Below, one piece after another: positions 1 through 64,000 of a stretch of DNA of 64,000 bases. The notes under the pieces were generated by a model that was not told where the DNA came from, did no database searches, and saw only the letters and a program-made list of their open reading frames with translations. Made by a program: the position numbers and the translations under genes. How positions within the stretch are numbered: the first letter of the stretch is position 1; the number at the start of each line of letters is the position of its first letter. This stretch comes from an uncultured Ruminococcus sp. (GTDB lineage: Bacteria > Bacillota > Clostridia > Oscillospirales > Acutalibacteraceae): assembly GCA_902793125.1 (NCBI GenBank), contig CADBCC010000011.1, forward strand, positions 27,039 to 91,038. Direction: 5' to 3'.

Positions 1-552
1 AAAGATGTATTAAACCGCGCGGAAGAAAGAATGGGAAGAAGAATTAAACATCTCAACGAAGAGTATAAAACAATCAGAGCCGGAAGAGCCAACCCTTCTA
101 TTCTTGACAAAGTTACCGTAGATTATTACGGTTCACCGACTCCGGTTAATCAGGTTGCCAATATCTCGGTGCCTGAAGCTCGTACAATTACAATCCAGCC
201 TTGGGACGGTTCAATGCTCGGACCTATAAACAAAGCTATCCAGACTTCCGAAATCGGAATTAATCCTCAGAATGACGGAAAGGTTATCCGCCTTAATTTC
301 CCGCCTCTTACCGAGGACAGACGTAAAGAAATCGTAAAAGATGTTGCGAAGATTGCCGAAGGTACAAAAGTTCAGATTCGTAACGTGCGCCGTGACGCAA
401 TTGATGATTTAAAGAAACTTAAGAAAAACGGCGACTTAACTGAAGATGATTTAAAAGACGGCGAGAAAGACGTGCAGAAGCTTACTGATAAATTCATTAA
501 AGAAGCCGATTCGATTTGTTCCGATAAAAAGAAAGAGATTATGGAGCTTTAA
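1..552 (+). CDS. frr: Ribosome recycling factor (5' end cut by window edge)
   Basis: RRF splits post-termination 70S ribosomes together with EF-G in the cytoplasm. The frame is open from base 1, and residues before the first visible Met (KDVLNRAEER) already match the family N-terminus, so only a few residues are missing. Family motifs are RAGRANPSILD near the start and VRNVRRDAIDDLKKLKK in the long helical domain, ending KKKEIMEL. The visible 183 residues fit the usual length of about 185. It lies 2 bp upstream of uppS, as the tail of the usual translation/envelope operon; pyrH would be expected just upstream, outside the window. Identity is secure. Confidence 0.97.
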   Translation, partial: KDVLNRAEERMGRRIKHLNEEYKTIRAGRANPSILDKVTVDYYGSPTPVNQVANISVPEARTITIQPWDGSMLGPINKAIQTSEIGINPQNDGKVIRLNFPPLTEDRRKEIVKDVAKIAEGTKVQIRNVRRDAIDDLKKLKKNGDLTEDDLKDGEKDVQKLTDKFIKEADSICSDKKKEIMEL

Positions 553-554
553 TT

Positions 555-1295
555 ATGGCTTTTTTAAAGCGAAATAAAAAAGTTTCGGAAGAACCCCGTA
601 TTCTTCCGAAACATATCGGTATAATTATGGACGGAAACGGACGATGGGCAAAAAAACGTAAATTGCCTCGTTCGGCCGGACATAACGCGGGAGGAAAAGT
701 TTTTCGTACCATAACGAGATATTGCAGTGATATCGGTATAAAATATCTTACTGTTTACGCTTTTTCAACCGAAAACTGGAAACGGCCTAAAGAAGAAGTC
801 GACGCTTTGATGAAGCTTTTTAAGGATTATCTCGAAGAAGCTTTGACAGATTTTAAAGAAGACAGTATTGTTGTGCGCTTTATCGGTGATAAAACTCCGT
901 TTTCCGACGATCTTAAAGCTCTTATGATTGAAAATGAAGAGGGTTCAAAAGACCGCAACGGTATGGTTCTTAATATAGCAATGAACTACGGAAGCCGCGA
1001 CGAAATTGTAAGAGCGGTAAAAAACATTTCCGAACGTGTTAAAAACGGGGAGTATGACATAGATTCTATTGATGAGGATTTAATTTCGGATAATCTTTAT
1101 ACGGCTGGACAGCCCGATCCCGATTTGATTATAAGACCTTCGGGAGAATATAGAATTTCTAACTTTCTTTTGTGGCAGTCTGCCTATACGGAATTTGTAA
1201 TAATGAATAAGCTTTGGCCTGATTTTAAAAAAGAAGATCTTGACGAAGCTATTAATATTTTTAATAAAAGAAACCGCCGTTTCGGCGGAGTGTGA
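555..1295 (+). CDS. uppS: Undecaprenyl diphosphate synthase (cis-prenyltransferase)
   Basis: Condenses isopentenyl diphosphate onto farnesyl diphosphate to make the C55 lipid carrier for peptidoglycan and wall polymers. The 246-residue protein has the catalytic IIMDGNGRWAKKR segment with the essential Asp at residue 26, the YAFSTENWKRP motif, and the C-terminal IIRPSGEYRISNFLLWQSAYTEF signature that binds the homoallylic substrate. Length is normal for the family. It starts 2 bp after frr, so it is cotranscribed with it, and feeds the pathway whose precursors are made by dxr and ispG further down the same operon. Confidence 0.98.
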   Translation: MAFLKRNKKVSEEPRILPKHIGIIMDGNGRWAKKRKLPRSAGHNAGGKVFRTITRYCSDIGIKYLTVYAFSTENWKRPKEEVDALMKLFKDYLEEALTDFKEDSIVVRFIGDKTPFSDDLKALMIENEEGSKDRNGMVLNIAMNYGSRDEIVRAVKNISERVKNGEYDIDSIDEDLISDNLYTAGQPDPDLIIRPSGEYRISNFLLWQSAYTEFVIMNKLWPDFKKEDLDEAINIFNKRNRRFGGV

Positions 1296-1334
1296 CAGTG
1301 GATTTTAATTCATTTATCACGGAAAGGTAATTTT

Positions 1335-2162
1335 ATGGAATCAATGAAAGCCAGGCTGTTAACTGCCGCGATCGGCGTTCCTTTATCTGTGGGTTTATTA
1401 ATTCTCGGTGAACATTTTCACTGGGTAATGTATATCATTGTGTCGTTATTATCTATAATAATGATTTTTGAGCTGTTATCCGCGGCTAAATTACATAATA
1501 ATATTCATATTTTTATTCCTTGTATGGTATACGGAATTATTCAGCCTATTCTGATTCCGTTTAAGCTTGGTTATTTTCCTCTTTACGCTTTTGTTATAGT
1601 TATGTTTATCATAATGATAAAAAACAACAAAAGTATTTCGTATTCAAAACTATGTTTCGCGTTAGTGGGAACAGTAATTATTGTTTTCGGTTTATCGAGT
1701 ATGCTTCTTCTTCCGCCGATGTACGATAATTATTTTACATTTTTCTTTGTATTTTGTATCGGTGTTCCATGGTGCGCTGATGCCGGAGCGTATTTTGCAG
1801 GCGTATTCTTCGGAAAACACAAGCTTTCTCCCGTAATAAGTCCTAATAAAACAGTTGAAGGCTTTATAGGAGGTCTTGCCGCCGGAACATTAAGCTCTGT
1901 TATAATTCCGGTTGTTTATACCTTTATTTATCCGAATTCACGGTTTGATATACTTCTTCTTGTTTTTGTCGGACTTTTGTGCAGTATTTTTTCGGTAGTG
2001 GGGGATTTGTCATTTTCGCTTATTAAGCGTTCGTGTAAAATAAAGGATTACGGATCAATCTTCCCGGGACACGGAGGCTTTTTGGACAGATTTGACAGCG
2101 TAATTTTTGCCGCTCCGGTGGTGTATTTTATGGGTAAATATTTTATTTTGTTTTCGATTTAG
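1335..2162 (+). CDS. cdsA: Phosphatidate cytidylyltransferase
   Basis: Makes CDP-diacylglycerol from phosphatidic acid and CTP, the branch point for phospholipid synthesis in the membrane. The 275-residue protein has about eight hydrophobic segments. The C-terminal family signature is complete: SPNKTVEGFIGG near residue 172, then GDLSFSLIKR and a KDYGSIFPGHGGFLDRFDS block. The ATG at 1335 follows a GGAAAGG ribosome site at about 12 bp. It follows uppS after 39 bp and precedes dxr by 7 bp, the standard Clostridia order. Confidence 0.97.
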   Translation: MESMKARLLTAAIGVPLSVGLLILGEHFHWVMYIIVSLLSIIMIFELLSAAKLHNNIHIFIPCMVYGIIQPILIPFKLGYFPLYAFVIVMFIIMIKNNKSISYSKLCFALVGTVIIVFGLSSMLLLPPMYDNYFTFFFVFCIGVPWCADAGAYFAGVFFGKHKLSPVISPNKTVEGFIGGLAAGTLSSVIIPVVYTFIYPNSRFDILLLVFVGLLCSIFSVVGDLSFSLIKRSCKIKDYGSIFPGHGGFLDRFDSVIFAAPVVYFMGKYFILFSI

Positions 2163-2169
2163 GTGAATT

Positions 2170-3309
2170 ATGAATATTTCAATTTTAGGTTCAACAGGTT
2201 CAATCGGAACACAGGCGCTGAACGTTGTAGATAATTTAAACTTAAACGTGTCCGCGCTGAGCGCTAATACCAATATAAAAATACTTGAAGAGCAGGTTAG
2301 GAAATACAAGCCTGCTCTTGCGGTTGTTTTTGATAAAAGTAAATATTCTGAATTAAAAAGAAATATTGCGGATACTAATACAGAGGTATCCTGCGGTATG
2401 GAAGGATTAAAAGAGGCGGCTTCATATAAAGATGCGGATTTAATTCTTAATTCGGTTGTAGGAATGGTGGGGCTTGAGCCCACAATTTGCGCAGCGAATG
2501 CTAAAAAGGATATTGCTCTTGCTAATAAAGAAACTCTTGTTGCGGGCGGAAGCCTTGTTATGGATGCTGTAAAGAATAACGGCGTTAATCTTTATCCTGT
2601 TGACAGCGAACACAGCGCTATTTTCCAATGTTTACAGGGATGCCCCGAAAAAAAGGCGTTAAAGAGAATAATTCTTACGGCGTCCGGAGGTCCTTTCTTC
2701 GGTAAAAAAATTGACGAGTTAAAGGATGTTACGGTTGAACAGGCTTTAAATCATCCTAATTGGGATATGGGAGCTAAGATTACTATAGATTCCGCTTCTA
2801 TGATGAATAAAGGGCTTGAAATAATCGAGGCAAGCTGGCTTTTCGATATGCCAGCGGATAAAATTGACGTTGTTGTTCACCGCGAAAGCGTTATTCATTC
2901 AATGATTGAGTATGAAGATAATTCAACTCTCGCTCAATTGGGAATTCCTGATATGCGTATTCCTATTCAGTACGCTATAACATACCCAAAAAGATATAAA
3001 TCTCCCGTAAAAAGTTTAAATCTTACCGATTACCGTACGCTTACGTTTTTCGAGCCTGATTATGAAACTTTTAAATGTTTAAGAGCGTGTAAACAGGCGA
3101 TAGACCGCGGAGGCCTTTGCGCCGCGGCTGCTAACGGAGCTAATGAAGTAGCCAATAAATTGTTCAGAGAAAGAAAGATTTCTTTCCTTGATATAGGCGA
3201 TTTGGTTATGGACGCGATGCTCAGGCAGGATAACGCGGAGGCCGAAACTGTTGATGATGTTTTGGAAGCGGATAAAAAAGCAAGAGATTTTGTTTTAAAT
3301 AATATATAA
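2170..3309 (+). CDS. dxr: 1-deoxy-D-xylulose 5-phosphate reductoisomerase
   Basis: Second step of the MEP isoprenoid pathway: NADPH-dependent rearrangement and reduction of DXP to MEP. The 379-residue protein opens with the nucleotide-binding GSTGSIGTQAL motif. It has the metal/substrate-site PVDSEHSAIFQ segment near residue 144 and the NHPNWDMGAKITIDSASMMNKG block near residue 195. Length is normal. It is 7 bp downstream of cdsA and 18 bp upstream of rseP. Together with ispG in the same operon it supplies isoprenoids for UppS. Confidence 0.98.
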   Translation: MNISILGSTGSIGTQALNVVDNLNLNVSALSANTNIKILEEQVRKYKPALAVVFDKSKYSELKRNIADTNTEVSCGMEGLKEAASYKDADLILNSVVGMVGLEPTICAANAKKDIALANKETLVAGGSLVMDAVKNNGVNLYPVDSEHSAIFQCLQGCPEKKALKRIILTASGGPFFGKKIDELKDVTVEQALNHPNWDMGAKITIDSASMMNKGLEIIEASWLFDMPADKIDVVVHRESVIHSMIEYEDNSTLAQLGIPDMRIPIQYAITYPKRYKSPVKSLNLTDYRTLTFFEPDYETFKCLRACKQAIDRGGLCAAAANGANEVANKLFRERKISFLDIGDLVMDAMLRQDNAEAETVDDVLEADKKARDFVLNNI

Positions 3310-3327
3310 TTCGGAGTTGATTACAAT

Positions 3328-4698
3328 TTGCAGATTTTAACGACAATTGCTCTGATAGTAATAGGAGTTTTACTTTTTGAGCTTATTATACTTTTTCATG
3401 AGGGCGGACATTTTCTTACGGCAAAAAAAAGCGGGGTTCAGGTTAATGAATTTGCCATCGGAATGGGACCGAAAATTTTCGGTTTTAAAAAGGGCGAGAC
3501 TCAGTATTCGTTAAGATTATTTCCCATAGGCGGTTACTGCGCTATGGAGGGAGAAGACGACGAAAGTGATAATCCGAGAGCTTTTACTAACGCGAAAATA
3601 TGGAAAAGAATGATAATAATTGTCGCGGGCGCGTTTATGAATATTGTGCTCGGACTTATAATGATGTTCTTTATTGTTATTCAATCACCTGCTTTTTCAT
3701 CTACTACTGTTGAAGGTTTTTCGCAAAATTCATTTTCAGCCAACAGCGGATTAATGCGCGGGGACACAATTGTTAAACTTAACAGATATGATGTGTGGTG
3801 CGCTCAGGATATGTCCTTTGCTATAGCTACTATGAAGTGCCAGAAAGTAAGCGGAAAAACTTTAAGTGTTTATAAAGAAGACTGCTGTGTAAATCTTTGT
3901 ACTTTATACTCCGAAATGTATAATGACAAAAAAGCTAAGTACACAAAAAAACAGCTTGATAAAGAAATTTCTATTCTTACAGAAGGCACAACTAAGATAA
4001 ATTCCGCCGACTCCAAAACCAAAGCGAAAGCTTTAATGGATGATTATTATTCTAAAATGGAAAATTACGTCGGCGTTAAGGATTATAAAATCCCTGAAAT
4101 TAATGAAAGAAAAACAAGACAGCGTTTTCAGACTGACATCGACGTAATTCGCGACGGAAAAACAATTACACTTAAAGATGTCCAGTTTTACACTTATCTT
4201 GAATCCAAAGACGCAAAGGAACCTACGGTTTCGATTGATTACTACGTAAAACCGATTGAAAAGAATTTCGTTACCGTACTTCAGCAAACGGGTGTCCAGA
4301 CCGTAGCTGTTGCTCGTATGGTATGGTCTTCTCTTATAGGTCTTGCGACAGGTCAGTTTACTTTCAAGGATGTTTCAGGTCCTATAGGAGCGGCTTCGGC
4401 TATAACCCAGGTTGCTTCAAAAGGACTCGAAAGCAGTTTCCTCGACGCGTTTAATAATATTTTATATATGATGATGTTGATTTCCGTAAACCTCGGAATA
4501 TTCAATATGCTGCCGTTCCCGGCTCTTGACGGAGGAAGATTCCTGTTCCTGTTAATTGAATTTTTATTCAGGAAACCTATTCCGCGAAAAGTTGAGAAAA
4601 TTGTAAACGGCGTAGGTCTTGCCATATTACTGATGTTTATGGCTGTTGTAACAGTAAAAGATATTTGGGTTCTTCTGCCGTTCGGAGGCGGAAGTTAA
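3328..4698 (+). CDS. rseP: RIP metalloprotease RseP/RasP family (site-2 protease) with long PDZ insertion
   Basis: Intramembrane zinc protease that cleaves anti-sigma factors and signal-peptide remnants. The start is TTG at 3328, with GGAG about 11 bp upstream. The HEGGH zinc motif lies at residues 24-28 in the first membrane helix, and the LPFPALDGGR metal-binding motif is near residue 400, in the C-terminal membrane part. A PDZ domain begins near residue 130 (GLMRGDTIVKLN). It is interrupted by roughly 90-100 charged residues, about 170-265, before the DIDVIRDGKTITL strand resumes. The protein is 456 residues, longer than the roughly 340-430 common in Firmicutes. The gene sits between dxr and ispG as usual. 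Confidence 0.95.
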   Translation: MQILTTIALIVIGVLLFELIILFHEGGHFLTAKKSGVQVNEFAIGMGPKIFGFKKGETQYSLRLFPIGGYCAMEGEDDESDNPRAFTNAKIWKRMIIIVAGAFMNIVLGLIMMFFIVIQSPAFSSTTVEGFSQNSFSANSGLMRGDTIVKLNRYDVWCAQDMSFAIATMKCQKVSGKTLSVYKEDCCVNLCTLYSEMYNDKKAKYTKKQLDKEISILTEGTTKINSADSKTKAKALMDDYYSKMENYVGVKDYKIPEINERKTRQRFQTDIDVIRDGKTITLKDVQFYTYLESKDAKEPTVSIDYYVKPIEKNFVTVLQQTGVQTVAVARMVWSSLIGLATGQFTFKDVSGPIGAASAITQVASKGLESSFLDAFNNILYMMMLISVNLGIFNMLPFPALDGGRFLFLLIEFLFRKPIPRKVEKIVNGVGLAILLMFMAVVTVKDIWVLLPFGGGS

Positions 4699-4713
4699 TT
4701 AGAGAGGTATAAA

Positions 4714-5760
4714 ATGAGCAGTAAAATTCAGGTTACAGCGGGTAATGTTAAAATCGGAGGAGGAGCTAAAGTTAGCGTGCAGTCTATGCTTAATGTTCCT
4801 GCCGATGATGTTGAAAACAGCGTTAAACAGGCACTTGAACTTGAAAAAGCAGGTTGCGAAATAATACGCGCGGCTATTCCCGATAAAAACGCTGTGAAGC
4901 TGATTCCCGCGCTAAAAGAAGCGGTTAAGGTTCCTATAGTCGCGGATATTCATTTTGACTACCGCCTTGCTTTAGAGGCTGTTCAAGCCGGTATTGATAA
5001 AATAAGAATAAATCCCGGGAATATCGGCTCCGACGACAGAGTGAAAGCTGTAGCCGACGCGTGCGCTAATAAAAATATTCCGATAAGAATCGGCGTTAAC
5101 AGCGGTTCTCTTGAGAAGGAAATCCTGAAAAAATACGGCTCGCCGACTCCCGAAGCTCTGTGTGAAAGCGCCTTATACCACGCTTCTTTACTCGAAAAAT
5201 TTGATTTTAATGATATTGTGCTTTCGATGAAAAGTTCCACAGTTTCTACAATGGTAAAAGCTTATGAGCTTGCAAGCGAAAAATGTGATTATCCGTTGCA
5301 TTTAGGAGTAACCGAAGCAGGTACCGAAAGACTCGGAATTATAAAATCATCCGCTGGAATCGGTTCATTACTGCTTCATAATATAGGTGATACTATTCGT
5401 GTTTCTCTTACAGCCGATCCTGTAAGGGAAGTTTACGCCGCTAAAGATTTGCTGAAATCGCTCGACATTGAAAAGGGCGGAGTTCAGTTCGTTTCCTGTC
5501 CGACTTGCGGACGCACGAAAATTGACTTGATTTCGCTTGCGAATGAAGTCCAGGAAAGACTTCGCGATTGCGATAAAAATATAAAAGTTGCGGTAATGGG
5601 CTGTGTTGTAAACGGTCCCGGTGAAGCGAGAGAAGCTGATTTCGGAATCGCCGGCGGCGACGGAATGGGGCTTGTTTTCAAAAAAGGAGAAATTCTTTAT
5701 AAGGTAAGCGAGGATAAACTCGTAGACGCATTAATTGACGAAATAAATAAGGAAGAATAA
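4714..5760 (+). CDS. ispG: 4-hydroxy-3-methylbut-2-en-1-yl diphosphate synthase (flavodoxin/ferredoxin)
   Basis: Penultimate MEP-pathway enzyme: reductive ring opening of MEcPP to HMBPP using a [4Fe-4S] cluster. The 348-residue protein has the TIM-barrel N-terminal part (VPIVADIHFDYRLALEA, DKIRINPGNIG). The C-terminal cluster domain carries CPTCGRTKIDL and MGCVVNGPGEA, which together provide the cysteine ligands. Length fits the short bacterial form. The stop codon overlaps the polC ATG by one base, which suggests translational coupling. Confidence 0.98.
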   Translation: MSSKIQVTAGNVKIGGGAKVSVQSMLNVPADDVENSVKQALELEKAGCEIIRAAIPDKNAVKLIPALKEAVKVPIVADIHFDYRLALEAVQAGIDKIRINPGNIGSDDRVKAVADACANKNIPIRIGVNSGSLEKEILKKYGSPTPEALCESALYHASLLEKFDFNDIVLSMKSSTVSTMVKAYELASEKCDYPLHLGVTEAGTERLGIIKSSAGIGSLLLHNIGDTIRVSLTADPVREVYAAKDLLKSLDIEKGGVQFVSCPTCGRTKIDLISLANEVQERLRDCDKNIKVAVMGCVVNGPGEAREADFGIAGGDGMGLVFKKGEILYKVSEDKLVDALIDEINKEE

Positions 5761-8700
5761 TGAAAAAATTCAGGGAAGTTTTTGAAAAATACATTGATGA
5801 AAAATTAATATCTCCTGCTGTTCTTAATGCCGAAATAATTGATATAAAAATCAACTCGGTATTAAGAACACTTGAAATTACACTAAAATTTAACGAGCTT
5901 TTAAGCAGAGAGGATTTACATAACGCCGAAAAAACCATAGCCAAGTCAGATTTAGCGCTTTCTAAAGTCGTTATTAATCCCGAATTCAAAGATGGTTTGT
6001 TTTCTGCCGACTATTTTACGGAGCTTGTTTGCGAATTAAAATATAAAATACCGAGAATAAACGGTACTTTTAAAGACAGCGAGGTTCTTCTTAACGGTGA
6101 TAAGCTAAATATTACTTTAAATAACGGAGGAAAAGCGCTGCTTGACAGCGTCGAATTTGACGTTGAGCTTTCAAAACTTATTTATAAAGAGTTTAAAAAA
6201 GAGATTAAAGTTACCTACGACGGTGTAACAACTATCGATGGCGAAAGCAAAGAATATATTGCTTCCCAGGAAAATGCCGAAAAGAGAATCCGTCGTGAAA
6301 AGCTTGAACAGATTGCTCAGATGTTTGAAGATGAAGAAAGTTCATCAAAAGAAAACGCACAAAAACGCGCCGAAAACAAAACTCAGGAAATTGAGATAAG
6401 AAAAGGTAAATTTTTAACTCCGCAGATTATCCCCGAATCCGTACGTCCTCTTTACGGCCGTTCGGGTAACGGAAAAATAATTCCCGTTTCAAACGTGCTT
6501 TACGATTCTGGTAAGGTTAATGTTTGGGGCGATGTTTTCGCTTTTGAAAAACGAGTAACGCGTTCGGGCGATAAAAACATAATTACGATTGATATTACTG
6601 ACTATACGGGTTCAATAACCATAAAAGTTTTCGGACCGATAAATAATACAAAAGTTGTAGAACAGATTAAAGTCGGCGACGCTATTGTTGTAAGCGGCGA
6701 TGTTGAATTTGATAAATTCGCCGGTGGAATAGTTATTAATGCCAAAAGCATTTCTACAGCTCAAAAAGTTAAAGTTGTTGATAAAGCGCCTAAAAAGCGC
6801 GTAGAGCTTCATCTGCATACAAATATGTCACAGATGGACGGTATGACTCCCGCGAAAGAACTTATAAAAAGAGCTGCTTCCTGGGGACACCCCGCTATCG
6901 CTGTAACAGACCACGGCGTAGCGCAGGCTTTTCCCGAAGCAATGAATACCGCAAAAGATATTAACAAAGATGAGCAAAAGATTAAAATTCTCTACGGTAC
7001 CGAAGCGTATTTTATCGACGATCTTGTTGAGTCGGTAACAGGCAGCCAAAACGAAAGTTTTGACGGAACTTTTATTTGTTTCGATATTGAAACAACTGGT
7101 CTTTCGGCTCGTAAAGATAAAATTACGGAAATCGGCGCTGTAAAAATTTTCAACGGCGAAGTTGTCGATACTTTCTCAACTTTCGCAAATCCTGAAATGC
7201 CTATTCCCGCAAAGATAACCGAGCTTACGGGTATTACCGATTCAATGGTAAAGGACGCTCCCTCGCAGTCTGAAGCTGTAAAAGCTTTTCTTGAGTTTGC
7301 CGGCGGTGGGATTTTAGTAGCGCATAACGCGCCTTTCGATACGGGATTTATCCGTGTTGCCTGCGAGAATATGGGTATTGAGTACAACTATACTTCGATA
7401 GATACCGTTGTAATCTGCAGAAATATTTTAAGCGATATAAAGAATTGTAAGCTTGATACTGTTGCCAAGTATTTAAGACTCGGCGACTTTAACCATCATC
7501 GCGCGACTGATGACGCGCAGATGCTCTCGGCAATTTTTGTACAGCTTTGTAAAAGATTAAAGAACGATTACAATATTTATGACGTAAAAGATATAAATAC
7601 AAAAATAGTAGGAGGAGATTATAAGAAACTTCCTACTTATCACCAGATTATTCTTGTTAAAAATCTTACCGGACTTAAAAATCTTTATAAGCTTATTTCT
7701 TACAGCCACCTTAATTATTTTTATAAAAAGCCCCGTATTCCTAAATCCGAATTAGTTAAACACAGAGAAGGACTTCTTATCGGATCAGCTTGTGAGGCGG
7801 GACAGCTGATGAGAGCTATTATCGGAGGAAAATCAAAAGATGAAATCCGAAAAATCGCTAAATTCCACGATTATTTAGAGATTCAGCCTACAGCTAATAA
7901 TGAGTTTTTAATCAGAAACGGACAGCTTAAAAGCGAAAAGGATTTACAGGATTTAAACCGTAAAGTTGTTGAATTAGGCGACGAGTTAAATATCCCGGTT
8001 GTCGCGACCTGCGACGTTCATTTTATGGATCCTACCGATGCTGATTTCAGGATGATTCTTCAGGCAGGGCAGGGTTATGCCGACGCTGCTAATCAGGCTC
8101 CGCTTTATTATCGTACAACAGCCGAGATGCTTGATGAATTCTCATATCTCGGAAAAGATAAAGCATATGAAATTGTTGTTGAAAACACCAATAAAATTGC
8201 CGACAGTATAGAAGATATTAAACCTATTCCCGACGGAAACTTTCCGCCGTTTATCGAAGGAGCCGAACAGCAGCTTAACGATATTACATGGGAAAGAACA
8301 AAGAAAAAATACGGCGATCCTTTACCGCCTATTGTTGAAGAGCGTCTTAAAAAAGAGCTTAACGCAATTAATACTTACGGATTCTCCGTGTTGTATATGA
8401 CAGCTCAAAAGCTTGTCGCGGACAGCGAGGAACACGGATATCTTGTCGGTTCGCGAGGAAGTGTAGGCTCATCGTTTGTTGCGACAATGTCTGGTATATC
8501 TGAAGTTAACCCGCTTTGTCCTCATTATGTTTGCCCTAAATGCTGCCACAGCGAATTTTTTGAACACGGCGAATACGGCTCAGGTTTTGATATGCCGCCT
8601 AAAGACTGTCCCGAATGCGGAACTCCTATGGACAGAGACGGCCACGAAATTCCGTTTGAAACTTTCCTTGGATTCAAGGGCGACAAAGTTCCCGATATTG

Positions 8701-10121
8701 ACCTCAATTTCAGCGGTGAGTATCAGTCAAAAGCGCATAGATACACCGAAGAACTTTTCGGACGCGACCACGTGTTTAAAGCCGGTACGATTTCAACCGT
8801 TGCCGATAAGACGGCTATCGGATTTGTAAAAAAATATGAAGAAGAGAATAATTTAAGCTACCATAAAGCCGAAGAAAAACGCCTCTCTATCGGATGCACC
8901 GATATAAAACGTACAACCGGCCAGCATCCCGGTGGTATGGTTGTTGTTCCAAAGGGGTATGATATATATGACTTCTGTCCGGTACAGCACCCCGCGAATG
9001 ATGTAAAAAGCGATAATATTACAACTCATTTCGACTTCCATTCTATTCACGATACAATTACCAAGCTTGATGAACTCGGGCACGATGTTCCCACGATTTA
9101 CCATTATCTCGAAATGTTTACGGGAATACCTGTTATGGATGTCAGTATGAGCGACCCTGAAGTTATGTCCTTATTTACATCTCCGAAAGCGCTGGGTGTT
9201 ACCGCTGAAGATATTAACTTTGAAACGGGTACATTATCAATTCCCGAGTGCGGAACCGATTTTGTTAAGGGAATGTTAATTGAAGCCAAGCCGCAGACTT
9301 TTTCCGATTTACTCCAGATTTCGGGGCTTTCACACGGAACCGACGTATGGCTCGGAAATGCTCAGGAGCTTATTAAAAACGGCACATGTACAATTTCGGA
9401 AGTTATAGGTACGCGTGACTCGATTATGACATATCTGCTTCATAAAGGTTTGGAACCGAGTATGGCGTTTAAAATTATGGAGATTACCCGTAAAGGTAAA
9501 GCGCAGAAACTGTTTAGCGAAGAGCATTACAATGCGTTTAAGGAGCATGATGTACCGCAGTGGTATATAGAATCCTGCCTTAAAATCAAGTATATGTTCC
9601 CGAAAGCTCACGCGGCGGCTTATATGATTGCTGCGTTGAGACTCGGATGGTATAAGGTTCATAAGCCCGTTGAGTATTACGCGGCGTACTTTACCGTTCG
9701 AAACGACAACTTCGACGGAGCTACCGTAATGAAGGGAAGAGAAGCTGTACTTGAAAAAATGCGGAATATTAATCAAATGAGTTACGAGGCTACAGCTAAA
9801 GATAAAGCCGAGTACGGAATGCTCCAGATTATAAACGAAATGATGGCAAGAGGCGTTGAGATTCTGCCGATTGATATTTATAAATCCAAAGCAAAGACAT
9901 TTGTGGTTGAAGACGGAAAAATTCGTATGCCGTTCTGCGCTCTTTCGGGAGTCGGTGAATCGGTTGCGATTACATTGGAAGAAGTTTGTTCAAAGGGCGA
10001 TTTCCTTTCGCTTGAGGAACTGCAGATGAAATCCAAAGCCTCAAAAACAATAATCGAATTGCTGAAAGATACAGGAGCTACCGGAGATTTACCTGACAGC
10101 GCCCAGATGTCTCTCTTTTAA
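5760..10121 (+). CDS. polC: DNA polymerase III PolC-type, replicative polymerase with exonuclease
   Basis: Main replicative polymerase of low-G+C Gram-positives, with built-in 3'-5' proofreading. Domains in order over 1453 residues: N-terminal domain; OB fold around 225-340; start of the PHP domain near 348 (HLHTNMSQMDGM); an inserted DEDDh exonuclease near 440-605 (CFDIETTGL, later HNAPFDTGF and HRATDDA); the rest of PHP; then the C-family polymerase core. A four-cysteine zinc motif is near 924 (CPKCC and CPECG). The catalytic PDIDLNF motif is near 978. Length is typical. It overlaps ispG by one base, as the last long gene of the operon. Confidence 0.98.
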   Translation: MKKFREVFEKYIDEKLISPAVLNAEIIDIKINSVLRTLEITLKFNELLSREDLHNAEKTIAKSDLALSKVVINPEFKDGLFSADYFTELVCELKYKIPRINGTFKDSEVLLNGDKLNITLNNGGKALLDSVEFDVELSKLIYKEFKKEIKVTYDGVTTIDGESKEYIASQENAEKRIRREKLEQIAQMFEDEESSSKENAQKRAENKTQEIEIRKGKFLTPQIIPESVRPLYGRSGNGKIIPVSNVLYDSGKVNVWGDVFAFEKRVTRSGDKNIITIDITDYTGSITIKVFGPINNTKVVEQIKVGDAIVVSGDVEFDKFAGGIVINAKSISTAQKVKVVDKAPKKRVELHLHTNMSQMDGMTPAKELIKRAASWGHPAIAVTDHGVAQAFPEAMNTAKDINKDEQKIKILYGTEAYFIDDLVESVTGSQNESFDGTFICFDIETTGLSARKDKITEIGAVKIFNGEVVDTFSTFANPEMPIPAKITELTGITDSMVKDAPSQSEAVKAFLEFAGGGILVAHNAPFDTGFIRVACENMGIEYNYTSIDTVVICRNILSDIKNCKLDTVAKYLRLGDFNHHRATDDAQMLSAIFVQLCKRLKNDYNIYDVKDINTKIVGGDYKKLPTYHQIILVKNLTGLKNLYKLISYSHLNYFYKKPRIPKSELVKHREGLLIGSACEAGQLMRAIIGGKSKDEIRKIAKFHDYLEIQPTANNEFLIRNGQLKSEKDLQDLNRKVVELGDELNIPVVATCDVHFMDPTDADFRMILQAGQGYADAANQAPLYYRTTAEMLDEFSYLGKDKAYEIVVENTNKIADSIEDIKPIPDGNFPPFIEGAEQQLNDITWERTKKKYGDPLPPIVEERLKKELNAINTYGFSVLYMTAQKLVADSEEHGYLVGSRGSVGSSFVATMSGISEVNPLCPHYVCPKCCHSEFFEHGEYGSGFDMPPKDCPECGTPMDRDGHEIPFETFLGFKGDKVPDIDLNFSGEYQSKAHRYTEELFGRDHVFKAGTISTVADKTAIGFVKKYEEENNLSYHKAEEKRLSIGCTDIKRTTGQHPGGMVVVPKGYDIYDFCPVQHPANDVKSDNITTHFDFHSIHDTITKLDELGHDVPTIYHYLEMFTGIPVMDVSMSDPEVMSLFTSPKALGVTAEDINFETGTLSIPECGTDFVKGMLIEAKPQTFSDLLQISGLSHGTDVWLGNAQELIKNGTCTISEVIGTRDSIMTYLLHKGLEPSMAFKIMEITRKGKAQKLFSEEHYNAFKEHDVPQWYIESCLKIKYMFPKAHAAAYMIAALRLGWYKVHKPVEYYAAYFTVRNDNFDGATVMKGREAVLEKMRNINQMSYEATAKDKAEYGMLQIINEMMARGVEILPIDIYKSKAKTFVVEDGKIRMPFCALSGVGESVAITLEEVCSKGDFLSLEELQMKSKASKTIIELLKDTGATGDLPDSAQMSLF

Positions 10122-10156
10122 TATTTTTATAAATACATATGAAAGGATGATATAGA

Positions 10157-11425
10157 ATGAAAAAGAAATTCAATAAAATGACCGGAATACTTATTTGTAT
10201 TACATTTGCGGTATTTTTATTGTTTATTAAAGATAACGTGAATAATATCTGGGGCGGAATATGTAATTTCACGTCAATACTTACTCCGTTTATATACGGA
10301 TTCGGTATAGCGTATATTTTAAACTTTCCGTACAGATTTTTTCAAAATAAAGTATTCGGAAAAATTAAATCTCCTCGTTTCCGGAAGATAAATAAGCCTG
10401 TATCGCTTATTGTAACGTATCTTGTAGTATTCGGGTTGGCAGCCTTCTTTATCTCAATTCTTATTCCTGAATTATCAACAAACGTTTCAATTCTTGCTAA
10501 AAATATTCCTTCATATGTAAAATCCTTTAAGGAAATAACAGGAGCAATTCAAACATGGTTAAACGAAAAACTTCATATAAATGTCAGCTTCCTTGACAGC
10601 TTTAACAGCTTTATTGCATCAACAATTAAATCTGTTTCCAATTTACCTGATTTTACACAGAAAGTTTATTTTGCCGCTGTTAATACTGCAGGTGTTGTTA
10701 TTGACTGGACAATGGGATTCATTATGTCAATCTATATGCTCGGCTCAAAAGAATTCTTATGTAACCAGTTAAAAAGATTCGGAGCGGCTTTTCTTCCTAC
10801 AAAATGGATGCCCACAATATATGAAATAATCAATGTTTCTGATGATAAATGCGGTAAATTCATTGTCGGAAAAATTCTCGATTCATCTATAATCGGATTA
10901 ATGGTTTTTATTTATATGTCGTTAAGAGGATTGCCTTACGCATTACTGATTTCCGTTATTGTAGCTGTTTGTAATCTTATTCCGTTTTTCGGACCTTTTA
11001 TCGGCGGAATTCCGAGCGCGATGCTGCTTTTACTTGTAAATCCGGCTTACTGCTTAGAGTTTATAATTATGATAATTGTATTCCAGCAGATTGACGGAAA
11101 CTTTATCGGACCGAAGATTGTCGGCTCCCAGGTTGGACTGGTAGGATTCTGGTCATTATTCTCGGTCATAGCCGCAGGCGGTTTATTCGGATTGCCGGGA
11201 ATGATTTTAGGTACACCGATATTTGCTGCGATTTATACTCTCGTAGGAAGGAAAATGAGCGCGCGTATTGCCATGAAAGGCGAAAGCGCTGAACGTGTGA
11301 TTAATACTAAAGTTATTGAGTCCTCGAGTCTTACAAATGTAAAATCAAAAAAGAATAAGAATAAGGATAAAACTGAGAAAAAGGAAGAAAATAAGGAAGA
11401 TAATACCGAGAGTTCTGATGAATAA
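10157..11425 (+). CDS. AI-2E family transporter-like membrane permease
   Basis: A 422-residue polytopic membrane protein of the AI-2E/PerM/TqsA-like family (PF01594). Hydrophobic segments are at about 10-30, 35-52, 75-100 and 180-200, with a dense cluster at about 245-370. The family GGLFGLPGMILGTPIFA motif lies near residue 345 and a PFFGPFIGGIPS segment near 278. The tail after residue 390 is highly charged (KKNKNKDKTEKKEENKE) and probably cytoplasmic. The substrate is unknown; members include sodium-proton antiporters and a proposed autoinducer exporter. A GAAAGGATG ribosome site precedes the ATG. It may be read from the polC operon. Confidence 0.85.
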   Translation: MKKKFNKMTGILICITFAVFLLFIKDNVNNIWGGICNFTSILTPFIYGFGIAYILNFPYRFFQNKVFGKIKSPRFRKINKPVSLIVTYLVVFGLAAFFISILIPELSTNVSILAKNIPSYVKSFKEITGAIQTWLNEKLHINVSFLDSFNSFIASTIKSVSNLPDFTQKVYFAAVNTAGVVIDWTMGFIMSIYMLGSKEFLCNQLKRFGAAFLPTKWMPTIYEIINVSDDKCGKFIVGKILDSSIIGLMVFIYMSLRGLPYALLISVIVAVCNLIPFFGPFIGGIPSAMLLLLVNPAYCLEFIIMIIVFQQIDGNFIGPKIVGSQVGLVGFWSLFSVIAAGGLFGLPGMILGTPIFAAIYTLVGRKMSARIAMKGESAERVINTKVIESSSLTNVKSKKNKNKDKTEKKEENKEDNTESSDE

Positions 11426-11426
11426 T

Positions 11427-11455
11427 TTGACATTTTCAATTTAATGTGTTAACAT
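11427..11455 (+). promoter_or_regulatory. Sigma-A promoter of the histidine operon
   Basis: TTGACA at 11427-11432, a 17-bp spacer, then TAACAT at 11450-11455. It starts 2 bp after the stop of the AI-2E family gene and about 30 bp before the hisZ ATG. The short leader has no obvious T-box or attenuator hairpin. Confidence 0.75.
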
Positions 11456-11484
11456 ATTAGCACGCTAAAGCAAGAGGTAATTTT

Positions 11485-12651
11485 ATGAAGAGAAATTTAA
11501 AGATAACTCCTGAGGGTACAAAAGACTATCTTTTTAAAGAATGTACCGCGGTTGATTATGTCTGTAAAAAGATTCAAAAAGTTTTCGAGAATCATCAGTT
11601 CCACCGTGTTATAACTCCCGCGCTTGAATATTACGATTTGTTTTCTACCGATTCCAGCGGTATTTCTCCCGAATCTATGTTTAAAACAACCGATAACAGC
11701 GGAAAAATAGTTGTAGTTCGTCCCGACTCAACTCTTCCGATAGCCCGTCTTGTATCAACCCGTATGCAAAACGAGGTGCTTCCCGTAAGACTATATTATA
11801 ACCAGGCTGTTTACAGGAATAATCCGAGTTTAACGGGCAGAAGTAACGAAATTATGCAGATGGGTATTGAGCTTATCGGTTCAAAAGGCAAGCGCGCCGA
11901 TCTTGAAGTTATAACAACCGCTATTCAATGTCTTAAAGCTGTTTGCGATGATTTCAGAATCGAAGTCGGACATTCAATGCTCTTTATATCTCTTATTGAT
12001 TCTTTAGAGGCTGATTCCGATTTAAAGGAAAGAATCAGGGATTATATTGAAAACAAAAACTACTCCGCTTTGAATTACACTCTCGATCAACTTCAGCAGA
12101 ATGATACGGTTAAAGCAATAAGAACACTTCCGTCTTTATTCGGCGGAGAAGAAGTTTTTGCTAAAGCCGAAAAGATTATTAAACTTCCGAAAGCATTGGA
12201 AGCGCTTGATTATCTCAAGAGTTTATATAAAGATTTATGTACACATGAATCAGGCGATAAAATTATTGTCGATTTAGGACTTGTTCAGCAAAACGAATAT
12301 TACAGCGGAATAGTATTTTCGGGATATACATTAGGATACGGCGACGCTATTCTTTCAGGCGGACGATATGATAAAATTTTCAGTGAGTTTGACAGCTCAA
12401 TGGGCGCGTCTGGATTTGCGATTAATATCAATCACCTTGCTGAAAAAGCCCGATACCGTTCAAAAAGTAATATTCCCGAAGTTTTGGTGTTCGCTAAAAA
12501 CGATAATGATATTATGAAAGCAATAGCTTATACCGATGAATTAATAAAAAAAGGCGTAAAAGCGCAGTTTTCCGATTTATCCGATGAGGATGAAGCGCGT
12601 GATTTTGCCTCGAAACTCGGTATAAATAAGTTTGAAATAATCGGTGATTAA
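11485..12651 (+). CDS. hisZ: ATP phosphoribosyltransferase regulatory subunit
   Basis: Histidyl-tRNA-synthetase-like partner that activates the short form of HisG and mediates feedback control by histidine. The 388-residue protein has class II synthetase-like blocks (DYLFKEC near the start, RPDSTLPIARLVSTRM near residue 75, YYNQAVYR, and SGGRYDKIFSEF near 290). It lacks a tRNA anticodon-binding domain of full HisRS type. The ATG is preceded by GAGGTAA. It is first in the operon and abuts a short hisG, the partner it requires. Confidence 0.94.
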   Translation: MKRNLKITPEGTKDYLFKECTAVDYVCKKIQKVFENHQFHRVITPALEYYDLFSTDSSGISPESMFKTTDNSGKIVVVRPDSTLPIARLVSTRMQNEVLPVRLYYNQAVYRNNPSLTGRSNEIMQMGIELIGSKGKRADLEVITTAIQCLKAVCDDFRIEVGHSMLFISLIDSLEADSDLKERIRDYIENKNYSALNYTLDQLQQNDTVKAIRTLPSLFGGEEVFAKAEKIIKLPKALEALDYLKSLYKDLCTHESGDKIIVDLGLVQQNEYYSGIVFSGYTLGYGDAILSGGRYDKIFSEFDSSMGASGFAININHLAEKARYRSKSNIPEVLVFAKNDNDIMKAIAYTDELIKKGVKAQFSDLSDEDEARDFASKLGINKFEIIGD

Positions 12652-12652
12652 T

Positions 12653-13300
12653 ATGAAACCACTCAGAATTGCTCTCACAAAGGGCAGACTCGAGAAAAAT
12701 ACAATTGAAATTTTTGAAAAAATCGGATATAATTGCGACGAAGTCCGCAACAAAGGCCGACGTCTTATTATGAATATCGGCGACGGAAAGTTTGAAGTAG
12801 TACTTGCTAAGGCCGCCGATGTCATTACATATGTTGAGCACGGAGTATGCGATTTAGGTGTAGTCGGAAAGGATACAATCCTTGAAAAAGGAAATTCTTT
12901 TTACGAGCTGCTCGATTTAGGTTTCGGAAAATGTAAATTTGCCCTTGCGTGTAAGGACGGATACGATTTCTATCACGGCTACGGCGCAAAGACCATTGCT
13001 ACAAAATATCCTGAGGTTACCCGAACATTTTTTGAAGGAAAGAATATGGATGTTCGTGTAATAAAAATTGAAGGTTCGGTTGAGCTTGCTCCTTTGGTTG
13101 GGCTTTCCGACGGAATAGTCGATATAGTTGAGACAGGCTCAACTTTAAAAGCCAATAATCTCAGCGTAATTGAGTATGTTACCGATATTTCAGCGAGGTT
13201 AATCGCTAATACGGCAAGTTTAAAACTGAGAAAGAATGAAATAGAAGAACTTGCTTTAAAAATGGAGGCATATTTAAATGATAACAACCGTAAAAGCTAA
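12653..13300 (+). CDS. hisG: ATP phosphoribosyltransferase catalytic subunit, short form
   Basis: First committed step of histidine synthesis: ATP plus PRPP to phosphoribosyl-ATP. The 215-residue length is the short HisG_S class that needs HisZ. The N-terminal IALTKGRLEKNTIEIFEK and the PRPP-binding DGIVDIVETGSTLKANNL segment are present. I chose the ATG at 12653 over the in-frame GTG at 12644 because the family begins MKPLRIALTKGR; it starts just after the hisZ stop. The end overlaps hisD by 23 bp, implying coupled translation. Confidence 0.97.
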   Translation: MKPLRIALTKGRLEKNTIEIFEKIGYNCDEVRNKGRRLIMNIGDGKFEVVLAKAADVITYVEHGVCDLGVVGKDTILEKGNSFYELLDLGFGKCKFALACKDGYDFYHGYGAKTIATKYPEVTRTFFEGKNMDVRVIKIEGSVELAPLVGLSDGIVDIVETGSTLKANNLSVIEYVTDISARLIANTASLKLRKNEIEELALKMEAYLNDNNRKS

Positions 13301-14567
13301 CGGAAAAGATGAATATGAATTCATTAAAACCTTAAAAGAACGCTCAAATAGCGGCGCTAAGGATGTTTCCGATATAGTTTCCGATATTATCGGTAATGTT
13401 AAAAACAACGGCGATAAAGCTGTATATGATTATACGGTTAAATTTGACGGAAAAGCTCCCGATAAGGTAGAGATATCTAAACAGGAAATTGACAAGCTTA
13501 TTGAATCCTGCGATAAAGAATACATCGAAACTTTAAAAAAGGCAGTAGCCAATATTGAAGATTTTCATAAACGCCAGATTCAGCAGTCCTGGCTTACAAC
13601 GAAAGACAACGGTGTAATTATGGGACAGCGTGTTCGCGGTCTTGAGAGAGTAGGACTTTATGTACCCGGAGGTACAGCCGCTTATCCGTCATCCGTGCTT
13701 ATGAACGCCATTCCTGCCAAACTTGCGGGATGTAAGGAAATAGTAATGACAACTCCTCCGTCAAAAGACGGAAAAGCAAATCCCGATATTATAGCCGCCG
13801 CAAAATTAGCCGGCGTTGATCGTATTTTCCTTATGGGAGGAGCTCAGGCTGTTGCCGCTTTAGCTTACGGTACCGATCAGGTTCCTAAAGTAGATAAAAT
13901 TGTCGGCCCCGGAAACATCTTTGTCGCTACAGCAAAAAAACTTCTTTACGGTGTAGTTGATATTGATATGATAGCAGGTCCGAGCGAGATTTTAATTATT
14001 GCCGATAATAGCGCTGATCCTGCGTTTTTAGCCGCTGACCTTATGAGCCAGGCTGAACATGACCGCCTTGCAAGCTCGATTTTACTTACCGATTGTGAAA
14101 AACTTGCGAAAGAAGTAAAAAAAGAGCTTGAAGTTCAGTGCGAAAAATTAGAAAGAAAAGATATAATCAAAGACTCCATTAACAATTACGGATCTGTTAT
14201 AATCTGTTCAGATATGACTCAGGCGGTTGATTTTGCCAATGAATTAGCACCTGAGCATCTTGAGGTTTGCTGTGAAAACCCGATGGAATATATCGGCAAG
14301 CTTGATAACGCGGGTTCGATTTTCCTCGGAAATTACAGTCCCGAACCGCTCGGTGATTATTTCGCGGGACCTAACCACGTATTGCCGACAAGCGGTACGG
14401 CAAGATTTTTCAGCCCGCTTTCAGTGGATAGTTTTGTGAAAAAATCAAGCTTTATCTATTATACGAAGGATGCTTTAAAAGAACAGTCCGAAGATATTGT
14501 AAGATTCGCCGAGGTTGAAGGTCTTACCGCTCACGCTAATTCGATTAAAGTGAGATTTAATAAATAA
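13278..14567 (+). CDS. hisD: Histidinol dehydrogenase
   Basis: Oxidises L-histidinol to L-histidine in two NAD-dependent steps; zinc enzyme. The 429-residue protein carries PGNIFVATAKKLL, DMIAGPSEILIIAD and the MSQAEHDRLASSILLT block. The C-terminal FAGPNHVLPTSGTARFFSPLSVD contains zinc- and substrate-site residues. Length is normal. The start overlaps the end of hisG, with GGAGG upstream inside hisG. Confidence 0.98.
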   Translation: MITTVKANGKDEYEFIKTLKERSNSGAKDVSDIVSDIIGNVKNNGDKAVYDYTVKFDGKAPDKVEISKQEIDKLIESCDKEYIETLKKAVANIEDFHKRQIQQSWLTTKDNGVIMGQRVRGLERVGLYVPGGTAAYPSSVLMNAIPAKLAGCKEIVMTTPPSKDGKANPDIIAAAKLAGVDRIFLMGGAQAVAALAYGTDQVPKVDKIVGPGNIFVATAKKLLYGVVDIDMIAGPSEILIIADNSADPAFLAADLMSQAEHDRLASSILLTDCEKLAKEVKKELEVQCEKLERKDIIKDSINNYGSVIICSDMTQAVDFANELAPEHLEVCCENPMEYIGKLDNAGSIFLGNYSPEPLGDYFAGPNHVLPTSGTARFFSPLSVDSFVKKSSFIYYTKDALKEQSEDIVRFAEVEGLTAHANSIKVRFNK

Positions 14568-14577
14568 GGTGGTTAAA

Positions 14578-15639
14578 TTGTCTTATAAATTAAATGACAA
14601 AATTAAAAATCTTGTTCCGTATGAACCGATTTCAGGCGATTATAAAATCAGACTCGACGCAAATGAGTGTACTCTGAATTATGATGACAATTTTATGAAA
14701 ACGGTTGATAAAGCGGTACATAGTATTGATTTTAACAGGTATCCCGATCCGTGCTGTATTGAACTGAGAAAATCTTTTTCGGAGTTTTACGGTATAGATT
14801 ATAAAAACGTAACAGTCGGAAACGGTTCCGATGAGCTTATTTTCCTTATTGAATCAGCTTTTTTACAAAAGGATGAAAAAATCCTTGTTGTTTCTCCTGA
14901 TTTTTCAATGTACGAATTCTACAGTAGAATTACGGAAAATAAATGTCTGAAATATAATAAGAACGGAAATCTTAATATTGATGTTGATAACCTTATTGAT
15001 AATGTGAATTCAAATGAAATAAGTATGGTTATTTTCTCAAATCCGTGTAACCCTACAGGTCAGGGAATTCCTAAATCCGAAGTCCGTAAATTAGTTAATT
15101 CCGTAAACGCTCTTGTTGTTTTGGATGAAGCATATATGGATTTTTGGGATGAGGAAAACTCTCTGCTTAAAGAAGTAAAAAACTACAGCAACTTAATTGT
15201 ATTCAGAACAGCTTCAAAAGCGCTCGGAAGCGCCGCTTTAAGGCTTGGGTTTGCTGTAGCCTGCGAAACAATTGCGAAGGCTGTAGCCGCTGTTAAATCC
15301 CCTTATAATGTTAACAGCGTATCTCAGGCTATAGGCTGCGAATTATATAAAAACAAAGATTTTTTAATAAATCGCATTAATACTATTGTTCAAAACACAA
15401 AAAAGCTGTACAATGAATTAGTCAGGTTAAGTAAACTTACCGATGACTTTTATGTATATTCCACTAAAACTAATTTTGTTTTAGTAAAAACCTCTTTCGG
15501 AAAAGAGTTGTGGGAATATTTAAAATCAAATTCAATAGCCATAAGATGGATGGGCGATTATGTCCGCATAACCGCGGGGACAGCTGATGAGATAAAGGCA
15601 GTAGTATCCGCGATTGAACAGTTTATATCGGAGAGATAA
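14578..15639 (+). CDS. hisC: Histidinol-phosphate aminotransferase
   Basis: PLP-dependent transamination of imidazole acetol phosphate with glutamate. Fold-type I motifs are SNPCNPTGQG near residue 160 and VVLDEAYMDF, with the PLP-lysine segment RTASKALGSAALRLGF near 210. I chose TTG at 14578: AGGTGG lies 5 bp upstream, and MSYKLNDKIKNLVPYEP fits the family N-terminus. The alternative GTG at 14569 overlaps the ribosome site. The encoded protein is 353 residues. Confidence 0.94.
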   Translation: MSYKLNDKIKNLVPYEPISGDYKIRLDANECTLNYDDNFMKTVDKAVHSIDFNRYPDPCCIELRKSFSEFYGIDYKNVTVGNGSDELIFLIESAFLQKDEKILVVSPDFSMYEFYSRITENKCLKYNKNGNLNIDVDNLIDNVNSNEISMVIFSNPCNPTGQGIPKSEVRKLVNSVNALVVLDEAYMDFWDEENSLLKEVKNYSNLIVFRTASKALGSAALRLGFAVACETIAKAVAAVKSPYNVNSVSQAIGCELYKNKDFLINRINTIVQNTKKLYNELVRLSKLTDDFYVYSTKTNFVLVKTSFGKELWEYLKSNSIAIRWMGDYVRITAGTADEIKAVVSAIEQFISER

Positions 15640-15641
15640 AA

Positions 15642-16220
15642 ATGAGATATGTAGAACTGAAAAGAAAAACAAAAGAAACAGATATTGAGTTGAGTCTTAA
15701 TCTTGACGGCGGAGATATTTCCGTAGATACGGGCATCGGTTTTTTTGACCATATGCTTATTTCCTTCGCAACCCACGGCGGATTCGGGCTTAATATTAAA
15801 GTAAATGGCGATATATCTGTGGATGATCACCACACCGTTGAAGATACCGGTATTGTTTTAGGACAGGCTTTTGAGCAGGCTTTAGGCGATAAAAGCTCAA
15901 TCGAGCGTTTCGGAAGCTTTTATGTTCCTATGGACGAGGCTTTGGCGTTTGCTTCCCTTGATATAAGCGGACGTCCTTTTATGGTATTTGACGCTGAGTT
16001 CCCGCAGGAAAAATGCGGTGACTATACATCCGCTATGACCGTAGAGTTTATGCGCGCCTTAGCTTATAACGCCAAGATTACTCTGCATATTAAATGTTTA
16101 TACGGTTATAATTCACATCATATTATAGAAGCGATATACAAAGCGGTTGCACACGCTTTGAAAACAGCCGTAAAAGAAAATGAAAGCGGCGTTCCATTAT
16201 CAACAAAAGGAGTACTGTAA
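15642..16220 (+). CDS. hisB: Imidazoleglycerol-phosphate dehydratase
   Basis: Dehydrates IGP to imidazole acetol phosphate using a dimanganese site. The 192-residue monofunctional form has the metal-binding motifs GFFDHMLISFATHGG, DDHHTVEDTGIVLGQA and HHIIEAIYKAVAHALK. No fused histidinol-phosphatase domain is present, and none is encoded elsewhere in the cluster. The stop overlaps the hisA ATG by one base; hisH, which usually lies between hisB and hisA, is absent. Confidence 0.98.
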   Translation: MRYVELKRKTKETDIELSLNLDGGDISVDTGIGFFDHMLISFATHGGFGLNIKVNGDISVDDHHTVEDTGIVLGQAFEQALGDKSSIERFGSFYVPMDEALAFASLDISGRPFMVFDAEFPQEKCGDYTSAMTVEFMRALAYNAKITLHIKCLYGYNSHHIIEAIYKAVAHALKTAVKENESGVPLSTKGVL

Positions 16221-16948
16221 TGATTGTTTTACCTGCCATTGATATTAAGGATGGCAATTGTGTAAGATTATTTAAAGGAGATTATTCTACAGCTTCAAAA
16301 GTTGCTGAAGATCCTTACGAAGTTGCCCGTGGATTTGTTGAGGCGGGCGCTAAATGGATGCATATGGTAGATCTTGACGGAGCTAAGGACGGAGAGCGTA
16401 AAAATTCCGACCTTATTATTGATGTCGCTAAAAACACCGATATAAAAGTCGAAGTCGGAGGCGGCATCCGTAATATGGATACTATTGAGTATTATCTTGA
16501 AAACGGTATTGAAAGGGTTATTTTAGGCTCGGCCGCCGTAAAAGACCAACATTTTGTAATTGACGCCGTAAATAATTTTGACGATAAAATTGTAGTAGGA
16601 ATTGACGCTAAAGACGGCGCGGTATGCGCTGAGGGCTGGACCGATAAGTCCGAACTTAATTACATTGATTTAGCAAAGCAAATGGAGCAAATCGGTGTAA
16701 AAACAATTATATTTACAGATATTAACCAGGACGGTACTTTAGGCGGTCCTAATCTTGTTCAGCTTGATAATCTTGTTCATAATGTAAGCTGCGATATAAT
16801 CGCAAGCGGCGGTGTATCAAATCTTAAAGATATTATTAATTTGCACGAGCTTAATGTTTACGGAGCTATTACAGGTAAAGCTATATACAGCGGAAACCTT
16901 GATTTATCTTTAGCTATACAGGCGGCTCATAAGGTGAATGAAATATGA
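16220..16948 (+). CDS. hisA: ProFAR isomerase (HisA)
   Basis: Amadori isomerisation of ProFAR to PRFAR on a TIM barrel with two phosphate sites. The 242-residue protein starts [20 protein letters not shown] with the catalytic Asp at residue 8. The second-half catalytic motif [13 protein letters not shown] and the phosphate site [13 protein letters not shown] are present. These match HisA rather than HisF. The family product PRFAR is the substrate of HisFH, whose genes are missing here. It overlaps hisI by 4 bp (ATGA). Confidence 0.96.
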
Positions 16949-17259
16949 GTTTAGATAAGTATTTTGTTAAGTCCGACTTGATTCCGGCGGTTGTTCAGGA
17001 AAAAGATACAGGCGACGTTTTAATGCTTGCCTATATGAATAAAGATTCATTAGTTAAAACATTAGAAACAGGTTACACGTGGTTTTGGTCAAGAAGCCGA
17101 AAGGAGCTGTGGAACAAAGGAGCTACTTCCGGACATTATCAAAAAGTTGTGGAAATCTATTCCGACTGCGATGATGATACTTTGCTGATAATTGTTGAAC
17201 AGACCGGAGCCGCCTGCCACACAGGAAACCATTCCTGTTTCTTTACAAAAATTAAGTAA
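16945..17259 (+). CDS. hisI: Phosphoribosyl-AMP cyclohydrolase
   Basis: Opens the adenine ring of PR-AMP; a zinc- and magnesium-dependent enzyme. The 104-residue single-domain protein has [24 protein letters not shown] and the metal-binding [20 protein letters not shown], followed by GNHSCF with the conserved cysteine. HisE is a separate downstream gene rather than fused. The start overlaps the hisA stop by 4 bp, so translation is likely coupled. Confidence 0.97.
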
Positions 17260-17273
17260 CAGAGGTAATTTTT

Positions 17274-17603
17274 ATGGATGATAAAGTTTTAAGGTCATTA
17301 TATGAAACCGTTTTAAACAGACGCGAAAATCAAAAAGAAGGTTCCTATACCTGCTATCTTTTTGAAAAGGGTTTGGATAAAATTCTGAAAAAAGTCGGCG
17401 AGGAATGCAGCGAAACCATTATCGCTGCGAAAAACGGAGATAACTCCGAAACTGTTTACGAGATTTCGGACTTAATTTATCATCTTACCGTTATGATGGT
17501 TGAGCAGGGAATAGAGCTTGACGAAGTGCTTGCTGAACTCGATAAACGAAGTGAAAAAACAAGTAACTTAAAAACATTTCATAAAGTTGATAAAAATACA
17601 TAA
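17274..17603 (+). CDS. hisE: Phosphoribosyl-ATP pyrophosphatase
   Basis: Hydrolyses PR-ATP to PR-AMP; an all-alpha MazG-like fold. The 109-residue protein contains the metal-binding KVGEECSETIIAAKNGD and EISDLIYHLTVMM motifs, with conserved Glu and Asp residues in helices. It follows hisI by 14 bp with AGAGG upstream. It is the last gene of the operon and is followed by a strong intrinsic terminator. Confidence 0.97.
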   Translation: MDDKVLRSLYETVLNRRENQKEGSYTCYLFEKGLDKILKKVGEECSETIIAAKNGDNSETVYEISDLIYHLTVMMVEQGIELDEVLAELDKRSEKTSNLKTFHKVDKNT

Positions 17604-17609
17604 TATTAA

Positions 17610-17635
17610 CCCACTAATTTCCTTAGTGGGTTTTT
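17610..17635 (+). terminator. Intrinsic terminator of the his operon
   Basis: An 8-bp perfect stem CCCACTAA/TTAGTGGG with a 5-nt loop is followed by TTTTT. It sits 6 bp after the hisE stop and 17 bp before mtaB. Confidence 0.9.
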
Positions 17636-17651
17636 AAAATAGGATGCAATT

Positions 17652-18944
17652 ATGACATATAATATTATTACTTTGGGCTGTAAAGTTAATCAATACGAAT
17701 CACAGCTTATAAGCGAAATTTTAAAAGACAACGGTTTTATTTTATCCGATAACAAAAATAAAGCCGATATTACTGTTATTAATACATGCACCGTTACATC
17801 GGTTACCGACGCAAAAAACCGTAAGATAATCCATAAAGTTCGCCGCAATAACCCCGACGGAATCGTTCTTTTAACAGGATGTATGCCCCAGGCTTTTCCC
17901 GACAGAACGAGTGATTTTGACGGATGTGATATTGTAATTGGAAATAAGCACAGAGCTGATATAGTTAAATATATAAATGATTTTTTAACGTGCAGAAAGC
18001 AGATTATAAATATTGAATCCCATGATAATAAAAAATATGAATATGAAAATCTCAGTGTACATACATTTGACGGCCACACACGAGCTTTTGTAAAAATTGA
18101 GGACGGCTGTAACCGCTTTTGCTCTTATTGTATTATTCCGTATTCAAGAGGGCGCGTGCGCAGTAAATCTCCCGAAGTTTTAAGCGAAGAAATAAAAAGG
18201 CTTGCGGATAACGGTTATAAAGAAATTGTTCTTGTGGGTATAAATCTTTCGGCTTACGGACAGGGTGAGGATTTCGACTTGGCCGACGCCGTTGATATTG
18301 TATGCGGTTTTGACGAAATAAAACGTGTCAGATTAGGTTCTTTTGAACCTGAAATGATGTATGAGAGTTTAATTAAAAGATTTTCCGAACAAAAAAAGTT
18401 TTGCCCGCAGTTCCATCTTTCTCTGCAAAGCGGATGCAACGCTACTCTTAAACGTATGCGCCGCCAGTACAATACCGATGAATATATGAAAATCGTTGAA
18501 GACTTACGCGCTAATTTTATTAATCCGTCAATTACCACAGACGTTATGGTAGGTTTCGCGGGAGAAACGGAGGATGAATTTAAAGAAAGCGTTGAATTTG
18601 TGAAAAAGGTTGGATTCTCAAAAACTCATGTCTTTCCGTATTCTCAGCGTAAAGGCACAAAAGCCGATACAATGGAAAATCAGATTCCTAAACGTATAAA
18701 AGACGTCCGCGCCAAAACTATGATAGAAATAACCGATTCTCTGCGCAGAAAATTTTTAAAATCTCAGGAAGGCAGGGTAGAGGAGGTTTTAGTCGAAAGG
18801 TTCAGAAATAATGCGTATTACGAGGGTTATACAATGAATTATACTCCTGTGCGTATTTATTCTGAAAAAGAATTAACAGGAGAAATTGTTAAGGTTAAAA
18901 TCATCAACTCAGCCCATGATTATTGTATAGGAGAGTTAGTCTAA
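17652..18944 (+). CDS. mtaB: tRNA (t6A37)-methylthiotransferase, radical SAM
   Basis: Adds a methylthio group to t6A37 in tRNAs reading ANN codons, using two [4Fe-4S] clusters. The 430-residue protein has the N-terminal methylthiotransferase domain (TLGCKVNQYES, NTCTVT, LTGCMPQ). The radical-SAM CxxxCxxC cluster is DGCNRFCSYCIIPYSRGR near residue 153, and a C-terminal TRAM-like segment is present. The first-domain motifs place it in the MtaB rather than the MiaB branch. Its last 9 bp overlap the 3' end of the convergent glycosidase gene. Confidence 0.93.
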   Translation: MTYNIITLGCKVNQYESQLISEILKDNGFILSDNKNKADITVINTCTVTSVTDAKNRKIIHKVRRNNPDGIVLLTGCMPQAFPDRTSDFDGCDIVIGNKHRADIVKYINDFLTCRKQIINIESHDNKKYEYENLSVHTFDGHTRAFVKIEDGCNRFCSYCIIPYSRGRVRSKSPEVLSEEIKRLADNGYKEIVLVGINLSAYGQGEDFDLADAVDIVCGFDEIKRVRLGSFEPEMMYESLIKRFSEQKKFCPQFHLSLQSGCNATLKRMRRQYNTDEYMKIVEDLRANFINPSITTDVMVGFAGETEDEFKESVEFVKKVGFSKTHVFPYSQRKGTKADTMENQIPKRIKDVRAKTMIEITDSLRRKFLKSQEGRVEEVLVERFRNNAYYEGYTMNYTPVRIYSEKELTGEIVKVKIINSAHDYCIGELV

Positions 18945-20126
18945 ATAATTCGTTAAGTTATTAACTTCTACGGAAGATTTTTTCTCGTATAAATTTTTAT
19001 AACTGTAAAATATAAAACCGTTAATACTGTTTTTCCTTATTAGTTCAACTTCTTGTTTAAGTATAGTGTCGGAATTCTTCCATGTTCCGCTGTCCGCGCC
19101 GCTTCCGGCTTTATATCCCGCAATTCCGATATATAAATTTACATCGTCGCTGTAATTAATTGAGGTCCATTTTTTCAGCGCTTCATTAAACTTAAGCGCG
19201 GGATTATCAAGGCTGTAGTACAGCTGGGGACATATATAATCTACATACCCTGATTTTGAGCACCAGGCGTAAACATCCGCGCACATTTCATAATCGTTTT
19301 CTATATTTCCCTGAGGAGAAATTCCGAATGCTAATTTCTTGTTGTTGTTATGTATTATAGAATAACATTCCGCTATAAGTATATTTACATTTGACATTCT
19401 CCAGTATTTTAAAGAAACAGCGTTTTTTTCTCCGACTTCGCTTTTGTATTTTAAATACTGCTTTCTGTCGAATGATTCATTTGTCGTCGGATAAAAGTAA
19501 TCGTCGAACTGTATTCCGTCGACGTCGTAGTTGTATATTATTTCTTTAATTCCGTTTTCTATAAGTTTACGAACTTTAGGCAAAGCGGGATTATAATATA
19601 TCCCGTTGCCGACTTTAACTCCTAAGCTTTTATTTTTTATATACGGATTATCTTTGGAAAGTTTAAGTTCATCCGAACTTCTGACTCTGTACGGATTAAT
19701 CCACGCGTGAATATTAAGACCTATTTTATGCGTATAACTGCACATATATTTAAGCGGATCATATCCGGGATTTTTACCTTGAGTTCCAGTTATTATGTGC
19801 GAAAACGGATAATGTTTTGAATTATATAACGCGTCTGAATACGGTCTTACCTGAACTATAAGTGTGTTAAATTTTTTCTTCTTACAATTGTCGGCTATTT
19901 TTTTGAATTTATTTTTAAAACTGTTATAGTTTCTGTCAGTACCTTGCATATCAAGCTCCATAAAGCTGATCCATACACCCCTCATTTCTTCCTCGATTTT
20001 TATTGAATTAGTTTTAACGGCTTTTTTATTTATAATTTTATTATTATCCTTCAAGCTTGAAAAGGCGACCGTTGCGATAAGAGCCGAAATACATATTATT
20101 AAAGGTATTTTATTTTTTAATCTCAT
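18936..20126 (-). CDS. Glycoside-hydrolase-10-like (GHL10/DUF187) extracellular protein
   Basis: The 396-residue protein has an N-terminal hydrophobic segment (IPLIICISALIATVAFSS) acting as a signal or anchor. A GHL10 (PF02638) TIM-barrel domain follows: MRGVWISFMELD, NTLIVQVRPYSDALY, INPYRVRS, GIQFDDYFYP and GISPQGNIENDY. Such proteins are predicted cell-envelope glycosidases; the substrate is unknown. No lipobox cysteine is visible. I chose ATG at 20126, because GAGG lies 9 bp upstream and earlier in-frame Mets have no ribosome site. The gene converges on mtaB (9-bp overlap) and diverges from DUF1294 with only 22 bp between starts. Confidence 0.85.
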   Translation of the reverse strand: MRLKNKIPLIICISALIATVAFSSLKDNNKIINKKAVKTNSIKIEEEMRGVWISFMELDMQGTDRNYNSFKNKFKKIADNCKKKKFNTLIVQVRPYSDALYNSKHYPFSHIITGTQGKNPGYDPLKYMCSYTHKIGLNIHAWINPYRVRSSDELKLSKDNPYIKNKSLGVKVGNGIYYNPALPKVRKLIENGIKEIIYNYDVDGIQFDDYFYPTTNESFDRKQYLKYKSEVGEKNAVSLKYWRMSNVNILIAECYSIIHNNNKKLAFGISPQGNIENDYEMCADVYAWCSKSGYVDYICPQLYYSLDNPALKFNEALKKWTSINYSDDVNLYIGIAGYKAGSGADSGTWKNSDTILKQEVELIRKNSINGFIFYSYKNLYEKKSSVEVNNLTNYLD

Positions 20127-20148
20127 TTTAATCATCCTCAGGTGTTTT

Positions 20149-20427
20149 ATGAATCCATATTTTTTATTTCTAATATATCTTGTAATTATAAATATTATTG
20201 CTGTAATTGTTACTGTTTGTGATAAATATCGAGCAAAGCACAATAAATGGAGAATAAAGGAAAGCACCCTGCTGTTAATTTCCGCTTTGGGCGGCAGTAT
20301 TTTTATGTATATAACAATGCAGATTATCCGCCATAAAACGAAAAAAATAAAATTTATGCTCGGAATTCCTTTAATAATAATCTTACAGTTTTTAATATTT
20401 TATTTGGTGAAGTTCTATGTGCTGTAA
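20149..20427 (+). CDS. DUF1294 small membrane protein
   Basis: A 92-residue protein with about three hydrophobic helices. It shows the DUF1294 signature: a DKYRAKHNKWRIKESTLLLISALGG core and RHKTKKIKF near the C-terminus. Function is unknown for the family. It starts 22 bp from the divergent GHL10 gene and overlaps the start of the downstream RluA-type gene by 11 bp, so the two are probably cotranscribed and coupled. Confidence 0.85.
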   Translation: MNPYFLFLIYLVIINIIAVIVTVCDKYRAKHNKWRIKESTLLLISALGGSIFMYITMQIIRHKTKKIKFMLGIPLIIILQFLIFYLVKFYVL

Positions 20428-21280
20428 AAAATTAGAGTTTATTGTGCCTCAGTCCTGCGATAATGCTTCTCTCCGAACTTTTTTAAGAAAAGAATGCGGT
20501 GTTTCTTCTCGTATAATAACACAGCTTAAACGTGAAAAAAACGGAATTTTAAGGAATAATAAAAATATAAAAACAATTGAAAAAGTAAAATCGGGAGATA
20601 GAATTGTTTTAAATCTCCCTTATGAGGAAAATAAAATAACCCCCGTAAAGGGGGAACTTAATATTTTATTTGAGGATGAATATGTTATAGTTTTCGACAA
20701 ACCTTACGGTATTCCCGTTCATCCTACGAAAGTACATCAGACCGATACGCTTGCAAATTATGTATCATATATGCAAAAGCAGAATAATCAATTTTATAAA
20801 TTCAGGGCAGTAAATCGCCTTGATAAAGATACTTCGGGGATAGTTGTTGTCGCAAAAGACAGATACACCGCGTCTTATCTTTTTAATAATATTCAAAAAA
20901 AGTACTGCGCTGTATGTGAAGGAATAATTGATAACGCGGGAACTATAGATAAACCTATAGCTTTAAAAGAAGGGCATTCTATTCAAAGGACTTGTTCTCC
21001 TACAGGTCAGAAGTCCGTTACCCATTATAAACCTTTGGCAATTAACGATAATCATACATTATTGGAAATTGAGCTCGAAACAGGGCGTACACATCAGATT
21101 AGAGTACATTTTTCGTCAATCGGTCATCCTTTAGCCGGTGACGATATGTACGGCGGTTCATTAAAGTATATTAAAAGACAGGCTTTACATTGCAAGGAAG
21201 TATTTTTTATTCATCCGTTTACTAAAGAAAAAATTATAATAACGAGTGAAATTCCCGATGATATGAAAAAACTGATATAA
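20417..21280 (+). CDS. RluA-family pseudouridine synthase
   Basis: Isomerises uridines in RNA, probably rRNA or tRNA. The 287-residue protein has an N-terminal S4-like segment (LRTFLRKECGVSSRIITQLKR). The catalytic domain carries FDKPYGIPVHPT, VNRLDKDTSGIVVVAK with the catalytic Asp, and LETGRTHQIRVHFSSIGHPLAGD. It belongs to the RluA/RluC/RluD group; the modified site cannot be assigned from sequence. It overlaps DUF1294 by 11 bp and ends at a bidirectional terminator. Confidence 0.94.
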   Translation: MCCKKLEFIVPQSCDNASLRTFLRKECGVSSRIITQLKREKNGILRNNKNIKTIEKVKSGDRIVLNLPYEENKITPVKGELNILFEDEYVIVFDKPYGIPVHPTKVHQTDTLANYVSYMQKQNNQFYKFRAVNRLDKDTSGIVVVAKDRYTASYLFNNIQKKYCAVCEGIIDNAGTIDKPIALKEGHSIQRTCSPTGQKSVTHYKPLAINDNHTLLEIELETGRTHQIRVHFSSIGHPLAGDDMYGGSLKYIKRQALHCKEVFFIHPFTKEKIIITSEIPDDMKKLI

Positions 21281-21316
21281 AATTAAGGCATCGAAAGATA
21301 CCTTAATTTATTTTTT
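21281..21316. terminator. Bidirectional terminator between rluA-like and TIGR04086 genes
   Basis: The stem AATTAAGGcATC/GATaCCTTAATT has a GAAA loop. A T-run follows on the plus strand, with A-rich sequence on the other side, so it can serve both convergent genes. It overlaps the 3' end of the minus-strand gene. Confidence 0.8.
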
Positions 21317-21727
21317 ATATCTTTGTTTTTCTTTTTTGTTTACACCTATTACGGCTCCGATTATTGAAAATATTATCATTACTATTGCTTTAATCAGTAT
21401 ATATAATGAAAACTCTCCCGTAAAAGTGCTCAATCCCGCTGCAAATATAATTATAAACATCAATAATCCTGTAGCGGTTCCTGTAATTATACCTTGGCTC
21501 TTGCGTATCCTTGCGCTGATATATCCGCCCGCTAAACTTCCCGAAGCTAATAAAATAAAGGGAATATAATCTGTCGCACCTTCAAAAAGTTTTCCGATTA
21601 GCATTATAATAAAAGATGAAAGTATAGCTAAAAGCACGGTAATAATAATTCCCGATAGAACTCCGAAAAAGATACTTTTTATTGCTTTCTTATTTATAAA
21701 ATTAAAATTTGATGTTACCGCTTTCAT
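21308..21727 (-). CDS. TIGR04086-type small membrane protein
   Basis: A 139-residue protein with about four membrane helices: roughly 17-42, 50-70, 82-100 and 108-127. The second helix pair contains GSLAGGYISARIRKSQGIITG. This pattern and the position directly after yajC match the Clostridia TIGR04086 family. Function is unknown. A GGGGG ribosome site lies in the 3' arm of a hairpin just upstream (21735-21770). Confidence 0.75.
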   Translation of the reverse strand: MKAVTSNFNFINKKAIKSIFFGVLSGIIITVLLAILSSFIIMLIGKLFEGATDYIPFILLASGSLAGGYISARIRKSQGIITGTATGLLMFIIIFAAGLSTFTGEFSLYILIKAIVMIIFSIIGAVIGVNKKEKQRYKK

Positions 21728-21734
21728 AAAAATT

Positions 21735-21770
21735 CCCCCGAATATAATCCTAAAGAATTATACTCAGGGG
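21735..21770 (-). terminator. Hairpin after yajC that also contains the next gene's ribosome site
   Basis: Read on the minus strand, CCCCTGAGTATAAT pairs with ATTATATTCGGGG and is followed by AATTTTTATG. It looks like a terminator for yajC. Its G-rich 3' arm is the only Shine-Dalgarno sequence for the TIGR04086 start at 21727, so it may set relative expression. Confidence 0.6.
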
Positions 21771-21786
21771 AGTTGTTAATTATTCA

Positions 21787-22161
21787 TTATTTCTTAAATT
21801 TAGCTAAGAATCCTTTTTTCTCGGTTGTATTTGTGTTGGAATCTTCTTTAGCGGTGTTAATTGTTGAGATAGCCCATTTCTTCATCTTCATTTTGTTTCT
21901 GTCTGAGCCTGTTTCAATAACAATTGAATCCTCGTCTTCTTTTATTGCAACAACTCTGCCAACTATACCGCCGATTGTTGTGATTTCATCGCCGATTTCA
22001 AGGTTGTTTCTAAGTTCGGCTTCTTCTTTCTTTTTCTTTGAGTTAGGTCTGATTAAAAAGAAGTAAAGAGCTGCGAAGATTGCCGCGTAAATAACTATCA
22101 TTAAAATCATCGAATTGCCACCCGCCTGAGGAGCAGCGTCTAAAATAGGTGTAGTATTCAT
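21787..22161 (-). CDS. yajC: Preprotein translocase accessory subunit YajC
   Basis: A single-pass membrane protein associated with SecDF/YidC. The 124-residue protein has an N-terminal segment rich in Gly/Ala, a membrane helix near 20-38 and then RPNSKKKKEEAELRNNLEIGDEITTIGGIVGRVV, the YajC core. The C-terminal 40 residues are charged. The start follows AAAGGATAATTAT. secDF is not adjacent; the neighbours are tgt upstream and a TIGR04086 gene downstream. Confidence 0.95.
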   Translation of the reverse strand: MNTTPILDAAPQAGGNSMILMIVIYAAIFAALYFFLIRPNSKKKKEEAELRNNLEIGDEITTIGGIVGRVVAIKEDEDSIVIETGSDRNKMKMKKWAISTINTAKEDSNTNTTEKKGFLAKFKK

Positions 22162-22204
22162 ATAATTATCCTTTCTCTAATTGATTATTTTAAGACTATA
22201 GGGC

Positions 22205-22233
22205 ATTATAACAGATTTTTAGCTTTCTTGCAA
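22205..22233 (-). promoter_or_regulatory. Promoter of yajC
   Basis: On the minus strand: TTGCAA (22233-22228), a 17-bp spacer, then TATAAT (22210-22205). It lies about 45 bp upstream of the yajC ATG, so yajC can be transcribed independently of tgt. Confidence 0.75.
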
Positions 22234-22245
22234 GTATTTTTTTAA

Positions 22246-24412
<2,167 letters not shown>

Positions 24413-24457
24413 ATTTTGCCTTTCAAAATTTTTTTGTTAAAAATAATTGACAAATAA

Positions 24458-24486
24458 TTGACATTAAAACCGTATAATGGTATATT
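24458..24486 (+). promoter_or_regulatory. Promoter of the asd-dapA-dapB cluster
   Basis: TTGACA (24458-24463), 17 bp, TATATT (24481-24486). A second TTGACA lies 12 bp upstream, and a TATAAT within the spacer could be an alternative -10. The leader of about 100 nt before the asd ATG is AT-rich. I see no T-box or lysine-riboswitch core in it. Confidence 0.7.
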
Positions 24487-24593
24487 ATAGGATAGATATA
24501 GTATGTCTGAGTATCTTTACATCTATATATAATAACTTATTAAATGTAATTATACAACTATTCTTAAAAAATTGTAATATTGTGGAGGTCAAA

Positions 24594-25673
24594 ATGAAAA
24601 AATATAATGTTGGAATTATCGGTGCTACAGGTATGGTTGGTCAGAGATTTATCCTCTTGCTTAATAATCATCCCTGGTTTAATATTACAACTTTAGCCGC
24701 AAGCTCAAGAAGCGCGGGTAAAAAATACGGCGAATTGATGGAAAACCGCTGGCTTCTTTCCGATCCGATGCCCGAAAGTGTTAAAGATATGATCGTAGCT
24801 GACGCGGGAGAAGTTGAGAAAGTAGCGTCTACCGTTGATTTCTGCTTCTGCGCTGTTAATATGCCTAAAGATGAAATTAAAGCGCTTGAAGAAGCTTACG
24901 CTAAAGCGGAGTGCCCGATTGTTTCCAATAACTCCGCGCATCGTTTCACACCCGATGTTCCTATGGTTGTTCCCGAGATTAACGCGGACCATATTAAAAT
25001 AATCGAATCACAACGAAAACGTCTCGGTACAAAAAAAGGTTTCGTTGCAGTTAAGTCTAACTGTTCGCTTCAGAGCTACGTACCCGCAATTCATCCGCTT
25101 AAAAAATTCGGAGTTAATAAAGTATTAGCTTGTACATATCAGGCTATTTCGGGCGCGGGTAAAACTTTTGAAACGTGGCCCGAAATGGTTGATAACCTTA
25201 TTCCGTATATCGGCGGAGAAGAAGAAAAATCCGAAAAAGAGCCTCTTAAAATCTGGGGTTCAATTGAAAACGGTGAAATTGTAAATAATTATGATATTAA
25301 TATTACATCACAATGTTTAAGAGTACCCGTATCCGACGGTCACACAGCGGCGGTATTTATGTCTTTTAAAGATAAAGCGCCGTCGGTTGACGAGGTAATT
25401 AAAACTTGGGAAAACTATAAGGGCAGAGCTCAGGAGCTTGAACTTCCGAGCGCTCCTAAACATTTTCTCCATTACTTTACCGAACCCGATCAGCCTCAGA
25501 TTAAATCCTCAAGAACTCTTGAAGGCGGTATGGCTGTTTCGGTCGGAAGATTAAGAGAAGACACTCAGTACGACATGAAATTCGTATGTATGTCTCATAA
25601 TACTCTCAGAGGAGCTGCGGGAGGAGCGGTGCTTTTAGCCGAACTTCTTTGCGCAGAAGGTTATATAGATTAA
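24594..25673 (+). CDS. asd: Aspartate-semialdehyde dehydrogenase
   Basis: Reduces aspartyl phosphate to aspartate semialdehyde for lysine, threonine, methionine and diaminopimelate. The 359-residue protein starts MKKYNVGIIGATGMVGQRF (NADPH site), with the catalytic cysteine in VKSNCSLQSYVPA and a conserved VPVSDGHTAAVF block. Its overall sequence resembles the archaeal/fungal branch rather than the E. coli-type enzyme. The ATG has GGAGG 7 bp upstream; the frame extending to 24477 is ruled out because it runs into the -10 region. Confidence 0.95.
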   Translation: MKKYNVGIIGATGMVGQRFILLLNNHPWFNITTLAASSRSAGKKYGELMENRWLLSDPMPESVKDMIVADAGEVEKVASTVDFCFCAVNMPKDEIKALEEAYAKAECPIVSNNSAHRFTPDVPMVVPEINADHIKIIESQRKRLGTKKGFVAVKSNCSLQSYVPAIHPLKKFGVNKVLACTYQAISGAGKTFETWPEMVDNLIPYIGGEEEKSEKEPLKIWGSIENGEIVNNYDINITSQCLRVPVSDGHTAAVFMSFKDKAPSVDEVIKTWENYKGRAQELELPSAPKHFLHYFTEPDQPQIKSSRTLEGGMAVSVGRLREDTQYDMKFVCMSHNTLRGAAGGAVLLAELLCAEGYID

Positions 25674-25689
25674 TTAATTGGAGGTAAAT

Positions 25690-26592
25690 ATGAATAAGCC
25701 GATTTTTACAGGTTCAGGTGTTGCGCTTATTACACCGATGAACGAAGATCTTTCCGTTAATTATGACGCTTTGGAAGAACTTCTTGAGTTTCATATTGCT
25801 AACGGAACCGACGCTATTATTGCGTGCGGTACAACAGGAGAAGCTGCTACTCTTTCCGAAGAAGAGCATAGTGCTGTATTGAAATTTGTTGCTAAAAAAG
25901 TAAACGGCCGTACTGTTGTTATCGGCGGTACGGGAAGTAATGATACGAATACTGCGATTAAACTCTCTAAAGAAGCTGAAGAGTCGGGTGTTGACGCCTT
26001 GCTTACAGTTACCCCTTATTATAATAAAACTTCGCAAAGGGGACTTGTTAAGCATTTTAACACAATTGCCGATTCCGTAAACATTCCGATTATTCTTTAT
26101 AATGTTCCGTCAAGAACAGGCTGTAATATTAAACCGGAAACTTATGCCGAACTGTGTAAGCATCCCAATATTGTAGCTTGTAAAGAGGCAAGCGGGGATA
26201 TTTCTCAGGTTGCTCTTATACGTTCGTTATGCGGAGATAATCTTGATGTATATTCGGGTAATGACGACCAGACTGTTCCGTTTATGTCGCTCGGAGCTTT
26301 AGGTGTAATCTCGGTATTTGCTAATATCTTACCGCAGGAATCTCACGATTTGTGCCAGCTTTGTCTTGATAATAATTTTGCAGAAGCGAGCAAAATGCAC
26401 TTCCACTATCTTGAACTTATGAATATGATGTTTACCGATGTAAACCCGATTCCCGTAAAGACTGCAATGAATCTTTTCGGATTTAATGCGGGCGAGTGCA
26501 GATTACCGCTCGTTCCGATGAGCACATCAGGTTATCATGACCTTAAAGACTGCCTTACAAAATACGATTTAATCGACAAATATTCTAAATAA
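25690..26592 (+). CDS. dapA: 4-hydroxy-tetrahydrodipicolinate synthase
   Basis: Condenses pyruvate and aspartate semialdehyde, the first step specific to lysine/DAP. The 300-residue TIM barrel has GTTGEAATL (pyruvate carboxylate binding), YNVPSRTGCNI with the active-site Tyr, and the Schiff-base lysine in VACKEASGDISQV. The ATG at 25690 has GGAGG 6 bp upstream. It is 16 bp after asd and before dapB, so the three genes form a pathway block. Confidence 0.98.
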   Translation: MNKPIFTGSGVALITPMNEDLSVNYDALEELLEFHIANGTDAIIACGTTGEAATLSEEEHSAVLKFVAKKVNGRTVVIGGTGSNDTNTAIKLSKEAEESGVDALLTVTPYYNKTSQRGLVKHFNTIADSVNIPIILYNVPSRTGCNIKPETYAELCKHPNIVACKEASGDISQVALIRSLCGDNLDVYSGNDDQTVPFMSLGALGVISVFANILPQESHDLCQLCLDNNFAEASKMHFHYLELMNMMFTDVNPIPVKTAMNLFGFNAGECRLPLVPMSTSGYHDLKDCLTKYDLIDKYSK

Positions 26593-26599
26593 TTAAGCG

Positions 26600-26624
26600 G
26601 CGCGCGTTTTTACGCGCGCTTTCT
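26600..26624 (+). terminator. GC-rich hairpin between dapA and dapB
   Basis: A perfect 8-bp stem, GCGCGCGT/ACGCGCGC, has a TTTT loop and is followed by TTTCTT. It sits 8 bp after the dapA stop and could reduce read-through into dapB. The tail is weaker than a full T-tract, so it may be a partial terminator or an mRNA-stabilising hairpin. Confidence 0.65.
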
Positions 26625-26649
26625 TACTAAGTAAAAGGGGACGTTAAAA

Positions 26650-27414
26650 ATGACAGATATAATTTTATGCGGATGTAACGGAAAGATGGGGCATGTTGTA
26701 GTAAGTTCAGCCTTATCGGGAGAAAATTGCAATATAGTTTGCGGAGTCGACGCTTTCTGCGAAAACAGTTACAATTTCCCTGTATATAAAACTTTTTCGG
26801 AGATTAATGAAAAAGCCGACGTTGTAATTGATTTTTCAAATCCCGCGAGTCTTGACGGTTTACTTGAATACTGTATTAATAATAAAATTCCCGCCGTTAT
26901 TTGTACAACCGGTTATTCGCCCGAACAAGTGGATAAGATTAACGAAGCGTCAAAGATAATCCCTGTGTTTTATTCGGGAAATATGTCTCTCGGCGTAAAT
27001 CTGCTTATCGAGCTTGCTAAGCAGGCAACAAAAGTACTGGGAAATGATTTTGATATTGAAATAGTTGAAAAACATCATAATCAAAAAGTTGACGCACCTT
27101 CCGGTACGGCGTTAATGATTGCCGACGGTATTTCAGAGGAACTTAAAAAGGAACCTCAGTATGTTTACGACCGCCACGCGTACCGCCGTAAACGTTCGAA
27201 AAACGAAATCGGTATTCACGCTATAAGAGGCGGAACAATTGTCGGCGAACACGATGTTATCTTTGCGGGACACGATGAAGTGGTAACAATATCACATCAG
27301 TCTCAGTCCAAAGAACTTTTCTCTACAGGAGCGTTAAACGCTGCTGAGTTTATTGTCGGAAAGCCCGCGGGAATGTATAATATGAGCCTGCTTTTATCCG
27401 AAAAACTTAATTAA
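26650..27414 (+). CDS. dapB: 4-hydroxy-tetrahydrodipicolinate reductase
   Basis: Reduces HTPA to tetrahydrodipicolinate. The 254-residue protein opens with the Rossmann motif LCGCNGKMGHVV. It carries the catalytic EKHHNQKVDAPSGTALMIAD block with the His pair and Lys, and the C-terminal FSTGALNAAEFIVGK. An AAAGGGG site precedes the ATG. It ends at a strong terminator, closing the asd-dapA-dapB block. Confidence 0.98.
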   Translation: MTDIILCGCNGKMGHVVVSSALSGENCNIVCGVDAFCENSYNFPVYKTFSEINEKADVVIDFSNPASLDGLLEYCINNKIPAVICTTGYSPEQVDKINEASKIIPVFYSGNMSLGVNLLIELAKQATKVLGNDFDIEIVEKHHNQKVDAPSGTALMIADGISEELKKEPQYVYDRHAYRRKRSKNEIGIHAIRGGTIVGEHDVIFAGHDEVVTISHQSQSKELFSTGALNAAEFIVGKPAGMYNMSLLLSEKLN

Positions 27415-27421
27415 ATTTTAT

Positions 27422-27456
27422 TCTTGGCTTCGTAATTGCGGAGTCAAGATTTTTTA
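27422..27456 (+). terminator. Intrinsic terminator after dapB
   Basis: The imperfect stem TCTTGGCTTCG/CGGAGTCAAGA is followed by TTTTTT. It sits 8 bp after the dapB stop. Confidence 0.85.
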
Positions 27457-27524
27457 ATGAATATTTTTATTTATGTCACCTCGTAATTAAAAATTCATAC
27501 TATACTAATATCGAGGTGAAAATT

Positions 27525-27734
27525 ATGGACAACTTAATTATTTTATCATCCGTAACGCAGTCTATGAAAGCGCGGGATATACTAAAAAGTAACGGAATTA
27601 CTTCAAAAGTTCATCGAATACCCGCTTATAAAGGTAAAGGCGCCTGCAGTTACGGTTTAATTATAAATAAAGATATTGAAAAAGCGTTGGAAATCTTAAA
27701 AGATAATGAAATAAATGTTGTTGGACGAGCTTAA
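27525..27734 (+). CDS. DUF3343 protein (putative sulfur/selenium carrier-like)
   Basis: A 69-residue protein in the DUF3343 family: it has an N-terminal beta-alpha start (LIILSSVTQSMKARDILKSNGI) and a conserved cysteine in GKGACSYGLII. The family is often found beside cysteine desulfurases and selenium genes; a role in chalcogen handling is proposed but unproven. I chose ATG at 27525 with GAGGTG 6 bp upstream. A TATACT -10-like box lies at 27501-27506. It precedes the aminotransferase by 11 bp. Confidence 0.75.
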   Translation: MDNLIILSSVTQSMKARDILKSNGITSKVHRIPAYKGKGACSYGLIINKDIEKALEILKDNEINVVGRA

Positions 27735-27745
27735 GGTGATATGTT

Positions 27746-28882
27746 TTGATATATCTTGATAATGGAGCAACAACCTTTCCTAAACCTAAAAGTGTAATAA
27801 ACAGCGTAAACTTTGCATTAAAGAACGGCGCTAACCCCGGAAGAGGAGGTCACCGCTTAGCAGTTAAATCATCGGAGATAATTTATAATTCACGAAAAAC
27901 TTTAGCTAATTTTTTCAATATAAATAATCCCGAAAATGTAATTTTTACTCTTAACTGTACCGAAGCTTTAAATATTATAATTAAAGGAGTTTTAAAATCG
28001 GGCGACCACGTTGTAATCTCATCTCTTGAACACAACGCGGTATTAAGACCGATAGAAAAATTAAAGAAAAGGGGAGTAAGCTGCACTATAGCCGAGGCGG
28101 TTGAAAGAGATAACGAAAAAACCCTTAATAATTTCAGAAACGCTATTAATGAAAAAACACGGCTCGTTGTATGTACCTATGCTTCAAATGTTTTCGGAAT
28201 TAAACTTCCCGTTGAAAGAATTTGCGCGCTATGCCATCAATACGGAATACTGACTTGTGTTGACGCCGCGCAAGCGGCGGGAGTTGTTCCTATAGATTTG
28301 TCTGATTCTTCAATAGATTATTTATGTTTAGCAGGGCATAAGAGCTTATACGGCCCGATGGGTACAGGAGCGCTTATTATAAATACAGATACAATTCCGG
28401 ACAGTTTAATTGAAGGCGGTACTGGAAGCAGCTCGGATAATTACAACCAGCCTGAAATTCTGCCCGACAGGTTTGAAAGCGGAACCCAGAATTTTATCGG
28501 TATAGCAGGCTTGAGTTCGGGTATAAAATTTGTTAATTCAAAAGGTGTTTTAAATATTTATAAAAAAGAAATGGATTTTATAAAGAAAACGTATTTTGAA
28601 TTTAAAAAAACAGATAAAATAATTCTTTATACCGAAGAACCCGATATAAATTTTAATGTTCCTGTTTTATCATTTAATATTGATGGAGTTGACTGTGAAA
28701 CAGTTTCCGACATTTTAAGCGAAAAATTCAACATAGCAACACGTTCGGGACTGCATTGCGCTCCGCTTGCGCATAAGAGCTATGATACAATTGAAACAGG
28801 TACTGTAAGAATAGTTCCATCCGTTTATACTACAGAAAACGACATAAATTCATTATTGTATGCTGTTAATAAAATAAAATAA
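27746..28882 (+). CDS. Cysteine desulfurase-family PLP enzyme (class V aminotransferase)
   Basis: A 378-residue fold-type I PLP enzyme. Seen: N-terminal YLDNGATTFPKP, the VDAAQAAGVVPIDL segment, the PLP lysine in LAGHKSLYGPMGTGALII, and a catalytic-type cysteine in TRSGLHCAPLAHKS near residue 333. The pattern fits the TIGR01977-like cysteine desulfurase or selenocysteine lyase group rather than IscS/NifS proper. The start is TTG with AAGGTGAT upstream. Pairing with DUF3343 suggests sulfur or selenium transfer, which is inference. Confidence 0.88.
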   Translation: MIYLDNGATTFPKPKSVINSVNFALKNGANPGRGGHRLAVKSSEIIYNSRKTLANFFNINNPENVIFTLNCTEALNIIIKGVLKSGDHVVISSLEHNAVLRPIEKLKKRGVSCTIAEAVERDNEKTLNNFRNAINEKTRLVVCTYASNVFGIKLPVERICALCHQYGILTCVDAAQAAGVVPIDLSDSSIDYLCLAGHKSLYGPMGTGALIINTDTIPDSLIEGGTGSSSDNYNQPEILPDRFESGTQNFIGIAGLSSGIKFVNSKGVLNIYKKEMDFIKKTYFEFKKTDKIILYTEEPDINFNVPVLSFNIDGVDCETVSDILSEKFNIATRSGLHCAPLAHKSYDTIETGTVRIVPSVYTTENDINSLLYAVNKIK

Positions 28883-28886
28883 TTAC

Positions 28887-28915
28887 TTGAATAACCTCCT
28901 TGTTTATGTTATAAT
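28887..28915 (+). promoter_or_regulatory. Promoter of cdaA-cdaR
   Basis: TTGAAT (28887-28892), 17 bp, TATAAT (28910-28915). The spacer contains AACCTCCTTG (28893-28902), an exact inverted copy of the ribosome site CAAGGAGGTT at 28933-28942. Confidence 0.75.
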
Positions 28916-28945
28916 TTATATGTAAAAATATGCAAGGAGGTTAAT

Positions 28946-29833
28946 ATGCACGTACTTACGGAACTGTTCAATAATATTTTAGCTGTATTTCGTACAATCC
29001 AGGTTAAAGATTTTATTGATATAATAGCTATTACTTTTATCATATTCAGCCTCTTTAAACTCGTAAGAGAAACACGCGCCGAACAGCTATTAAAAGGCGT
29101 TGTTGTATTAATTGCGGTATATTTGATTTCTATTATTTTCAAACTTACTATGATGGAAAACCTTATGAGGTTACTGTTTGAGTTTTCCGTACTTATTATC
29201 GCGATTATATTCCAGCCTGAAATTCGTAAAGCTCTCGAAAGAATAGGGCAGAACAACTTTGGGCGGAATTTCTTATCATTTATCTTTTATAAAGGGAAAA
29301 GCGATGACGAAATCAAGTCTATTAAAAGAGCAATTATCAGTGTTGCTGATGTAGCTGCCGTTTTTTCAAGTTCAAAAACAGGCGCTCTTATTGTATTTGA
29401 GCGAGAAGTTAAGCTTTCCGATATTGCCGACAGCGGAACAATACTTAACAGCGAACCTTCCGTCGCTTTACTCGGAAATATATTTTTTAATAAAGCTCCG
29501 CTTCACGATGGCGCTACAATTATCCGCAACGGAAAAATTTATGCCGCGGGATGTATTTTACCGCTTACTGATAATAAAAAAGTTGACATTAACTTAGGTA
29601 CACGCCACCGAGCCGCGCTCGGAATGAGTGAAATTTCCGACGCTGTTGTTGTTGTTGTAAGCGAAGAAACAGGTAATATTTCTACAGTTGTTAACGGAAA
29701 AATGAAACGAGATTTCGACAGAGAATCTCTTATTGCTTTTCTTGAAAACAGCCTTGTAGATGATACAAAAATATATGTTAAGAAATCGTCGAGATTCTCC
29801 TCGAAAAGAAAGGAGAATGAAGATGAAAACTAA
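28946..29833 (+). CDS. cdaA: Diadenylate cyclase CdaA (c-di-AMP synthase)
   Basis: Makes cyclic di-AMP, which controls potassium and osmolyte uptake. The 295-residue protein has three N-terminal membrane helices within about residues 20-90, then the DAC domain. Catalytic motifs are APLHDGATIIRNG (DGA) and GTRHRAALGMSEISDAVVVVVSEETG (RHR and EE). The start has a strong AAGGAGG. The 3' end overlaps cdaR by 11 bp. glmM, the usual third gene, is not adjacent here. Confidence 0.97.
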   Translation: MHVLTELFNNILAVFRTIQVKDFIDIIAITFIIFSLFKLVRETRAEQLLKGVVVLIAVYLISIIFKLTMMENLMRLLFEFSVLIIAIIFQPEIRKALERIGQNNFGRNFLSFIFYKGKSDDEIKSIKRAIISVADVAAVFSSSKTGALIVFEREVKLSDIADSGTILNSEPSVALLGNIFFNKAPLHDGATIIRNGKIYAAGCILPLTDNKKVDINLGTRHRAALGMSEISDAVVVVVSEETGNISTVVNGKMKRDFDRESLIAFLENSLVDDTKIYVKKSSRFSSKRKENEDEN

Positions 29834-31088
29834 AGGACGCTTCAGTTTATCCCGATTATTCAGAAATAATAAATTTCTTTTAGTAGTGTCTTTGTTTATT
29901 TCTGTTGTAATCTGGGTTTTGATTAGTTTAAGCCAGAGCAATGAAGCGGAAAGTGTTATAAACAATATTCCCATACAGGTTAATCTTTCCGATGAAGCGG
30001 TGAAAAACGGACTTGAAGTATTTTCGGGCGCTGACCAGACTGCTTCCGTTACCGTAAGAGGTAACCGTGTAACCTTAGGTACACTAACGAGTGATGATAT
30101 TACCGTAACCGCGCAGACAGCAGGAACTATCTCAACCTCGGGAACATACGCGCTTTCGCTTACCGCTAAAAAAACTACGTCTAATGATAATTTTGAACTT
30201 TTATCTTCGGTATCTCCGTCTGTAATTACAATCTTCGTTGACCAGTCAAAAGAAGAAAGCTTCGAAATTGAAAACAGACTGAAATATACTGTTGCTAAGG
30301 GTTATCACGCTGTTGTATCCCTTTCTCCGGATAAGGTGAAGATTAAAGGACCTAAAACCGAGGTTTCAAAAATCGCATCCGTGGCAATTGAAGGTACTAT
30401 CGGCGGCGAAATACGGGAAGATAAATCTTCTGATTTTGATATTGTTTTATATGACAGTTCAGGTAATCAGATTTCAAACGGTATGCTTAAGTTAAGCGAA
30501 ACTACCGTTAAAGCTAACTTCTCTGTACTACCTGAAAAAGAAGTTCCCGTAAAGCTTGCTTATAAAAATAAGCCCGAAGGTTTAAACGTAGACAGCTTCA
30601 GCACAGTATTGCCTTCTAAGGTTCTGGTTTGCGCTCCTAAAAAAGTTCTTAATAAATTAGATTATATAACTACCGAGCAAATAGATTTCACGGAATTATC
30701 CAATAAAAAGACTAAATTAAACCTTGCTCTCGATTTGCCGGATAAAGTTATAAATCTGAGCGATAACGAAAAAGTGAGCGCTACGTTGGATTTGCGTTCG
30801 TATAAGTCCAAAAAAATCAGAGTTCCTAACACCAATTTTAAAGTAGAAGGACTTGAAAGCAAATATACTTACAGTTTCTCAACTGATGAATTGTATGTTA
30901 ATGTAAAAGGACCGAAAAGTAAATTAAAGAAGATTAAAGAATCTGATATATCCTGCGTTATAGACGCTTCCGATATTGACGGAACTACAGGTTCAATATC
31001 TCTGCCGGCTGAAATTAAAATTAAAGAAAGTGATTCCTGCTGGGTTTACGGTAAATACAAAGTAAATATTTACGTTGAAAGTTATTAA
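29823..31088 (+). CDS. cdaR: CdaA regulatory protein CdaR (YbbR domains)
   Basis: A membrane-anchored extracytoplasmic modulator of CdaA. The 421-residue protein has a short basic N-terminus, one membrane helix (about 18-36, FLLVVSLFISVVIWVLISL) and about four YbbR-like beta domains outside (repeated units beginning near IPIQVNL, EIENRLKYTV, KEVPVKLAY and KIRVPNTNFKV). I chose ATG at 29823 because GGAG lies 7 bp upstream; the ATG at 29817 is too close. It overlaps cdaA, so translation is coupled. Confidence 0.92.
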   Translation: MKTKGRFSLSRLFRNNKFLLVVSLFISVVIWVLISLSQSNEAESVINNIPIQVNLSDEAVKNGLEVFSGADQTASVTVRGNRVTLGTLTSDDITVTAQTAGTISTSGTYALSLTAKKTTSNDNFELLSSVSPSVITIFVDQSKEESFEIENRLKYTVAKGYHAVVSLSPDKVKIKGPKTEVSKIASVAIEGTIGGEIREDKSSDFDIVLYDSSGNQISNGMLKLSETTVKANFSVLPEKEVPVKLAYKNKPEGLNVDSFSTVLPSKVLVCAPKKVLNKLDYITTEQIDFTELSNKKTKLNLALDLPDKVINLSDNEKVSATLDLRSYKSKKIRVPNTNFKVEGLESKYTYSFSTDELYVNVKGPKSKLKKIKESDISCVIDASDIDGTTGSISLPAEIKIKESDSCWVYGKYKVNIYVESY

Positions 31089-31121
31089 AAAATCGAGTTG
31101 CAAAAGCAACTCGATTTTTTT
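31088..31121. terminator. Bidirectional terminator between cdaR and rodA
   Basis: A 12-bp perfect stem AAATCGAGTTGC/GCAACTCGATTT with an AAAA loop is flanked by an A-run and a T-run. It serves the convergent cdaR and rodA genes. Confidence 0.9.
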
Positions 31122-32289
31122 AAACTAATCCCCGGCTTTGACTTCCGAGCCTTATTTTAGCTTTGTCAATATCTTCTTCCTGGTTATAAACCACCGATTG
31201 TACAAGCCCGATGCTTATCATCATACTCATCACAGACGTTCCTCCCGAGCTGAAAAACGGTAATGTTATACCGATTACAGGAATTAACCCTAATACCATT
31301 CCGATATTAATTATCGTCTGAGCGCCTATCATAATAAATACACCGTAGCATATATATGAGCCTTTAATCTCGTAAGCGTTTTTAGCGTTTATAAGCGCCC
31401 TTATAATTATAACAAATAATATCGCAAGTAAAATAATACATCCGATAAATCCGAATTCTTCGCCCGCGACAGTAAAAATAAAATCGTTTTCCTGTTCGGG
31501 TACGATTCCGAATTCAACGCGTCTTCCGTTATACAATCCCGAACCGAAAGCCTGTCCGGACGCTATTGAAACCTTACCCTGATATTGCTGCCAGCCGTAA
31601 GTTGTAAGAGCGTTTCCGTCAAGGTCAAACAGAGCTAAAATTCGGTTTCTGTGTTCGTTATTCAAAAATACATTCCACAAAAACGGAAGTCCTACAGCTA
31701 AGCATCCGCCTAAAATAGCAAAGTATCTTGTCTGAACACCCGCAAGATATGACATTCCGATCGCCATTATAAGGAATATAAGAACGGCTCCGTCATCACC
31801 CTGTAAATGTATAAGAATTATCGGGATACCGACGTGAATTAAAAGTGAAATAACTCCGGGTAAAGTTTTTAATTTCTCAATTTCGTTAAGAAAAGATAAG
31901 TGTTTGGTAAAAGTAATGATAAAACATATTTTCATAAACTCCGAAGGCTGAATTGTAAATCCTCCGGGAAGCTTTATCCATGCCGTATCGTCTGTACCCG
32001 AAACCGTTGTACCGAATATAAAAACCATTCCCGCGAGCAAGAAGCCGACAATTGCGAAAACCCACCATTCTTTTACAATAAAGTTGTAATTAATAAGTGA
32101 AATCAATACAGCCGCAGTTAGACCTATTATAATAGCTATAATCTGAGTAAACATATAGTTGTAAGTTCCCGCCCTCTGCATATCGCTTATAAGCATCAGG
32201 CTGTAGACGGTTGCAATGATAGTAAAAACCCAGAGAATAATATCGGTTTTGCTAAAATACATTTTTATATTGTCAATTATTTTCCCCAA
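31120..32289 (-). CDS. rodA: Rod-shape determining glycosyltransferase RodA (SEDS family)
   Basis: A SEDS peptidoglycan polymerase of the elongation machinery. The 389-residue protein has about ten membrane helices, with the family motifs LPGGFTIQPSEFMKICFI, HLQGDDGAVLIF (catalytic-type Asp), the large loop ending GIVPEQENDFIFTVAGEEFGF, and GITLPFFSSGGTSVMSMM. RodA is favoured over FtsW/SpoVE by the PGGFTIQPSE context and genome position. The start is TTG at 32289 with GGTGAT upstream. Confidence 0.92.
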   Translation of the reverse strand: MGKIIDNIKMYFSKTDIILWVFTIIATVYSLMLISDMQRAGTYNYMFTQIIAIIIGLTAAVLISLINYNFIVKEWWVFAIVGFLLAGMVFIFGTTVSGTDDTAWIKLPGGFTIQPSEFMKICFIITFTKHLSFLNEIEKLKTLPGVISLLIHVGIPIILIHLQGDDGAVLIFLIMAIGMSYLAGVQTRYFAILGGCLAVGLPFLWNVFLNNEHRNRILALFDLDGNALTTYGWQQYQGKVSIASGQAFGSGLYNGRRVEFGIVPEQENDFIFTVAGEEFGFIGCIILLAILFVIIIRALINAKNAYEIKGSYICYGVFIMIGAQTIINIGMVLGLIPVIGITLPFFSSGGTSVMSMMISIGLVQSVVYNQEEDIDKAKIRLGSQSRGLV

Positions 32290-32321
32290 ATTATCACCAT
32301 CCTTTAAAAGGTTACTATGTT

Positions 32322-32350
32322 ATTATATAAAATTATACGATTAATATCAA
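32322..32350 (-). promoter_or_regulatory. Promoter of rodA
   Basis: Minus strand: TTGATA (32350-32345), 17 bp, TATAAT (32327-32322). It lies 33 bp upstream of the TTG start of rodA. Confidence 0.75.
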
Positions 32351-32431
32351 GTATATTTTCAAATAAGAATATATCTTATATTTATTTATGCTAAAATAAC
32401 TTCGAATGTATTGTATTGGAGGTACAAAATT

Positions 32432-34023
32432 ATGTTAAGTGATATAGAAATTGCTCAGCAAGCTAAACTATTGCCGGTAAAAGAAATTGCCGCAAAACTT
32501 GATATTAAAGAAAATGAGCTTGAACCTTACTAGTTACCGCTATTAACCCTACGCCCGCGGGTGAAGGTAAAACAACAACTACAGCAGGTCTCGGCGAAGC
32601 TATGTCAAAAATAGGAAAGAACGCGATTATCGCTTTAAGAGAGCCCTCTTTAGGTCCTGTATTCGGAATAAAGGGCGGCGCCGCGGGAGGCGGATACGCC
32701 CAGGTTCTTCCGATGGAAGATATAAATCTCCATTTTACAGGCGATATGCACGCTATAACCGCCGCTAACAATCTTTGTTGCGCGATGCTTGATAACCATA
32801 TGCAGCAAGGTAACGAGCTTTCAATTGATCCGAGACGTATTCTTATTAAAAGATGTCTTGATATGAACGACAGAGCTTTAAGAAACGTTATTGTCGGCTT
32901 AGGCGGTAAAGTTAACGGCGTACCGAGAGAAGACCATTTTATTATTACAGTTGCTTCCGAAGTTATGGCGATTTTATGTTTAGCCGATGATATTGACGAC
33001 TTAAAGAAACGTCTTGGCAATATTTTAGTTGCTTATAATTACAACGGAGATCCTGTTTACGCCCGTGATTTAAAGGCTGACGGAGCTATGACCGTACTTT
33101 TAAAAGACGCAATTAAGCCTAATCTCGTTCAGACCTTAGAAGGAACTCCCGCTGTTATGCATGGCGGTCCGTTTGCAAATATTGCGCACGGATGCAACTC
33201 TGTAAGAGCTACAAAGCTTGCTTTAAAACTTGCCGATTATTGTATAACGGAAGCCGGATTCGGTTCTGATTTAGGCGCCGAGAAATTCCTCGATATTAAA
33301 TGCCGCTTTGCAGGACTTAAGCCGAACGCTATTGTATTGGTGGCGACGGCGAGAGCTTTAAAATACAACGCGGGTATTGATAAAACTAAGTGCGCTGAAA
33401 CAAACTTGGACGCGCTTAAAAAAGGAATTGTAAATCTCGGTGTACATATTGAAAATATGAGAAAATATAATGTGCCCGTAGTAGTTGCGATTAACCGCTT
33501 CTTAACCGACTCAAAAGAAGAACTTAAATTTATTGAAGAATATTGTAAGGAAAAAGGCGCTGATTTCGCTTTATCCGATGTATTCGCTAATGGCGGAAAC
33601 GGCGGGGTAGAGCTTGCTAAGAAAGTTGTAGAAGCTGTTGAAAAACCTTCTGATTTTAAACCTATTTATTCTCTTGACTTAACTGTTGAGGAAAAAATAG
33701 AAGCTATTGCGAAGAATATTTACGGCGCTAAAGATGTAGCTTATACAACCCAGGCTTTAAAAGCGTTAAAAGAAGTTAAATCGCTCGGCGCTGATAAACT
33801 TCCTGTTTGTATAGCTAAAACCCAGTACTCGCTTTCCGATAATTCCGCCTTATTAGGCGCTCCGAAAGATTTTACAATTACGGTAAGAAACGTTTCTCTC
33901 TCCAACGGAGCTGGATTTGTAGTAGTTTATACAGGCGATATTATGACTATGCCGGGACTTCCGAAAGTTCCTGCTGCTGAAAAAGTAGATATTATTAATG
34001 ATAAGGTAGTTGGTTTATTTTAA
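32432..34023 (+). pseudogene. fhs: Formate-tetrahydrofolate ligase, disrupted by an internal deletion and frameshift
   Basis: Intact Fhs makes 10-formyl-THF from formate, THF and ATP. Codons from ATG 32432 (RBS GGAGG) encode the family N-terminus up to ENELEPY, then hit TAG at 32531-32533. The rest of the enzyme continues in another frame from about 32524 ([18 protein letters not shown]) to TAA at 34023, with [23 protein letters not shown] and a normal C-terminus. Roughly 22-25 residues (the usual GKYKAKISLD... segment) are missing at the junction. The first internal ATG, 32602, lies after the P-loop, so a protein from it would be inactive. A true mutation or an assembly error are both possible. 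Confidence 0.9.
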
Positions 34024-34439
34024 TGGATGATTATTTTTCGAAAAGTGTTGAAGATACTGAAAAGTTCGCGGAAGAATTCAGTAAAAAGCTAAGTGGTACA
34101 GAAATAATCGCTTTATACGGCGATTTGGGAGCGGGTAAAACTTCCTTTACAAGAGGACTCGCAAAAGGCCTTGAAGTTGAGGACAGCGTTACAAGCCCGA
34201 CATTCGCTATCGTAAACGAATACTCGGGGATTTATCCTCTTTATCACTTTGATATGTACAGAATTGAAAACTGGAACGACCTCGAATCAATCGGCTTTTT
34301 TGATTATATTAACAACGGTATTATTATAATTGAGTGGAGCGAGAACATAGAGGGCGCTCTTCCGAGCGAAATAATAAAGATTTTTATTGATAAAACCGAA
34401 AACGAAAACGAAAGAATAATTAAAATTGAGGGAATTTAA
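34023..34439 (+). CDS. tsaE: tRNA t6A biosynthesis ATPase TsaE
   Basis: ATPase that cycles the TsaBDE complex for threonylcarbamoyl-A37 synthesis. The 138-residue protein has Walker A in ALYGDLGAGKTSFTRGLAKGL, the SPTFAIVNEY block and the YHFDMYRIENWNDLESIGFFDYI segment, ending with an IIEWSENI Walker-B-like motif. The ATG overlaps the fhs stop by one base; it precedes tsaB directly. The link with mtaB elsewhere in the window is functional: both act on position 37. Confidence 0.96.
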   Translation: MDDYFSKSVEDTEKFAEEFSKKLSGTEIIALYGDLGAGKTSFTRGLAKGLEVEDSVTSPTFAIVNEYSGIYPLYHFDMYRIENWNDLESIGFFDYINNGIIIIEWSENIEGALPSEIIKIFIDKTENENERIIKIEGI

Positions 34440-35135
34440 TTGAAAATACTTTCTGTAGATTCGTCCGCTAAAGCTTGTTCCGCGGCGATTTTGGAAGATA
34501 ATAAAATCCTGGGAAGCTTTTTTATTAATACAGCATTAACACACAGCCAGACATTAGTTCCGATGATTGACGCTGTAGTAAAAAACACTTCCACTAAGTT
34601 AAATACCATAGACGCTTTTGCTGTTTCGTCGGGACCGGGCTCTTTTACAGGCGTAAGAATCGGTGTCGCGGCAATAAAAGGTATTGCAATGCCGCTTAAT
34701 AAGCCGTGTATTTCCGTTTCAACACTTGAATCAATGCCTTATAATATAATTTCCGATAATTGTATTGCGGTATGCGTTATGGATGCGCGCTGCAGCCAGG
34801 TGTATAACGCGTTATTTGAGATTAAAAACGGTGCGGTTAATAGACTTTGCGAGGACAGAGCTCTCTCGATTGATGATTTAGCTGAAGACTTAAAGAAATA
34901 TGATAATAGACTTATCCTCGTAGGCGACGGAGCAGAATTGTGTTATAATTCTTTTAAAGAAAGAATTGATAATATTTCATTAGCTCCCGAGAATTCAAGG
35001 TATCAGAACGCCTCAGGCGTAGCGTTTGCGTCATTAAATAAAGATTTAATTACATACGATGAGCTTTTGCCGACTTATCTTCGACTTCCTCAGGCTCAAA
35101 GAGAATTAAAAAAGAGAATGGAGAATAAAAAATGA
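34440..35135 (+). CDS. tsaB: tRNA t6A biosynthesis protein TsaB
   Basis: A non-catalytic partner of TsaD in t6A synthesis. The 231-residue ASKHA-fold protein has ILSVDSSAKACSAAIL at the N-terminus, THSQTLVPMI, and the conserved SSGPGSFTGVRIGVAAIKG loop. The start is TTG at 34440, immediately after the tsaE stop. The stop region overlaps the rpiB ATG by 4 bp. tsaD is not present in the window. Confidence 0.95.
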   Translation: MKILSVDSSAKACSAAILEDNKILGSFFINTALTHSQTLVPMIDAVVKNTSTKLNTIDAFAVSSGPGSFTGVRIGVAAIKGIAMPLNKPCISVSTLESMPYNIISDNCIAVCVMDARCSQVYNALFEIKNGAVNRLCEDRALSIDDLAEDLKKYDNRLILVGDGAELCYNSFKERIDNISLAPENSRYQNASGVAFASLNKDLITYDELLPTYLRLPQAQRELKKRMENKK

Positions 35136-35587
35136 TAGCGTTAGGTTGTGACCACGGCGGAATAAATTTAAAAAGAGAGATTATAAAGTATCTCGATTCA
35201 AAAGGAATTGAATATTACGATTTCGGTTGTTATAGCGAAGAAAGCGTCGATTACCCGATTTACGCTTATAAAGTTGCTAAAGCTGTTGCCGGAGGAGAAT
35301 TTGAAAAAGGAATTCTCTGCTGCGGTACGGGAATTGGTATTTCTATAGCGGCGAACAAAGTAAAAGGTATAAGAGCCGCGGTTGTAAGCAATGAATTCGG
35401 TGCTGAAATGACCAGACGCCATAATAACGCTAATATACTATGTATGGGCGGACGTGTTACAAGTGAAAAAGACGCGGTTAAATTTACTGATATTTTCTTA
35501 AATACACCTTATTCATCCGATGAAAATCGTCATATTCGTCGAATTAAGATGATTTCAGACATAGAAAATGGTAGTTTTGACTATTAA
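35132..35587 (+). CDS. rpiB: Ribose 5-phosphate isomerase B family protein
   Basis: Interconverts ribose 5-phosphate and ribulose 5-phosphate (or a related aldose). The 151-residue protein has ALGCDHGGINLKREI, the active-site cysteine in GILCCGTGIGISIAANK, and the RRHNNANILCMGGR motif with the active-site His. RpiB/LacAB paralogues can isomerise other sugars, such as allose phosphate, but RpiB is the default. It is translationally coupled to tsaB (4-bp overlap). Confidence 0.94.
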   Translation: MIALGCDHGGINLKREIIKYLDSKGIEYYDFGCYSEESVDYPIYAYKVAKAVAGGEFEKGILCCGTGIGISIAANKVKGIRAAVVSNEFGAEMTRRHNNANILCMGGRVTSEKDAVKFTDIFLNTPYSSDENRHIRRIKMISDIENGSFDY

Positions 35588-35696
35588 TGCTTTTTAAAAT
35601 TCTACAAAATGTTACAAATATCGCCCTAATAAAAACTCGTTTGTAATAAAGAATAACAAAAAATATCATATTTTTAAATTTATTTACAAAAAACTC

Positions 35697-35725
35697 TTGT
35701 TTTTTTTCTATTTTCGTATTATAAT
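35697..35725 (+). promoter_or_regulatory. Promoter of the XRE regulator gene
   Basis: TTGTTT (35697-35702), 17 bp, TATAAT (35720-35725). The roughly 110 bp between rpiB and this promoter are very AT-rich and include an inverted pair TTACAAA/TTTGTAA near 35613-35646, a possible operator. No gene is seen there. Confidence 0.65.
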
Positions 35726-35786
35726 AGTCTCACATTGTTTTTAAAGAATTATTTAAATGAATTAAAAATTATTAGGGAGATAGAAA

Positions 35787-36038
35787 ATGAGATTAAGAAA
35801 GCAAGAATTAGGCGATCGTAACCTCGTGGGACATCGCGTAGAAACCGTTAGAAAGAAGAAAGGGATGAAGCAAAAAGAGCTTTTAGCCCAACTTCAGGTT
35901 AACGGTGTGGATATGAACGCGTCGGGACTTTCTAAACTTGAGGGGCAGATTAGATTTGTAACCGATGTAGAACTCGTAGCATTAGCGGACATTCTTGAAG
36001 TATCCGTAGATTACTTACTCGGACGCGAAAACAATTAA
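35787..36038 (+). CDS. Small XRE-family helix-turn-helix regulator
   Basis: An 83-residue single-domain DNA-binding protein. The HTH_XRE fold runs from about residue 14 to 77 (LVGHRVETVRKKKGMKQKELLAQLQ, then SGLSKLEGQIRFVTDVELVALADILEVSVDYLLG). It has no sensor domain. It is monocistronic, with its own promoter 62 bp upstream and two terminators downstream. The target is unknown; autoregulation is common in the family. Confidence 0.88.
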   Translation: MRLRKQELGDRNLVGHRVETVRKKKGMKQKELLAQLQVNGVDMNASGLSKLEGQIRFVTDVELVALADILEVSVDYLLGRENN

Positions 36039-36045
36039 TAAATAC

Positions 36046-36072
36046 GGCAGTGGACAGAATCCGCTGCCTTTT
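36046..36072 (+). terminator. Intrinsic terminator after the XRE gene
   Basis: The stem GGCAGTGG/CCGCTGCC (one G-T pair) with a 7-nt loop is followed by TTTTAATT, 8 bp after the stop. Confidence 0.8.
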
Positions 36073-36100
36073 AATTCGTTATAATTAAATAAATTTTTTG

Positions 36101-36127
36101 CTCATCGGTTAAGCCGATGAGTTTTTT
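36101..36127 (+). terminator. Second terminator upstream of murD
   Basis: A perfect 8-bp stem CTCATCGG/CCGATGAG with a TTAAG loop is followed by TTTTTT. It lies between the first terminator and the murD promoter, insulating murD from upstream transcription. Confidence 0.88.
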
Positions 36128-36168
36128 GCGCTTATAATAATGTATTTTATTTATTATATATTTTAAGG

Positions 36169-36197
36169 TTGATATTTTCTTTATAATTAAGTATAAT
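36169..36197 (+). promoter_or_regulatory. Promoter of murD
   Basis: TTGATA (36169-36174), 17 bp, TATAAT (36192-36197). The expected transcription start near 36204 means translation must begin at the ATG at 36231. Confidence 0.8.
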
Positions 36198-36230
36198 AAA
36201 ATATTGGAAATAACTCTAAGGAGAATTGAA

Positions 36231-37619
36231 ATGAACAGAACGGATAAATTTTTCGAGAGTATAAAAAATAAGAAAGTATGCTTCGTAGGAATCGGAACAA
36301 GTAACTTGCCTTTGATCGAACTTTTTTCAAAAAAGGGAGCTATTGTTTCAGCCTGCGACAGACAAAGTTATGAAAACTTGGGAGAAAATTCTTTACGCGC
36401 TGAAAAAGCTGGCGCAAAGCTTATATTAGGTGATGATTATTTAAGCAATATCGATGCTGACATTCTTTTCAGAAGTCCCGGAACTCCTTTTTATAAACCC
36501 GAGCTTGAAGAATTAAAGAAAAAAGGCGTAATTGTAACATCCGAAATGGAAATATTCTTTGAATTATGTCCTTGTAAAATAATTGCGGTAACAGGTTCAG
36601 ACGGAAAAACAACCACAACAACAGTAATCTCCGAATTATTAAAAGCCGAAGGTAAAACCGTTCATCTCGGCGGTAATATCGGAACTCCGCTTTTACCGAT
36701 TATCGAAAGTATAAATGAAGACGACTACGCTGTTGTTGAACTTTCAAGCTTCCAGCTTATTTCTATGCGTAAAAGTCCCGAAATTGCCGTTGTAACAAAT
36801 TTAGCGCCAAATCATCTTGATATACATAAAAATATGGATGAGTATGTTGACTCGAAACGCAATATAATTCTTCATCAAAACGCTTTCTCTAAGGCTATTT
36901 TAAACCTTGATAACAATATCAGCAACAGCTTTTCAAAAGATGTACGCGGCAAGCTTATTAAATTCTCCAGAAAAGAAAAGGTAGAAAATGGAGCCTATCT
37001 TGAAGATGATAAAATTATATATAATGATTACGGAAAGAAAACCGAAGTCGTTAATATAAAAGATATTAAAATTCCGGGTATGCACAATGTCGAAAACTAT
37101 ATGGCGGCAATATCCGCTGTATGGGGAATTGTAAGTCCTGAAAATATTGTAAAAGTCGCCAAATCTTTCGGCGGAGTTGAACACCGCGCTGAGTTTGTAC
37201 GTGAACTTGACGGCGTAAAATATTATAATGATTCAATTGCTTCAAGTCCTACAAGAACGGCAATCGGTACACTTTCTCTTTACGATGAAAAGATAATACT
37301 TATCGCCGGAGGATATGATAAGCATATTCCTTATGAACCTTTGGGGCCTGTTATTTGCGATAAAGTAAAAACACTTATACTCCTCGGCGATACAGCGCCT
37401 AAAATTGAACAAGCCGTTAAAAACTCAAATAATTTTACCGAGAATAATCCCGTTATAATTAATGTGAATAATATGGAAGAAGCCGTAAATGCGGCGCGTG
37501 AGAACGCTGTTAAAGGTGATATTGTTTCGCTATCTCCCGCAAGCGCGAGTTTCGGACTTTACAAAAACTTTATGGAACGCGGAAACCATTTTAAAGATAT
37601 AGTTAATAATTTAAAGTAA
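36231..37619 (+). CDS. murD: UDP-N-acetylmuramoyl-L-alanine--D-glutamate ligase
   Basis: Adds D-Glu to UDP-MurNAc-L-Ala in cytoplasmic peptidoglycan precursor synthesis. The 462-residue protein has an N-terminal Rossmann-like domain (VCFVGIGTSNLPLIELF), the Mur ligase P-loop VTGSDGKTTTTTVISELL, the NLAPNHLDIHKNMDEY motif, EHRAEFVRELDGVKYYNDSI and a C-terminal ligase domain. Start 36231 has AAGGAG 9 bp upstream. It stands outside a dcw cluster here and is followed after 9 bp by a GNAT gene. Confidence 0.95.
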   Translation: MNRTDKFFESIKNKKVCFVGIGTSNLPLIELFSKKGAIVSACDRQSYENLGENSLRAEKAGAKLILGDDYLSNIDADILFRSPGTPFYKPELEELKKKGVIVTSEMEIFFELCPCKIIAVTGSDGKTTTTTVISELLKAEGKTVHLGGNIGTPLLPIIESINEDDYAVVELSSFQLISMRKSPEIAVVTNLAPNHLDIHKNMDEYVDSKRNIILHQNAFSKAILNLDNNISNSFSKDVRGKLIKFSRKEKVENGAYLEDDKIIYNDYGKKTEVVNIKDIKIPGMHNVENYMAAISAVWGIVSPENIVKVAKSFGGVEHRAEFVRELDGVKYYNDSIASSPTRTAIGTLSLYDEKIILIAGGYDKHIPYEPLGPVICDKVKTLILLGDTAPKIEQAVKNSNNFTENNPVIINVNNMEEAVNAARENAVKGDIVSLSPASASFGLYKNFMERGNHFKDIVNNLK

Positions 37620-37628
37620 CCAATAAAT

Positions 37629-38396
37629 ATGATAAAAATTTGTGATTTGGATTTCAATATAAAAGAATATATAGACGCGTTATCTTATAAAAACCCGTTT
37701 GGATGCCGAATTAAGGCGCTGTATAACACATATGATTATTCTCTCGCGTTTGTCGACTATTGGGTGCAGGTTATAGATAATACTGTTGTTTCTCTTATAG
37801 CGAGAATGGAAACCTCGTTTATTCTACGCTTAACCGATGATTCCGATATGGAGGAAGTCAGTTCCTTTATCAGAGTGTCGGGAGCAACCAATGTTATCTG
37901 CGACGGAAGATACGAGATTAACTGCAATATGAAAAGGGTAGAGGGGCCTGTTTTTATCAGTGATAAGCTGATGGAAAACAAAAGAAAATTCAATGTTTTT
38001 AATCCTCATATTAAAGATGTATATAACCTGATTAATAAATGCAGAAGTGAGAATTTTAACGTTCCGTCTTACGAAAGTTTCGCGCTTGATGTAGCTCATA
38101 AGCTGAATAAAAAATCGCTGAGAATTTACGGTATAGGTGATTCTCAGCTGATTTGCTGTATTATGACTCTTGCGGAAACCGACAACTCCGCTGTGCTCGG
38201 AGCGCTCGCGACAGATCCCGACTTCAGACGTCTCGGACACGGCGCGTTTCTTATTAAGTATATTAATAACGCCCTCGTTAAAGAGGGAAAAAGCGTATTT
38301 CTACACCGGGCTCCCGATGAAAACATTGAGTTTTATAATAAACTTGGTTTTAAAAAATACGGAACATGGGCAGAATACCGCGAAGAAAGTGAATAA
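37629..38396 (+). CDS. GNAT-family N-acetyltransferase
   Basis: A 255-residue protein with a C-terminal GNAT domain: the acetyl-CoA loop is GALATDPDFRRLGHGAFLIKYI near residue 195, followed by the ENIEFYNKLGFKKYG motif of the family C-terminus. The N-terminal roughly 120 residues are not recognised and may be a second degenerate GNAT fold. The substrate is unknown. It lies between murD (9 bp) and the PLP lyase (2 bp), in the same transcription unit. Confidence 0.8.
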   Translation: MIKICDLDFNIKEYIDALSYKNPFGCRIKALYNTYDYSLAFVDYWVQVIDNTVVSLIARMETSFILRLTDDSDMEEVSSFIRVSGATNVICDGRYEINCNMKRVEGPVFISDKLMENKRKFNVFNPHIKDVYNLINKCRSENFNVPSYESFALDVAHKLNKKSLRIYGIGDSQLICCIMTLAETDNSAVLGALATDPDFRRLGHGAFLIKYINNALVKEGKSVFLHRAPDENIEFYNKLGFKKYGTWAEYREESE

Positions 38397-38398
38397 TT

Positions 38399-39652
38399 AT
38401 GGAAAAAATATTTGACATTTCCGAGGAAATATTATCCGCCTCAAAAAAAGCCATAGAGCTTTGCGGGGATAAATTAAAGGAAATTGATGAAATTCAGGAA
38501 TATAATCAGCAAAAAATGATAAAAGCTTTCCAGAAAGCTCAGATCAGCGAAAGCCATTTTGTAGGTTCTACGGGCTACGGCTACGGCGACAGAGGTCGTG
38601 ACGCGCTTGACGAAGTATACGCCTATGTTTTTGACGCCGAGGACGCGCTTGTGCGTTATAATTTTGTAAGCGGAACCCACGCGTTGACGGTAGCTTTATT
38701 CGGCGTTCTCAGGCCAAATGATAAAATGCTTTGCGTTACGGGAACCCCTTATGATACTTTGAGAAGCGCAATCGGAATTGAAGGTAATTATCCGGGCTCG
38801 CTTCTTGACTTCGGGATAAAATATGAAGAGATTGCTCTGAAAAATGACGGAATTGTTGATATCGAGACTATAAAGAATAAACTTGATGATACATATAAAA
38901 TGGTCTATATTCAACGCTCACGCGGTTACAGTCTCAGACCTACTTTGACCTGTGATGATATTGAAAACATCGTAAAAGCCGTCAGAGAGGTTAATAAGGA
39001 CGTTATTATAATGCTCGATAACTGCTACGGCGAATTCATCGAGAAAAAACAGCCTCTTTCTGTCGGTGTTGATTTAATGGCGGGCTCTTTAATAAAAAAT
39101 CCGGGCGGCGGTATCTCGCCGACAGGCGGTTATATCGCGGGGCGAAAGGATTTAGTTGAGATGTGTTCCTATCGTCTCACAACTCCCGGAACAGGTAAAG
39201 AGATAGGCGCGACCTTAAACGTTGAGCGTGAGCTGTTTTTAGGCGCTTATCACGCTCCTCACGCAAGCGGTGAGGCTTTAAAGACCGCCGTGTTCGCCTC
39301 AGCTTTGTTTAAAATCCTCGGATACGAAGTAAGCCCCGAATTTGATGAAAAAAGAGGAGATATAATTCAGGTAATTAAGCTTGGCTCTCCCGAAGCGCTT
39401 GAAAAATTCTGCGTAGGTATTCAGCACGCATCGGCTGTAGACAGCTTTGTAACTCCGTATGCCGACGATATGCCGGGTTACGAAGATAAAGTTATAATGG
39501 CGGCGGGAGCTTTTACCCTCGGCTCGTCAATTGAGCTTTCCGCTGACGCTCCTTTACGTGAGCCCTACGCCGTATGGATGCAGGGAAGCCTCAACTTCCA
39601 CGCCGGTAAATTAGGCATAATGTTAGCCGCGAATGAAATTTTAAATAAATAA
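38399..39652 (+). CDS. Methionine gamma-lyase family PLP enzyme ('aluminum resistance' family)
   Basis: A 417-residue fold-type I PLP protein of the family annotated as aluminum resistance/methionine gamma-lyase-like (PF06838). Seen: STGYGYGDRGRDALDEVYA, NFVSGTHALTVALFGVL, LDNCYGEF (PLP Asp) and the PLP lysine in GSLIKNPGGGISPTGGYIAG. The true substrate is not established. It starts 2 bp after the GNAT gene, and a terminator follows about 40 bp later. Confidence 0.88.
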   Translation: MEKIFDISEEILSASKKAIELCGDKLKEIDEIQEYNQQKMIKAFQKAQISESHFVGSTGYGYGDRGRDALDEVYAYVFDAEDALVRYNFVSGTHALTVALFGVLRPNDKMLCVTGTPYDTLRSAIGIEGNYPGSLLDFGIKYEEIALKNDGIVDIETIKNKLDDTYKMVYIQRSRGYSLRPTLTCDDIENIVKAVREVNKDVIIMLDNCYGEFIEKKQPLSVGVDLMAGSLIKNPGGGISPTGGYIAGRKDLVEMCSYRLTTPGTGKEIGATLNVERELFLGAYHAPHASGEALKTAVFASALFKILGYEVSPEFDEKRGDIIQVIKLGSPEALEKFCVGIQHASAVDSFVTPYADDMPGYEDKVIMAAGAFTLGSSIELSADAPLREPYAVWMQGSLNFHAGKLGIMLAANEILNK

Positions 39653-39692
39653 TTTAAGTCTCATAATTCTTTATTTTATAAAAATATTATTA

Positions 39693-39720
39693 AAGGCACC
39701 CGTTTTGGGTGCCTAAATTT
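39693..39720. terminator. Bidirectional terminator between PLP lyase and malic enzyme genes
   Basis: A perfect 8-bp stem AGGCACCC/GGGTGCCT with a 5-nt GTTTT loop is flanked by A- and T-rich sequence. It serves both convergent genes. Confidence 0.85.
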
Positions 39721-39728
39721 ATACTGCT

Positions 39729-40901
39729 TTATTTTTTTGCAACTCCCGTTTCTCTTGCGGCTTTAACTACCGCTTTCGCCACAGCTTCGCCTACGCGCTT
39801 ATCTGTAGCCTCGGGAATGATGTAATCTGGAGATAGCTTATCGTCGCTTACAAGCTCAGCAATCGCGTAAGATGCGGCAACTTTCATCTCCTCGTTAATT
39901 TCACTTGCTCTGCAATCGAGCGCGCCTCTGAACATTCCGGGGAAGCAGAGCACGTTGTTAATCTGATTGGAGAAGTCGGAACGTCCCGTTCCAACTACCG
40001 CGGCTCCGGCTTTTTTCGCTTCATCAGGCATAATTTCGGGAGTAGGATTCGCCATAGCGAAAACAATAGGATTATCAGCCATGGATTTAACCATATCCTG
40101 AGTTACTATTTTAGGAGCGGAAACACCTAAAAATACATCAGCGCCTACCATAGCGTCTTTTAAAAGTCCTTTTTTATGTTCACGGTTCGTAATCGTTGCC
40201 ATATAAGCCTGCTCGGAATTAAGCGTTTTATCACCCTCACAGATTATTCCGCGGCTGTTTACGAGGGTAAGATTCTTAACTCCGATATTCATAATATGCT
40301 TTGCGATTGCGATTCCCGCTGAACCCGCTCCGCTTATTACAACTTTAATATCTTCAATTTTTTTATCAACAATTTTTAAAGCGTTCATAAGTGCCGCGGC
40401 TACTATAACCGCCGTACCGTGCTGGTCATCGTGGAATACGGGAATGTCGCAAACTTCCTTTAATTTTCTTTCAATCTCAAAACATCTTGGGGCGGCGATA
40501 TCTTCAAGGTTAATTCCGCCGAAACTTCCGCTTATAAGATAAATTGTACGCGCGATTTCGTCTACGTCTTTACTTCTTACGCAGATAGGGAACGCGTCAA
40601 CGTCCGCGAATTCTTTAAAGAGAGAGCATTTACCTTCCATAACAGGCATACCCGCTTCGGGGCCTATATCTCCGAGTCCGAGTACAGCTGTGCCGTCCGT
40701 TACAACAGCAACAAGATTACTTCTTCTTGTAAGCTCAAAGCTTTTATCGTAATCTCTGTGAATTTCCATACAGGGTTCGGCTACACCGGGGGTATAAGCA
40801 AGCGCAAGTTCATCGCTTGTGTTAACGGGAACTCTCGATATTACTTCAATCTTTCCGTTCCAGTCATAATGAAGTTCTAAAGATTTTTTTCTTATATCCA
40901 T
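39729..40901 (-). CDS. NAD(P)-dependent malic enzyme
   Basis: Oxidative decarboxylation of malate to pyruvate. The 390-residue short bacterial form has [45 protein letters not shown], the metal-site segment [17 protein letters not shown], and the Rossmann motif [17 protein letters not shown]. Cofactor preference cannot be read with certainty. It has its own promoter, divergent from rnpB. Confidence 0.95.
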
Positions 40902-40934
40902 ATTTTTACTCCTTATTCTGAATTACCAAAGATT

Positions 40935-40963
40935 ATTATACATTGATTTTTACTTAAGCGCAA
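40935..40963 (-). promoter_or_regulatory. Promoter of the malic enzyme gene
   Basis: Minus strand: TTGCGC (40963-40958), 17 bp, TATAAT (40940-40935), 34 bp upstream of the ATG. Confidence 0.7.
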
Positions 40964-40969
40964 GTATAA

Positions 40970-40998
40970 TTGACAATTATTAAAATATAGATTAAAAT
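40970..40998 (+). promoter_or_regulatory. Promoter of rnpB
   Basis: TTGACA (40970-40975), 17 bp, TAAAAT (40993-40998). This places initiation at about 41005, the start of the P1 helix of RNase P RNA. Confidence 0.85.
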
Positions 40999-41004
40999 AT
41001 ATCT

Positions 41005-41344
41005 GCGAGTAAATTGAACAGTCGCGCGTTTATTTTGAAAAGAATTTTCGCGAGGAAAGTCCGGGCTCCACAGAGCGATAACAACGGCTAACGGCCGCCG
41101 AGGGTGACCTTAGGGATAGTGCAACAGAAAATAACCGCCGTTTTTCGGTAAGGATGGAAAGGTGAGGTAAGAGCTCACCGCTGGTATGGAGACATACCTG
41201 GCGTGTAAACCCTGTTTGGAGCAACACCGTGGAGGGACATTTGCCTGCTCGGCAGTCCCGTGGAGGTGGCGTTGAGCAAGTCGGCAACGGCTTGCCAAGA
41301 TAGATGACTGTTCACGACAGAACCCGGCTTACAGATTTAGTCGC
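41005..41344 (+). ncRNA. rnpB: RNase P RNA (M1-type, class A-like)
   Basis: The catalytic RNA that removes tRNA 5' leaders. Universal core segments are present: GAGGAAAGTCCGGGCTCC near 41052, the GAGGGTGACCTTAGGGATAG and GTGCAACAGAAA segments, GTAAACCCTGTTTGGAGCAA near 41204, AGATAGATGACTGTT near 41299, and the 3' ACAGAACCCGGCTTACAG. The ends GCGAGTAAAT and ATTTAGTCGC pair as P1. The internal layout looks like ancestral type A, normal for Clostridia. Start and end are set from P1 pairing, the promoter and the downstream terminator. Confidence 0.97.
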
Positions 41345-41349
41345 AATAA

Positions 41350-41377
41350 AAAAGCTTCCGTTAAGGAAGCCTTTTTC
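41350..41377. terminator. Terminator of rnpB, shared with the convergent flavoprotein gene
   Basis: The stem GCTTCC/GGAAGC (extended by A/T pairs) with a GTTAA loop is followed by CTTTTT. It touches the stop codon of the minus-strand gene ending at 41376. Confidence 0.85.
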
Positions 41378-42959
41378 ATTTTACGAGTATTTTTTCAGCG
41401 CATTTTATTCCGTCAACCGCCGCGGAAACAATTCCGCCCGCGTAACCGGCGCCTTCTCCGCAGGGATAAAGACCTTTAATTGAAACGGACTGTAAGCTTT
41501 CTTTATCTCTTAAAATTCTTACAGGAGAGGAGCTTCTTGTTTCTGCTGCTGTAAGAACAGCGTCGGGATTTGAAAATCCGTCAAGATAATTGTCCATCTT
41601 TACTATAGCGTCTCTCATGCTTTCGGTTACGTAATCGGGAAGGATACTGTCCATATTAGCGAATGAATATCCTCGTCCGTAGCTCGGAATAACTTCACCA
41701 AATTTTACGGTTTTTTCTCTGTTTAAAAAATCACCGACTCTTTGTACGGGCGCTTTATAATCTGCTCCGCCGAACTGATATGCTTTTTTCTCGATTTCTC
41801 TTTGAAGTTCAATTCCGGCGAGCGGGTGGCTGCTTTTAAAATCTCCCGGGTTAACGCTTACAAGCAGTGCTGAATTTGAATTGATTTCATCTCTGTCAAA
41901 ACAGCTCATACCGTTTGTACATACCATATTTTCTTCGCTCGTCGCGGGAACAACAACCCCTCCGGGACACATACAAAACGTATATACACCGCGTCCGCTT
42001 TTAGCTTTTACATTAAGTTTGTACGGCGCCGCGCCTAATTTTTCATTGCCGGCAAATTTTCCGAACTGGCTTTTATCTATTTTTTCTCTTAAATGCTCAA
42101 TCCGAGCGCCTAAAGAAAACGGCTTTTGTTCCATTAAAATTTCAGATTTGTAAAGCGTTTCAAAAGTATCTCTTGAACTGTGTCCGACAGCGAGTATTAC
42201 ATTATCGGTTTCAATAATATTGTTATTTTGAATTGTTACTCCGAGTATTTTATCGTCTTTTATTTTTAAACCTGTGAATTTTGTATTAAAACGAACTTCA
42301 CCGCCGAGGTTTATAATATGATTTCTTATATTTTTAACTACATATCTTAAATTATCTGTACCTATATGCGGTTTTGCGTTATAAAGTATTTCCTCGGGAG
42401 CGCCGTGGTTAACGAACTCTACAAGAACTTTTCTTGCTCTTATATCTTTTGTTCCTGTATTCAGCTTACCGTCCGAGAAAGTACCGGCTCCGCCTTCACC
42501 GAACTGAATATTGGATAAAGTGTTTAGCTTTCCTGTTTTTATAAAATTCTCAACATCCTGTACTCTTTGGTCGCAGTCAGCGCCCTGTTCTAAAATAATC
42601 GGTTTTGCTCCGGCTAAAGCTAAAATTAATCCCGCAAACATTCCCGCGGGGCCGAACCCTACGATAACAGGTCTTTGATTAAGATTCTTATATTCAGGTA
42701 AGACGTATTCGTACGGTTTTTCTATAGTAATATTTTTTGATTTAGCTTTTGATACAGCTTTATTTTCGTTAGAATTTAAACATACTTCAACTGAAGCGTT
42801 AAAATGTATATCATTTTTCTTGCGTGCGTCAATGGAACGCCTGAATAATGAAATACTTTCTATAGATTTTTCGTCAATTCTCAGCGCTTTAGCTGCTTTC
42901 TTTTTTAATATGCTGTCGTCATAATCAATCGGAAGCCTTATATTATTTATTCTTATCAT
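41376..42959 (-). CDS. COG2509-type FAD-dependent dehydrogenase-like protein
   Basis: A 527-residue flavoprotein. An N-terminal region of about 95 residues precedes the FAD dinucleotide motif VIVGFGPAGMFAGLILALAG. Further blocks are FGEGGAGTFSDGKLNTG, AVGHSSRDTFETLY and the C-terminal GLYPCGEGAGYAGGIVSAAVDGI. These match the COG2509 uncharacterised FAD-dependent dehydrogenase family. Substrate unknown. It overlaps the upstream HI0933-type gene by 4 bp, so two flavoproteins are coupled. Confidence 0.88.
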   Translation of the reverse strand: MIRINNIRLPIDYDDSILKKKAAKALRIDEKSIESISLFRRSIDARKKNDIHFNASVEVCLNSNENKAVSKAKSKNITIEKPYEYVLPEYKNLNQRPVIVGFGPAGMFAGLILALAGAKPIILEQGADCDQRVQDVENFIKTGKLNTLSNIQFGEGGAGTFSDGKLNTGTKDIRARKVLVEFVNHGAPEEILYNAKPHIGTDNLRYVVKNIRNHIINLGGEVRFNTKFTGLKIKDDKILGVTIQNNNIIETDNVILAVGHSSRDTFETLYKSEILMEQKPFSLGARIEHLREKIDKSQFGKFAGNEKLGAAPYKLNVKAKSGRGVYTFCMCPGGVVVPATSEENMVCTNGMSCFDRDEINSNSALLVSVNPGDFKSSHPLAGIELQREIEKKAYQFGGADYKAPVQRVGDFLNREKTVKFGEVIPSYGRGYSFANMDSILPDYVTESMRDAIVKMDNYLDGFSNPDAVLTAAETRSSSPVRILRDKESLQSVSIKGLYPCGEGAGYAGGIVSAAVDGIKCAEKILVK

Positions 42960-44182
42960 AAGTTTTCTCCCGCGATTATACCGCTCGAAAAGGCAAAATT
43001 AAGGTTGAAACCGCCGCAATCGCCGTTTATATCAACAGCCTCACCGCAAATGTATAAATCCTTAATAACCTTACTTTCCATAGTTTTCGGGTTAATTTCA
43101 TCTCCCGAAACTCCGCCTGAACAAACCTGTGCTTTACTGTAGTCGGATGGCTTTTTAATCTTGAAAGTCCAATTGAAAATTGTATCGCAAATATTATCTA
43201 TTTCATCTTTTGATAATGAGGAAACAGGTCTGTTAAGCTTATTTATTCCCGCGCTTTTTAAGATGGCAACTCCGAGTTTATTAACATAAAAACCGTCGAG
43301 AATATTTTTAATTTCACGTGTCTTAAATCTGTCTATGTTGAGTTTTAAGACATAAAGAAGCTGTCCGTAGTTATCCTTATCATAATTCAGATTAAGGCTG
43401 ACTGACGGATTTTTTAAATTCTGTACGTATGAGCTGAGATTAAATACGCATATTCCGGAAAGAGCGTTTTCAGTAAACTGAATATCTCCGCTTTCTGTTT
43501 TAATTAATTCATCACCGTCATATAAACTGACAATACCTTTTTGTCTTACGCCTTTTATTGACGGCATAAAAGATTTGTCAACAACCTCAAGAGGGCATAA
43601 AGCGGGGGAAAGAGGTATAATTTTATGTCCGAGTTTATCTAATAAGCTTATTCCGCTTTTATCCGAACCAAGTTTAGGAGAGGCGGGAGAGCCTGTAGAT
43701 AAAACAAGTTTTTTACAGCTGTATTTTTCTTTATCCGACGAGATTATAAAAGAATTATCGTTTTTATCTATCGAATTTGCTTTACAGCCGCAGATTATTT
43801 CAACTTTTAATTCTTTAAGCCTGAACCGTAATAACTCAAGAACCGAACCCGCGTGATTGGAAAAAGGATAGTAACGCCCTTCCGAATCGGAATATACAGT
43901 TAATCCTAAGTTTGAAAACTGTTCTAAAGTTTTCATCATACCGCAGCTTTTAAAAAAAGATTTCAAATTTTTCTTAAAGCTTCCGTGGTAATTCCCGGTA
44001 TTATCAGCGTCTATATTTGACAGGTTACATCTGCCGTTTCCTGTTGAAAGAAGCTTTCTGCCTGTTTTATTTTGTTTTTCAAGTATAAGTACGGATTTTT
44101 CAGGATTTTTTTCTTTAGCTTTTATAGCGCACATCATTCCCGAAGCGCCGCCGCCGATAATAATTATATCTTTATAAATCAT
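42956..44182 (-). CDS. HI0933-family NAD(P)/FAD-dependent oxidoreductase
   Basis: A 408-residue flavoprotein of the HI0933 (PF03486) family. Seen: IIIIGGGASGMMCAIKA at the N-terminus, the hallmark KLLSTGNGRCNLSN, VLSTGSPASPKLGSDKSGISLLDKLGH, and the C-terminal YICGEAVDINGDCGGFNLNFAFSSG. Function unknown. I chose ATG 44182 (AGGATG 6 bp upstream) rather than the in-frame ATG 44191, which lies within that ribosome site. It is followed by the COG2509 gene with a 4-bp overlap. Confidence 0.9.
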   Translation of the reverse strand: MIYKDIIIIGGGASGMMCAIKAKEKNPEKSVLILEKQNKTGRKLLSTGNGRCNLSNIDADNTGNYHGSFKKNLKSFFKSCGMMKTLEQFSNLGLTVYSDSEGRYYPFSNHAGSVLELLRFRLKELKVEIICGCKANSIDKNDNSFIISSDKEKYSCKKLVLSTGSPASPKLGSDKSGISLLDKLGHKIIPLSPALCPLEVVDKSFMPSIKGVRQKGIVSLYDGDELIKTESGDIQFTENALSGICVFNLSSYVQNLKNPSVSLNLNYDKDNYGQLLYVLKLNIDRFKTREIKNILDGFYVNKLGVAILKSAGINKLNRPVSSLSKDEIDNICDTIFNWTFKIKKPSDYSKAQVCSGGVSGDEINPKTMESKVIKDLYICGEAVDINGDCGGFNLNFAFSSGIIAGENL

Positions 44183-44203
44183 ATTAAACATCCTATAAAT
44201 TAA

Positions 44204-44221
44204 GGGCGAAATTATTCGCCC
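44204..44221 (-). terminator. Hairpin downstream of the COG2426 gene
   Basis: A 7-bp stem GGGCGAA/TTCGCCC with a 4-nt loop lies 7 bp after the stop of the 44228-44707 gene. The downstream sequence on the minus strand is TTAATTTATAGG, a weak tail, so it is a partial terminator before the HI0933 gene. Confidence 0.65.
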
Positions 44222-44227
44222 TGATTT

Positions 44228-44707
44228 TTAAAATATTGCGCCTATAGCTCCGAATACTCCCATACTCGCGAGTCCCATAATTATACCCGCTAAAAGCACT
44301 CCGCCCATACAGGCGATTACACTTTTTTTGAAATCTAAATCAAGAAAGCTTGCGGCTAAAGTACCTGTCCACGCGCCCGTACCGGGAAGAGGAATACCGA
44401 CAAACAGTAAAAGAGCTATATAAACGCCCTTACCTTTTCCTGATTTTCCTTTAAGCTTTTCTCCGCCTTTTTCGCCTTTTTCATAACACCAGGTAAAAAA
44501 CTTTCCGATGAATTTTTTATCTTTACCCCAGATAAGAACCTTTCTCGCAAAGAAAAAAATAAAGGGAACGGGAATCATATTACCGATAATACAAATTACG
44601 TAGCACTGCCACGCGGGCAAACCCATACCTATTCCTACAGGGAGAGCGCCTCTGAGCTCAACAATAGGAATCATTGAAATTAAAAATACAAGTAAATACT
44701 TTTTCAT
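44228..44707 (-). CDS. COG2426 small membrane protein (Sm_multidrug_ex family)
   Basis: A 159-residue protein with hydrophobic segments at about 5-25, 33-58 and 92-155. The N-terminal IPIVELRGALPVGIGMGLP and the GIPLPGTGAWTGTLAASFL segment are the signatures of COG2426/PF06695, named putative small multidrug export protein. Transport has not been shown for the family in general. A sigma-A promoter lies directly upstream. Confidence 0.85.
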   Translation of the reverse strand: MKKYLLVFLISMIPIVELRGALPVGIGMGLPAWQCYVICIIGNMIPVPFIFFFARKVLIWGKDKKFIGKFFTWCYEKGEKGGEKLKGKSGKGKGVYIALLLFVGIPLPGTGAWTGTLAASFLDLDFKKSVIACMGGVLLAGIIMGLASMGVFGAIGAIF

Positions 44708-44741
44708 AAAACAAAATCCTTTTTTATTTAATAACTAAAAT

Positions 44742-44770
44742 ATTATACATTAGAAATCGAATTTTTTCAA
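44742..44770 (-). promoter_or_regulatory. Promoter of the COG2426 gene
   Basis: Minus strand: TTGAAA (44770-44765), 17 bp, TATAAT (44747-44742). Confidence 0.75.
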
Positions 44771-44779
44771 GCTCTGTAA

Positions 44780-44808
44780 TTGACTTATATAAAAATTAAT
44801 TGTAAAAT
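44780..44808 (+). promoter_or_regulatory. Promoter of the vanZ-MATE unit
   Basis: TTGACT (44780-44785), 17 bp, TAAAAT (44803-44808), 30 bp upstream of the VanZ-family ATG. It is back to back with the divergent COG2426 promoter. Confidence 0.7.
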
Positions 44809-44837
44809 ATATAAGATAATGTATCGAGGTATTTTTT

Positions 44838-45314
44838 ATGAGTATAAAAAGTTCCAAACATAATGTTTTTTATATAATTCTGTTTGTTATTACAGCTTTA
44901 TATATACTGTTCATTTGGTGGCACTCTACTTTAACCGCTGAAGAATCCACGGTAGAAAGTAATAATGTACTTTTCTTTTTTACCGGTTTCTTTAAAAAAA
45001 TCGGAATCAACGCTGAATTAGGTGATTATATTATCCGTAAATCAGCACATTTCTGTGAGTTTGCCTTGCTTGGATTATTATGTATATGGTGTTCTTATAT
45101 TAAAAACAAAGCTGTTAAAAAAAATCTGATGCCCGCAGGCTTTGTATGTCTTTCTACGGCTGTTATAGATGAGCTTATTCAGATTAAATCACAAGGCAGG
45201 TCTGCCGAAGTTACTGATGTAGCGCTTGATTTTATCGGTTCTGTTTCGGGTGTTTTGTTTTTTTTACTGATTTTTTTATTTTTAAGATTATTTAAAAGAG
45301 TTAAACAGAGGTAG
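44838..45314 (+). CDS. VanZ family membrane protein
   Basis: A 158-residue protein with four membrane helices. It shows the VanZ-like signatures DYIIRKSAHFCEFALLGLL near residue 70 and IDELIQIKSQGRSAEVTDVALDFIGSVSG near residue 115, plus the N-terminal LYILFIWWHSTLTAE. VanZ in Enterococcus gives low-level teicoplanin resistance, but most family members have no known function and none should be read as resistance here. It ends 4 bp before the MATE gene. Confidence 0.9.
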   Translation: MSIKSSKHNVFYIILFVITALYILFIWWHSTLTAEESTVESNNVLFFFTGFFKKIGINAELGDYIIRKSAHFCEFALLGLLCIWCSYIKNKAVKKNLMPAGFVCLSTAVIDELIQIKSQGRSAEVTDVALDFIGSVSGVLFFLLIFLFLRLFKRVKQR

Positions 45315-45318
45315 TTTT

Positions 45319-46698
45319 ATGGGTGTAAAGGAGAAAAATTTAGGTCAAAATAAAATGGGATACGCTAAAATGTTCCCGCTTATAATGTCTATGTCATTAC
45401 CCGCTATTTTTTCAATGACGGTTATGGCGCTTTATAATGTAGTTGACAGTATTTTTGTCGGCCATTTATCTGACGGAAATGTTGCTTTGGAGGCTACGTC
45501 ATACGCATTTCCTATGCAGATGCTTTTAATAAGCTTCGGTGTAGGTACAGCTATAGGTACAAATTCGCTTATTTCAAGGCGTTTGGGTGCGGGAGATCAG
45601 CATGAGGCGGATTTAGCCGCTACTCACGGTTTGGTTCTTGCTGTTTTTACCTGGATTCTGTTTTTACTTCTCGGAATTTTTGCCGTTAATCCGTTTTTAT
45701 CACTTTACGGATGTTCTGAAAAGACTTTTACATACGCTTTTCAGTATCTTACAACAGTTCTTTGCTGTTCACTTTTTGTAACCGTACAAATCAGTGTTGA
45801 AAAATCTTTACAGGCAACAGGTGATATGATATTCCCTATGCTTTTCCAGCTTTCGGGCGCGGTAACAAATCTGATTTTTGACCCGCTTTTTATATACGGA
45901 ATCGGACCTTTCCCCGAACTCAAAGTTTTGGGAGCCGCTATTGCTACTGTACTCGGACAATTTGTCGGAATGTCGTTTTCTCTTATTGTTCTGTTCTGTA
46001 AAAAGAACAGAATCCACGTAACTTTTAAGGGATTCAGGTTTAATATTAAAACTATTAAAAATATATACGCTGTCGGTATTCCTTCGATTATTATGCAAAG
46101 CATATCTTCCTTTATGATTTTCGGAATGAACGCTATTTTATCAGCGTACGATTCAGCTGTTACAGTTCTCGGAGTTTATTATAAATTGCAAAGCTTTGTG
46201 TTTATGCCTTGCTTCGGACTTAACCAGGGAATACTGCCTGTAATGGGATTCAATTACGGAGCGAGAAATAAAAAACGTATTTATTCCGCAATGAAATGCG
46301 GTATTGCCGTAGCGATTGTTATTATGACAGTCGGTACTTTAGTATTTTTATTAATCCCGGAATTTCTTATCGGACTATTCAATGATGATCCTACTCTGTT
46401 AAAAAATGCTGTTCCCGCATTCAGAACAATATGCCTTTGCTTTATTCCCGCCGCTGCAAACATTATCTTTATATCATTATTCCAGGCTACAGGCAAAGGA
46501 GTAAGATCATTACTTATTTCATTCACAAGACAGCTTGTATTTATTTTACCGATCGCTTATTTTCTATCGATGTTCTTCGATTTACATATGGTATGGTTTG
46601 CTTTCCCGATTGCTGAAGCAGGCACGTTAATTCTTTCTATAATCCTATTTATCCAGCTTGCGAAAACTGATTTAAAAAAATTAGATAACCATAGTTAA
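45319..46698 (+). CDS. MATE family efflux transporter
   Basis: A 459-residue polytopic protein with about twelve hydrophobic helices. MATE features include SMSLPAIFSMTVMALYNVVDSIFVGHL near the N-terminus, GVGTAIGTNSLISRRLGAGD, and the second-half counterpart LGVYYKLQSFVFMPCFGLNQGILPVMGFNYGARN. Families of this type are cation-coupled exporters of drugs and metabolites; the substrate is unknown. It follows vanZ by 4 bp and is probably cotranscribed. Confidence 0.93.
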   Translation: MGVKEKNLGQNKMGYAKMFPLIMSMSLPAIFSMTVMALYNVVDSIFVGHLSDGNVALEATSYAFPMQMLLISFGVGTAIGTNSLISRRLGAGDQHEADLAATHGLVLAVFTWILFLLLGIFAVNPFLSLYGCSEKTFTYAFQYLTTVLCCSLFVTVQISVEKSLQATGDMIFPMLFQLSGAVTNLIFDPLFIYGIGPFPELKVLGAAIATVLGQFVGMSFSLIVLFCKKNRIHVTFKGFRFNIKTIKNIYAVGIPSIIMQSISSFMIFGMNAILSAYDSAVTVLGVYYKLQSFVFMPCFGLNQGILPVMGFNYGARNKKRIYSAMKCGIAVAIVIMTVGTLVFLLIPEFLIGLFNDDPTLLKNAVPAFRTICLCFIPAAANIIFISLFQATGKGVRSLLISFTRQLVFILPIAYFLSMFFDLHMVWFAFPIAEAGTLILSIILFIQLAKTDLKKLDNHS

Positions 46699-46739
46699 GT
46701 TTTATATTCATCCCGCATATAATTTTGCGAGGTGATAAT

Positions 46740-47078
46740 ATGGACAATCAGGATGCGCTGATATTCAGAGATGACTGGAAACCTGTTTATAATCCCGTAA
46801 GTGTAGATTATGAAACAAATTCAGAACCCGAAGAAAGCCTTTCCAAAGAAAAGAAAGAAAAGAAAAAAAACTCGGGAAAACCGATTCTTCTAATGATTCA
46901 GATTATACTTTGCGTTACGGCGATCTTATCGATATTCGTTTTTAAATATTTTAATATTCAATTATTTAATGAATTTTACAGTTGGTATGATAAAAATATT
47001 AATAATGAAATAATTATTAACGAAACCTTTGAAAATTTTAATCTTGACAGTTTGCTGAATGAGATTAAAAATAAATAG
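46740..47078 (+). CDS. Small single-pass membrane protein upstream of a SpoIVFB-like protease
   Basis: I do not recognise this 112-residue protein by sequence. It has an acidic/polar N-terminus, a lysine-rich stretch at 37-47, one membrane helix at about 49-69 (ILLMIQIILCVTAILSIFVFK) and a short outer tail ending DSLLNEIKNK. The ATG has GAGGTG upstream. Its end overlaps the M50 protease gene by 20 bp. That position is occupied by spoIVFA in other Clostridia and Bacillus, so a reduced SpoIVFA-like partner is a reasonable inference, not shown by homology here. Confidence 0.75.
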   Translation: MDNQDALIFRDDWKPVYNPVSVDYETNSEPEESLSKEKKEKKKNSGKPILLMIQIILCVTAILSIFVFKYFNIQLFNEFYSWYDKNINNEIIINETFENFNLDSLLNEIKNK

Positions 47079-47646
47079 TTTTTATATTTATATTTCCTTT
47101 CCGTCAATCGCGCTTATTTCAATTATGATATTAAGCAATTTTATGACTTCCTACTTTCTTTGCTTAATCGCTATAATAATTCACGAAACAGGTCATTTAT
47201 TGTTTATGGTATTACTTAAGTGTTATCCCGCAGGAATTGAAATTAAATCTTTTAATATAAAAATTATTAAAAAATTCAGATACAAAGAAAAGTATTATAA
47301 AGATATTTTAATTACTTTAGCCGGACCTGTTTTTAATATTTTATCTTTTTCTGTCTTTTTAAACTTTAATTCCAAACTTTCTTATATTAATCTTTTTGTA
47401 GGGCTGTTTAATTTGCTCCCTGCTGCGTCTTTGGACGGAGGACAGCTAATTTATCTTTTTCTGAGAAAACGCTTCTCAGCGGAAATCTCGACTAAAATAA
47501 CGGATATTATTACAATAATCACAGCGTTTCCCGTGTGTTTATCGGGTATTATGATTTTATTCTCGTCAAAATATAATTTTTCTTTATTATTTATCGGATT
47601 ATATCTTTTCTTAAGCGTATTTATAAGGGAAGAAAAGTATCTTTAA
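47059..47646 (+). CDS. SpoIVFB-like M50 site-2 protease
   Basis: A 195-residue intramembrane metalloprotease. The zinc motif HETGHLL is at residues 42-46 (HExxH) in a membrane helix. The second metal motif is LLPAASLDGGQLIYLFL near residue 120. There is no PDZ domain, unlike RseP in the same window. SpoIVFB activates sigma-K in the mother cell of sporulating Bacillus; whether this host sporulates cannot be told from the window. It overlaps the upstream small membrane protein by 20 bp and precedes the TIGR03960 gene by 10 bp. Confidence 0.85.
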   Translation: MRLKINSFYIYISFPSIALISIMILSNFMTSYFLCLIAIIIHETGHLLFMVLLKCYPAGIEIKSFNIKIIKKFRYKEKYYKDILITLAGPVFNILSFSVFLNFNSKLSYINLFVGLFNLLPAASLDGGQLIYLFLRKRFSAEISTKITDIITIITAFPVCLSGIMILFSSKYNFSLLFIGLYLFLSVFIREEKYL

Positions 47647-47656
47647 CGGAGGAAAT

Positions 47657-49501
47657 ATGATTAACAAGAATGTTGAAAAACTGCTTTTAAAAGTTCAAAA
47701 ACCCGGCCGTTATGTCGGCGGGGAAATGAACTCCGTTAAAAAAATTAAAGATGAAATAGATGTACGCTTCGCTTTCTGCTTTCCCGATACGTATGAAATA
47801 GGTATGTCGCATCTTGGAATGAAGATTCTGTACAGCATTTTTAATAATGTTCCGTATATATGGTGCGAGCGTGTTTTTGCGCCGTGGCTCGATATGGAAA
47901 ATATAATGAAAGAAAGGAATATACCTCTTTTCGCGCTTGAAAGCGGAGATCCGATTACGGATTTTGATTTTATCGGATTTACGTTGCAGTACGAGTTAAG
48001 CTATACCAATGTTCTTAATATGCTTAAACTCGCAAATATACCGATTAAATCAAAAGACAGAACCGAGCTAAATCAAATTGTTGTCGCGGGAGGTCCTTGC
48101 GCGTGTAATCCCGAGCCTTTGGCTGATTTTATTGATATATTCTTTATAGGTGAGGGAGAAGAAGTTGATTTAGAAGTAATAGAGCTTTACAGAAAATGCA
48201 AGGCTGAAAATAAAACAAAAGAAGAATTTTTAAATCTTGCCGCACAAATTAAAGGTGTTTACGTTCCGGCGTTATATGATGTTGAGTATAACGATGATTT
48301 TACAATAAAAAGCTTTATTCCCAAGAACGGCGCTCCTTCCGTTGTTGAAAAGCGCCTTATGCTTAATATGGACAAAAGCTATTATCCTGAAAATTTTGTA
48401 GTTCCTAATATTGAAATAGTACACGACAGAGCAGTATCCGAGATTTTCAGGGGATGTATAAGAGGGTGCAGATTTTGTCAGGCAGGTTTTTTATATCGTC
48501 CCGTACGTGAGAAATCAGTTGATGTTATAGATGAACAATGCCACGCGTTATGTAACAATACAGGTTATGACGAGGTTTCATTATCGTCATTAAGTTCTTC
48601 TGATTATACTAAAATTGTTCCTCTTTTGGAAAAGCTGAATTCTTGGTCGAATGATGAAAAAGTCAGTTTGTCACTACCTTCACTCAGAGTTGACGGATTC
48701 AGCGAGGAAATTTTAGAGAAGATAAATACAGTAAGAAAAAGCGGACTTACCTTCGCTCCCGAGGCCGGAACCCAGCGTTTAAGAGATGTAATTAACAAAA
48801 ATGTTTTTGAGGACGAGCTTATGGAGACATGTTCAAAAGCGTTTAACTCAGGCTGGAATAAAGTAAAACTGTATTTTATGATAGGACTTCCTACCGAAAC
48901 TTACGAGGATGTAGAAGGTATAGCTCATCTTTCACAAAAGGTTGTAGATACTTTCTATCGCTGCGAGAACAAACCTAAAGGCAAGGGCGTTACAGTTACA
49001 ATCTCCACAGCCTCATTTGTACCTAAACCGTTCACTCCGTTCCAGTGGTTTCCGCAAAACTCACGCAAGGAACTTATGGATAAACAGCTTCATATTAAAG
49101 ATACTATTACTACAAAAAAGGTTAATTATAACTATCACGACGCTGATACAAGTTATATTGAAGCGGTATTCGCCCGAGGTGACAGAAGACTTTGCAAAGT
49201 TATGGAAAAAGCTTTGGAAAAAGGATTCCATTTTGACGGTTGGAATGACTGCTTCTTTTTAGAAAAATGGCTTAAAATTTTTGACGAGTGCGGTATTGAT
49301 CCCGATTTTTACGCGTGTCGTGAAAGAAGCTTTGACGAAATTCTGCCCTGGGATTTCCTCGATTACGGCGTAAGCAAAGAATTCCTTAAAAAAGAATGCG
49401 AAAAAGCATATAACGATACTACAACTCCGCATTGTAGATTAAAATGCAGTAACTGCGGAGCGGCGAAGTACGGGGGAGGTGTATGCTTTGAAAGACGTTA
49501 G
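47657..49501 (+). CDS. TIGR03960 family B12-binding/radical SAM protein
   Basis: A 614-residue protein. The N-terminal part (VDVRFAFCFPDTYEIGMSHLG-like region near residues 33-52, ending in GEGEEVDLEVIELY near 180) resembles the cobalamin-binding-like domain of the family. The radical-SAM cluster motif is IFRGCIRGCRFCQAGFLYRP near residue 270 (CxxxCxxC). The C-terminus carries CRLKCSNCGAAKYGGGVC, a second cysteine group. Function is unknown. It overlaps and is coupled with the TIGR03936 gene, its usual partner. Confidence 0.9.
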   Translation: MINKNVEKLLLKVQKPGRYVGGEMNSVKKIKDEIDVRFAFCFPDTYEIGMSHLGMKILYSIFNNVPYIWCERVFAPWLDMENIMKERNIPLFALESGDPITDFDFIGFTLQYELSYTNVLNMLKLANIPIKSKDRTELNQIVVAGGPCACNPEPLADFIDIFFIGEGEEVDLEVIELYRKCKAENKTKEEFLNLAAQIKGVYVPALYDVEYNDDFTIKSFIPKNGAPSVVEKRLMLNMDKSYYPENFVVPNIEIVHDRAVSEIFRGCIRGCRFCQAGFLYRPVREKSVDVIDEQCHALCNNTGYDEVSLSSLSSSDYTKIVPLLEKLNSWSNDEKVSLSLPSLRVDGFSEEILEKINTVRKSGLTFAPEAGTQRLRDVINKNVFEDELMETCSKAFNSGWNKVKLYFMIGLPTETYEDVEGIAHLSQKVVDTFYRCENKPKGKGVTVTISTASFVPKPFTPFQWFPQNSRKELMDKQLHIKDTITTKKVNYNYHDADTSYIEAVFARGDRRLCKVMEKALEKGFHFDGWNDCFFLEKWLKIFDECGIDPDFYACRERSFDEILPWDFLDYGVSKEFLKKECEKAYNDTTTPHCRLKCSNCGAAKYGGGVCFERR

Positions 49502-50147
49502 AGTATGGTTTACTAAAAAAGACGAATGTAAATTCATATCCCACCTCGATTTAAACCGCGTTATGCTCAGAGCCCTACACAAAAGCAGAATACCTATATG
49601 GCATACGGAGGGTTTTAACGTTCATCCTTACGCAACATTTCCGCTTCCTTTATCTTTAGGCTTTGAGGGCGAGCGCGAGTGTATGGATGTACGTCTGATT
49701 GAAGAATATTCTTTTAAAGAAATAAAAGACAAGCTTAATGAAAGCCTGCCAAGCGGAATACGTATTTTTGACGTTACCGAGCCCGAAATGAAAGCAAAAG
49801 AAATAACTTTTTCGGTTTTTAAAATCAAATTAACGTCCGAAAGCGTTAACGCGGACGAGCTTTATAAGGATATTAACGAGCTTTTCGCAAAAGATGAAGT
49901 ATTGGTTGAAAAGAAAACCAAAAAGAAAGGTTTTAAGGAAATTAACTTAAAACCTTATCTTAACAATCATAAAATCGAACGTAATATAGGCGGCGCGATA
50001 TTGAATATAACGCTTCCGGCGGGCAGTGTTACAAATATAAATCCCTTGCTTATTCAGAAAGCTTTAGAGAGATATTACAATATAAACGTGTATTTTGACG
50101 TTGTAAAAACAGATATGCTTGATAAAAATCTAAAAAGTTTTAAATAA
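49488..50147 (+). CDS. TIGR03936 (DUF2344) radical-SAM-linked protein
   Basis: A 219-residue protein beginning MKDVRVWFTKKDECKFISHLDLNRVMLRALHKS. The conserved WHTEGFNVHPYATFPLPLSLG follows. This is DUF2344/TIGR03936, which lies beside or is fused to TIGR03960 proteins. I chose TTG at 49488 with GGAGGTG 6 bp upstream; the alternative GTG at 49479 is inside that site. In other Clostridia this pair is usually followed by rng and rplU; here tRNA-Ser follows instead. Confidence 0.88.
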   Translation: MKDVRVWFTKKDECKFISHLDLNRVMLRALHKSRIPIWHTEGFNVHPYATFPLPLSLGFEGERECMDVRLIEEYSFKEIKDKLNESLPSGIRIFDVTEPEMKAKEITFSVFKIKLTSESVNADELYKDINELFAKDEVLVEKKTKKKGFKEINLKPYLNNHKIERNIGGAILNITLPAGSVTNINPLLIQKALERYYNINVYFDVVKTDMLDKNLKSFK

Positions 50148-50150
50148 AAC

Positions 50151-50179
50151 TTGATTTTTCACGAGTATTGATATATAAT
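50151..50179 (+). promoter_or_regulatory. Promoter of tRNA-Ser
   Basis: TTGATT (50151-50156), 17 bp, TATAAT (50174-50179), 15 bp before the mature tRNA 5' end. Confidence 0.8.
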
Positions 50180-50193
50180 AGTCGAGGTCGCAT

Positions 50194-50286
50194 GCAGAGA
50201 TGTCCGAGCTGGCCGAAGGAGCATGATTGGAAATCATGTGTACGGTAATCATCGTACCGAGGGTTCGAATCCCTCTCTCTGCGCCA
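50194..50286 (+). tRNA. tRNA-Ser (GGA)
   Basis: The acceptor stem GCAGAGA/TCTCTGC, discriminator G and encoded CCA give 93 nt. The anticodon loop TTGGAAA is closed by CATGA/TCATG, with anticodon GGA at 50229-50231. A long class II variable arm (TACGGTAATCATCGTACC) and the T-loop TTCGAAT in a GAGGG/CCCTC stem complete a serine tRNA. A terminator follows at once, then the tRNA-tail element. Confidence 0.97.
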
Positions 50287-50485
50287 GTAAAAAACCGCAT
50301 ACCCAAACGGGTATACGGTTTTTTATTTGCGTAAAATAGAGAGAGGGATTCGAAGCGCGCCGTAAAGAAAATGCTCCGGGGGAGCGTTTTTAGGCGTGAG
50401 CGTTTATGAATGTTTTAGCTATGCTACACATCCCAAGGTTCGAGATGAAAGTTTTCTCATAGATGAACATACTCTCTCTGCGCCA
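50287..50485 (+). repeat. tRNA-tail element, unit A1 (199 nt tail to tail)
   Basis: A non-coding unit after tRNA-Ser. In order it holds the tRNA terminator; AGAGAGAGGGATTCGAA at 50338-50354, the exact 17-nt reverse complement of tRNA bases 50264-50280; and a hairpin at 50358-50396 with base stem CGCC/GGCG, internal loop GTAAAG/TA and upper stem AAAATGCTCC/GGAGCGTTTT. Next come GTGAGCGTT and a CAAGGTTCGAGATGAA segment whose GTTC (50438-50441) can pair with GAAC (50465-50468). It ends with a direct copy of the tRNA 3' end, CTCTCTCTGCGCCAGT at 50472-50487, matching 50273-50288 exactly. The AGAGAGAG and CTCTCTCT ends can close the unit. No reading frame of note. Confidence 0.85.
50288..50324 (+). 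terminator. Intrinsic terminator of tRNA-Ser
   Basis: The stem AAACCGcATACCC/GGGTATaCGGTTT, with an AAAC loop, is followed by a T-run. It starts 2 bp after the CCA. Its apex (TACCCAAACGGGTA) resembles that of the terminator behind the second tRNA. Confidence 0.9.
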
Positions 50486-50656
50486 GTTTCGTAGAAAAGA
50501 GAGGGATTCGAAGCAGTCCAGTACAAAATATAGTCGTCTCACTTCGCCCTAAGAGCGGGCTCGTGAAACTCCTTATTTTGCACAGCGCTTATGCTCCCTT
50601 AATCCGCCGTTTATGATGTTAGAAAGTATATGAAATCTTTCCAAAGGCGGCTATGG
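50486..50656 (+). repeat. tRNA-tail element, degenerate second unit A2
   Basis: Twelve bases after the tail copy, AGAGAGGGATTCGAAGC (50498-50514) repeats the inverted tRNA-tail sequence of unit A1. It is followed by a diverged version of the internal hairpin (AAAATA/TATTTT, then CAGCGCTT in place of GAGCGTT). A further imperfect hairpin follows (CCGCC at 50603-50607 with GGCGG at 50646-50650). No third tail copy is visible before the rubrerythrin terminator. I read it as a decayed or truncated unit; I see no gene here. Confidence 0.55.
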
Positions 50657-50658
50657 TT

Positions 50659-50672
50659 CTCGGGACACCCGA
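50659..50672 (-). terminator. Hairpin after rubrerythrin
   Basis: A 6-bp stem CTCGGG/CCCGAG with a 3-nt loop immediately follows the rubrerythrin stop on the minus strand. It has no T-tract, so termination may be weak. Confidence 0.45.
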
Positions 50673-50673
50673 G

Positions 50674-51225
50674 TTAGTAATTCTCCGCGTGGATCTCAAA
50701 GAAGCTCTGCGGATGAGCGCATACGGGGCAAACCTCGGGAGCTTTTGTACCTACAACGATATGTCCGCAGTTTCTGCATTCCCAAACCTTAACCTCGCTC
50801 TTTTCAAATACCTGAGCCGTTTCTACATTGTTGAGTAAAGCTCTATAGCGTTCTTCGTGCATTTTTTCAATTGCCGCAACGCCTCTGAATTTTTCCGCTA
50901 ACTCGTGGAAACCTTCTTCGTCCGCTGTCTTAGCGAAGCCCTCGTACATATCTGTCCACTCGTAGTTTTCGCCGTCAGCCGCGGCTTTAAGGTTCTCGGT
51001 AGTAGTTCCGATACCTTTAAGCTCCTTAAACCATAGTTTAGCGTGTTCCTTTTCGTTATCGGCGGTTTTCTGGAATAAAGCCGAAATCTGCTGATAGCCT
51101 TCTTTTTTAGCTACAGACGCGAAATATGTGTACTTGTTTCGAGCCTGTGATTCGCCGGCAAAAGCCGCTTCTAAGTTTTTTTCGGTCTGAGTTCCCGCGT
51201 AGGGATTCTTTTTAATGTCTGACAT
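50674..51225 (-). CDS. rbr: Rubrerythrin
   Basis: A cytoplasmic peroxide scavenger of anaerobes. The 183-residue protein has a ferritin-like diiron four-helix domain with ExxH-type ligands ([43 protein letters not shown]). A C-terminal rubredoxin-like iron site follows: [12 protein letters not shown] and [11 protein letters not shown] (two CxxC). Length is normal. It lies 12 bp downstream of the TIGR01212 gene, and the pair is probably cotranscribed. Confidence 0.97.
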
Positions 51226-51237
51226 AATGTCCTCCTT

Positions 51238-52143
51238 TTATAATTTACTGCCTTGAATAATATTTCTTGATTCAAGCTGATTGTTGATGTAATTTAATAC
51301 ATGTTTTTTATCTGCGCTCCAGAGCGGAGCGATAAGTGTTTTTTTGTAGCCGTCACCCGTGATTCGGTGAATAATAACATTTTCGGGTAAAAGCTCAATT
51401 GATTTACAGATTATATCTGTATACTTTTCGAGGCTTAGTGCTTCAAATTTTTTATCTGAAAATTCTTTTTCCAAATCCGTATCTTTTATTATGTGAAGAA
51501 GCTGCAGCTTTATACCGTCAGTTATATTTCCTACATACTTAATCGTTTCAAGCATCATACGTTCAGTTTCGTACGGTAAACCTATTATAACATGAGTTAC
51601 AACATTAATTCCACATTTGTGTAATTTTTTTACAGCCTTTTTATAAACTTCCGTATCATATCCGCGTCTTATATATTCTGCTGTTTTTTGATGAATTGTC
51701 TGCAAACCTAATTCAACCGTAACAGGTTTCAATTTATTAATTTCAGACAACAAATTAAGGATATTATCATCAATACAATCAGGTCTTGTGGCAATTGAAA
51801 GTTCAACAATATAATCGGGCTTTACAGCCGTATAGTATATTTTCCTTAGGTACTCAATATCGGCGTAAGTGTTTGTGAACGGCTGAAAGTAAGCGATATA
51901 AAGATTATCGCTGGTTTTTGATTTAACGCGCTGTTTGGCGTTTTCAAGCTGGCTAATTATATCAATATCAAATTTGCTCGAAAACTCGCCTGAACCGCCT
52001 TTAGAGCAAAATATACAGCCTCGTGTATCAATTTTACCATCACGGTTAGGGCAGGTCATACCGCCGTTTATTGATAGTTTGTATACTTTTTTACCGTATT
52101 TATTCTTATAATATTCGTTAAAAGAATTATAATGTTTATTCAT
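51238..52143 (-). CDS. TIGR01212 family radical SAM protein
   Basis: A 301-residue radical-SAM protein. The cluster cysteines are in MTCPNRDGKIDTRGCIFCSKGGSGEF near residue 30. Then come the family segment LYIAYFQPFTNTYAD, VELSIATRPDCI, VELGLQTIHQKTAEYIRRGY and THVIIGLPYETERMMLET. These match the TIGR01212 (YhcC-like) group, whose substrate is not settled. Start at ATG 52143. It diverges from DUF3783 and is followed by rubrerythrin. Confidence 0.92.
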   Translation of the reverse strand: MNKHYNSFNEYYKNKYGKKVYKLSINGGMTCPNRDGKIDTRGCIFCSKGGSGEFSSKFDIDIISQLENAKQRVKSKTSDNLYIAYFQPFTNTYADIEYLRKIYYTAVKPDYIVELSIATRPDCIDDNILNLLSEINKLKPVTVELGLQTIHQKTAEYIRRGYDTEVYKKAVKKLHKCGINVVTHVIIGLPYETERMMLETIKYVGNITDGIKLQLLHIIKDTDLEKEFSDKKFEALSLEKYTDIICKSIELLPENVIIHRITGDGYKKTLIAPLWSADKKHVLNYINNQLESRNIIQGSKL

Positions 52144-52146
52144 AAT

Positions 52147-52175
52147 TTGACAATGTTAGTTAATTTTTTTATAAT
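52147..52175 (+). promoter_or_regulatory. Promoter of the DUF3783 gene
   Basis: TTGACA (52147-52152), 17 bp, TATAAT (52170-52175): a near-consensus promoter 15 bp before the ATG, so the leader is only a few bases long. Confidence 0.8.
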
Positions 52176-52190
52176 AGTTAAGGTGATTTT

Positions 52191-52568
52191 ATGCCGAAAC
52201 TTTTAATGTACAATATTGAAAAAAGAAAATCTATTGAAATAAAAAACCTCTGCCGTAAGCTTAATATAAGCTATTCGGATATTGATAAGTCCGATTACGG
52301 GCTAACTTTGGAGAGCCTTTTGGAATTATCCGAAAACAACTCAAAAAGTGAGGGAGAGGATTTTAACGAAGAAATGCTTTTGCTTGCTGATTTCGGAGAG
52401 GGAGTTTTTAATTTATTCCTGTCTTTGCTTAGAAAGAAGAAATGTACCGTTTCGCTTAAAGCCGTTTTAACCGATACAAACAGAAAATTTACTTCTTATG
52501 AGCTTTTTAATGAAATATCACAGGAGCATCAGGCGATGCAAAAAGGTGAGAAGTTCCATCAGGCGTAA
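52191..52568 (+). CDS. DUF3783 protein
   Basis: A 125-residue soluble protein with DUF3783-like organisation: MPKLLMYNIEKRKSIEIKNLCRKLNISYSDI, then an acidic linker, and a C-terminal CTVSLKAVLTDTNRKFTSYELFNEISQEHQAM block. The family is common in Clostridia and has no known function. It is monocistronic; its 3' end overlaps the convergent unknown gene by 10 bp, so no terminator lies between them. Confidence 0.8.
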   Translation: MPKLLMYNIEKRKSIEIKNLCRKLNISYSDIDKSDYGLTLESLLELSENNSKSEGEDFNEEMLLLADFGEGVFNLFLSLLRKKKCTVSLKAVLTDTNRKFTSYELFNEISQEHQAMQKGEKFHQA

Positions 52569-53239
52569 AGCCTTATGTAATCCATAAATTTCCTGTAAAT
52601 CTTGCCTTCGATTTCTTCTATATCTTTATCAATTCCGCCGTTGAAAAACAATTCGTTGTGCGCGCTTAGAGCCCTGTACATCGAGATAAGGTATCCACGT
52701 ACTTTGTTCTGGAGATCTTCGCTTAGTTCTTTTCCGTTGGAAAGTCCCATGTAAAGGTTTCCGTCGTTGATCTGAGCAGGTAATATTTCTTTAATATTCT
52801 GAAAACGATTTGTTCTCTTCATATCTTTATAAAAATCTTTAATAGAAAACTCGTTTTTGTCCTTAATATCCGTGTTTTTATCAACGATTTCCTCACATCT
52901 TCTGAGGTCAAAGTATTCGTCGGTCATATATTTATAAAGATTATTCCGGTTAGTTTTAAGAACTTTATATAATCTTATATTGTAAAGAGCGTTTTCAAGA
53001 CAGGATAGTGATGAGAATATCATATTGTTATCAAGTTGAGCTGTCATATTAAAGATATTCTGATAAATACTTTTGTTAATTAATATTAACGTTAGTTTTT
53101 CCTGCTCTTTGTATTCTTCCATAATAGTAGGCTCAATAAGATACTGCGCTGTAAAGCCGTACATACTTCGAACATAGTTTTTGAACAGCTTATAAAAATC
53201 ATTTAAAAATTCAGCGTTTTCAATTGTAAATGTAAACAT
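52559..53239 (-). CDS. Unrecognised 226-residue protein
   Basis: I do not recognise this protein. It is predicted soluble and mainly helical, with no signal peptide, and is rich in Tyr, Asn and Lys. It starts MFTFTIENAEFLNDFYKLFKNYVRSMYGF, has a charged middle (DKNTDIKDKNEFSIKDFYKDM) and ends GKIYRKFMDYIRLYA. I chose ATG 53239 (GGTGAT 5 bp upstream). It has its own promoter and converges with DUF3783, with a 10-bp 3' overlap. The codon and base composition match the neighbours, so recent transfer is not indicated. Confidence 0.8.
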   Translation of the reverse strand: MFTFTIENAEFLNDFYKLFKNYVRSMYGFTAQYLIEPTIMEEYKEQEKLTLILINKSIYQNIFNMTAQLDNNMIFSSLSCLENALYNIRLYKVLKTNRNNLYKYMTDEYFDLRRCEEIVDKNTDIKDKNEFSIKDFYKDMKRTNRFQNIKEILPAQINDGNLYMGLSNGKELSEDLQNKVRGYLISMYRALSAHNELFFNGGIDKDIEEIEGKIYRKFMDYIRLYA

Positions 53240-53256
53240 AATAATCACCGATTAAT

Positions 53257-53285
53257 AGTATAAAGTAAATACCTTAAAAATGCAA
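53257..53285 (-). promoter_or_regulatory. Promoter of the unrecognised gene
   Basis: Minus strand: TTGCAT (53285-53280), 17 bp, TATACT (53262-53257). Confidence 0.7.
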
Positions 53286-53332
53286 ATATTTATTAGATTT
53301 AATTGGTAAATTCTGATAAATAAGAAAATTTA

Positions 53333-53360
53333 TTGTTTTTTTATCAATTTATAGTATAAT
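53333..53360 (+). promoter_or_regulatory. Promoter of the GH25 gene
   Basis: TTGTTT (53333-53338), 16 bp, TATAAT (53355-53360), 32 bp before the ATG. Confidence 0.7.
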
Positions 53361-53392
53361 ATAGAACTATAAAATATAAAGGATATGAAAAA

Positions 53393-54670
53393 ATGAAAAG
53401 GATAAAGTTAATTACGATTTCGCTTGTGTTGGCGTTAATTACGCTTATAAGCGTATTTCCGACAAGCGCTAAAAAGCTCACAAGCATAAAAATGAATTAC
53501 GATTATCACTACGGTCTTGACGTTTCTACCTGGAACAGAAGCATTAATATCGACAAAATTAAAAAATCTAATGTTGAGTTCGCTATTATCCGAATCGGAT
53601 ATTATAAAAAAGACGGCGGTCATCTTGACGTTCGCTTTAAAGAAAACGTAAAAAAATGCGCTAAAAACGGAATAGAATTCGGCGTTTATGTTTATTCTTA
53701 TGTATATTCTAAAAGTGATAATTTAAAATGCGCAAAATGGGTACATAAAAATCTAAAAGCTATGGGTAATTACTGCAAAAATGTTAAAACAATTCCCGTA
53801 GCCTATGATATAGAAGATAAGGCTCAGACTAAAGCGGTTTCTAAACATAAAATCTCACGCAAGTATTTATTTGACAGCGTATGTAAATTTTGCAATAAGA
53901 TTAAAAGTTACGGTTATCCGCCCGTAGTCTATTCTTTCCAGGGATTTTTTCAAAGTTATCTTAATATAACAAAGCTTCAGAAGAAGGGTTATAAAATCTG
54001 GTACGCTCAATGGCCGTATTTCCATCATCTTAATACAACCGTTAAAAAGATGATGTATAATGGTACTTACGCGGATATATGGCAGTTTTCCGACGCATTA
54101 ACCATCGGCGGTAAGGTTTTCGATACGAATGTATGTTACGATGATTTTTATGACTACAGTAAAGAGAATAAGAATATAAAAGTTGAAGGTTTAAATAATG
54201 TATACAGCCTCGGCAACTCAGCGTCAAAAAAGCCGTCATTTAAAGTGTACAACGGTTCAAAGCTTCTTAAAAAGGATAAAGATTATAAGCTTATATATTT
54301 TAAAAACAACAGAGCCGGAAAAGCCAAGATAAAAGTTATTGTTTATAAAAACTCGTCGTATTACACAACAAAGACTTTATTCTTTGATTTAAAACCGCGT
54401 ATTCCACAGAGCGTTAAAACCAAAAGCTATAAGAATAAAATTAATCTGAGCTGGACAAAGTCAAAAGGCGCAAGCTACTATGAGATTTTTGAGCTTGATG
54501 AAAATGACGGTACATACAATCAGATTGATAAAATAAAGTCAAATTCATATACTAACTATGATTTAGAGCCGAATTCAACTGTGAAAATGAGAATACGCGC
54601 CGTTTATAACAGAAACGGAAAGAAATATTCAAGCGCGTTTAAGAATATTTCGGTTAAAACTAAAAGTTAA
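53393..54670 (+). CDS. Secreted GH25 muramidase with C-terminal FN3-like domain
   Basis: A predicted extracellular lysozyme-type N-acetylmuramidase. The 425-residue protein has a signal peptide (KRIKLITISLVLALITLISVFPTSA). A GH25 barrel spans about residues 40-250: YGLDVSTWNRSI, FAIIRIGY, the catalytic-type VAYDIED near 141, IWYAQWPYF and ADIWQFSD. Then come an Ig-like region (about 265-335) and an FN3 domain (about 338-425: KNKINLSWTKSKGASYYEIFE). It is basic, lysine-rich and monocistronic, with promoter and terminator. A role in cell-wall turnover or competition is inference. Confidence 0.9.
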   Translation: MKRIKLITISLVLALITLISVFPTSAKKLTSIKMNYDYHYGLDVSTWNRSINIDKIKKSNVEFAIIRIGYYKKDGGHLDVRFKENVKKCAKNGIEFGVYVYSYVYSKSDNLKCAKWVHKNLKAMGNYCKNVKTIPVAYDIEDKAQTKAVSKHKISRKYLFDSVCKFCNKIKSYGYPPVVYSFQGFFQSYLNITKLQKKGYKIWYAQWPYFHHLNTTVKKMMYNGTYADIWQFSDALTIGGKVFDTNVCYDDFYDYSKENKNIKVEGLNNVYSLGNSASKKPSFKVYNGSKLLKKDKDYKLIYFKNNRAGKAKIKVIVYKNSSYYTTKTLFFDLKPRIPQSVKTKSYKNKINLSWTKSKGASYYEIFELDENDGTYNQIDKIKSNSYTNYDLEPNSTVKMRIRAVYNRNGKKYSSAFKNISVKTKS

Positions 54671-54682
54671 GATTATATAAAT

Positions 54683-54715
54683 TAAAGGCAGTTCATTGAA
54701 CTGCCTTAATTTTTT
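54683..54715. terminator. Bidirectional terminator between GH25 and the ntp operon
   Basis: A 10-bp stem AAGGCAGTTC/GAACTGCCTT with an ATT loop is followed by AATTTTTT. On the other strand the preceding ATTAA gives a T-rich tail for the V-ATPase operon. Confidence 0.88.
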
Positions 54716-55382
54716 ACTGTTTTCCTGAGTAATTATGAGCTTTATCAAGAAGCATATCCTTTACTTTCATAAGTCTTGTTCTGCTGCTTCTGTCATTTTC
54801 CTCAAGTTTCATACTGATATATTTGATATATTTAATTGTATCCTGATACCTCGGAATCATAACATGTTCAAGTGAGTTAACACGGCGTCTCGTCTTCTCA
54901 ATCTCAATAGACATAAGTTCGCAGCTTTTCTCATATTCAGCGAGTTTAATCAAATCGGGGAGGACGTTGTTTAAAGAAGTTACCGCGTCATCAAGCTCGA
55001 ATGAAGTGAAAGCGAATCCGTACGGGAACATATCACCCTCGTCAGATGTTCTTGAGTCATATGAATACTGAGGTATCTCTACGCTCATAACGTTCTTTTC
55101 ACTTTGTTCAACATTAATTTGCTGCTTAGGAGACATTAAAGACGCGTCGAGCGACTCCTTTGACATAACCGCGCTGGCGTTAACAAAGTGAGAATTACAG
55201 TTGTTTAGTTCAGCTTCAACTTTATCACGCAAGACTTTGGTTTCCTTGACTATCTCAAGGAATTGTCTCATAAGCTCATCGCGTTTGTCTTTCAGCATTT
55301 TATGACCGCGCACCGCTGTAACAAGCTGTTTTTTCAGCTTTGTAAGCTGCATACGCGTTGGATTAACATTCATTACTGCCAT
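54714..55382 (-). CDS. ntpD: V-type ATP synthase subunit D
   Basis: Central rotor shaft of the V1 sector, a long antiparallel coiled coil. The 222-residue protein (from ATG 55382) has NVNPTRMQLTKLKKQLVTAVRGHKMLKDKRDELMRQF, diagnostic for subunit D, and a C-terminal helix with RTRRRVNSLEHV-like register (KTRRRVNSLEHVMIPRYQDTIKYI). Neither ATG 55382 nor the in-frame ATG 55373 has a good ribosome site. ATG 55373 gives MNVNPTRM and overlaps the stop of a short upstream frame (TAATG). It is the last gene of the operon. Confidence 0.95.
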   Translation of the reverse strand: MAVMNVNPTRMQLTKLKKQLVTAVRGHKMLKDKRDELMRQFLEIVKETKVLRDKVEAELNNCNSHFVNASAVMSKESLDASLMSPKQQINVEQSEKNVMSVEIPQYSYDSRTSDEGDMFPYGFAFTSFELDDAVTSLNNVLPDLIKLAEYEKSCELMSIEIEKTRRRVNSLEHVMIPRYQDTIKYIKYISMKLEENDRSSRTRLMKVKDMLLDKAHNYSGKQ

Positions 55383-55429
55383 ATTTTATGTGTCCACGTT
55401 AATCGTGGGCGTTCCTTTCTGGAGTTCAT
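55373..55429 (-). CDS. Possible 18-codon leader frame upstream of ntpD
   Basis: ATG at 55429 is preceded by GGAGG only 2 bp away and reads 18 codons (MNSRKERPRLTWTHKIWQ) to a TAA. That TAA overlaps the ATG of ntpD at 55373 as TAATG. A small hairpin CCACG/CGTGG lies within it. It could couple ntpD by termination-reinitiation. The short RBS spacing argues against efficient use, so this is tentative. Confidence 0.3.
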   Translation of the reverse strand: MNSRKERPRLTWTHKIWQ

Positions 55430-55545
55430 ATCCTCCGCACCTTATAACTACTATCAGGTTTTGGATAAAGAGGTTACGATATTGTAAATTAGAACCGTAT
55501 TATATAAAACTTTATTTTTTAAAACGAGGCTTTGTGTGTTGCGGG

Positions 55546-56919
55546 TCACGATTTGCCGTAGTATTTATCCAGCATATCGTCCTTAATACGTTTAAGCTCG
55601 CTTCGGGGAAGAATCTCGAGAAGTTTCCATCCGATGTTGAGGGTTTCCTCAATAGAACGGTTTGCTTCATAGCCCTGAGAAACATACTCTTTTTCAAAGG
55701 CTTCGGCAAATTCAGCGTATTTCTTATCCATTTCGGTAAGAGCCGCTTCACCTAAAATTACCATTAGTTCACGAGCGTCTTTTCCTCTTGCGTAAGCGGC
55801 AAAAAGCTGGTTCATTGTAGCCGCGTGATCCTCACGGGTTCTGTCGGGACCTATACCTTTATCTTTAAGACGCGAAAGGGAAGGAAGTACATCAATAGGA
55901 GGTGTAACGCCTTTTCTGTAAAGCTCACGTGAAAGAATAATCTGACCTTCGGTAATATAACCTGTAAGGTCGGGGATAGGATGAGTTTTATCGTCCTCGG
56001 GCATAGTAAGAATAGGAATAAGGGTAATTGAACCTTCTTTTCCTCTGAGTCTGCCTGCTCTTTCGTATAATGTAGCAAGGTCGGTGTACATATATCCGGG
56101 GTAACCGCGTCGTCCGGGAACTTCCTTACGTGCTGCGGATACTTCTCTTAACGCATCGGCATAGTTAGTAATATCTGTAAGAATTACAAGTACATGCATT
56201 CCCAAATCAAAAGCAAGATACTCAGCCGCTGTAAGCGCCATTCTCGGAGTAGCTATTCTTTCAATAGCGGGGTCGTTAGCAAGGTTAACGAACATTACCG
56301 TTCTGTCGATAGCGCCTGTTTCTCTGAAGCTTTCAATAAAGTAGTTACTTTCCTCGAATGTAATACCCATTGCCGCGAACACAACGGCAAACTGTTCGTC
56401 TTTACCTCGTACAGCAGCCTGACGTGCAATCTGAGCCGCAAGCTGAGCGTGGGGAAGACCTGACGCCGAGAAAATAGGAAGCTTCTGACCTCTTACCAGA
56501 GTGTTAAGTCCGTCAATAGCGGAAACGCCTGTCTGGATAAATTCCTGCGGATAGTTACGCGCCGCGGGATTCATAGGTGTACCGTTAATATCGAGTCTTT
56601 TTTCGGGTATAAGAGCGGGACCGTCGTCAATCGGATTGCCGAGTCCGTCAAATACTCTCGATAACATATCAGGAGATACGGGAAGCTCCATAGAACGTCC
56701 CAGAAATCTAACTTTAGAACCCGCTAAATTGATTCCTGACGCTGATTCAAAAAGCTGAACCAAAGCGTTGTTTCCGTTTACTTCAAGAACTTTGCATCTT
56801 CTTGTTTCACCGCTCGGGAGCTCAATTTCTCCGAGTTCATCATATTTTACGTTATCAACGTCACTTACCATCATAAGAGGACCTGCGACCTCTTGTATTG
56901 TTCGGTACTCTTTAGGCAA
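55546..56919 (-). CDS. ntpB: V-type ATP synthase subunit B
   Basis: Non-catalytic nucleotide-binding-fold subunit of the V1 hexamer. The 457-residue protein begins [18 protein letters not shown]. It has the core [27 protein letters not shown] (no canonical P-loop, as expected for B), [50 protein letters not shown], and ends [11 protein letters not shown]. Start TTG 56919 matches the family N-terminus; the upstream GTG 56928 does not. It overlaps ntpA by 8 bp. Confidence 0.96.
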
Positions 56920-58684
56920 AATCCTCACTCCTTTTCAGAACATCTTCAAGTTCGCTGTCAAGCTGAGATTCAATTGAATCAAATTCCTTTTCAATATTAT
57001 CTTCAGCTTCATATTTAAATCGGCCTATACGTTCGCGTACAGGGATATTTACTATAAGTTCAATATCAGCGCCTTTGTTAAGCGTTTCCAAAGCCTTATC
57101 ATAATAGCTTAAAATAACTCTCATCATAAGAACTTGCTTTTTAAGAGAAGTATATGTATCAGTCGGGTCAAACGCGTTCTGATGTAAATAGTCCTCTCTT
57201 ATTGAACGTGACGACTCTAATTTAAGTCTGTCGGGAGCTGATAAAGCGTCCATACCTACAAGGTTAACAATTTCTTCAAGCTCGGCTTCGTCCTGCAGCA
57301 AAGCTAAAAGTCTGCCTCTAAGCTCCATAAAATCGGGAGCAGCGTTTTCAGCGTACCAATTTTCAAGCTGGTCTGTATATAATGAGTAACTTGTAAGCCA
57401 GTTGATAGCGGGGAAGTGGCGCTTATAAGCAAGATTCGAGTCAAGTCCCCAGAATACTTTTACAATTCTGAGAGTTGCCTGTGATACGGGTTCGGAAATA
57501 TCGCCTCCGGGAGGTGATACCGCTCCGATAACGGAAAGAGCTCCTTCGGTATCTTCCGTACCGTTTACAATAACTCGTCCTGCTCTCTCGTAGAACTGCG
57601 CAAGACGGCTTCCGAGGTAAGCGGGATAGCCTTCTTCACCGGGCATTTCTTCAAGACGGCCTGACATTTCTCTTAATGCTTCCGCCCAACGGGAAGTAGA
57701 GTCAGCCATTAAAGCTACAGTATAACCCATATCGCGGAAATACTCAGCGATAGTGATACCTGTATAAATCGACGCTTCACGAGCCGCAACAGGCATATCT
57801 GAAGTGTTGGCGATAAGAACAGTTCTTTCCATAAGCGAGTTGCCTGTCCTCGGGTCTTTAAGTTCAGGGAACTCGTTAAGAACGTCAGTCATCTCGTTAC
57901 CGCGCTCTCCGCAGCCGATATAAACAATGATATCCGCGGCAGCCCATTTCGCAAGCTGATGCTGTACTACTGTTTTACCTGAACCGAACGGACCGGGTAC
58001 AGCAGCTACACCGCCTTTAGCAAGCGGGAAAAGCGTATCAATCGGACGCTGTCCTGTTGTAAGAAGAATATCGGGAGAAAGTTTTTTCTTATACGGTCTG
58101 CCGTTACGAACAGGCCATGTTGTAAACATTTTAATCTCTTTAACTTCTTTATCGTTTTTAATCTTAGCAACAACTTCATCGATAGTAAATTCACCTTCGC
58201 TGATGCTGTCGATTGTACCTTCAATATTATTAGGAACAAGTATTTTATGAAGCACGGCTGCTGTTTCCTCAACCGTACCTAAAGTATCACCGGATTTAAC
58301 ATTATCTCCCGTTTTTACAGAAGGCTTAAAGCTCCACTTTTTATTGTGATCAAGAGACGGAACGTCTACTCCTCGTGTAAGGTTAGTACCCGCGACCTTC
58401 ATAATTTCGTTTAGAGGTCTTTGTATTCCGTCGTAAATAGAACCTATAAGACCGGGACCTAATTCAACCGAAAGAGGAATACCCGTTGATTCAACTTTTT
58501 CGCCGGGACCGAGGCCTGATGTTTCCTCGTAAACCTGAATAGAAGCCTGATCTCCGTGCATTTCAATAATTTCACCTATTAAACGCTGTTCACTTACGCG
58601 TACAACGTCGAACATATTAGCGTCACGCATACCCTCGGCAATTACGAGAGGTCCCGCAACTTTTGTAATAGTACCTGATTTCAA
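56912..58684 (-). CDS. ntpA: V-type ATP synthase catalytic subunit A
   Basis: Catalytic ATPase subunit of V1. The 590-residue protein starts [19 protein letters not shown], has the non-homologous insertion (about 110-200), the P-loop [17 protein letters not shown] near residue 229, [19 protein letters not shown], and [32 protein letters not shown] at 58684 is chosen by family alignment with GAGGTG 6 bp upstream; the in-frame GTG 58693 lacks a ribosome site. The start context is shared exactly with the TIGR03936 gene. Confidence 0.97.
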
Positions 58685-58694
58685 AGCATACACC

Positions 58695-59018
58695 TCAATT
58701 GTTGAAGATTATATCTGAGCCGACCGCTTTTTCTACAAAAGAAGACAGTCGTTTTGTTCCTGCGTCGTAGTTTCCTTTAACACCCGGAATAGGTATTATG
58801 GCGGGGGAAATACGTTCTTTGTATTTAGCCCTGTCCTTAGCAGTGTTTTTGTAATATTCTTCAGTAATATAAATTATTGAATAATCATCGCTTTCAGCAA
58901 TATTTCTTAAAATCCTGGAAGCTTTTTCAAAATTATCACAAGGGAAAATATCGAGTCCGATAGCGCTGAAACCTTTAATGCTTTCGCCGTCGCCTAAAAC
59001 CGCAATGTTTTTAGCCAT
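58695..59018 (-). CDS. ntpF: V-type ATP synthase subunit F
   Basis: Rotor-associated V1 subunit that works with D. The 107-residue protein starts [27 protein letters not shown], with the Rossmann-like core [35 protein letters not shown] and a C-terminal helix [15 protein letters not shown] chose ATG 59018, which gives the family-type start; GTG 59027 would add three residues and has an AAAGG 4 bp upstream. It overlaps ntpC by 8 bp. Confidence 0.93.
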
Positions 59019-59982
59019 AAATCTCACGCAACCTTTCTCTGATAGTCTCTTTGTCTATTTTTGTTCTGATACCGCTTTCGATAATATGAATTACTTTCTT
59101 TTCTTCTTCAAAGCCAAGATAGTAACCTAAAAGCGGTTCCGGTCCTTCGCTTGCTCTTTTGCAGCATTCTACAGCCAAACTAATAAGCTTATTATCTACA
59201 AATTTTTCAAAAAACGAGGGAGAGGTATTATAATAATCGATAGCCGTTTTACAGTCATACACATTGTATTTCGAAAGCTCATCCAAAAGATAGTCGCTTC
59301 CTTTTAATGAAGCGGATATAACAGAGGATTTTCTGAAATCTTTTACATCACATAATGCTTTGTTAAGAAAAACAGCGTCGACTTTTGTTTTTGAGCTTCT
59401 TATAGCTATCTTAATATTATTATAAAAAACCAACGTGTTAAAATAGTTAATTATAAACTCGGAATTGGTTTCCCCGGCAAGTTTGAGCATATATTGCATT
59501 GTAGCTTTATCTATAACCGCGTCTGATTCTCTTGCGTCTGACTTGTGAGTTATAATTTCGTAAGCTTCTTTTGCGCTTTCTCTAATCCAATCGGGAAGTT
59601 TGCCGAAATTCTTATGTTCAACACAGTCAAGTATTATGTCTTTATCAATAGTACACGGTTCAATAAGCAGTTTCTCGCGCATTTTTCCTGACATAATACC
59701 TTTAAGTATTACCTTAAAATTATGAGCGTCATTTTCTATAATAAAAGGATAGAAAATATTATAGTCGGGAGTTACGCTTTTTAAATAATTCCAAACATTT
59801 TCGGTACGGCTTTTTAAAACTTCGTCAATATTATTACCTTCACCGTATCCTTTGTCGTTTAAAAATCTTACAAATTCATCAAGATTATCATAGGAGAGCA
59901 TTTGCTCGATATCTGAATTATTAAGTAAGTTTTTTTCTCTTGCTCTTACGGAACCGATAGAAAATTCATATGATAAACCCAT
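59011..59982 (-). CDS. ntpC: V-type ATP synthase subunit C (d-type)
   Basis: Connects the central stalk to the membrane rotor ring. The 323-residue all-helical protein has YEFSIGSVRAREKNLLNNSDIEQML at the start, the NDKGYGEG turn, ENDAHNFKVILKGIMSGK (a family marker for the C/AC39 group), and C-terminal EPLLGYYLGFEEEKKVIHIIESGIRTKID. AGGAGG lies 6 bp upstream of the ATG. It is located between ntpE and ntpF. Confidence 0.95.
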   Translation of the reverse strand: MGLSYEFSIGSVRAREKNLLNNSDIEQMLSYDNLDEFVRFLNDKGYGEGNNIDEVLKSRTENVWNYLKSVTPDYNIFYPFIIENDAHNFKVILKGIMSGKMREKLLIEPCTIDKDIILDCVEHKNFGKLPDWIRESAKEAYEIITHKSDARESDAVIDKATMQYMLKLAGETNSEFIINYFNTLVFYNNIKIAIRSSKTKVDAVFLNKALCDVKDFRKSSVISASLKGSDYLLDELSKYNVYDCKTAIDYYNTSPSFFEKFVDNKLISLAVECCKRASEGPEPLLGYYLGFEEEKKVIHIIESGIRTKIDKETIRERLREIYG

Positions 59983-59991
59983 AAGAACCTC

Positions 59992-60570
59992 CTATTTAAA
60001 AAGCTCGCGGCTTATTATATCCTCGAGTACATCCCTTTTGGACATAATTACGGCGTCAAACGCCATATTCTCTTCGATATTACCGTTTTTAAGGATGAAT
60101 CCTCCTGTTATTTCTACAGGGTTTTCACCGACTTTAACGTTAACACCTGATTTTTTAAAGTTATCCGTAAAATCAGCCGGTAATCTTTCCAAGTCTTTTT
60201 TGTTTAAATAAACTGTGCCTTCGTTAACATTTAAAGTTTTTGCAAGTTTATAAATATAAGAAAAATATTCAGAGTCATTTTGTGACAGTAAATATTTTAA
60301 AACTTCGTCTATAGTCTTATCAATTTCCTTGCGGCGCTGAGTAAGCAAAGAATTTCTTATCTTAAGCTCGCATCGGCTTTTTGACGAGTTGTTAATTTGC
60401 TTTACTTTAGCGTCTGTTTTATCCGAAATTGAATCAGATACTTTTTTAGCCTGTATTTCAGCCTGTGAAATTATTTCAGCGCATTTTGAGTCTGCTTCAG
60501 ACATTATCGCGGAAACAGCTTTATCGCAGTCTGCTTTAATTCGGCTGAGTATTTTATCTCCACCGTTCAT
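59992..60570 (-). CDS. ntpE: V-type ATP synthase subunit E
   Basis: Peripheral-stator subunit linking V1 with subunit I. The 192-residue protein is an N-terminal coiled coil (about 1-90: SRIKADCDKAVSAIMSEADSKCAEIISQAEIQAKK) followed by a compact C-terminal domain, ending GGFILKNGNIEENMAFDAVIMSKRDVLEDIISRELF, typical of subunit E. It presumably pairs with the short coiled-coil subunit encoded first in the operon. Confidence 0.93.
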   Translation of the reverse strand: MNGGDKILSRIKADCDKAVSAIMSEADSKCAEIISQAEIQAKKVSDSISDKTDAKVKQINNSSKSRCELKIRNSLLTQRRKEIDKTIDEVLKYLLSQNDSEYFSYIYKLAKTLNVNEGTVYLNKKDLERLPADFTDNFKKSGVNVKVGENPVEITGGFILKNGNIEENMAFDAVIMSKRDVLEDIISRELFK

Positions 60571-60598
60571 ACAGACACCGCCTTTCTACTGAGCCTTA

Positions 60599-63059
<2,461 letters not shown>

Positions 63060-63109
63060 TCAATATCACCACACTTTAAGTAATTGATATATGCTTTATT
63101 AATTATGTT

Positions 63110-63421
63110 TTATTGAAGCAACGCCTCAACAGAGAGCTTTACAACCTTTTCACGATTGCTTTCAGCTGTTTTTGAAATCAATGAACATTTCGACTCAGCC
63201 GAATCTGTTGCTTTATTAAGATTATTTTCAGCGCTTTTTTCAGCTTCATCAATTAAAACGTCGGATTTCTTATTAGCTTCAGCCTCAGCTTTTTTTATAA
63301 TCTGCTCAGCTTCCGCTTTAGCTTCGTTGATGTTTGATTCAGCCTGAATTTTAGCTTCTTTTTCTCTTGTCTTACATTCTTCTTCGGCGTTGTATATCGC
63401 GTCCAAAATATCTTTTGCCAT
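63110..63421 (-). CDS. V-type ATPase stator subunit G/H-like coiled-coil protein
   Basis: A 103-residue protein that is almost entirely a charged, alanine-rich coiled coil (EEECKTREKEAKIQAESNINEAKAEAEQIIKKAEAEANKK). This is the pattern of the G/H subunits that pair with E in the peripheral stalk. Low complexity makes family assignment by eye uncertain, but its place at the head of the ntp operon supports it. AAAGAGG lies 9 bp upstream of the ATG. Confidence 0.82.
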   Translation of the reverse strand: MAKDILDAIYNAEEECKTREKEAKIQAESNINEAKAEAEQIIKKAEAEANKKSDVLIDEAEKSAENNLNKATDSAESKCSLISKTAESNREKVVKLSVEALLQ

Positions 63422-63476
63422 AATTTAATACCTCTTTTACAGCACAATTGTTGTAAAATAAAAATACAACTATATT

Positions 63477-63505
63477 AATATACCATATATTGTATAAATA
63501 ATCAA
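63477..63505 (-). promoter_or_regulatory. Promoter of the ntp operon
   Basis: Minus strand: TTGATT (63505-63500), 17 bp, TATATT (63482-63477), 56 bp upstream of the first ATG. The leader contains an inverted GTTGTA/TACAAC pair. Confidence 0.7.
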
Positions 63506-63579
63506 TAAAAACTCTGTAATAATTATTTAACAAATTAAAGATTTTCTTAGTAATATTAATGATAAAAATTAACATTTTG

Positions 63580-63777
63580 GGCAGGGGCTGCGGGTAGTTC
63601 ATCTGTGATAGGACTTCAATCTCGAACCTTGTGTCCACGTTTATTGGAAAGGTTTCTGCAACGCTACAGGCTAAAAACAGTCCACAGGACTGTTTTCTTT
63701 ACGCCTTTTCGAATCTCGCCGTTTACTTAATATAAACGCTATAGGGAGCACCCGTGTTGGGTACTCCCTATAGCTTA
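63580..63777 (-). repeat. tRNA-tail element, unit B2 (distal copy)
   Basis: Read on the minus strand this is the second of two tandem units with a 198-bp period. It holds the terminator-like hairpin (63773-63739), the inverted tRNA tail CGGCGAGATTCGAA (63721-63708), and an internal hairpin with base stem GGC/GCC, loop GTAAAG/TA and upper stem AAAACAGTCC/GGACTGTTTT (63705-63669). Then come GTAGCGTT and ACAAGGTTCGAGATTGAAG with a GTTC/GAAC pair. The expected final tail copy is diverged (CCCGCAGCCCCTGCCC). The 85 bp from 63708 to 63792 are identical to 63906-63990. No coding capacity. Confidence 0.85.
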
Positions 63778-63975
63778 TGGCGGAGACGGCGATCAGTTCA
63801 TCTACGAGACAGATTTCATATCGAACCTTGTGTACACGTTTTTGGGAAAAGTTTCTGCAACGCTACGCCCTAAAACAGTCCACAGGACTGTTTTCTTAAC
63901 GGGCTTTCGAATCTCGCCGTTTACTTAATATAAACGCTATAGGGAGCACCCGTGTTGGGTACTCCCTATAGCTTA
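63778..63975 (-). repeat. tRNA-tail element, unit B1 (next to the tRNA)
   Basis: Minus strand: terminator-like hairpin (63971-63937), inverted tail CGGCGAGATTCGAA (63919-63906), internal hairpin with base stem GCCC/GGGC, loop GTTAAG/A and upper stem AAAACAGTCC/GGACTGTTTT (63904-63867). GTAGCGTT follows, then CAAGGTTCGATATGAAA with GTTC/GAAC. It ends in a direct copy of the tRNA 3' end, TCGCCGTCTCCGCCA (63792-63778), identical over 15 nt to the tRNA tail at 63990-63976. The end motifs CGGCGA and TCGCCG can close the unit. Confidence 0.87.
63937..63971 (-). terminator. Hairpin directly after the partial tRNA
   Basis: The stem CTATAGGGAGTACCC/GGGTGCTCCCTATAG with an AACAC loop lies 5 bp after the CCA on the minus strand. 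The tail CGTTTATATT is T-poor. An identical hairpin sits at 63739-63773 behind the tail copy. Confidence 0.7.
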
Positions 63976-64000
63976 TGGCGGAGACGGCGAGATTCGAACT
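63976..64000 (-). tRNA. 3' end of a tRNA gene (cut by window edge), possibly tRNA-Ser
   Basis: On the minus strand the last bases read AGTTCGAATCTCGC, CGTCTCC, G, CCA: T-loop TTCGAAT, T-stem CTCGC, acceptor 3' strand CGTCTCC, discriminator G and encoded CCA. The 5' acceptor should be GGAGACG, outside the window. Discriminator G fits serine among others. The anticodon is not visible. Confidence 0.85.

What the first reader, a model, noticed from the sequence alone, without database searches (positions are those of the whole stretch)
50194..50514. A tRNA-Ser gene is followed by a unit carrying both an inverted and a direct copy of its own 3' end
After the tRNA terminator there is a 17-nt exact reverse complement of the T-loop/T-stem/acceptor (50338-50354). 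Then comes a structured non-coding stretch, then an exact 16-nt direct copy of the acceptor end with CCA (50472-50487), then a second inverted copy (50498-50514). Simple phage or ICE attachment duplications give only direct copies, and no integrase is nearby. The two copies could close the unit by AGAGAGAG/CTCTCTCT pairing, giving a tRNA-like 3' overhang ending in CCA. Possible readings are a small tRNA-targeting mobile element, a fold-back/template-switch product, or an RNA that uses tRNA processing enzymes.
Basis: seen in the sequence. Interest (0 to 1): 0.88.

Follow-up and report, generated by a model that had tools for sequence, protein, structure and literature searches.

The report
Repeats that echo tRNA gene ends
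Behind many transfer-RNA genes of a group of gut bacteria sit short, folded, non-coding repeat units, many of which carry a backwards and a forwards copy of the end of the very gene they follow, which looks like an undescribed kind of small mobile element matched to its target.

Summary
The antisense, direct and second antisense copies are exact. A model of the core without tRNA letters has 50 matches in this genome and hits 57 of 60 genomes of the genus. Units lie within 200 nt 3' of 19 of 38 tRNA genes and 5' of none. In 65 units directly behind tRNAs of 25 species, the far flank copies the own tRNA (12.4/14; other tRNAs 7.4/14) and the near flank is its antisense (13.8/17; 9.9/17). The T-loop/antisense pattern occurs in 50 of 197 genomes of the order. 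Gene-end copies also stand behind what I read as rpsI and tpiA, pointing to DNA-level insertion at gene 3' ends. Best reading: non-autonomous, strand-specifically structured elements inserted with a duplication of about 14 nt. The mover is unknown; RT, Y1 transposase and Cas1 are each missing from at least three of six unit-rich genomes. Movement and the tailoring of the antisense arm are unproven. I found no description in print.

The parts
50194..50286 (+). tRNA-Ser(GGA), the host gene whose 3' end is copied
50273..50286 (+). source of the direct copy: tRNA nt 63-76 (last 3 nt of T-stem, acceptor strand, discriminator, CCA)
   Evidence: nt numbers counted back from CCA; boundary map
50282..50331 (+). 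terminator-like hairpin between tRNA and unit; with both flanks it makes one long imperfect palindrome from the tRNA T-loop to the antisense copy
   Evidence: inverted repeats I1, I2
50338..50354 (+). antisense arm A: reverse complement of tRNA nt 70 to 54
50355..50471 (+). conserved structured core; best own-genome match of covariance model R1 (116 bits; it is also a training sequence of R1)
50356..50398 (+). helix P2 (50356-50361 with 50393-50398) around hairpin hp1 (50368-50390); in other copies P2 often holds tandem G-A pairs
   Evidence: coordinates converted from alignment columns
50472..50487 (+). direct copy S of the tRNA 3' end with CCA plus 2 nt
50498..50514 (+). antisense arm of a second, interrupted unit
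50517..50609 (+). second multicopy repeat ('el.2') that interrupts the second unit; also found in places without a tRNA nearby
   Evidence: (query positions 368-459/460)
63793..63907 (-). core of a further unit at the contig end; its tail matches tRNA-Ser(cga)
63595..63709 (-). core of a second unit of the same array, with a diverged tail

Best explanation
The unit is one copy of a large family of short (about 145-200 nt) non-coding elements that sit at the 3' ends of tRNA genes, and more rarely of conserved protein genes, in this order of bacteria. Each copy most likely arose by insertion right after the gene, with a duplication of about 14 nt of the gene's 3' end. The gene keeps its own end; the far end of the element is followed by the second copy (S). 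The element brings a terminator hairpin, usually an antisense arm (A) matched to the target just before the duplicated stretch, and a core that folds on the tRNA-coding strand. A can pair with S (closing the unit) or with the gene's own end (across the terminator). I think the element is non-autonomous and is moved in trans by a recombinase that sees the folded strand, perhaps of the tyrosine type. SHOWN: S and A copy the unit's own tRNA in most units examined; the junction at nt 62/63 is sharp; multicopy and often tandem; strand-specific fold; gene-end copies behind what I read as rpsI and tpiA. INFERRED: insertion with duplication, mobility, the recombinase, and the role of A. The match of A to a new target could come from pairing-dependent targeting or from later template-switch correction of the palindrome.
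For: Own-tRNA match of both flanks in 65 first units of 13 genomes and 25 tRNA species: S is the single best for its own tRNA in 41 of 65, A in 37 of 65. Sharp S boundary: 0.15 identity to own tRNA at nt 62, 0.94 at nt 63 (53 units). 19 of 38 tRNAs of the genome have a unit within 200 nt 3', 0 have one 5'. In 23 tRNA genes of loci from other genera of the order, picked only for A, 14 also have S, against 0 of 411 tests with foreign tails. The last 16 nt of what I read as rpsI occur four times, its own end included (0.04 expected), and the last 21 nt of what I read as tpiA twice, its own end included, with related hairpins between copies. The nearest relative of a core lies in the same genome for 55 of 133 (16 expected), 40 of these with another tRNA's tail (tails assigned by best match of at least 11 of 14). 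In one genome a unit with a Leu tail (L241, behind the 3' half of a tRNA-Leu) and one with a Pro tail (L252, near a contig end, no tRNA seen) are 89% alike over 179 nt of terminator, A and core, yet each tail is 14/14 for its own tRNA. A site without a unit but with the same neighbouring genes exists in G007. Tandem G-A pairs fix the folding strand (222 of 884 P2 cells are G-A). Tyrosine integrases of ICEs are known to use tRNA and rpsI 3' ends (passages of PMC4701971).
Against: No excision, circle or strain-level gain was seen; one genome per species is held. A simple one-crossover integrase reaction cannot give the target's own tail on both sides when the element comes from another tRNA (L241/L252), so either a duplication-making enzyme or gene conversion is needed. 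The case for a tyrosine recombinase is weak: such enzymes matched in 6 of 6 unit-rich genomes, but the same profile also matches in 14 of 14 control genomes, so their presence says little; serine, DDE and IS110-type enzymes were not tested. A subtype keeps S but lacks A (L114:2620, L118:4920, L175:2067). Cores are not closer between tRNAs that share nt 54-62 (permutation 1020 of 2000), against simple A-guided jumping. Genes between units are rare: four intervals in G000 (L301 twice, L302, L122), while 20 regions of up to 19.9 kb showed no full unit beyond arrays already known. At rpsI the gene-bearing interval has no core at its far side. Nothing was found in plasmids, phages or viral contigs with the queries used.
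Confidence: 0.45

Rival explanations
1. An RNA gene family. Each unit is transcribed (by read-through or its own promoter), folds with A pairing to S, and ends in a tRNA-like CCA tail that lets tRNA enzymes trim it; A may also pair with the precursor of its own tRNA and regulate it.
For: Compensatory changes in P2 and hp1; structure specific to the tRNA-coding strand (G-A pairs of P2); tails are often followed by a terminator-like hairpin (seen); A:S pairing columns covary.
Against: The same kind of end copy stands behind what I read as two protein genes and includes the stop codon, which a tRNA-specific RNA role does not explain. hp1 shows no clear wobble bias (6 G-T and 4 A-C in 1504 cells, against 35 and 10 in 60 terminators). 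A terminator-like hairpin usually separates the tRNA from the unit. No Rfam family reaches its cut-off over a unit. P1 covariation follows from the tRNA origin of both arms.
Confidence: 0.2
2. No mobility: an ancient unit at each tRNA that expands and shrinks by recombination between direct repeats. A and S are kept alike to the tRNA by gene conversion and by template-switch correction of the tRNA-terminator-A palindrome, and cores are partly homogenised within a genome.
For: The nearest core has the same tRNA's tail in 30 of 133 (7.4 expected), 15 of them in another genome; near-exact tandem duplications (L243, L343); template switching is reported to homogenise inverted-repeat arms (abstract start of PMC8604942), and in yeast such events were only seen under high transcription (abstract of PMC3820800).
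Against: Does not explain how units came to stand behind so many unrelated genes. Where the S copy differs from the tRNA within nt 63-70, A follows the tRNA in 7, the S copy in 2 and neither in 3 of 12 cells, too few to decide.
Confidence: 0.2
3. Left-overs or satellites of ordinary tRNA-targeting ICEs and prophages: repeated integration and loss at the same att site leaves tails plus the conserved element ends.
For: An integrase gene ends shortly upstream of a tail in L301, L246 and L336; direct tail repeats are the normal trace of such integration (passages of PMC4701971).
Against: In L301 the sequence between the integrase and the tail holds no core; the core lies beyond the tail. One related core behind 25 tRNA species would need many integrases of different specificity to share it. 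The antisense arm is no part of a standard att site (recalled knowledge).
Confidence: 0.1

Closest known systems
Integron cassette arrays (attC sites)
   Same: Tandem units ending in a repeated recombination-site-like sequence; two inverted arms close a variable folded stretch; single-strand fold (attC: abstract start of PMC2727003); occasional genes between units.
   Different: No attC consensus (0 of 158 units); no integron integrase over the cut-off in 6 of 6 genomes; arms match the neighbouring gene; most units carry no gene.
ICE/IME/CIME integration and accretion at tRNA 3' ends (tyrosine integrases)
   Same: Target is the 3' end of tRNA or of genes such as rpsI; direct repeat of the gene end; tandem accumulation.
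   Different: Elements of 145-200 nt without an integrase; antisense copy of the target; one core family behind many different targets; target-type tail on both sides even when the rest resembles a copy with another tRNA's tail.
REPINs/REP elements with RAYT transposases
   Same: Short palindromic, multicopy, non-autonomous, extragenic.
   Different: No Y1 transposase found in 4 of 6 unit-rich genomes including the own one; REPs do not copy their target (recalled).
Casposons / CRISPR-type integration
   Same: Integration at a tRNA 3' end with a target duplication of about 14 nt has been described for casposons (recalled, not looked up); arrays of repeats with inserts between.
   Different: No Cas1 found in 4 of 6 unit-rich genomes, though the own genome has a match; no terminal inverted repeats noticed by eye.

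Membership tests
Integron cassette | attC with RYYYAAC...GTTRRRY arms | tested here: not met
   0 of 158 units, shuffled mean 0.92
Integron cassette | integron integrase (TIGR02249) in the genome | tested here: not met
   below cut-off in 6 of 6 unit-rich genomes; generic tyrosine recombinases match there and in 14 of 14 control genomes
Integron cassette | gene in most cassettes | tested here: not met
   Four gene-bearing intervals seen in G000 (L301 twice, L302, L122); none further in 20 extended regions
Tyrosine-integrase element (ICE/IME/CIME) | direct repeat of the target gene's 3' end flanking the element | tested here: met
Tyrosine-integrase element (ICE/IME/CIME) | integrase in cis, or att arms usable by a resident integrase | tested here: inconclusive
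   none seen near the window locus; shortly upstream in three other loci; usability not testable
REPIN / RAYT | RAYT (Y1_Tnp) in the genome | tested here: not met
   2 of 6, not in the own genome
Retro-element (group II intron, retron, DGR) | reverse transcriptase in the genome | tested here: not met
   RVT_1 in 3 of 6, not in the own genome; assembly 97.56% complete
Casposon / CRISPR array | Cas1 in the genome | tested here: inconclusive
   2 of 6 including the own genome, but absent from 4 unit-bearing genomes
Known Rfam RNA family | score above the gathering cut-off over the unit | tested here: not met
   window and 20 loci: over units nothing above a gathering score; the tRNAs, RNase P RNA and an FMN riboswitch were the matches above it
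Functional tRNA-like RNA | transcribed, CCA-ended, processed by tRNA enzymes | not testable with these tools
   no expression data
IS110 bridge-RNA element or serine-recombinase element | matching recombinase in the genome | not tested

The most novel reading that the evidence does not exclude
A nucleic-acid-guided insertion system without a known relative: the antisense arm A of the element (as RNA or single-stranded DNA) base-pairs with its target just left of the cut (tRNA nt 54 to about 66), a trans-acting enzyme cuts with a 14-nt stagger (nt 63-76), and the element is inserted so that the gene stays intact. Retargeting to a new gene would only need a new arm, which would explain one core family behind at least 25 tRNA species and protein genes.
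Probability: 0.13. Interest if true: 0.93.

Novelty: new variant of a known kind. Interest (0 to 1): 0.8.

Why it matters
Half of the tRNA genes found in this genome (19 of 38) are followed by an unannotated structured element, and in most such units that I examined the element copies the end of its own host gene; the arrangement reaches across the order. If it moves, it is a small mobile element matched to its target by sequence, with an enzyme still to be found and possible use for harmless insertion at tRNA 3' ends. If it does not move, it is a striking case of palindrome-driven evolution at highly transcribed genes. Either way it affects how tRNA-linked integration sites, repeats and contig breaks in such genomes are read.

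Tried and rejected
Rejected: chance; assembly artefact (independent genomes); a known RNA family; integron attC; RT-, RAYT- or Cas1-dependent movement as the common mechanism. Considered and dropped: a short coding frame in the core (I read an SD-like GGAGG and an ATG, but stops fall at different places in different copies; by eye, no statistics).

Tests and facts against me: cores are not closer between tRNAs with the same nt 54-62. Mean column identity of cores is about the same for same-genome/different-tRNA and different-genome pairs, so spread or homogenisation within genomes is partial at most. 20 regions of up to 19.9 kb showed no long cassette arrays. In the 65 first units, A does no better than foreign tRNAs in a minority (for example L114:2620, L118:4920, L175:2067, L254:1526, L297:1257, L287:1865) and S fails in several (L254:1526, L234:1501, L240:1937, L261:813, L267:1535, L297:1257, and L263:1683, which runs into N). 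DNA folding energy hardly prefers a strand (plus more stable in 91 of 157). Only 26 of 48 unit matches of the own genome have a tRNA on the same strand within 2 kb upstream; the others that I looked at lie at contig ends, beyond an inserted element, or behind other genes. The pattern hits of the order: of the 30 loci fetched, 27 have a tRNA at exactly one end, none is two tRNAs tail to tail and in 3 no tRNA was found; the remaining hits were not checked. In the phylum sample the pattern hits 13 genomes besides the own one of 299, of which eight look to me like two tRNA genes facing tail to tail.

Dropped rows: one search listed 168 of the 174 alignment rows, after removing overlapping loci L174 and L178; one search kept units with a tRNA within 125 nt that ends in CCA and with flanks long enough (65); one search kept 53; searches kept 133; one search kept 83; one search left out the two weakest of the 50 matches.

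Literature: eight answered searches with terms on tRNA-flanking repeats, cassette arrays, palindromes, ICE sites, template switching and attC listed no paper whose title or abstract start describes such units; the library lacks most subscription papers and all preprints. Seen: listings and abstract starts in general; passages of PMC4701971; abstract and section list of PMC3820800.

Searches were added.

Full report
What is in the window. tRNA-Ser(GGA) occupies 50194-50286. It is followed by a terminator-like hairpin and then by an exact antisense copy of nt 70-54 of the tRNA (50338-50354), a 117-nt stretch, an exact direct copy of nt 63-76 plus two more bases (50472-50487) and a second antisense copy (50498-50514). 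Near-matches to these words (up to 1 mismatch) occur nowhere else in the window and shuffles give none. The second antisense copy begins a second unit that is interrupted by another multicopy repeat at about 50517-50609. Two more units stand at 63595-63907 on the minus strand, at the end of the contig.

It is a family. A DNA search of relatives with the region showed further copies of its middle part in the own genome and its genus; 13 of the 20 loci that I then fetched hold a tRNA. I built a covariance model (R1) from 17 cores, leaving out the tRNA-like arms. Its helix P2 and hairpin hp1 carry compensatory changes (8 of 16 pairs changed on both sides; sliding the pairing destroys this). R1 gives 50 matches at E up to 0.1 in the own genome, matches in 57 of 60 genomes of the genus at E up to 0.01 and, in other genera mostly for the P2/hairpin part, in 27 of 197 genomes of the order at E up to 0.0001, the own one included.

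The organism. One contig of a same-genus genome (G015:C55) has the same length as the public record JAFSZY010000014.1, 'Ruminococcus sp. isolate RGIG3627', so a Ruminococcus-like gut bacterium is my inference.

The arms match the unit's own gene. I examined 168 core matches with their flanks. For the 65 that stand within 125 nt of a tRNA ending in CCA (13 genomes, 25 tRNA species), the 3' flank matches nt 63-76 of that tRNA in 12.4 of 14 positions on average, against 7.4 for 51 other tRNA tails. The 5' flank matches the antisense of nt 54-70 in 13.8 of 17, against 9.9. The own tRNA is the single best for the tail in 41 of 65 and for the antisense arm in 37 of 65. Position by position in 53 units, the direct copy begins sharply at nt 63 (0.15 identity at 62, 0.94 at 63). 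The antisense arm is 0.94-1.00 at nt 54-63, falls over nt 64-70 and is low beyond (the arms were located by their best stretch and a minimum match was asked for, which favours those positions).

Genome census. Of 38 tRNA genes found in this genome, 19 have a unit within 200 nt on the 3' side, none on the 5' side; of the other 19, 5 are at contig edges, 5 lie inside tRNA clusters and 9 have none. Presence is patchy: in G007 the same tRNA-Ser between the same neighbouring genes has no unit.

Spread. The pattern T-loop, 50-80 nt, antisense T-loop occurs in 50 of 197 genomes of the order (29 of 111 genera), the own one included, with no match of the reversed control. Of the 30 loci fetched for it, 27 have a tRNA at exactly one end, none has two tRNAs tail to tail, and in 3 no tRNA was found. 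In 299 genomes of the phylum it occurs in 14, and eight of these look like two tRNAs facing each other. In other families of the order the units are often cleaner and shorter, for instance L315, L317 and L328. In 23 tRNA genes of such loci from other genera, chosen for the antisense copy alone, 14 also have the direct tail copy, against 0 of 411 tests with foreign tails.

Not only tRNAs. Behind a gene that I read as rpsI (L301, ORFs) the last 16 nt including the stop codon occur four times, the gene's own end included, with related hairpins between the first and second and between the third and fourth, and two ORFs between the second and third. Behind a gene that I read as tpiA (L216) its last 21 nt occur twice, the gene's own end included, around the hairpin. 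These gene names come from my reading of the translations, not from a tool. The 3' ends of tRNA genes and of rpsI are known targets of tyrosine integrases of ICEs (PMC4701971, passages). In L301 a gene with a Pfam integrase domain ends shortly upstream of a tail copy and units; L246 and L336 look the same, with generic tyrosine-recombinase hits.

Which strand folds. Among 151 distinct units, hairpin hp1 is Watson-Crick in 1489 of 1504 cells. Helix P2 holds 222 G-A cells of 884; tandem G-A pairs are stable while the C-T mismatches of the other strand are not (recalled), so the tRNA-coding strand is the one that folds, as RNA or as single-stranded DNA. hp1 shows little wobble (6 G-T, 4 A-C), unlike 60 neighbouring terminators (35 and 10). 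Computed DNA folding energies of whole units hardly differ between strands. A and S can pair to close the unit and their columns covary, but this follows from their origin and is no separate proof.

Evidence on movement. The nearest relative of a core is in the same genome for 55 of 133 (16 expected by shuffling), 40 of these with another tRNA's tail, and has the same tRNA's tail for 30 (7.4 expected), 15 of these in another genome. In G070 a unit with a Leu tail and one with a Pro tail are 89% alike over 179 nt including terminator and A, but each tail is 14 of 14 for its own tRNA; the first stands behind a 3' half of a tRNA-Leu, the second near a contig end. This pattern needs either insertion with target duplication or conversion of everything except the tail. 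Jumping between tRNAs with equal nt 54-62 is not visible in the distances, and over all pairs cores of one genome are not clearly more alike than others.

Candidate enzymes. In six unit-rich genomes a reverse transcriptase (RVT_1) is found in 3, a Y1 transposase in 2, Cas1 in 2 and an integron integrase above the cut-off in none. The own genome has neither RVT_1 nor Y1 but has a Cas1 match. Generic tyrosine recombinases match in all six, but also in 14 of 14 control genomes, so this says little. Serine, DDE and IS110-type enzymes were not tested.

Genes between units. They stand in four places of the own genome: L302 (a DUF3232 protein and a 296-aa protein without a Pfam match; beyond the last unit a weak VbhA antitoxin match below its cut-off), L301 (a DUF218 protein; two proteins at rpsI) and L122 (a 330-aa protein that looks to me like a helix-turn-helix regulator). 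In 20 regions of up to 19.9 kb I saw no full unit beyond arrays already known, so the likeness to integrons is limited. The attC consensus is absent.

Judgement. The direct copy with a sharp edge, the same trace behind what look like protein genes, and related cores behind many tRNAs speak for DNA elements inserted at gene 3' ends. The antisense arm is what no known element of this sort has, to my knowledge. It may be a targeting arm, or the result of palindrome correction against the tRNA, or both; a subtype lacks it. I put 0.45 on the mobile-element reading; a tyrosine recombinase in trans is a guess from the kind of target. I found no description in print with the searches listed.

Noticed in passing
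window 50517-50609; L114, L115, L117, L119, L125, L126, L127, L128, L130: A second multicopy repeat (AAAATATAGTCG...CTCCTTATTTTG...GTCGCAACGCTAC) found after antisense arms, inside a unit (L128) and in places without a tRNA nearby; in L130 it appears to supply a stop codon at a gene end; its reverse strand shows a tandem G-A helix by eye.
   Followed up: partly
L126, L125, L114 (upstream of tRNA-Leu): Partial copies of the tRNA-Leu 5' half stand upstream of the tRNA gene with the second repeat next to or inside them: a 5'-end counterpart of the 3'-end copies (read by eye).
   Followed up: no
window 41006-41347 (+): RNase P RNA, bacterial class A.
   Followed up: no
L301:1759-2916, L246 near 1-1330, L336: Tyrosine integrase genes ending shortly before a tRNA tail copy followed by units, suggesting integrative elements inserted between tRNA and unit.
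   Followed up: partly
L342 (G113): 142-nt tandem repeats carrying T-arm and antisense T-arm next to a tRNA-Pro, in a different arrangement from the usual unit.
   Followed up: no
L114:2620, L118:4920, L175:2067: A subtype that keeps the direct tail copy but has another hairpin (GATTTAAGC...GC.AAATC) in place of the antisense arm.
   Followed up: no
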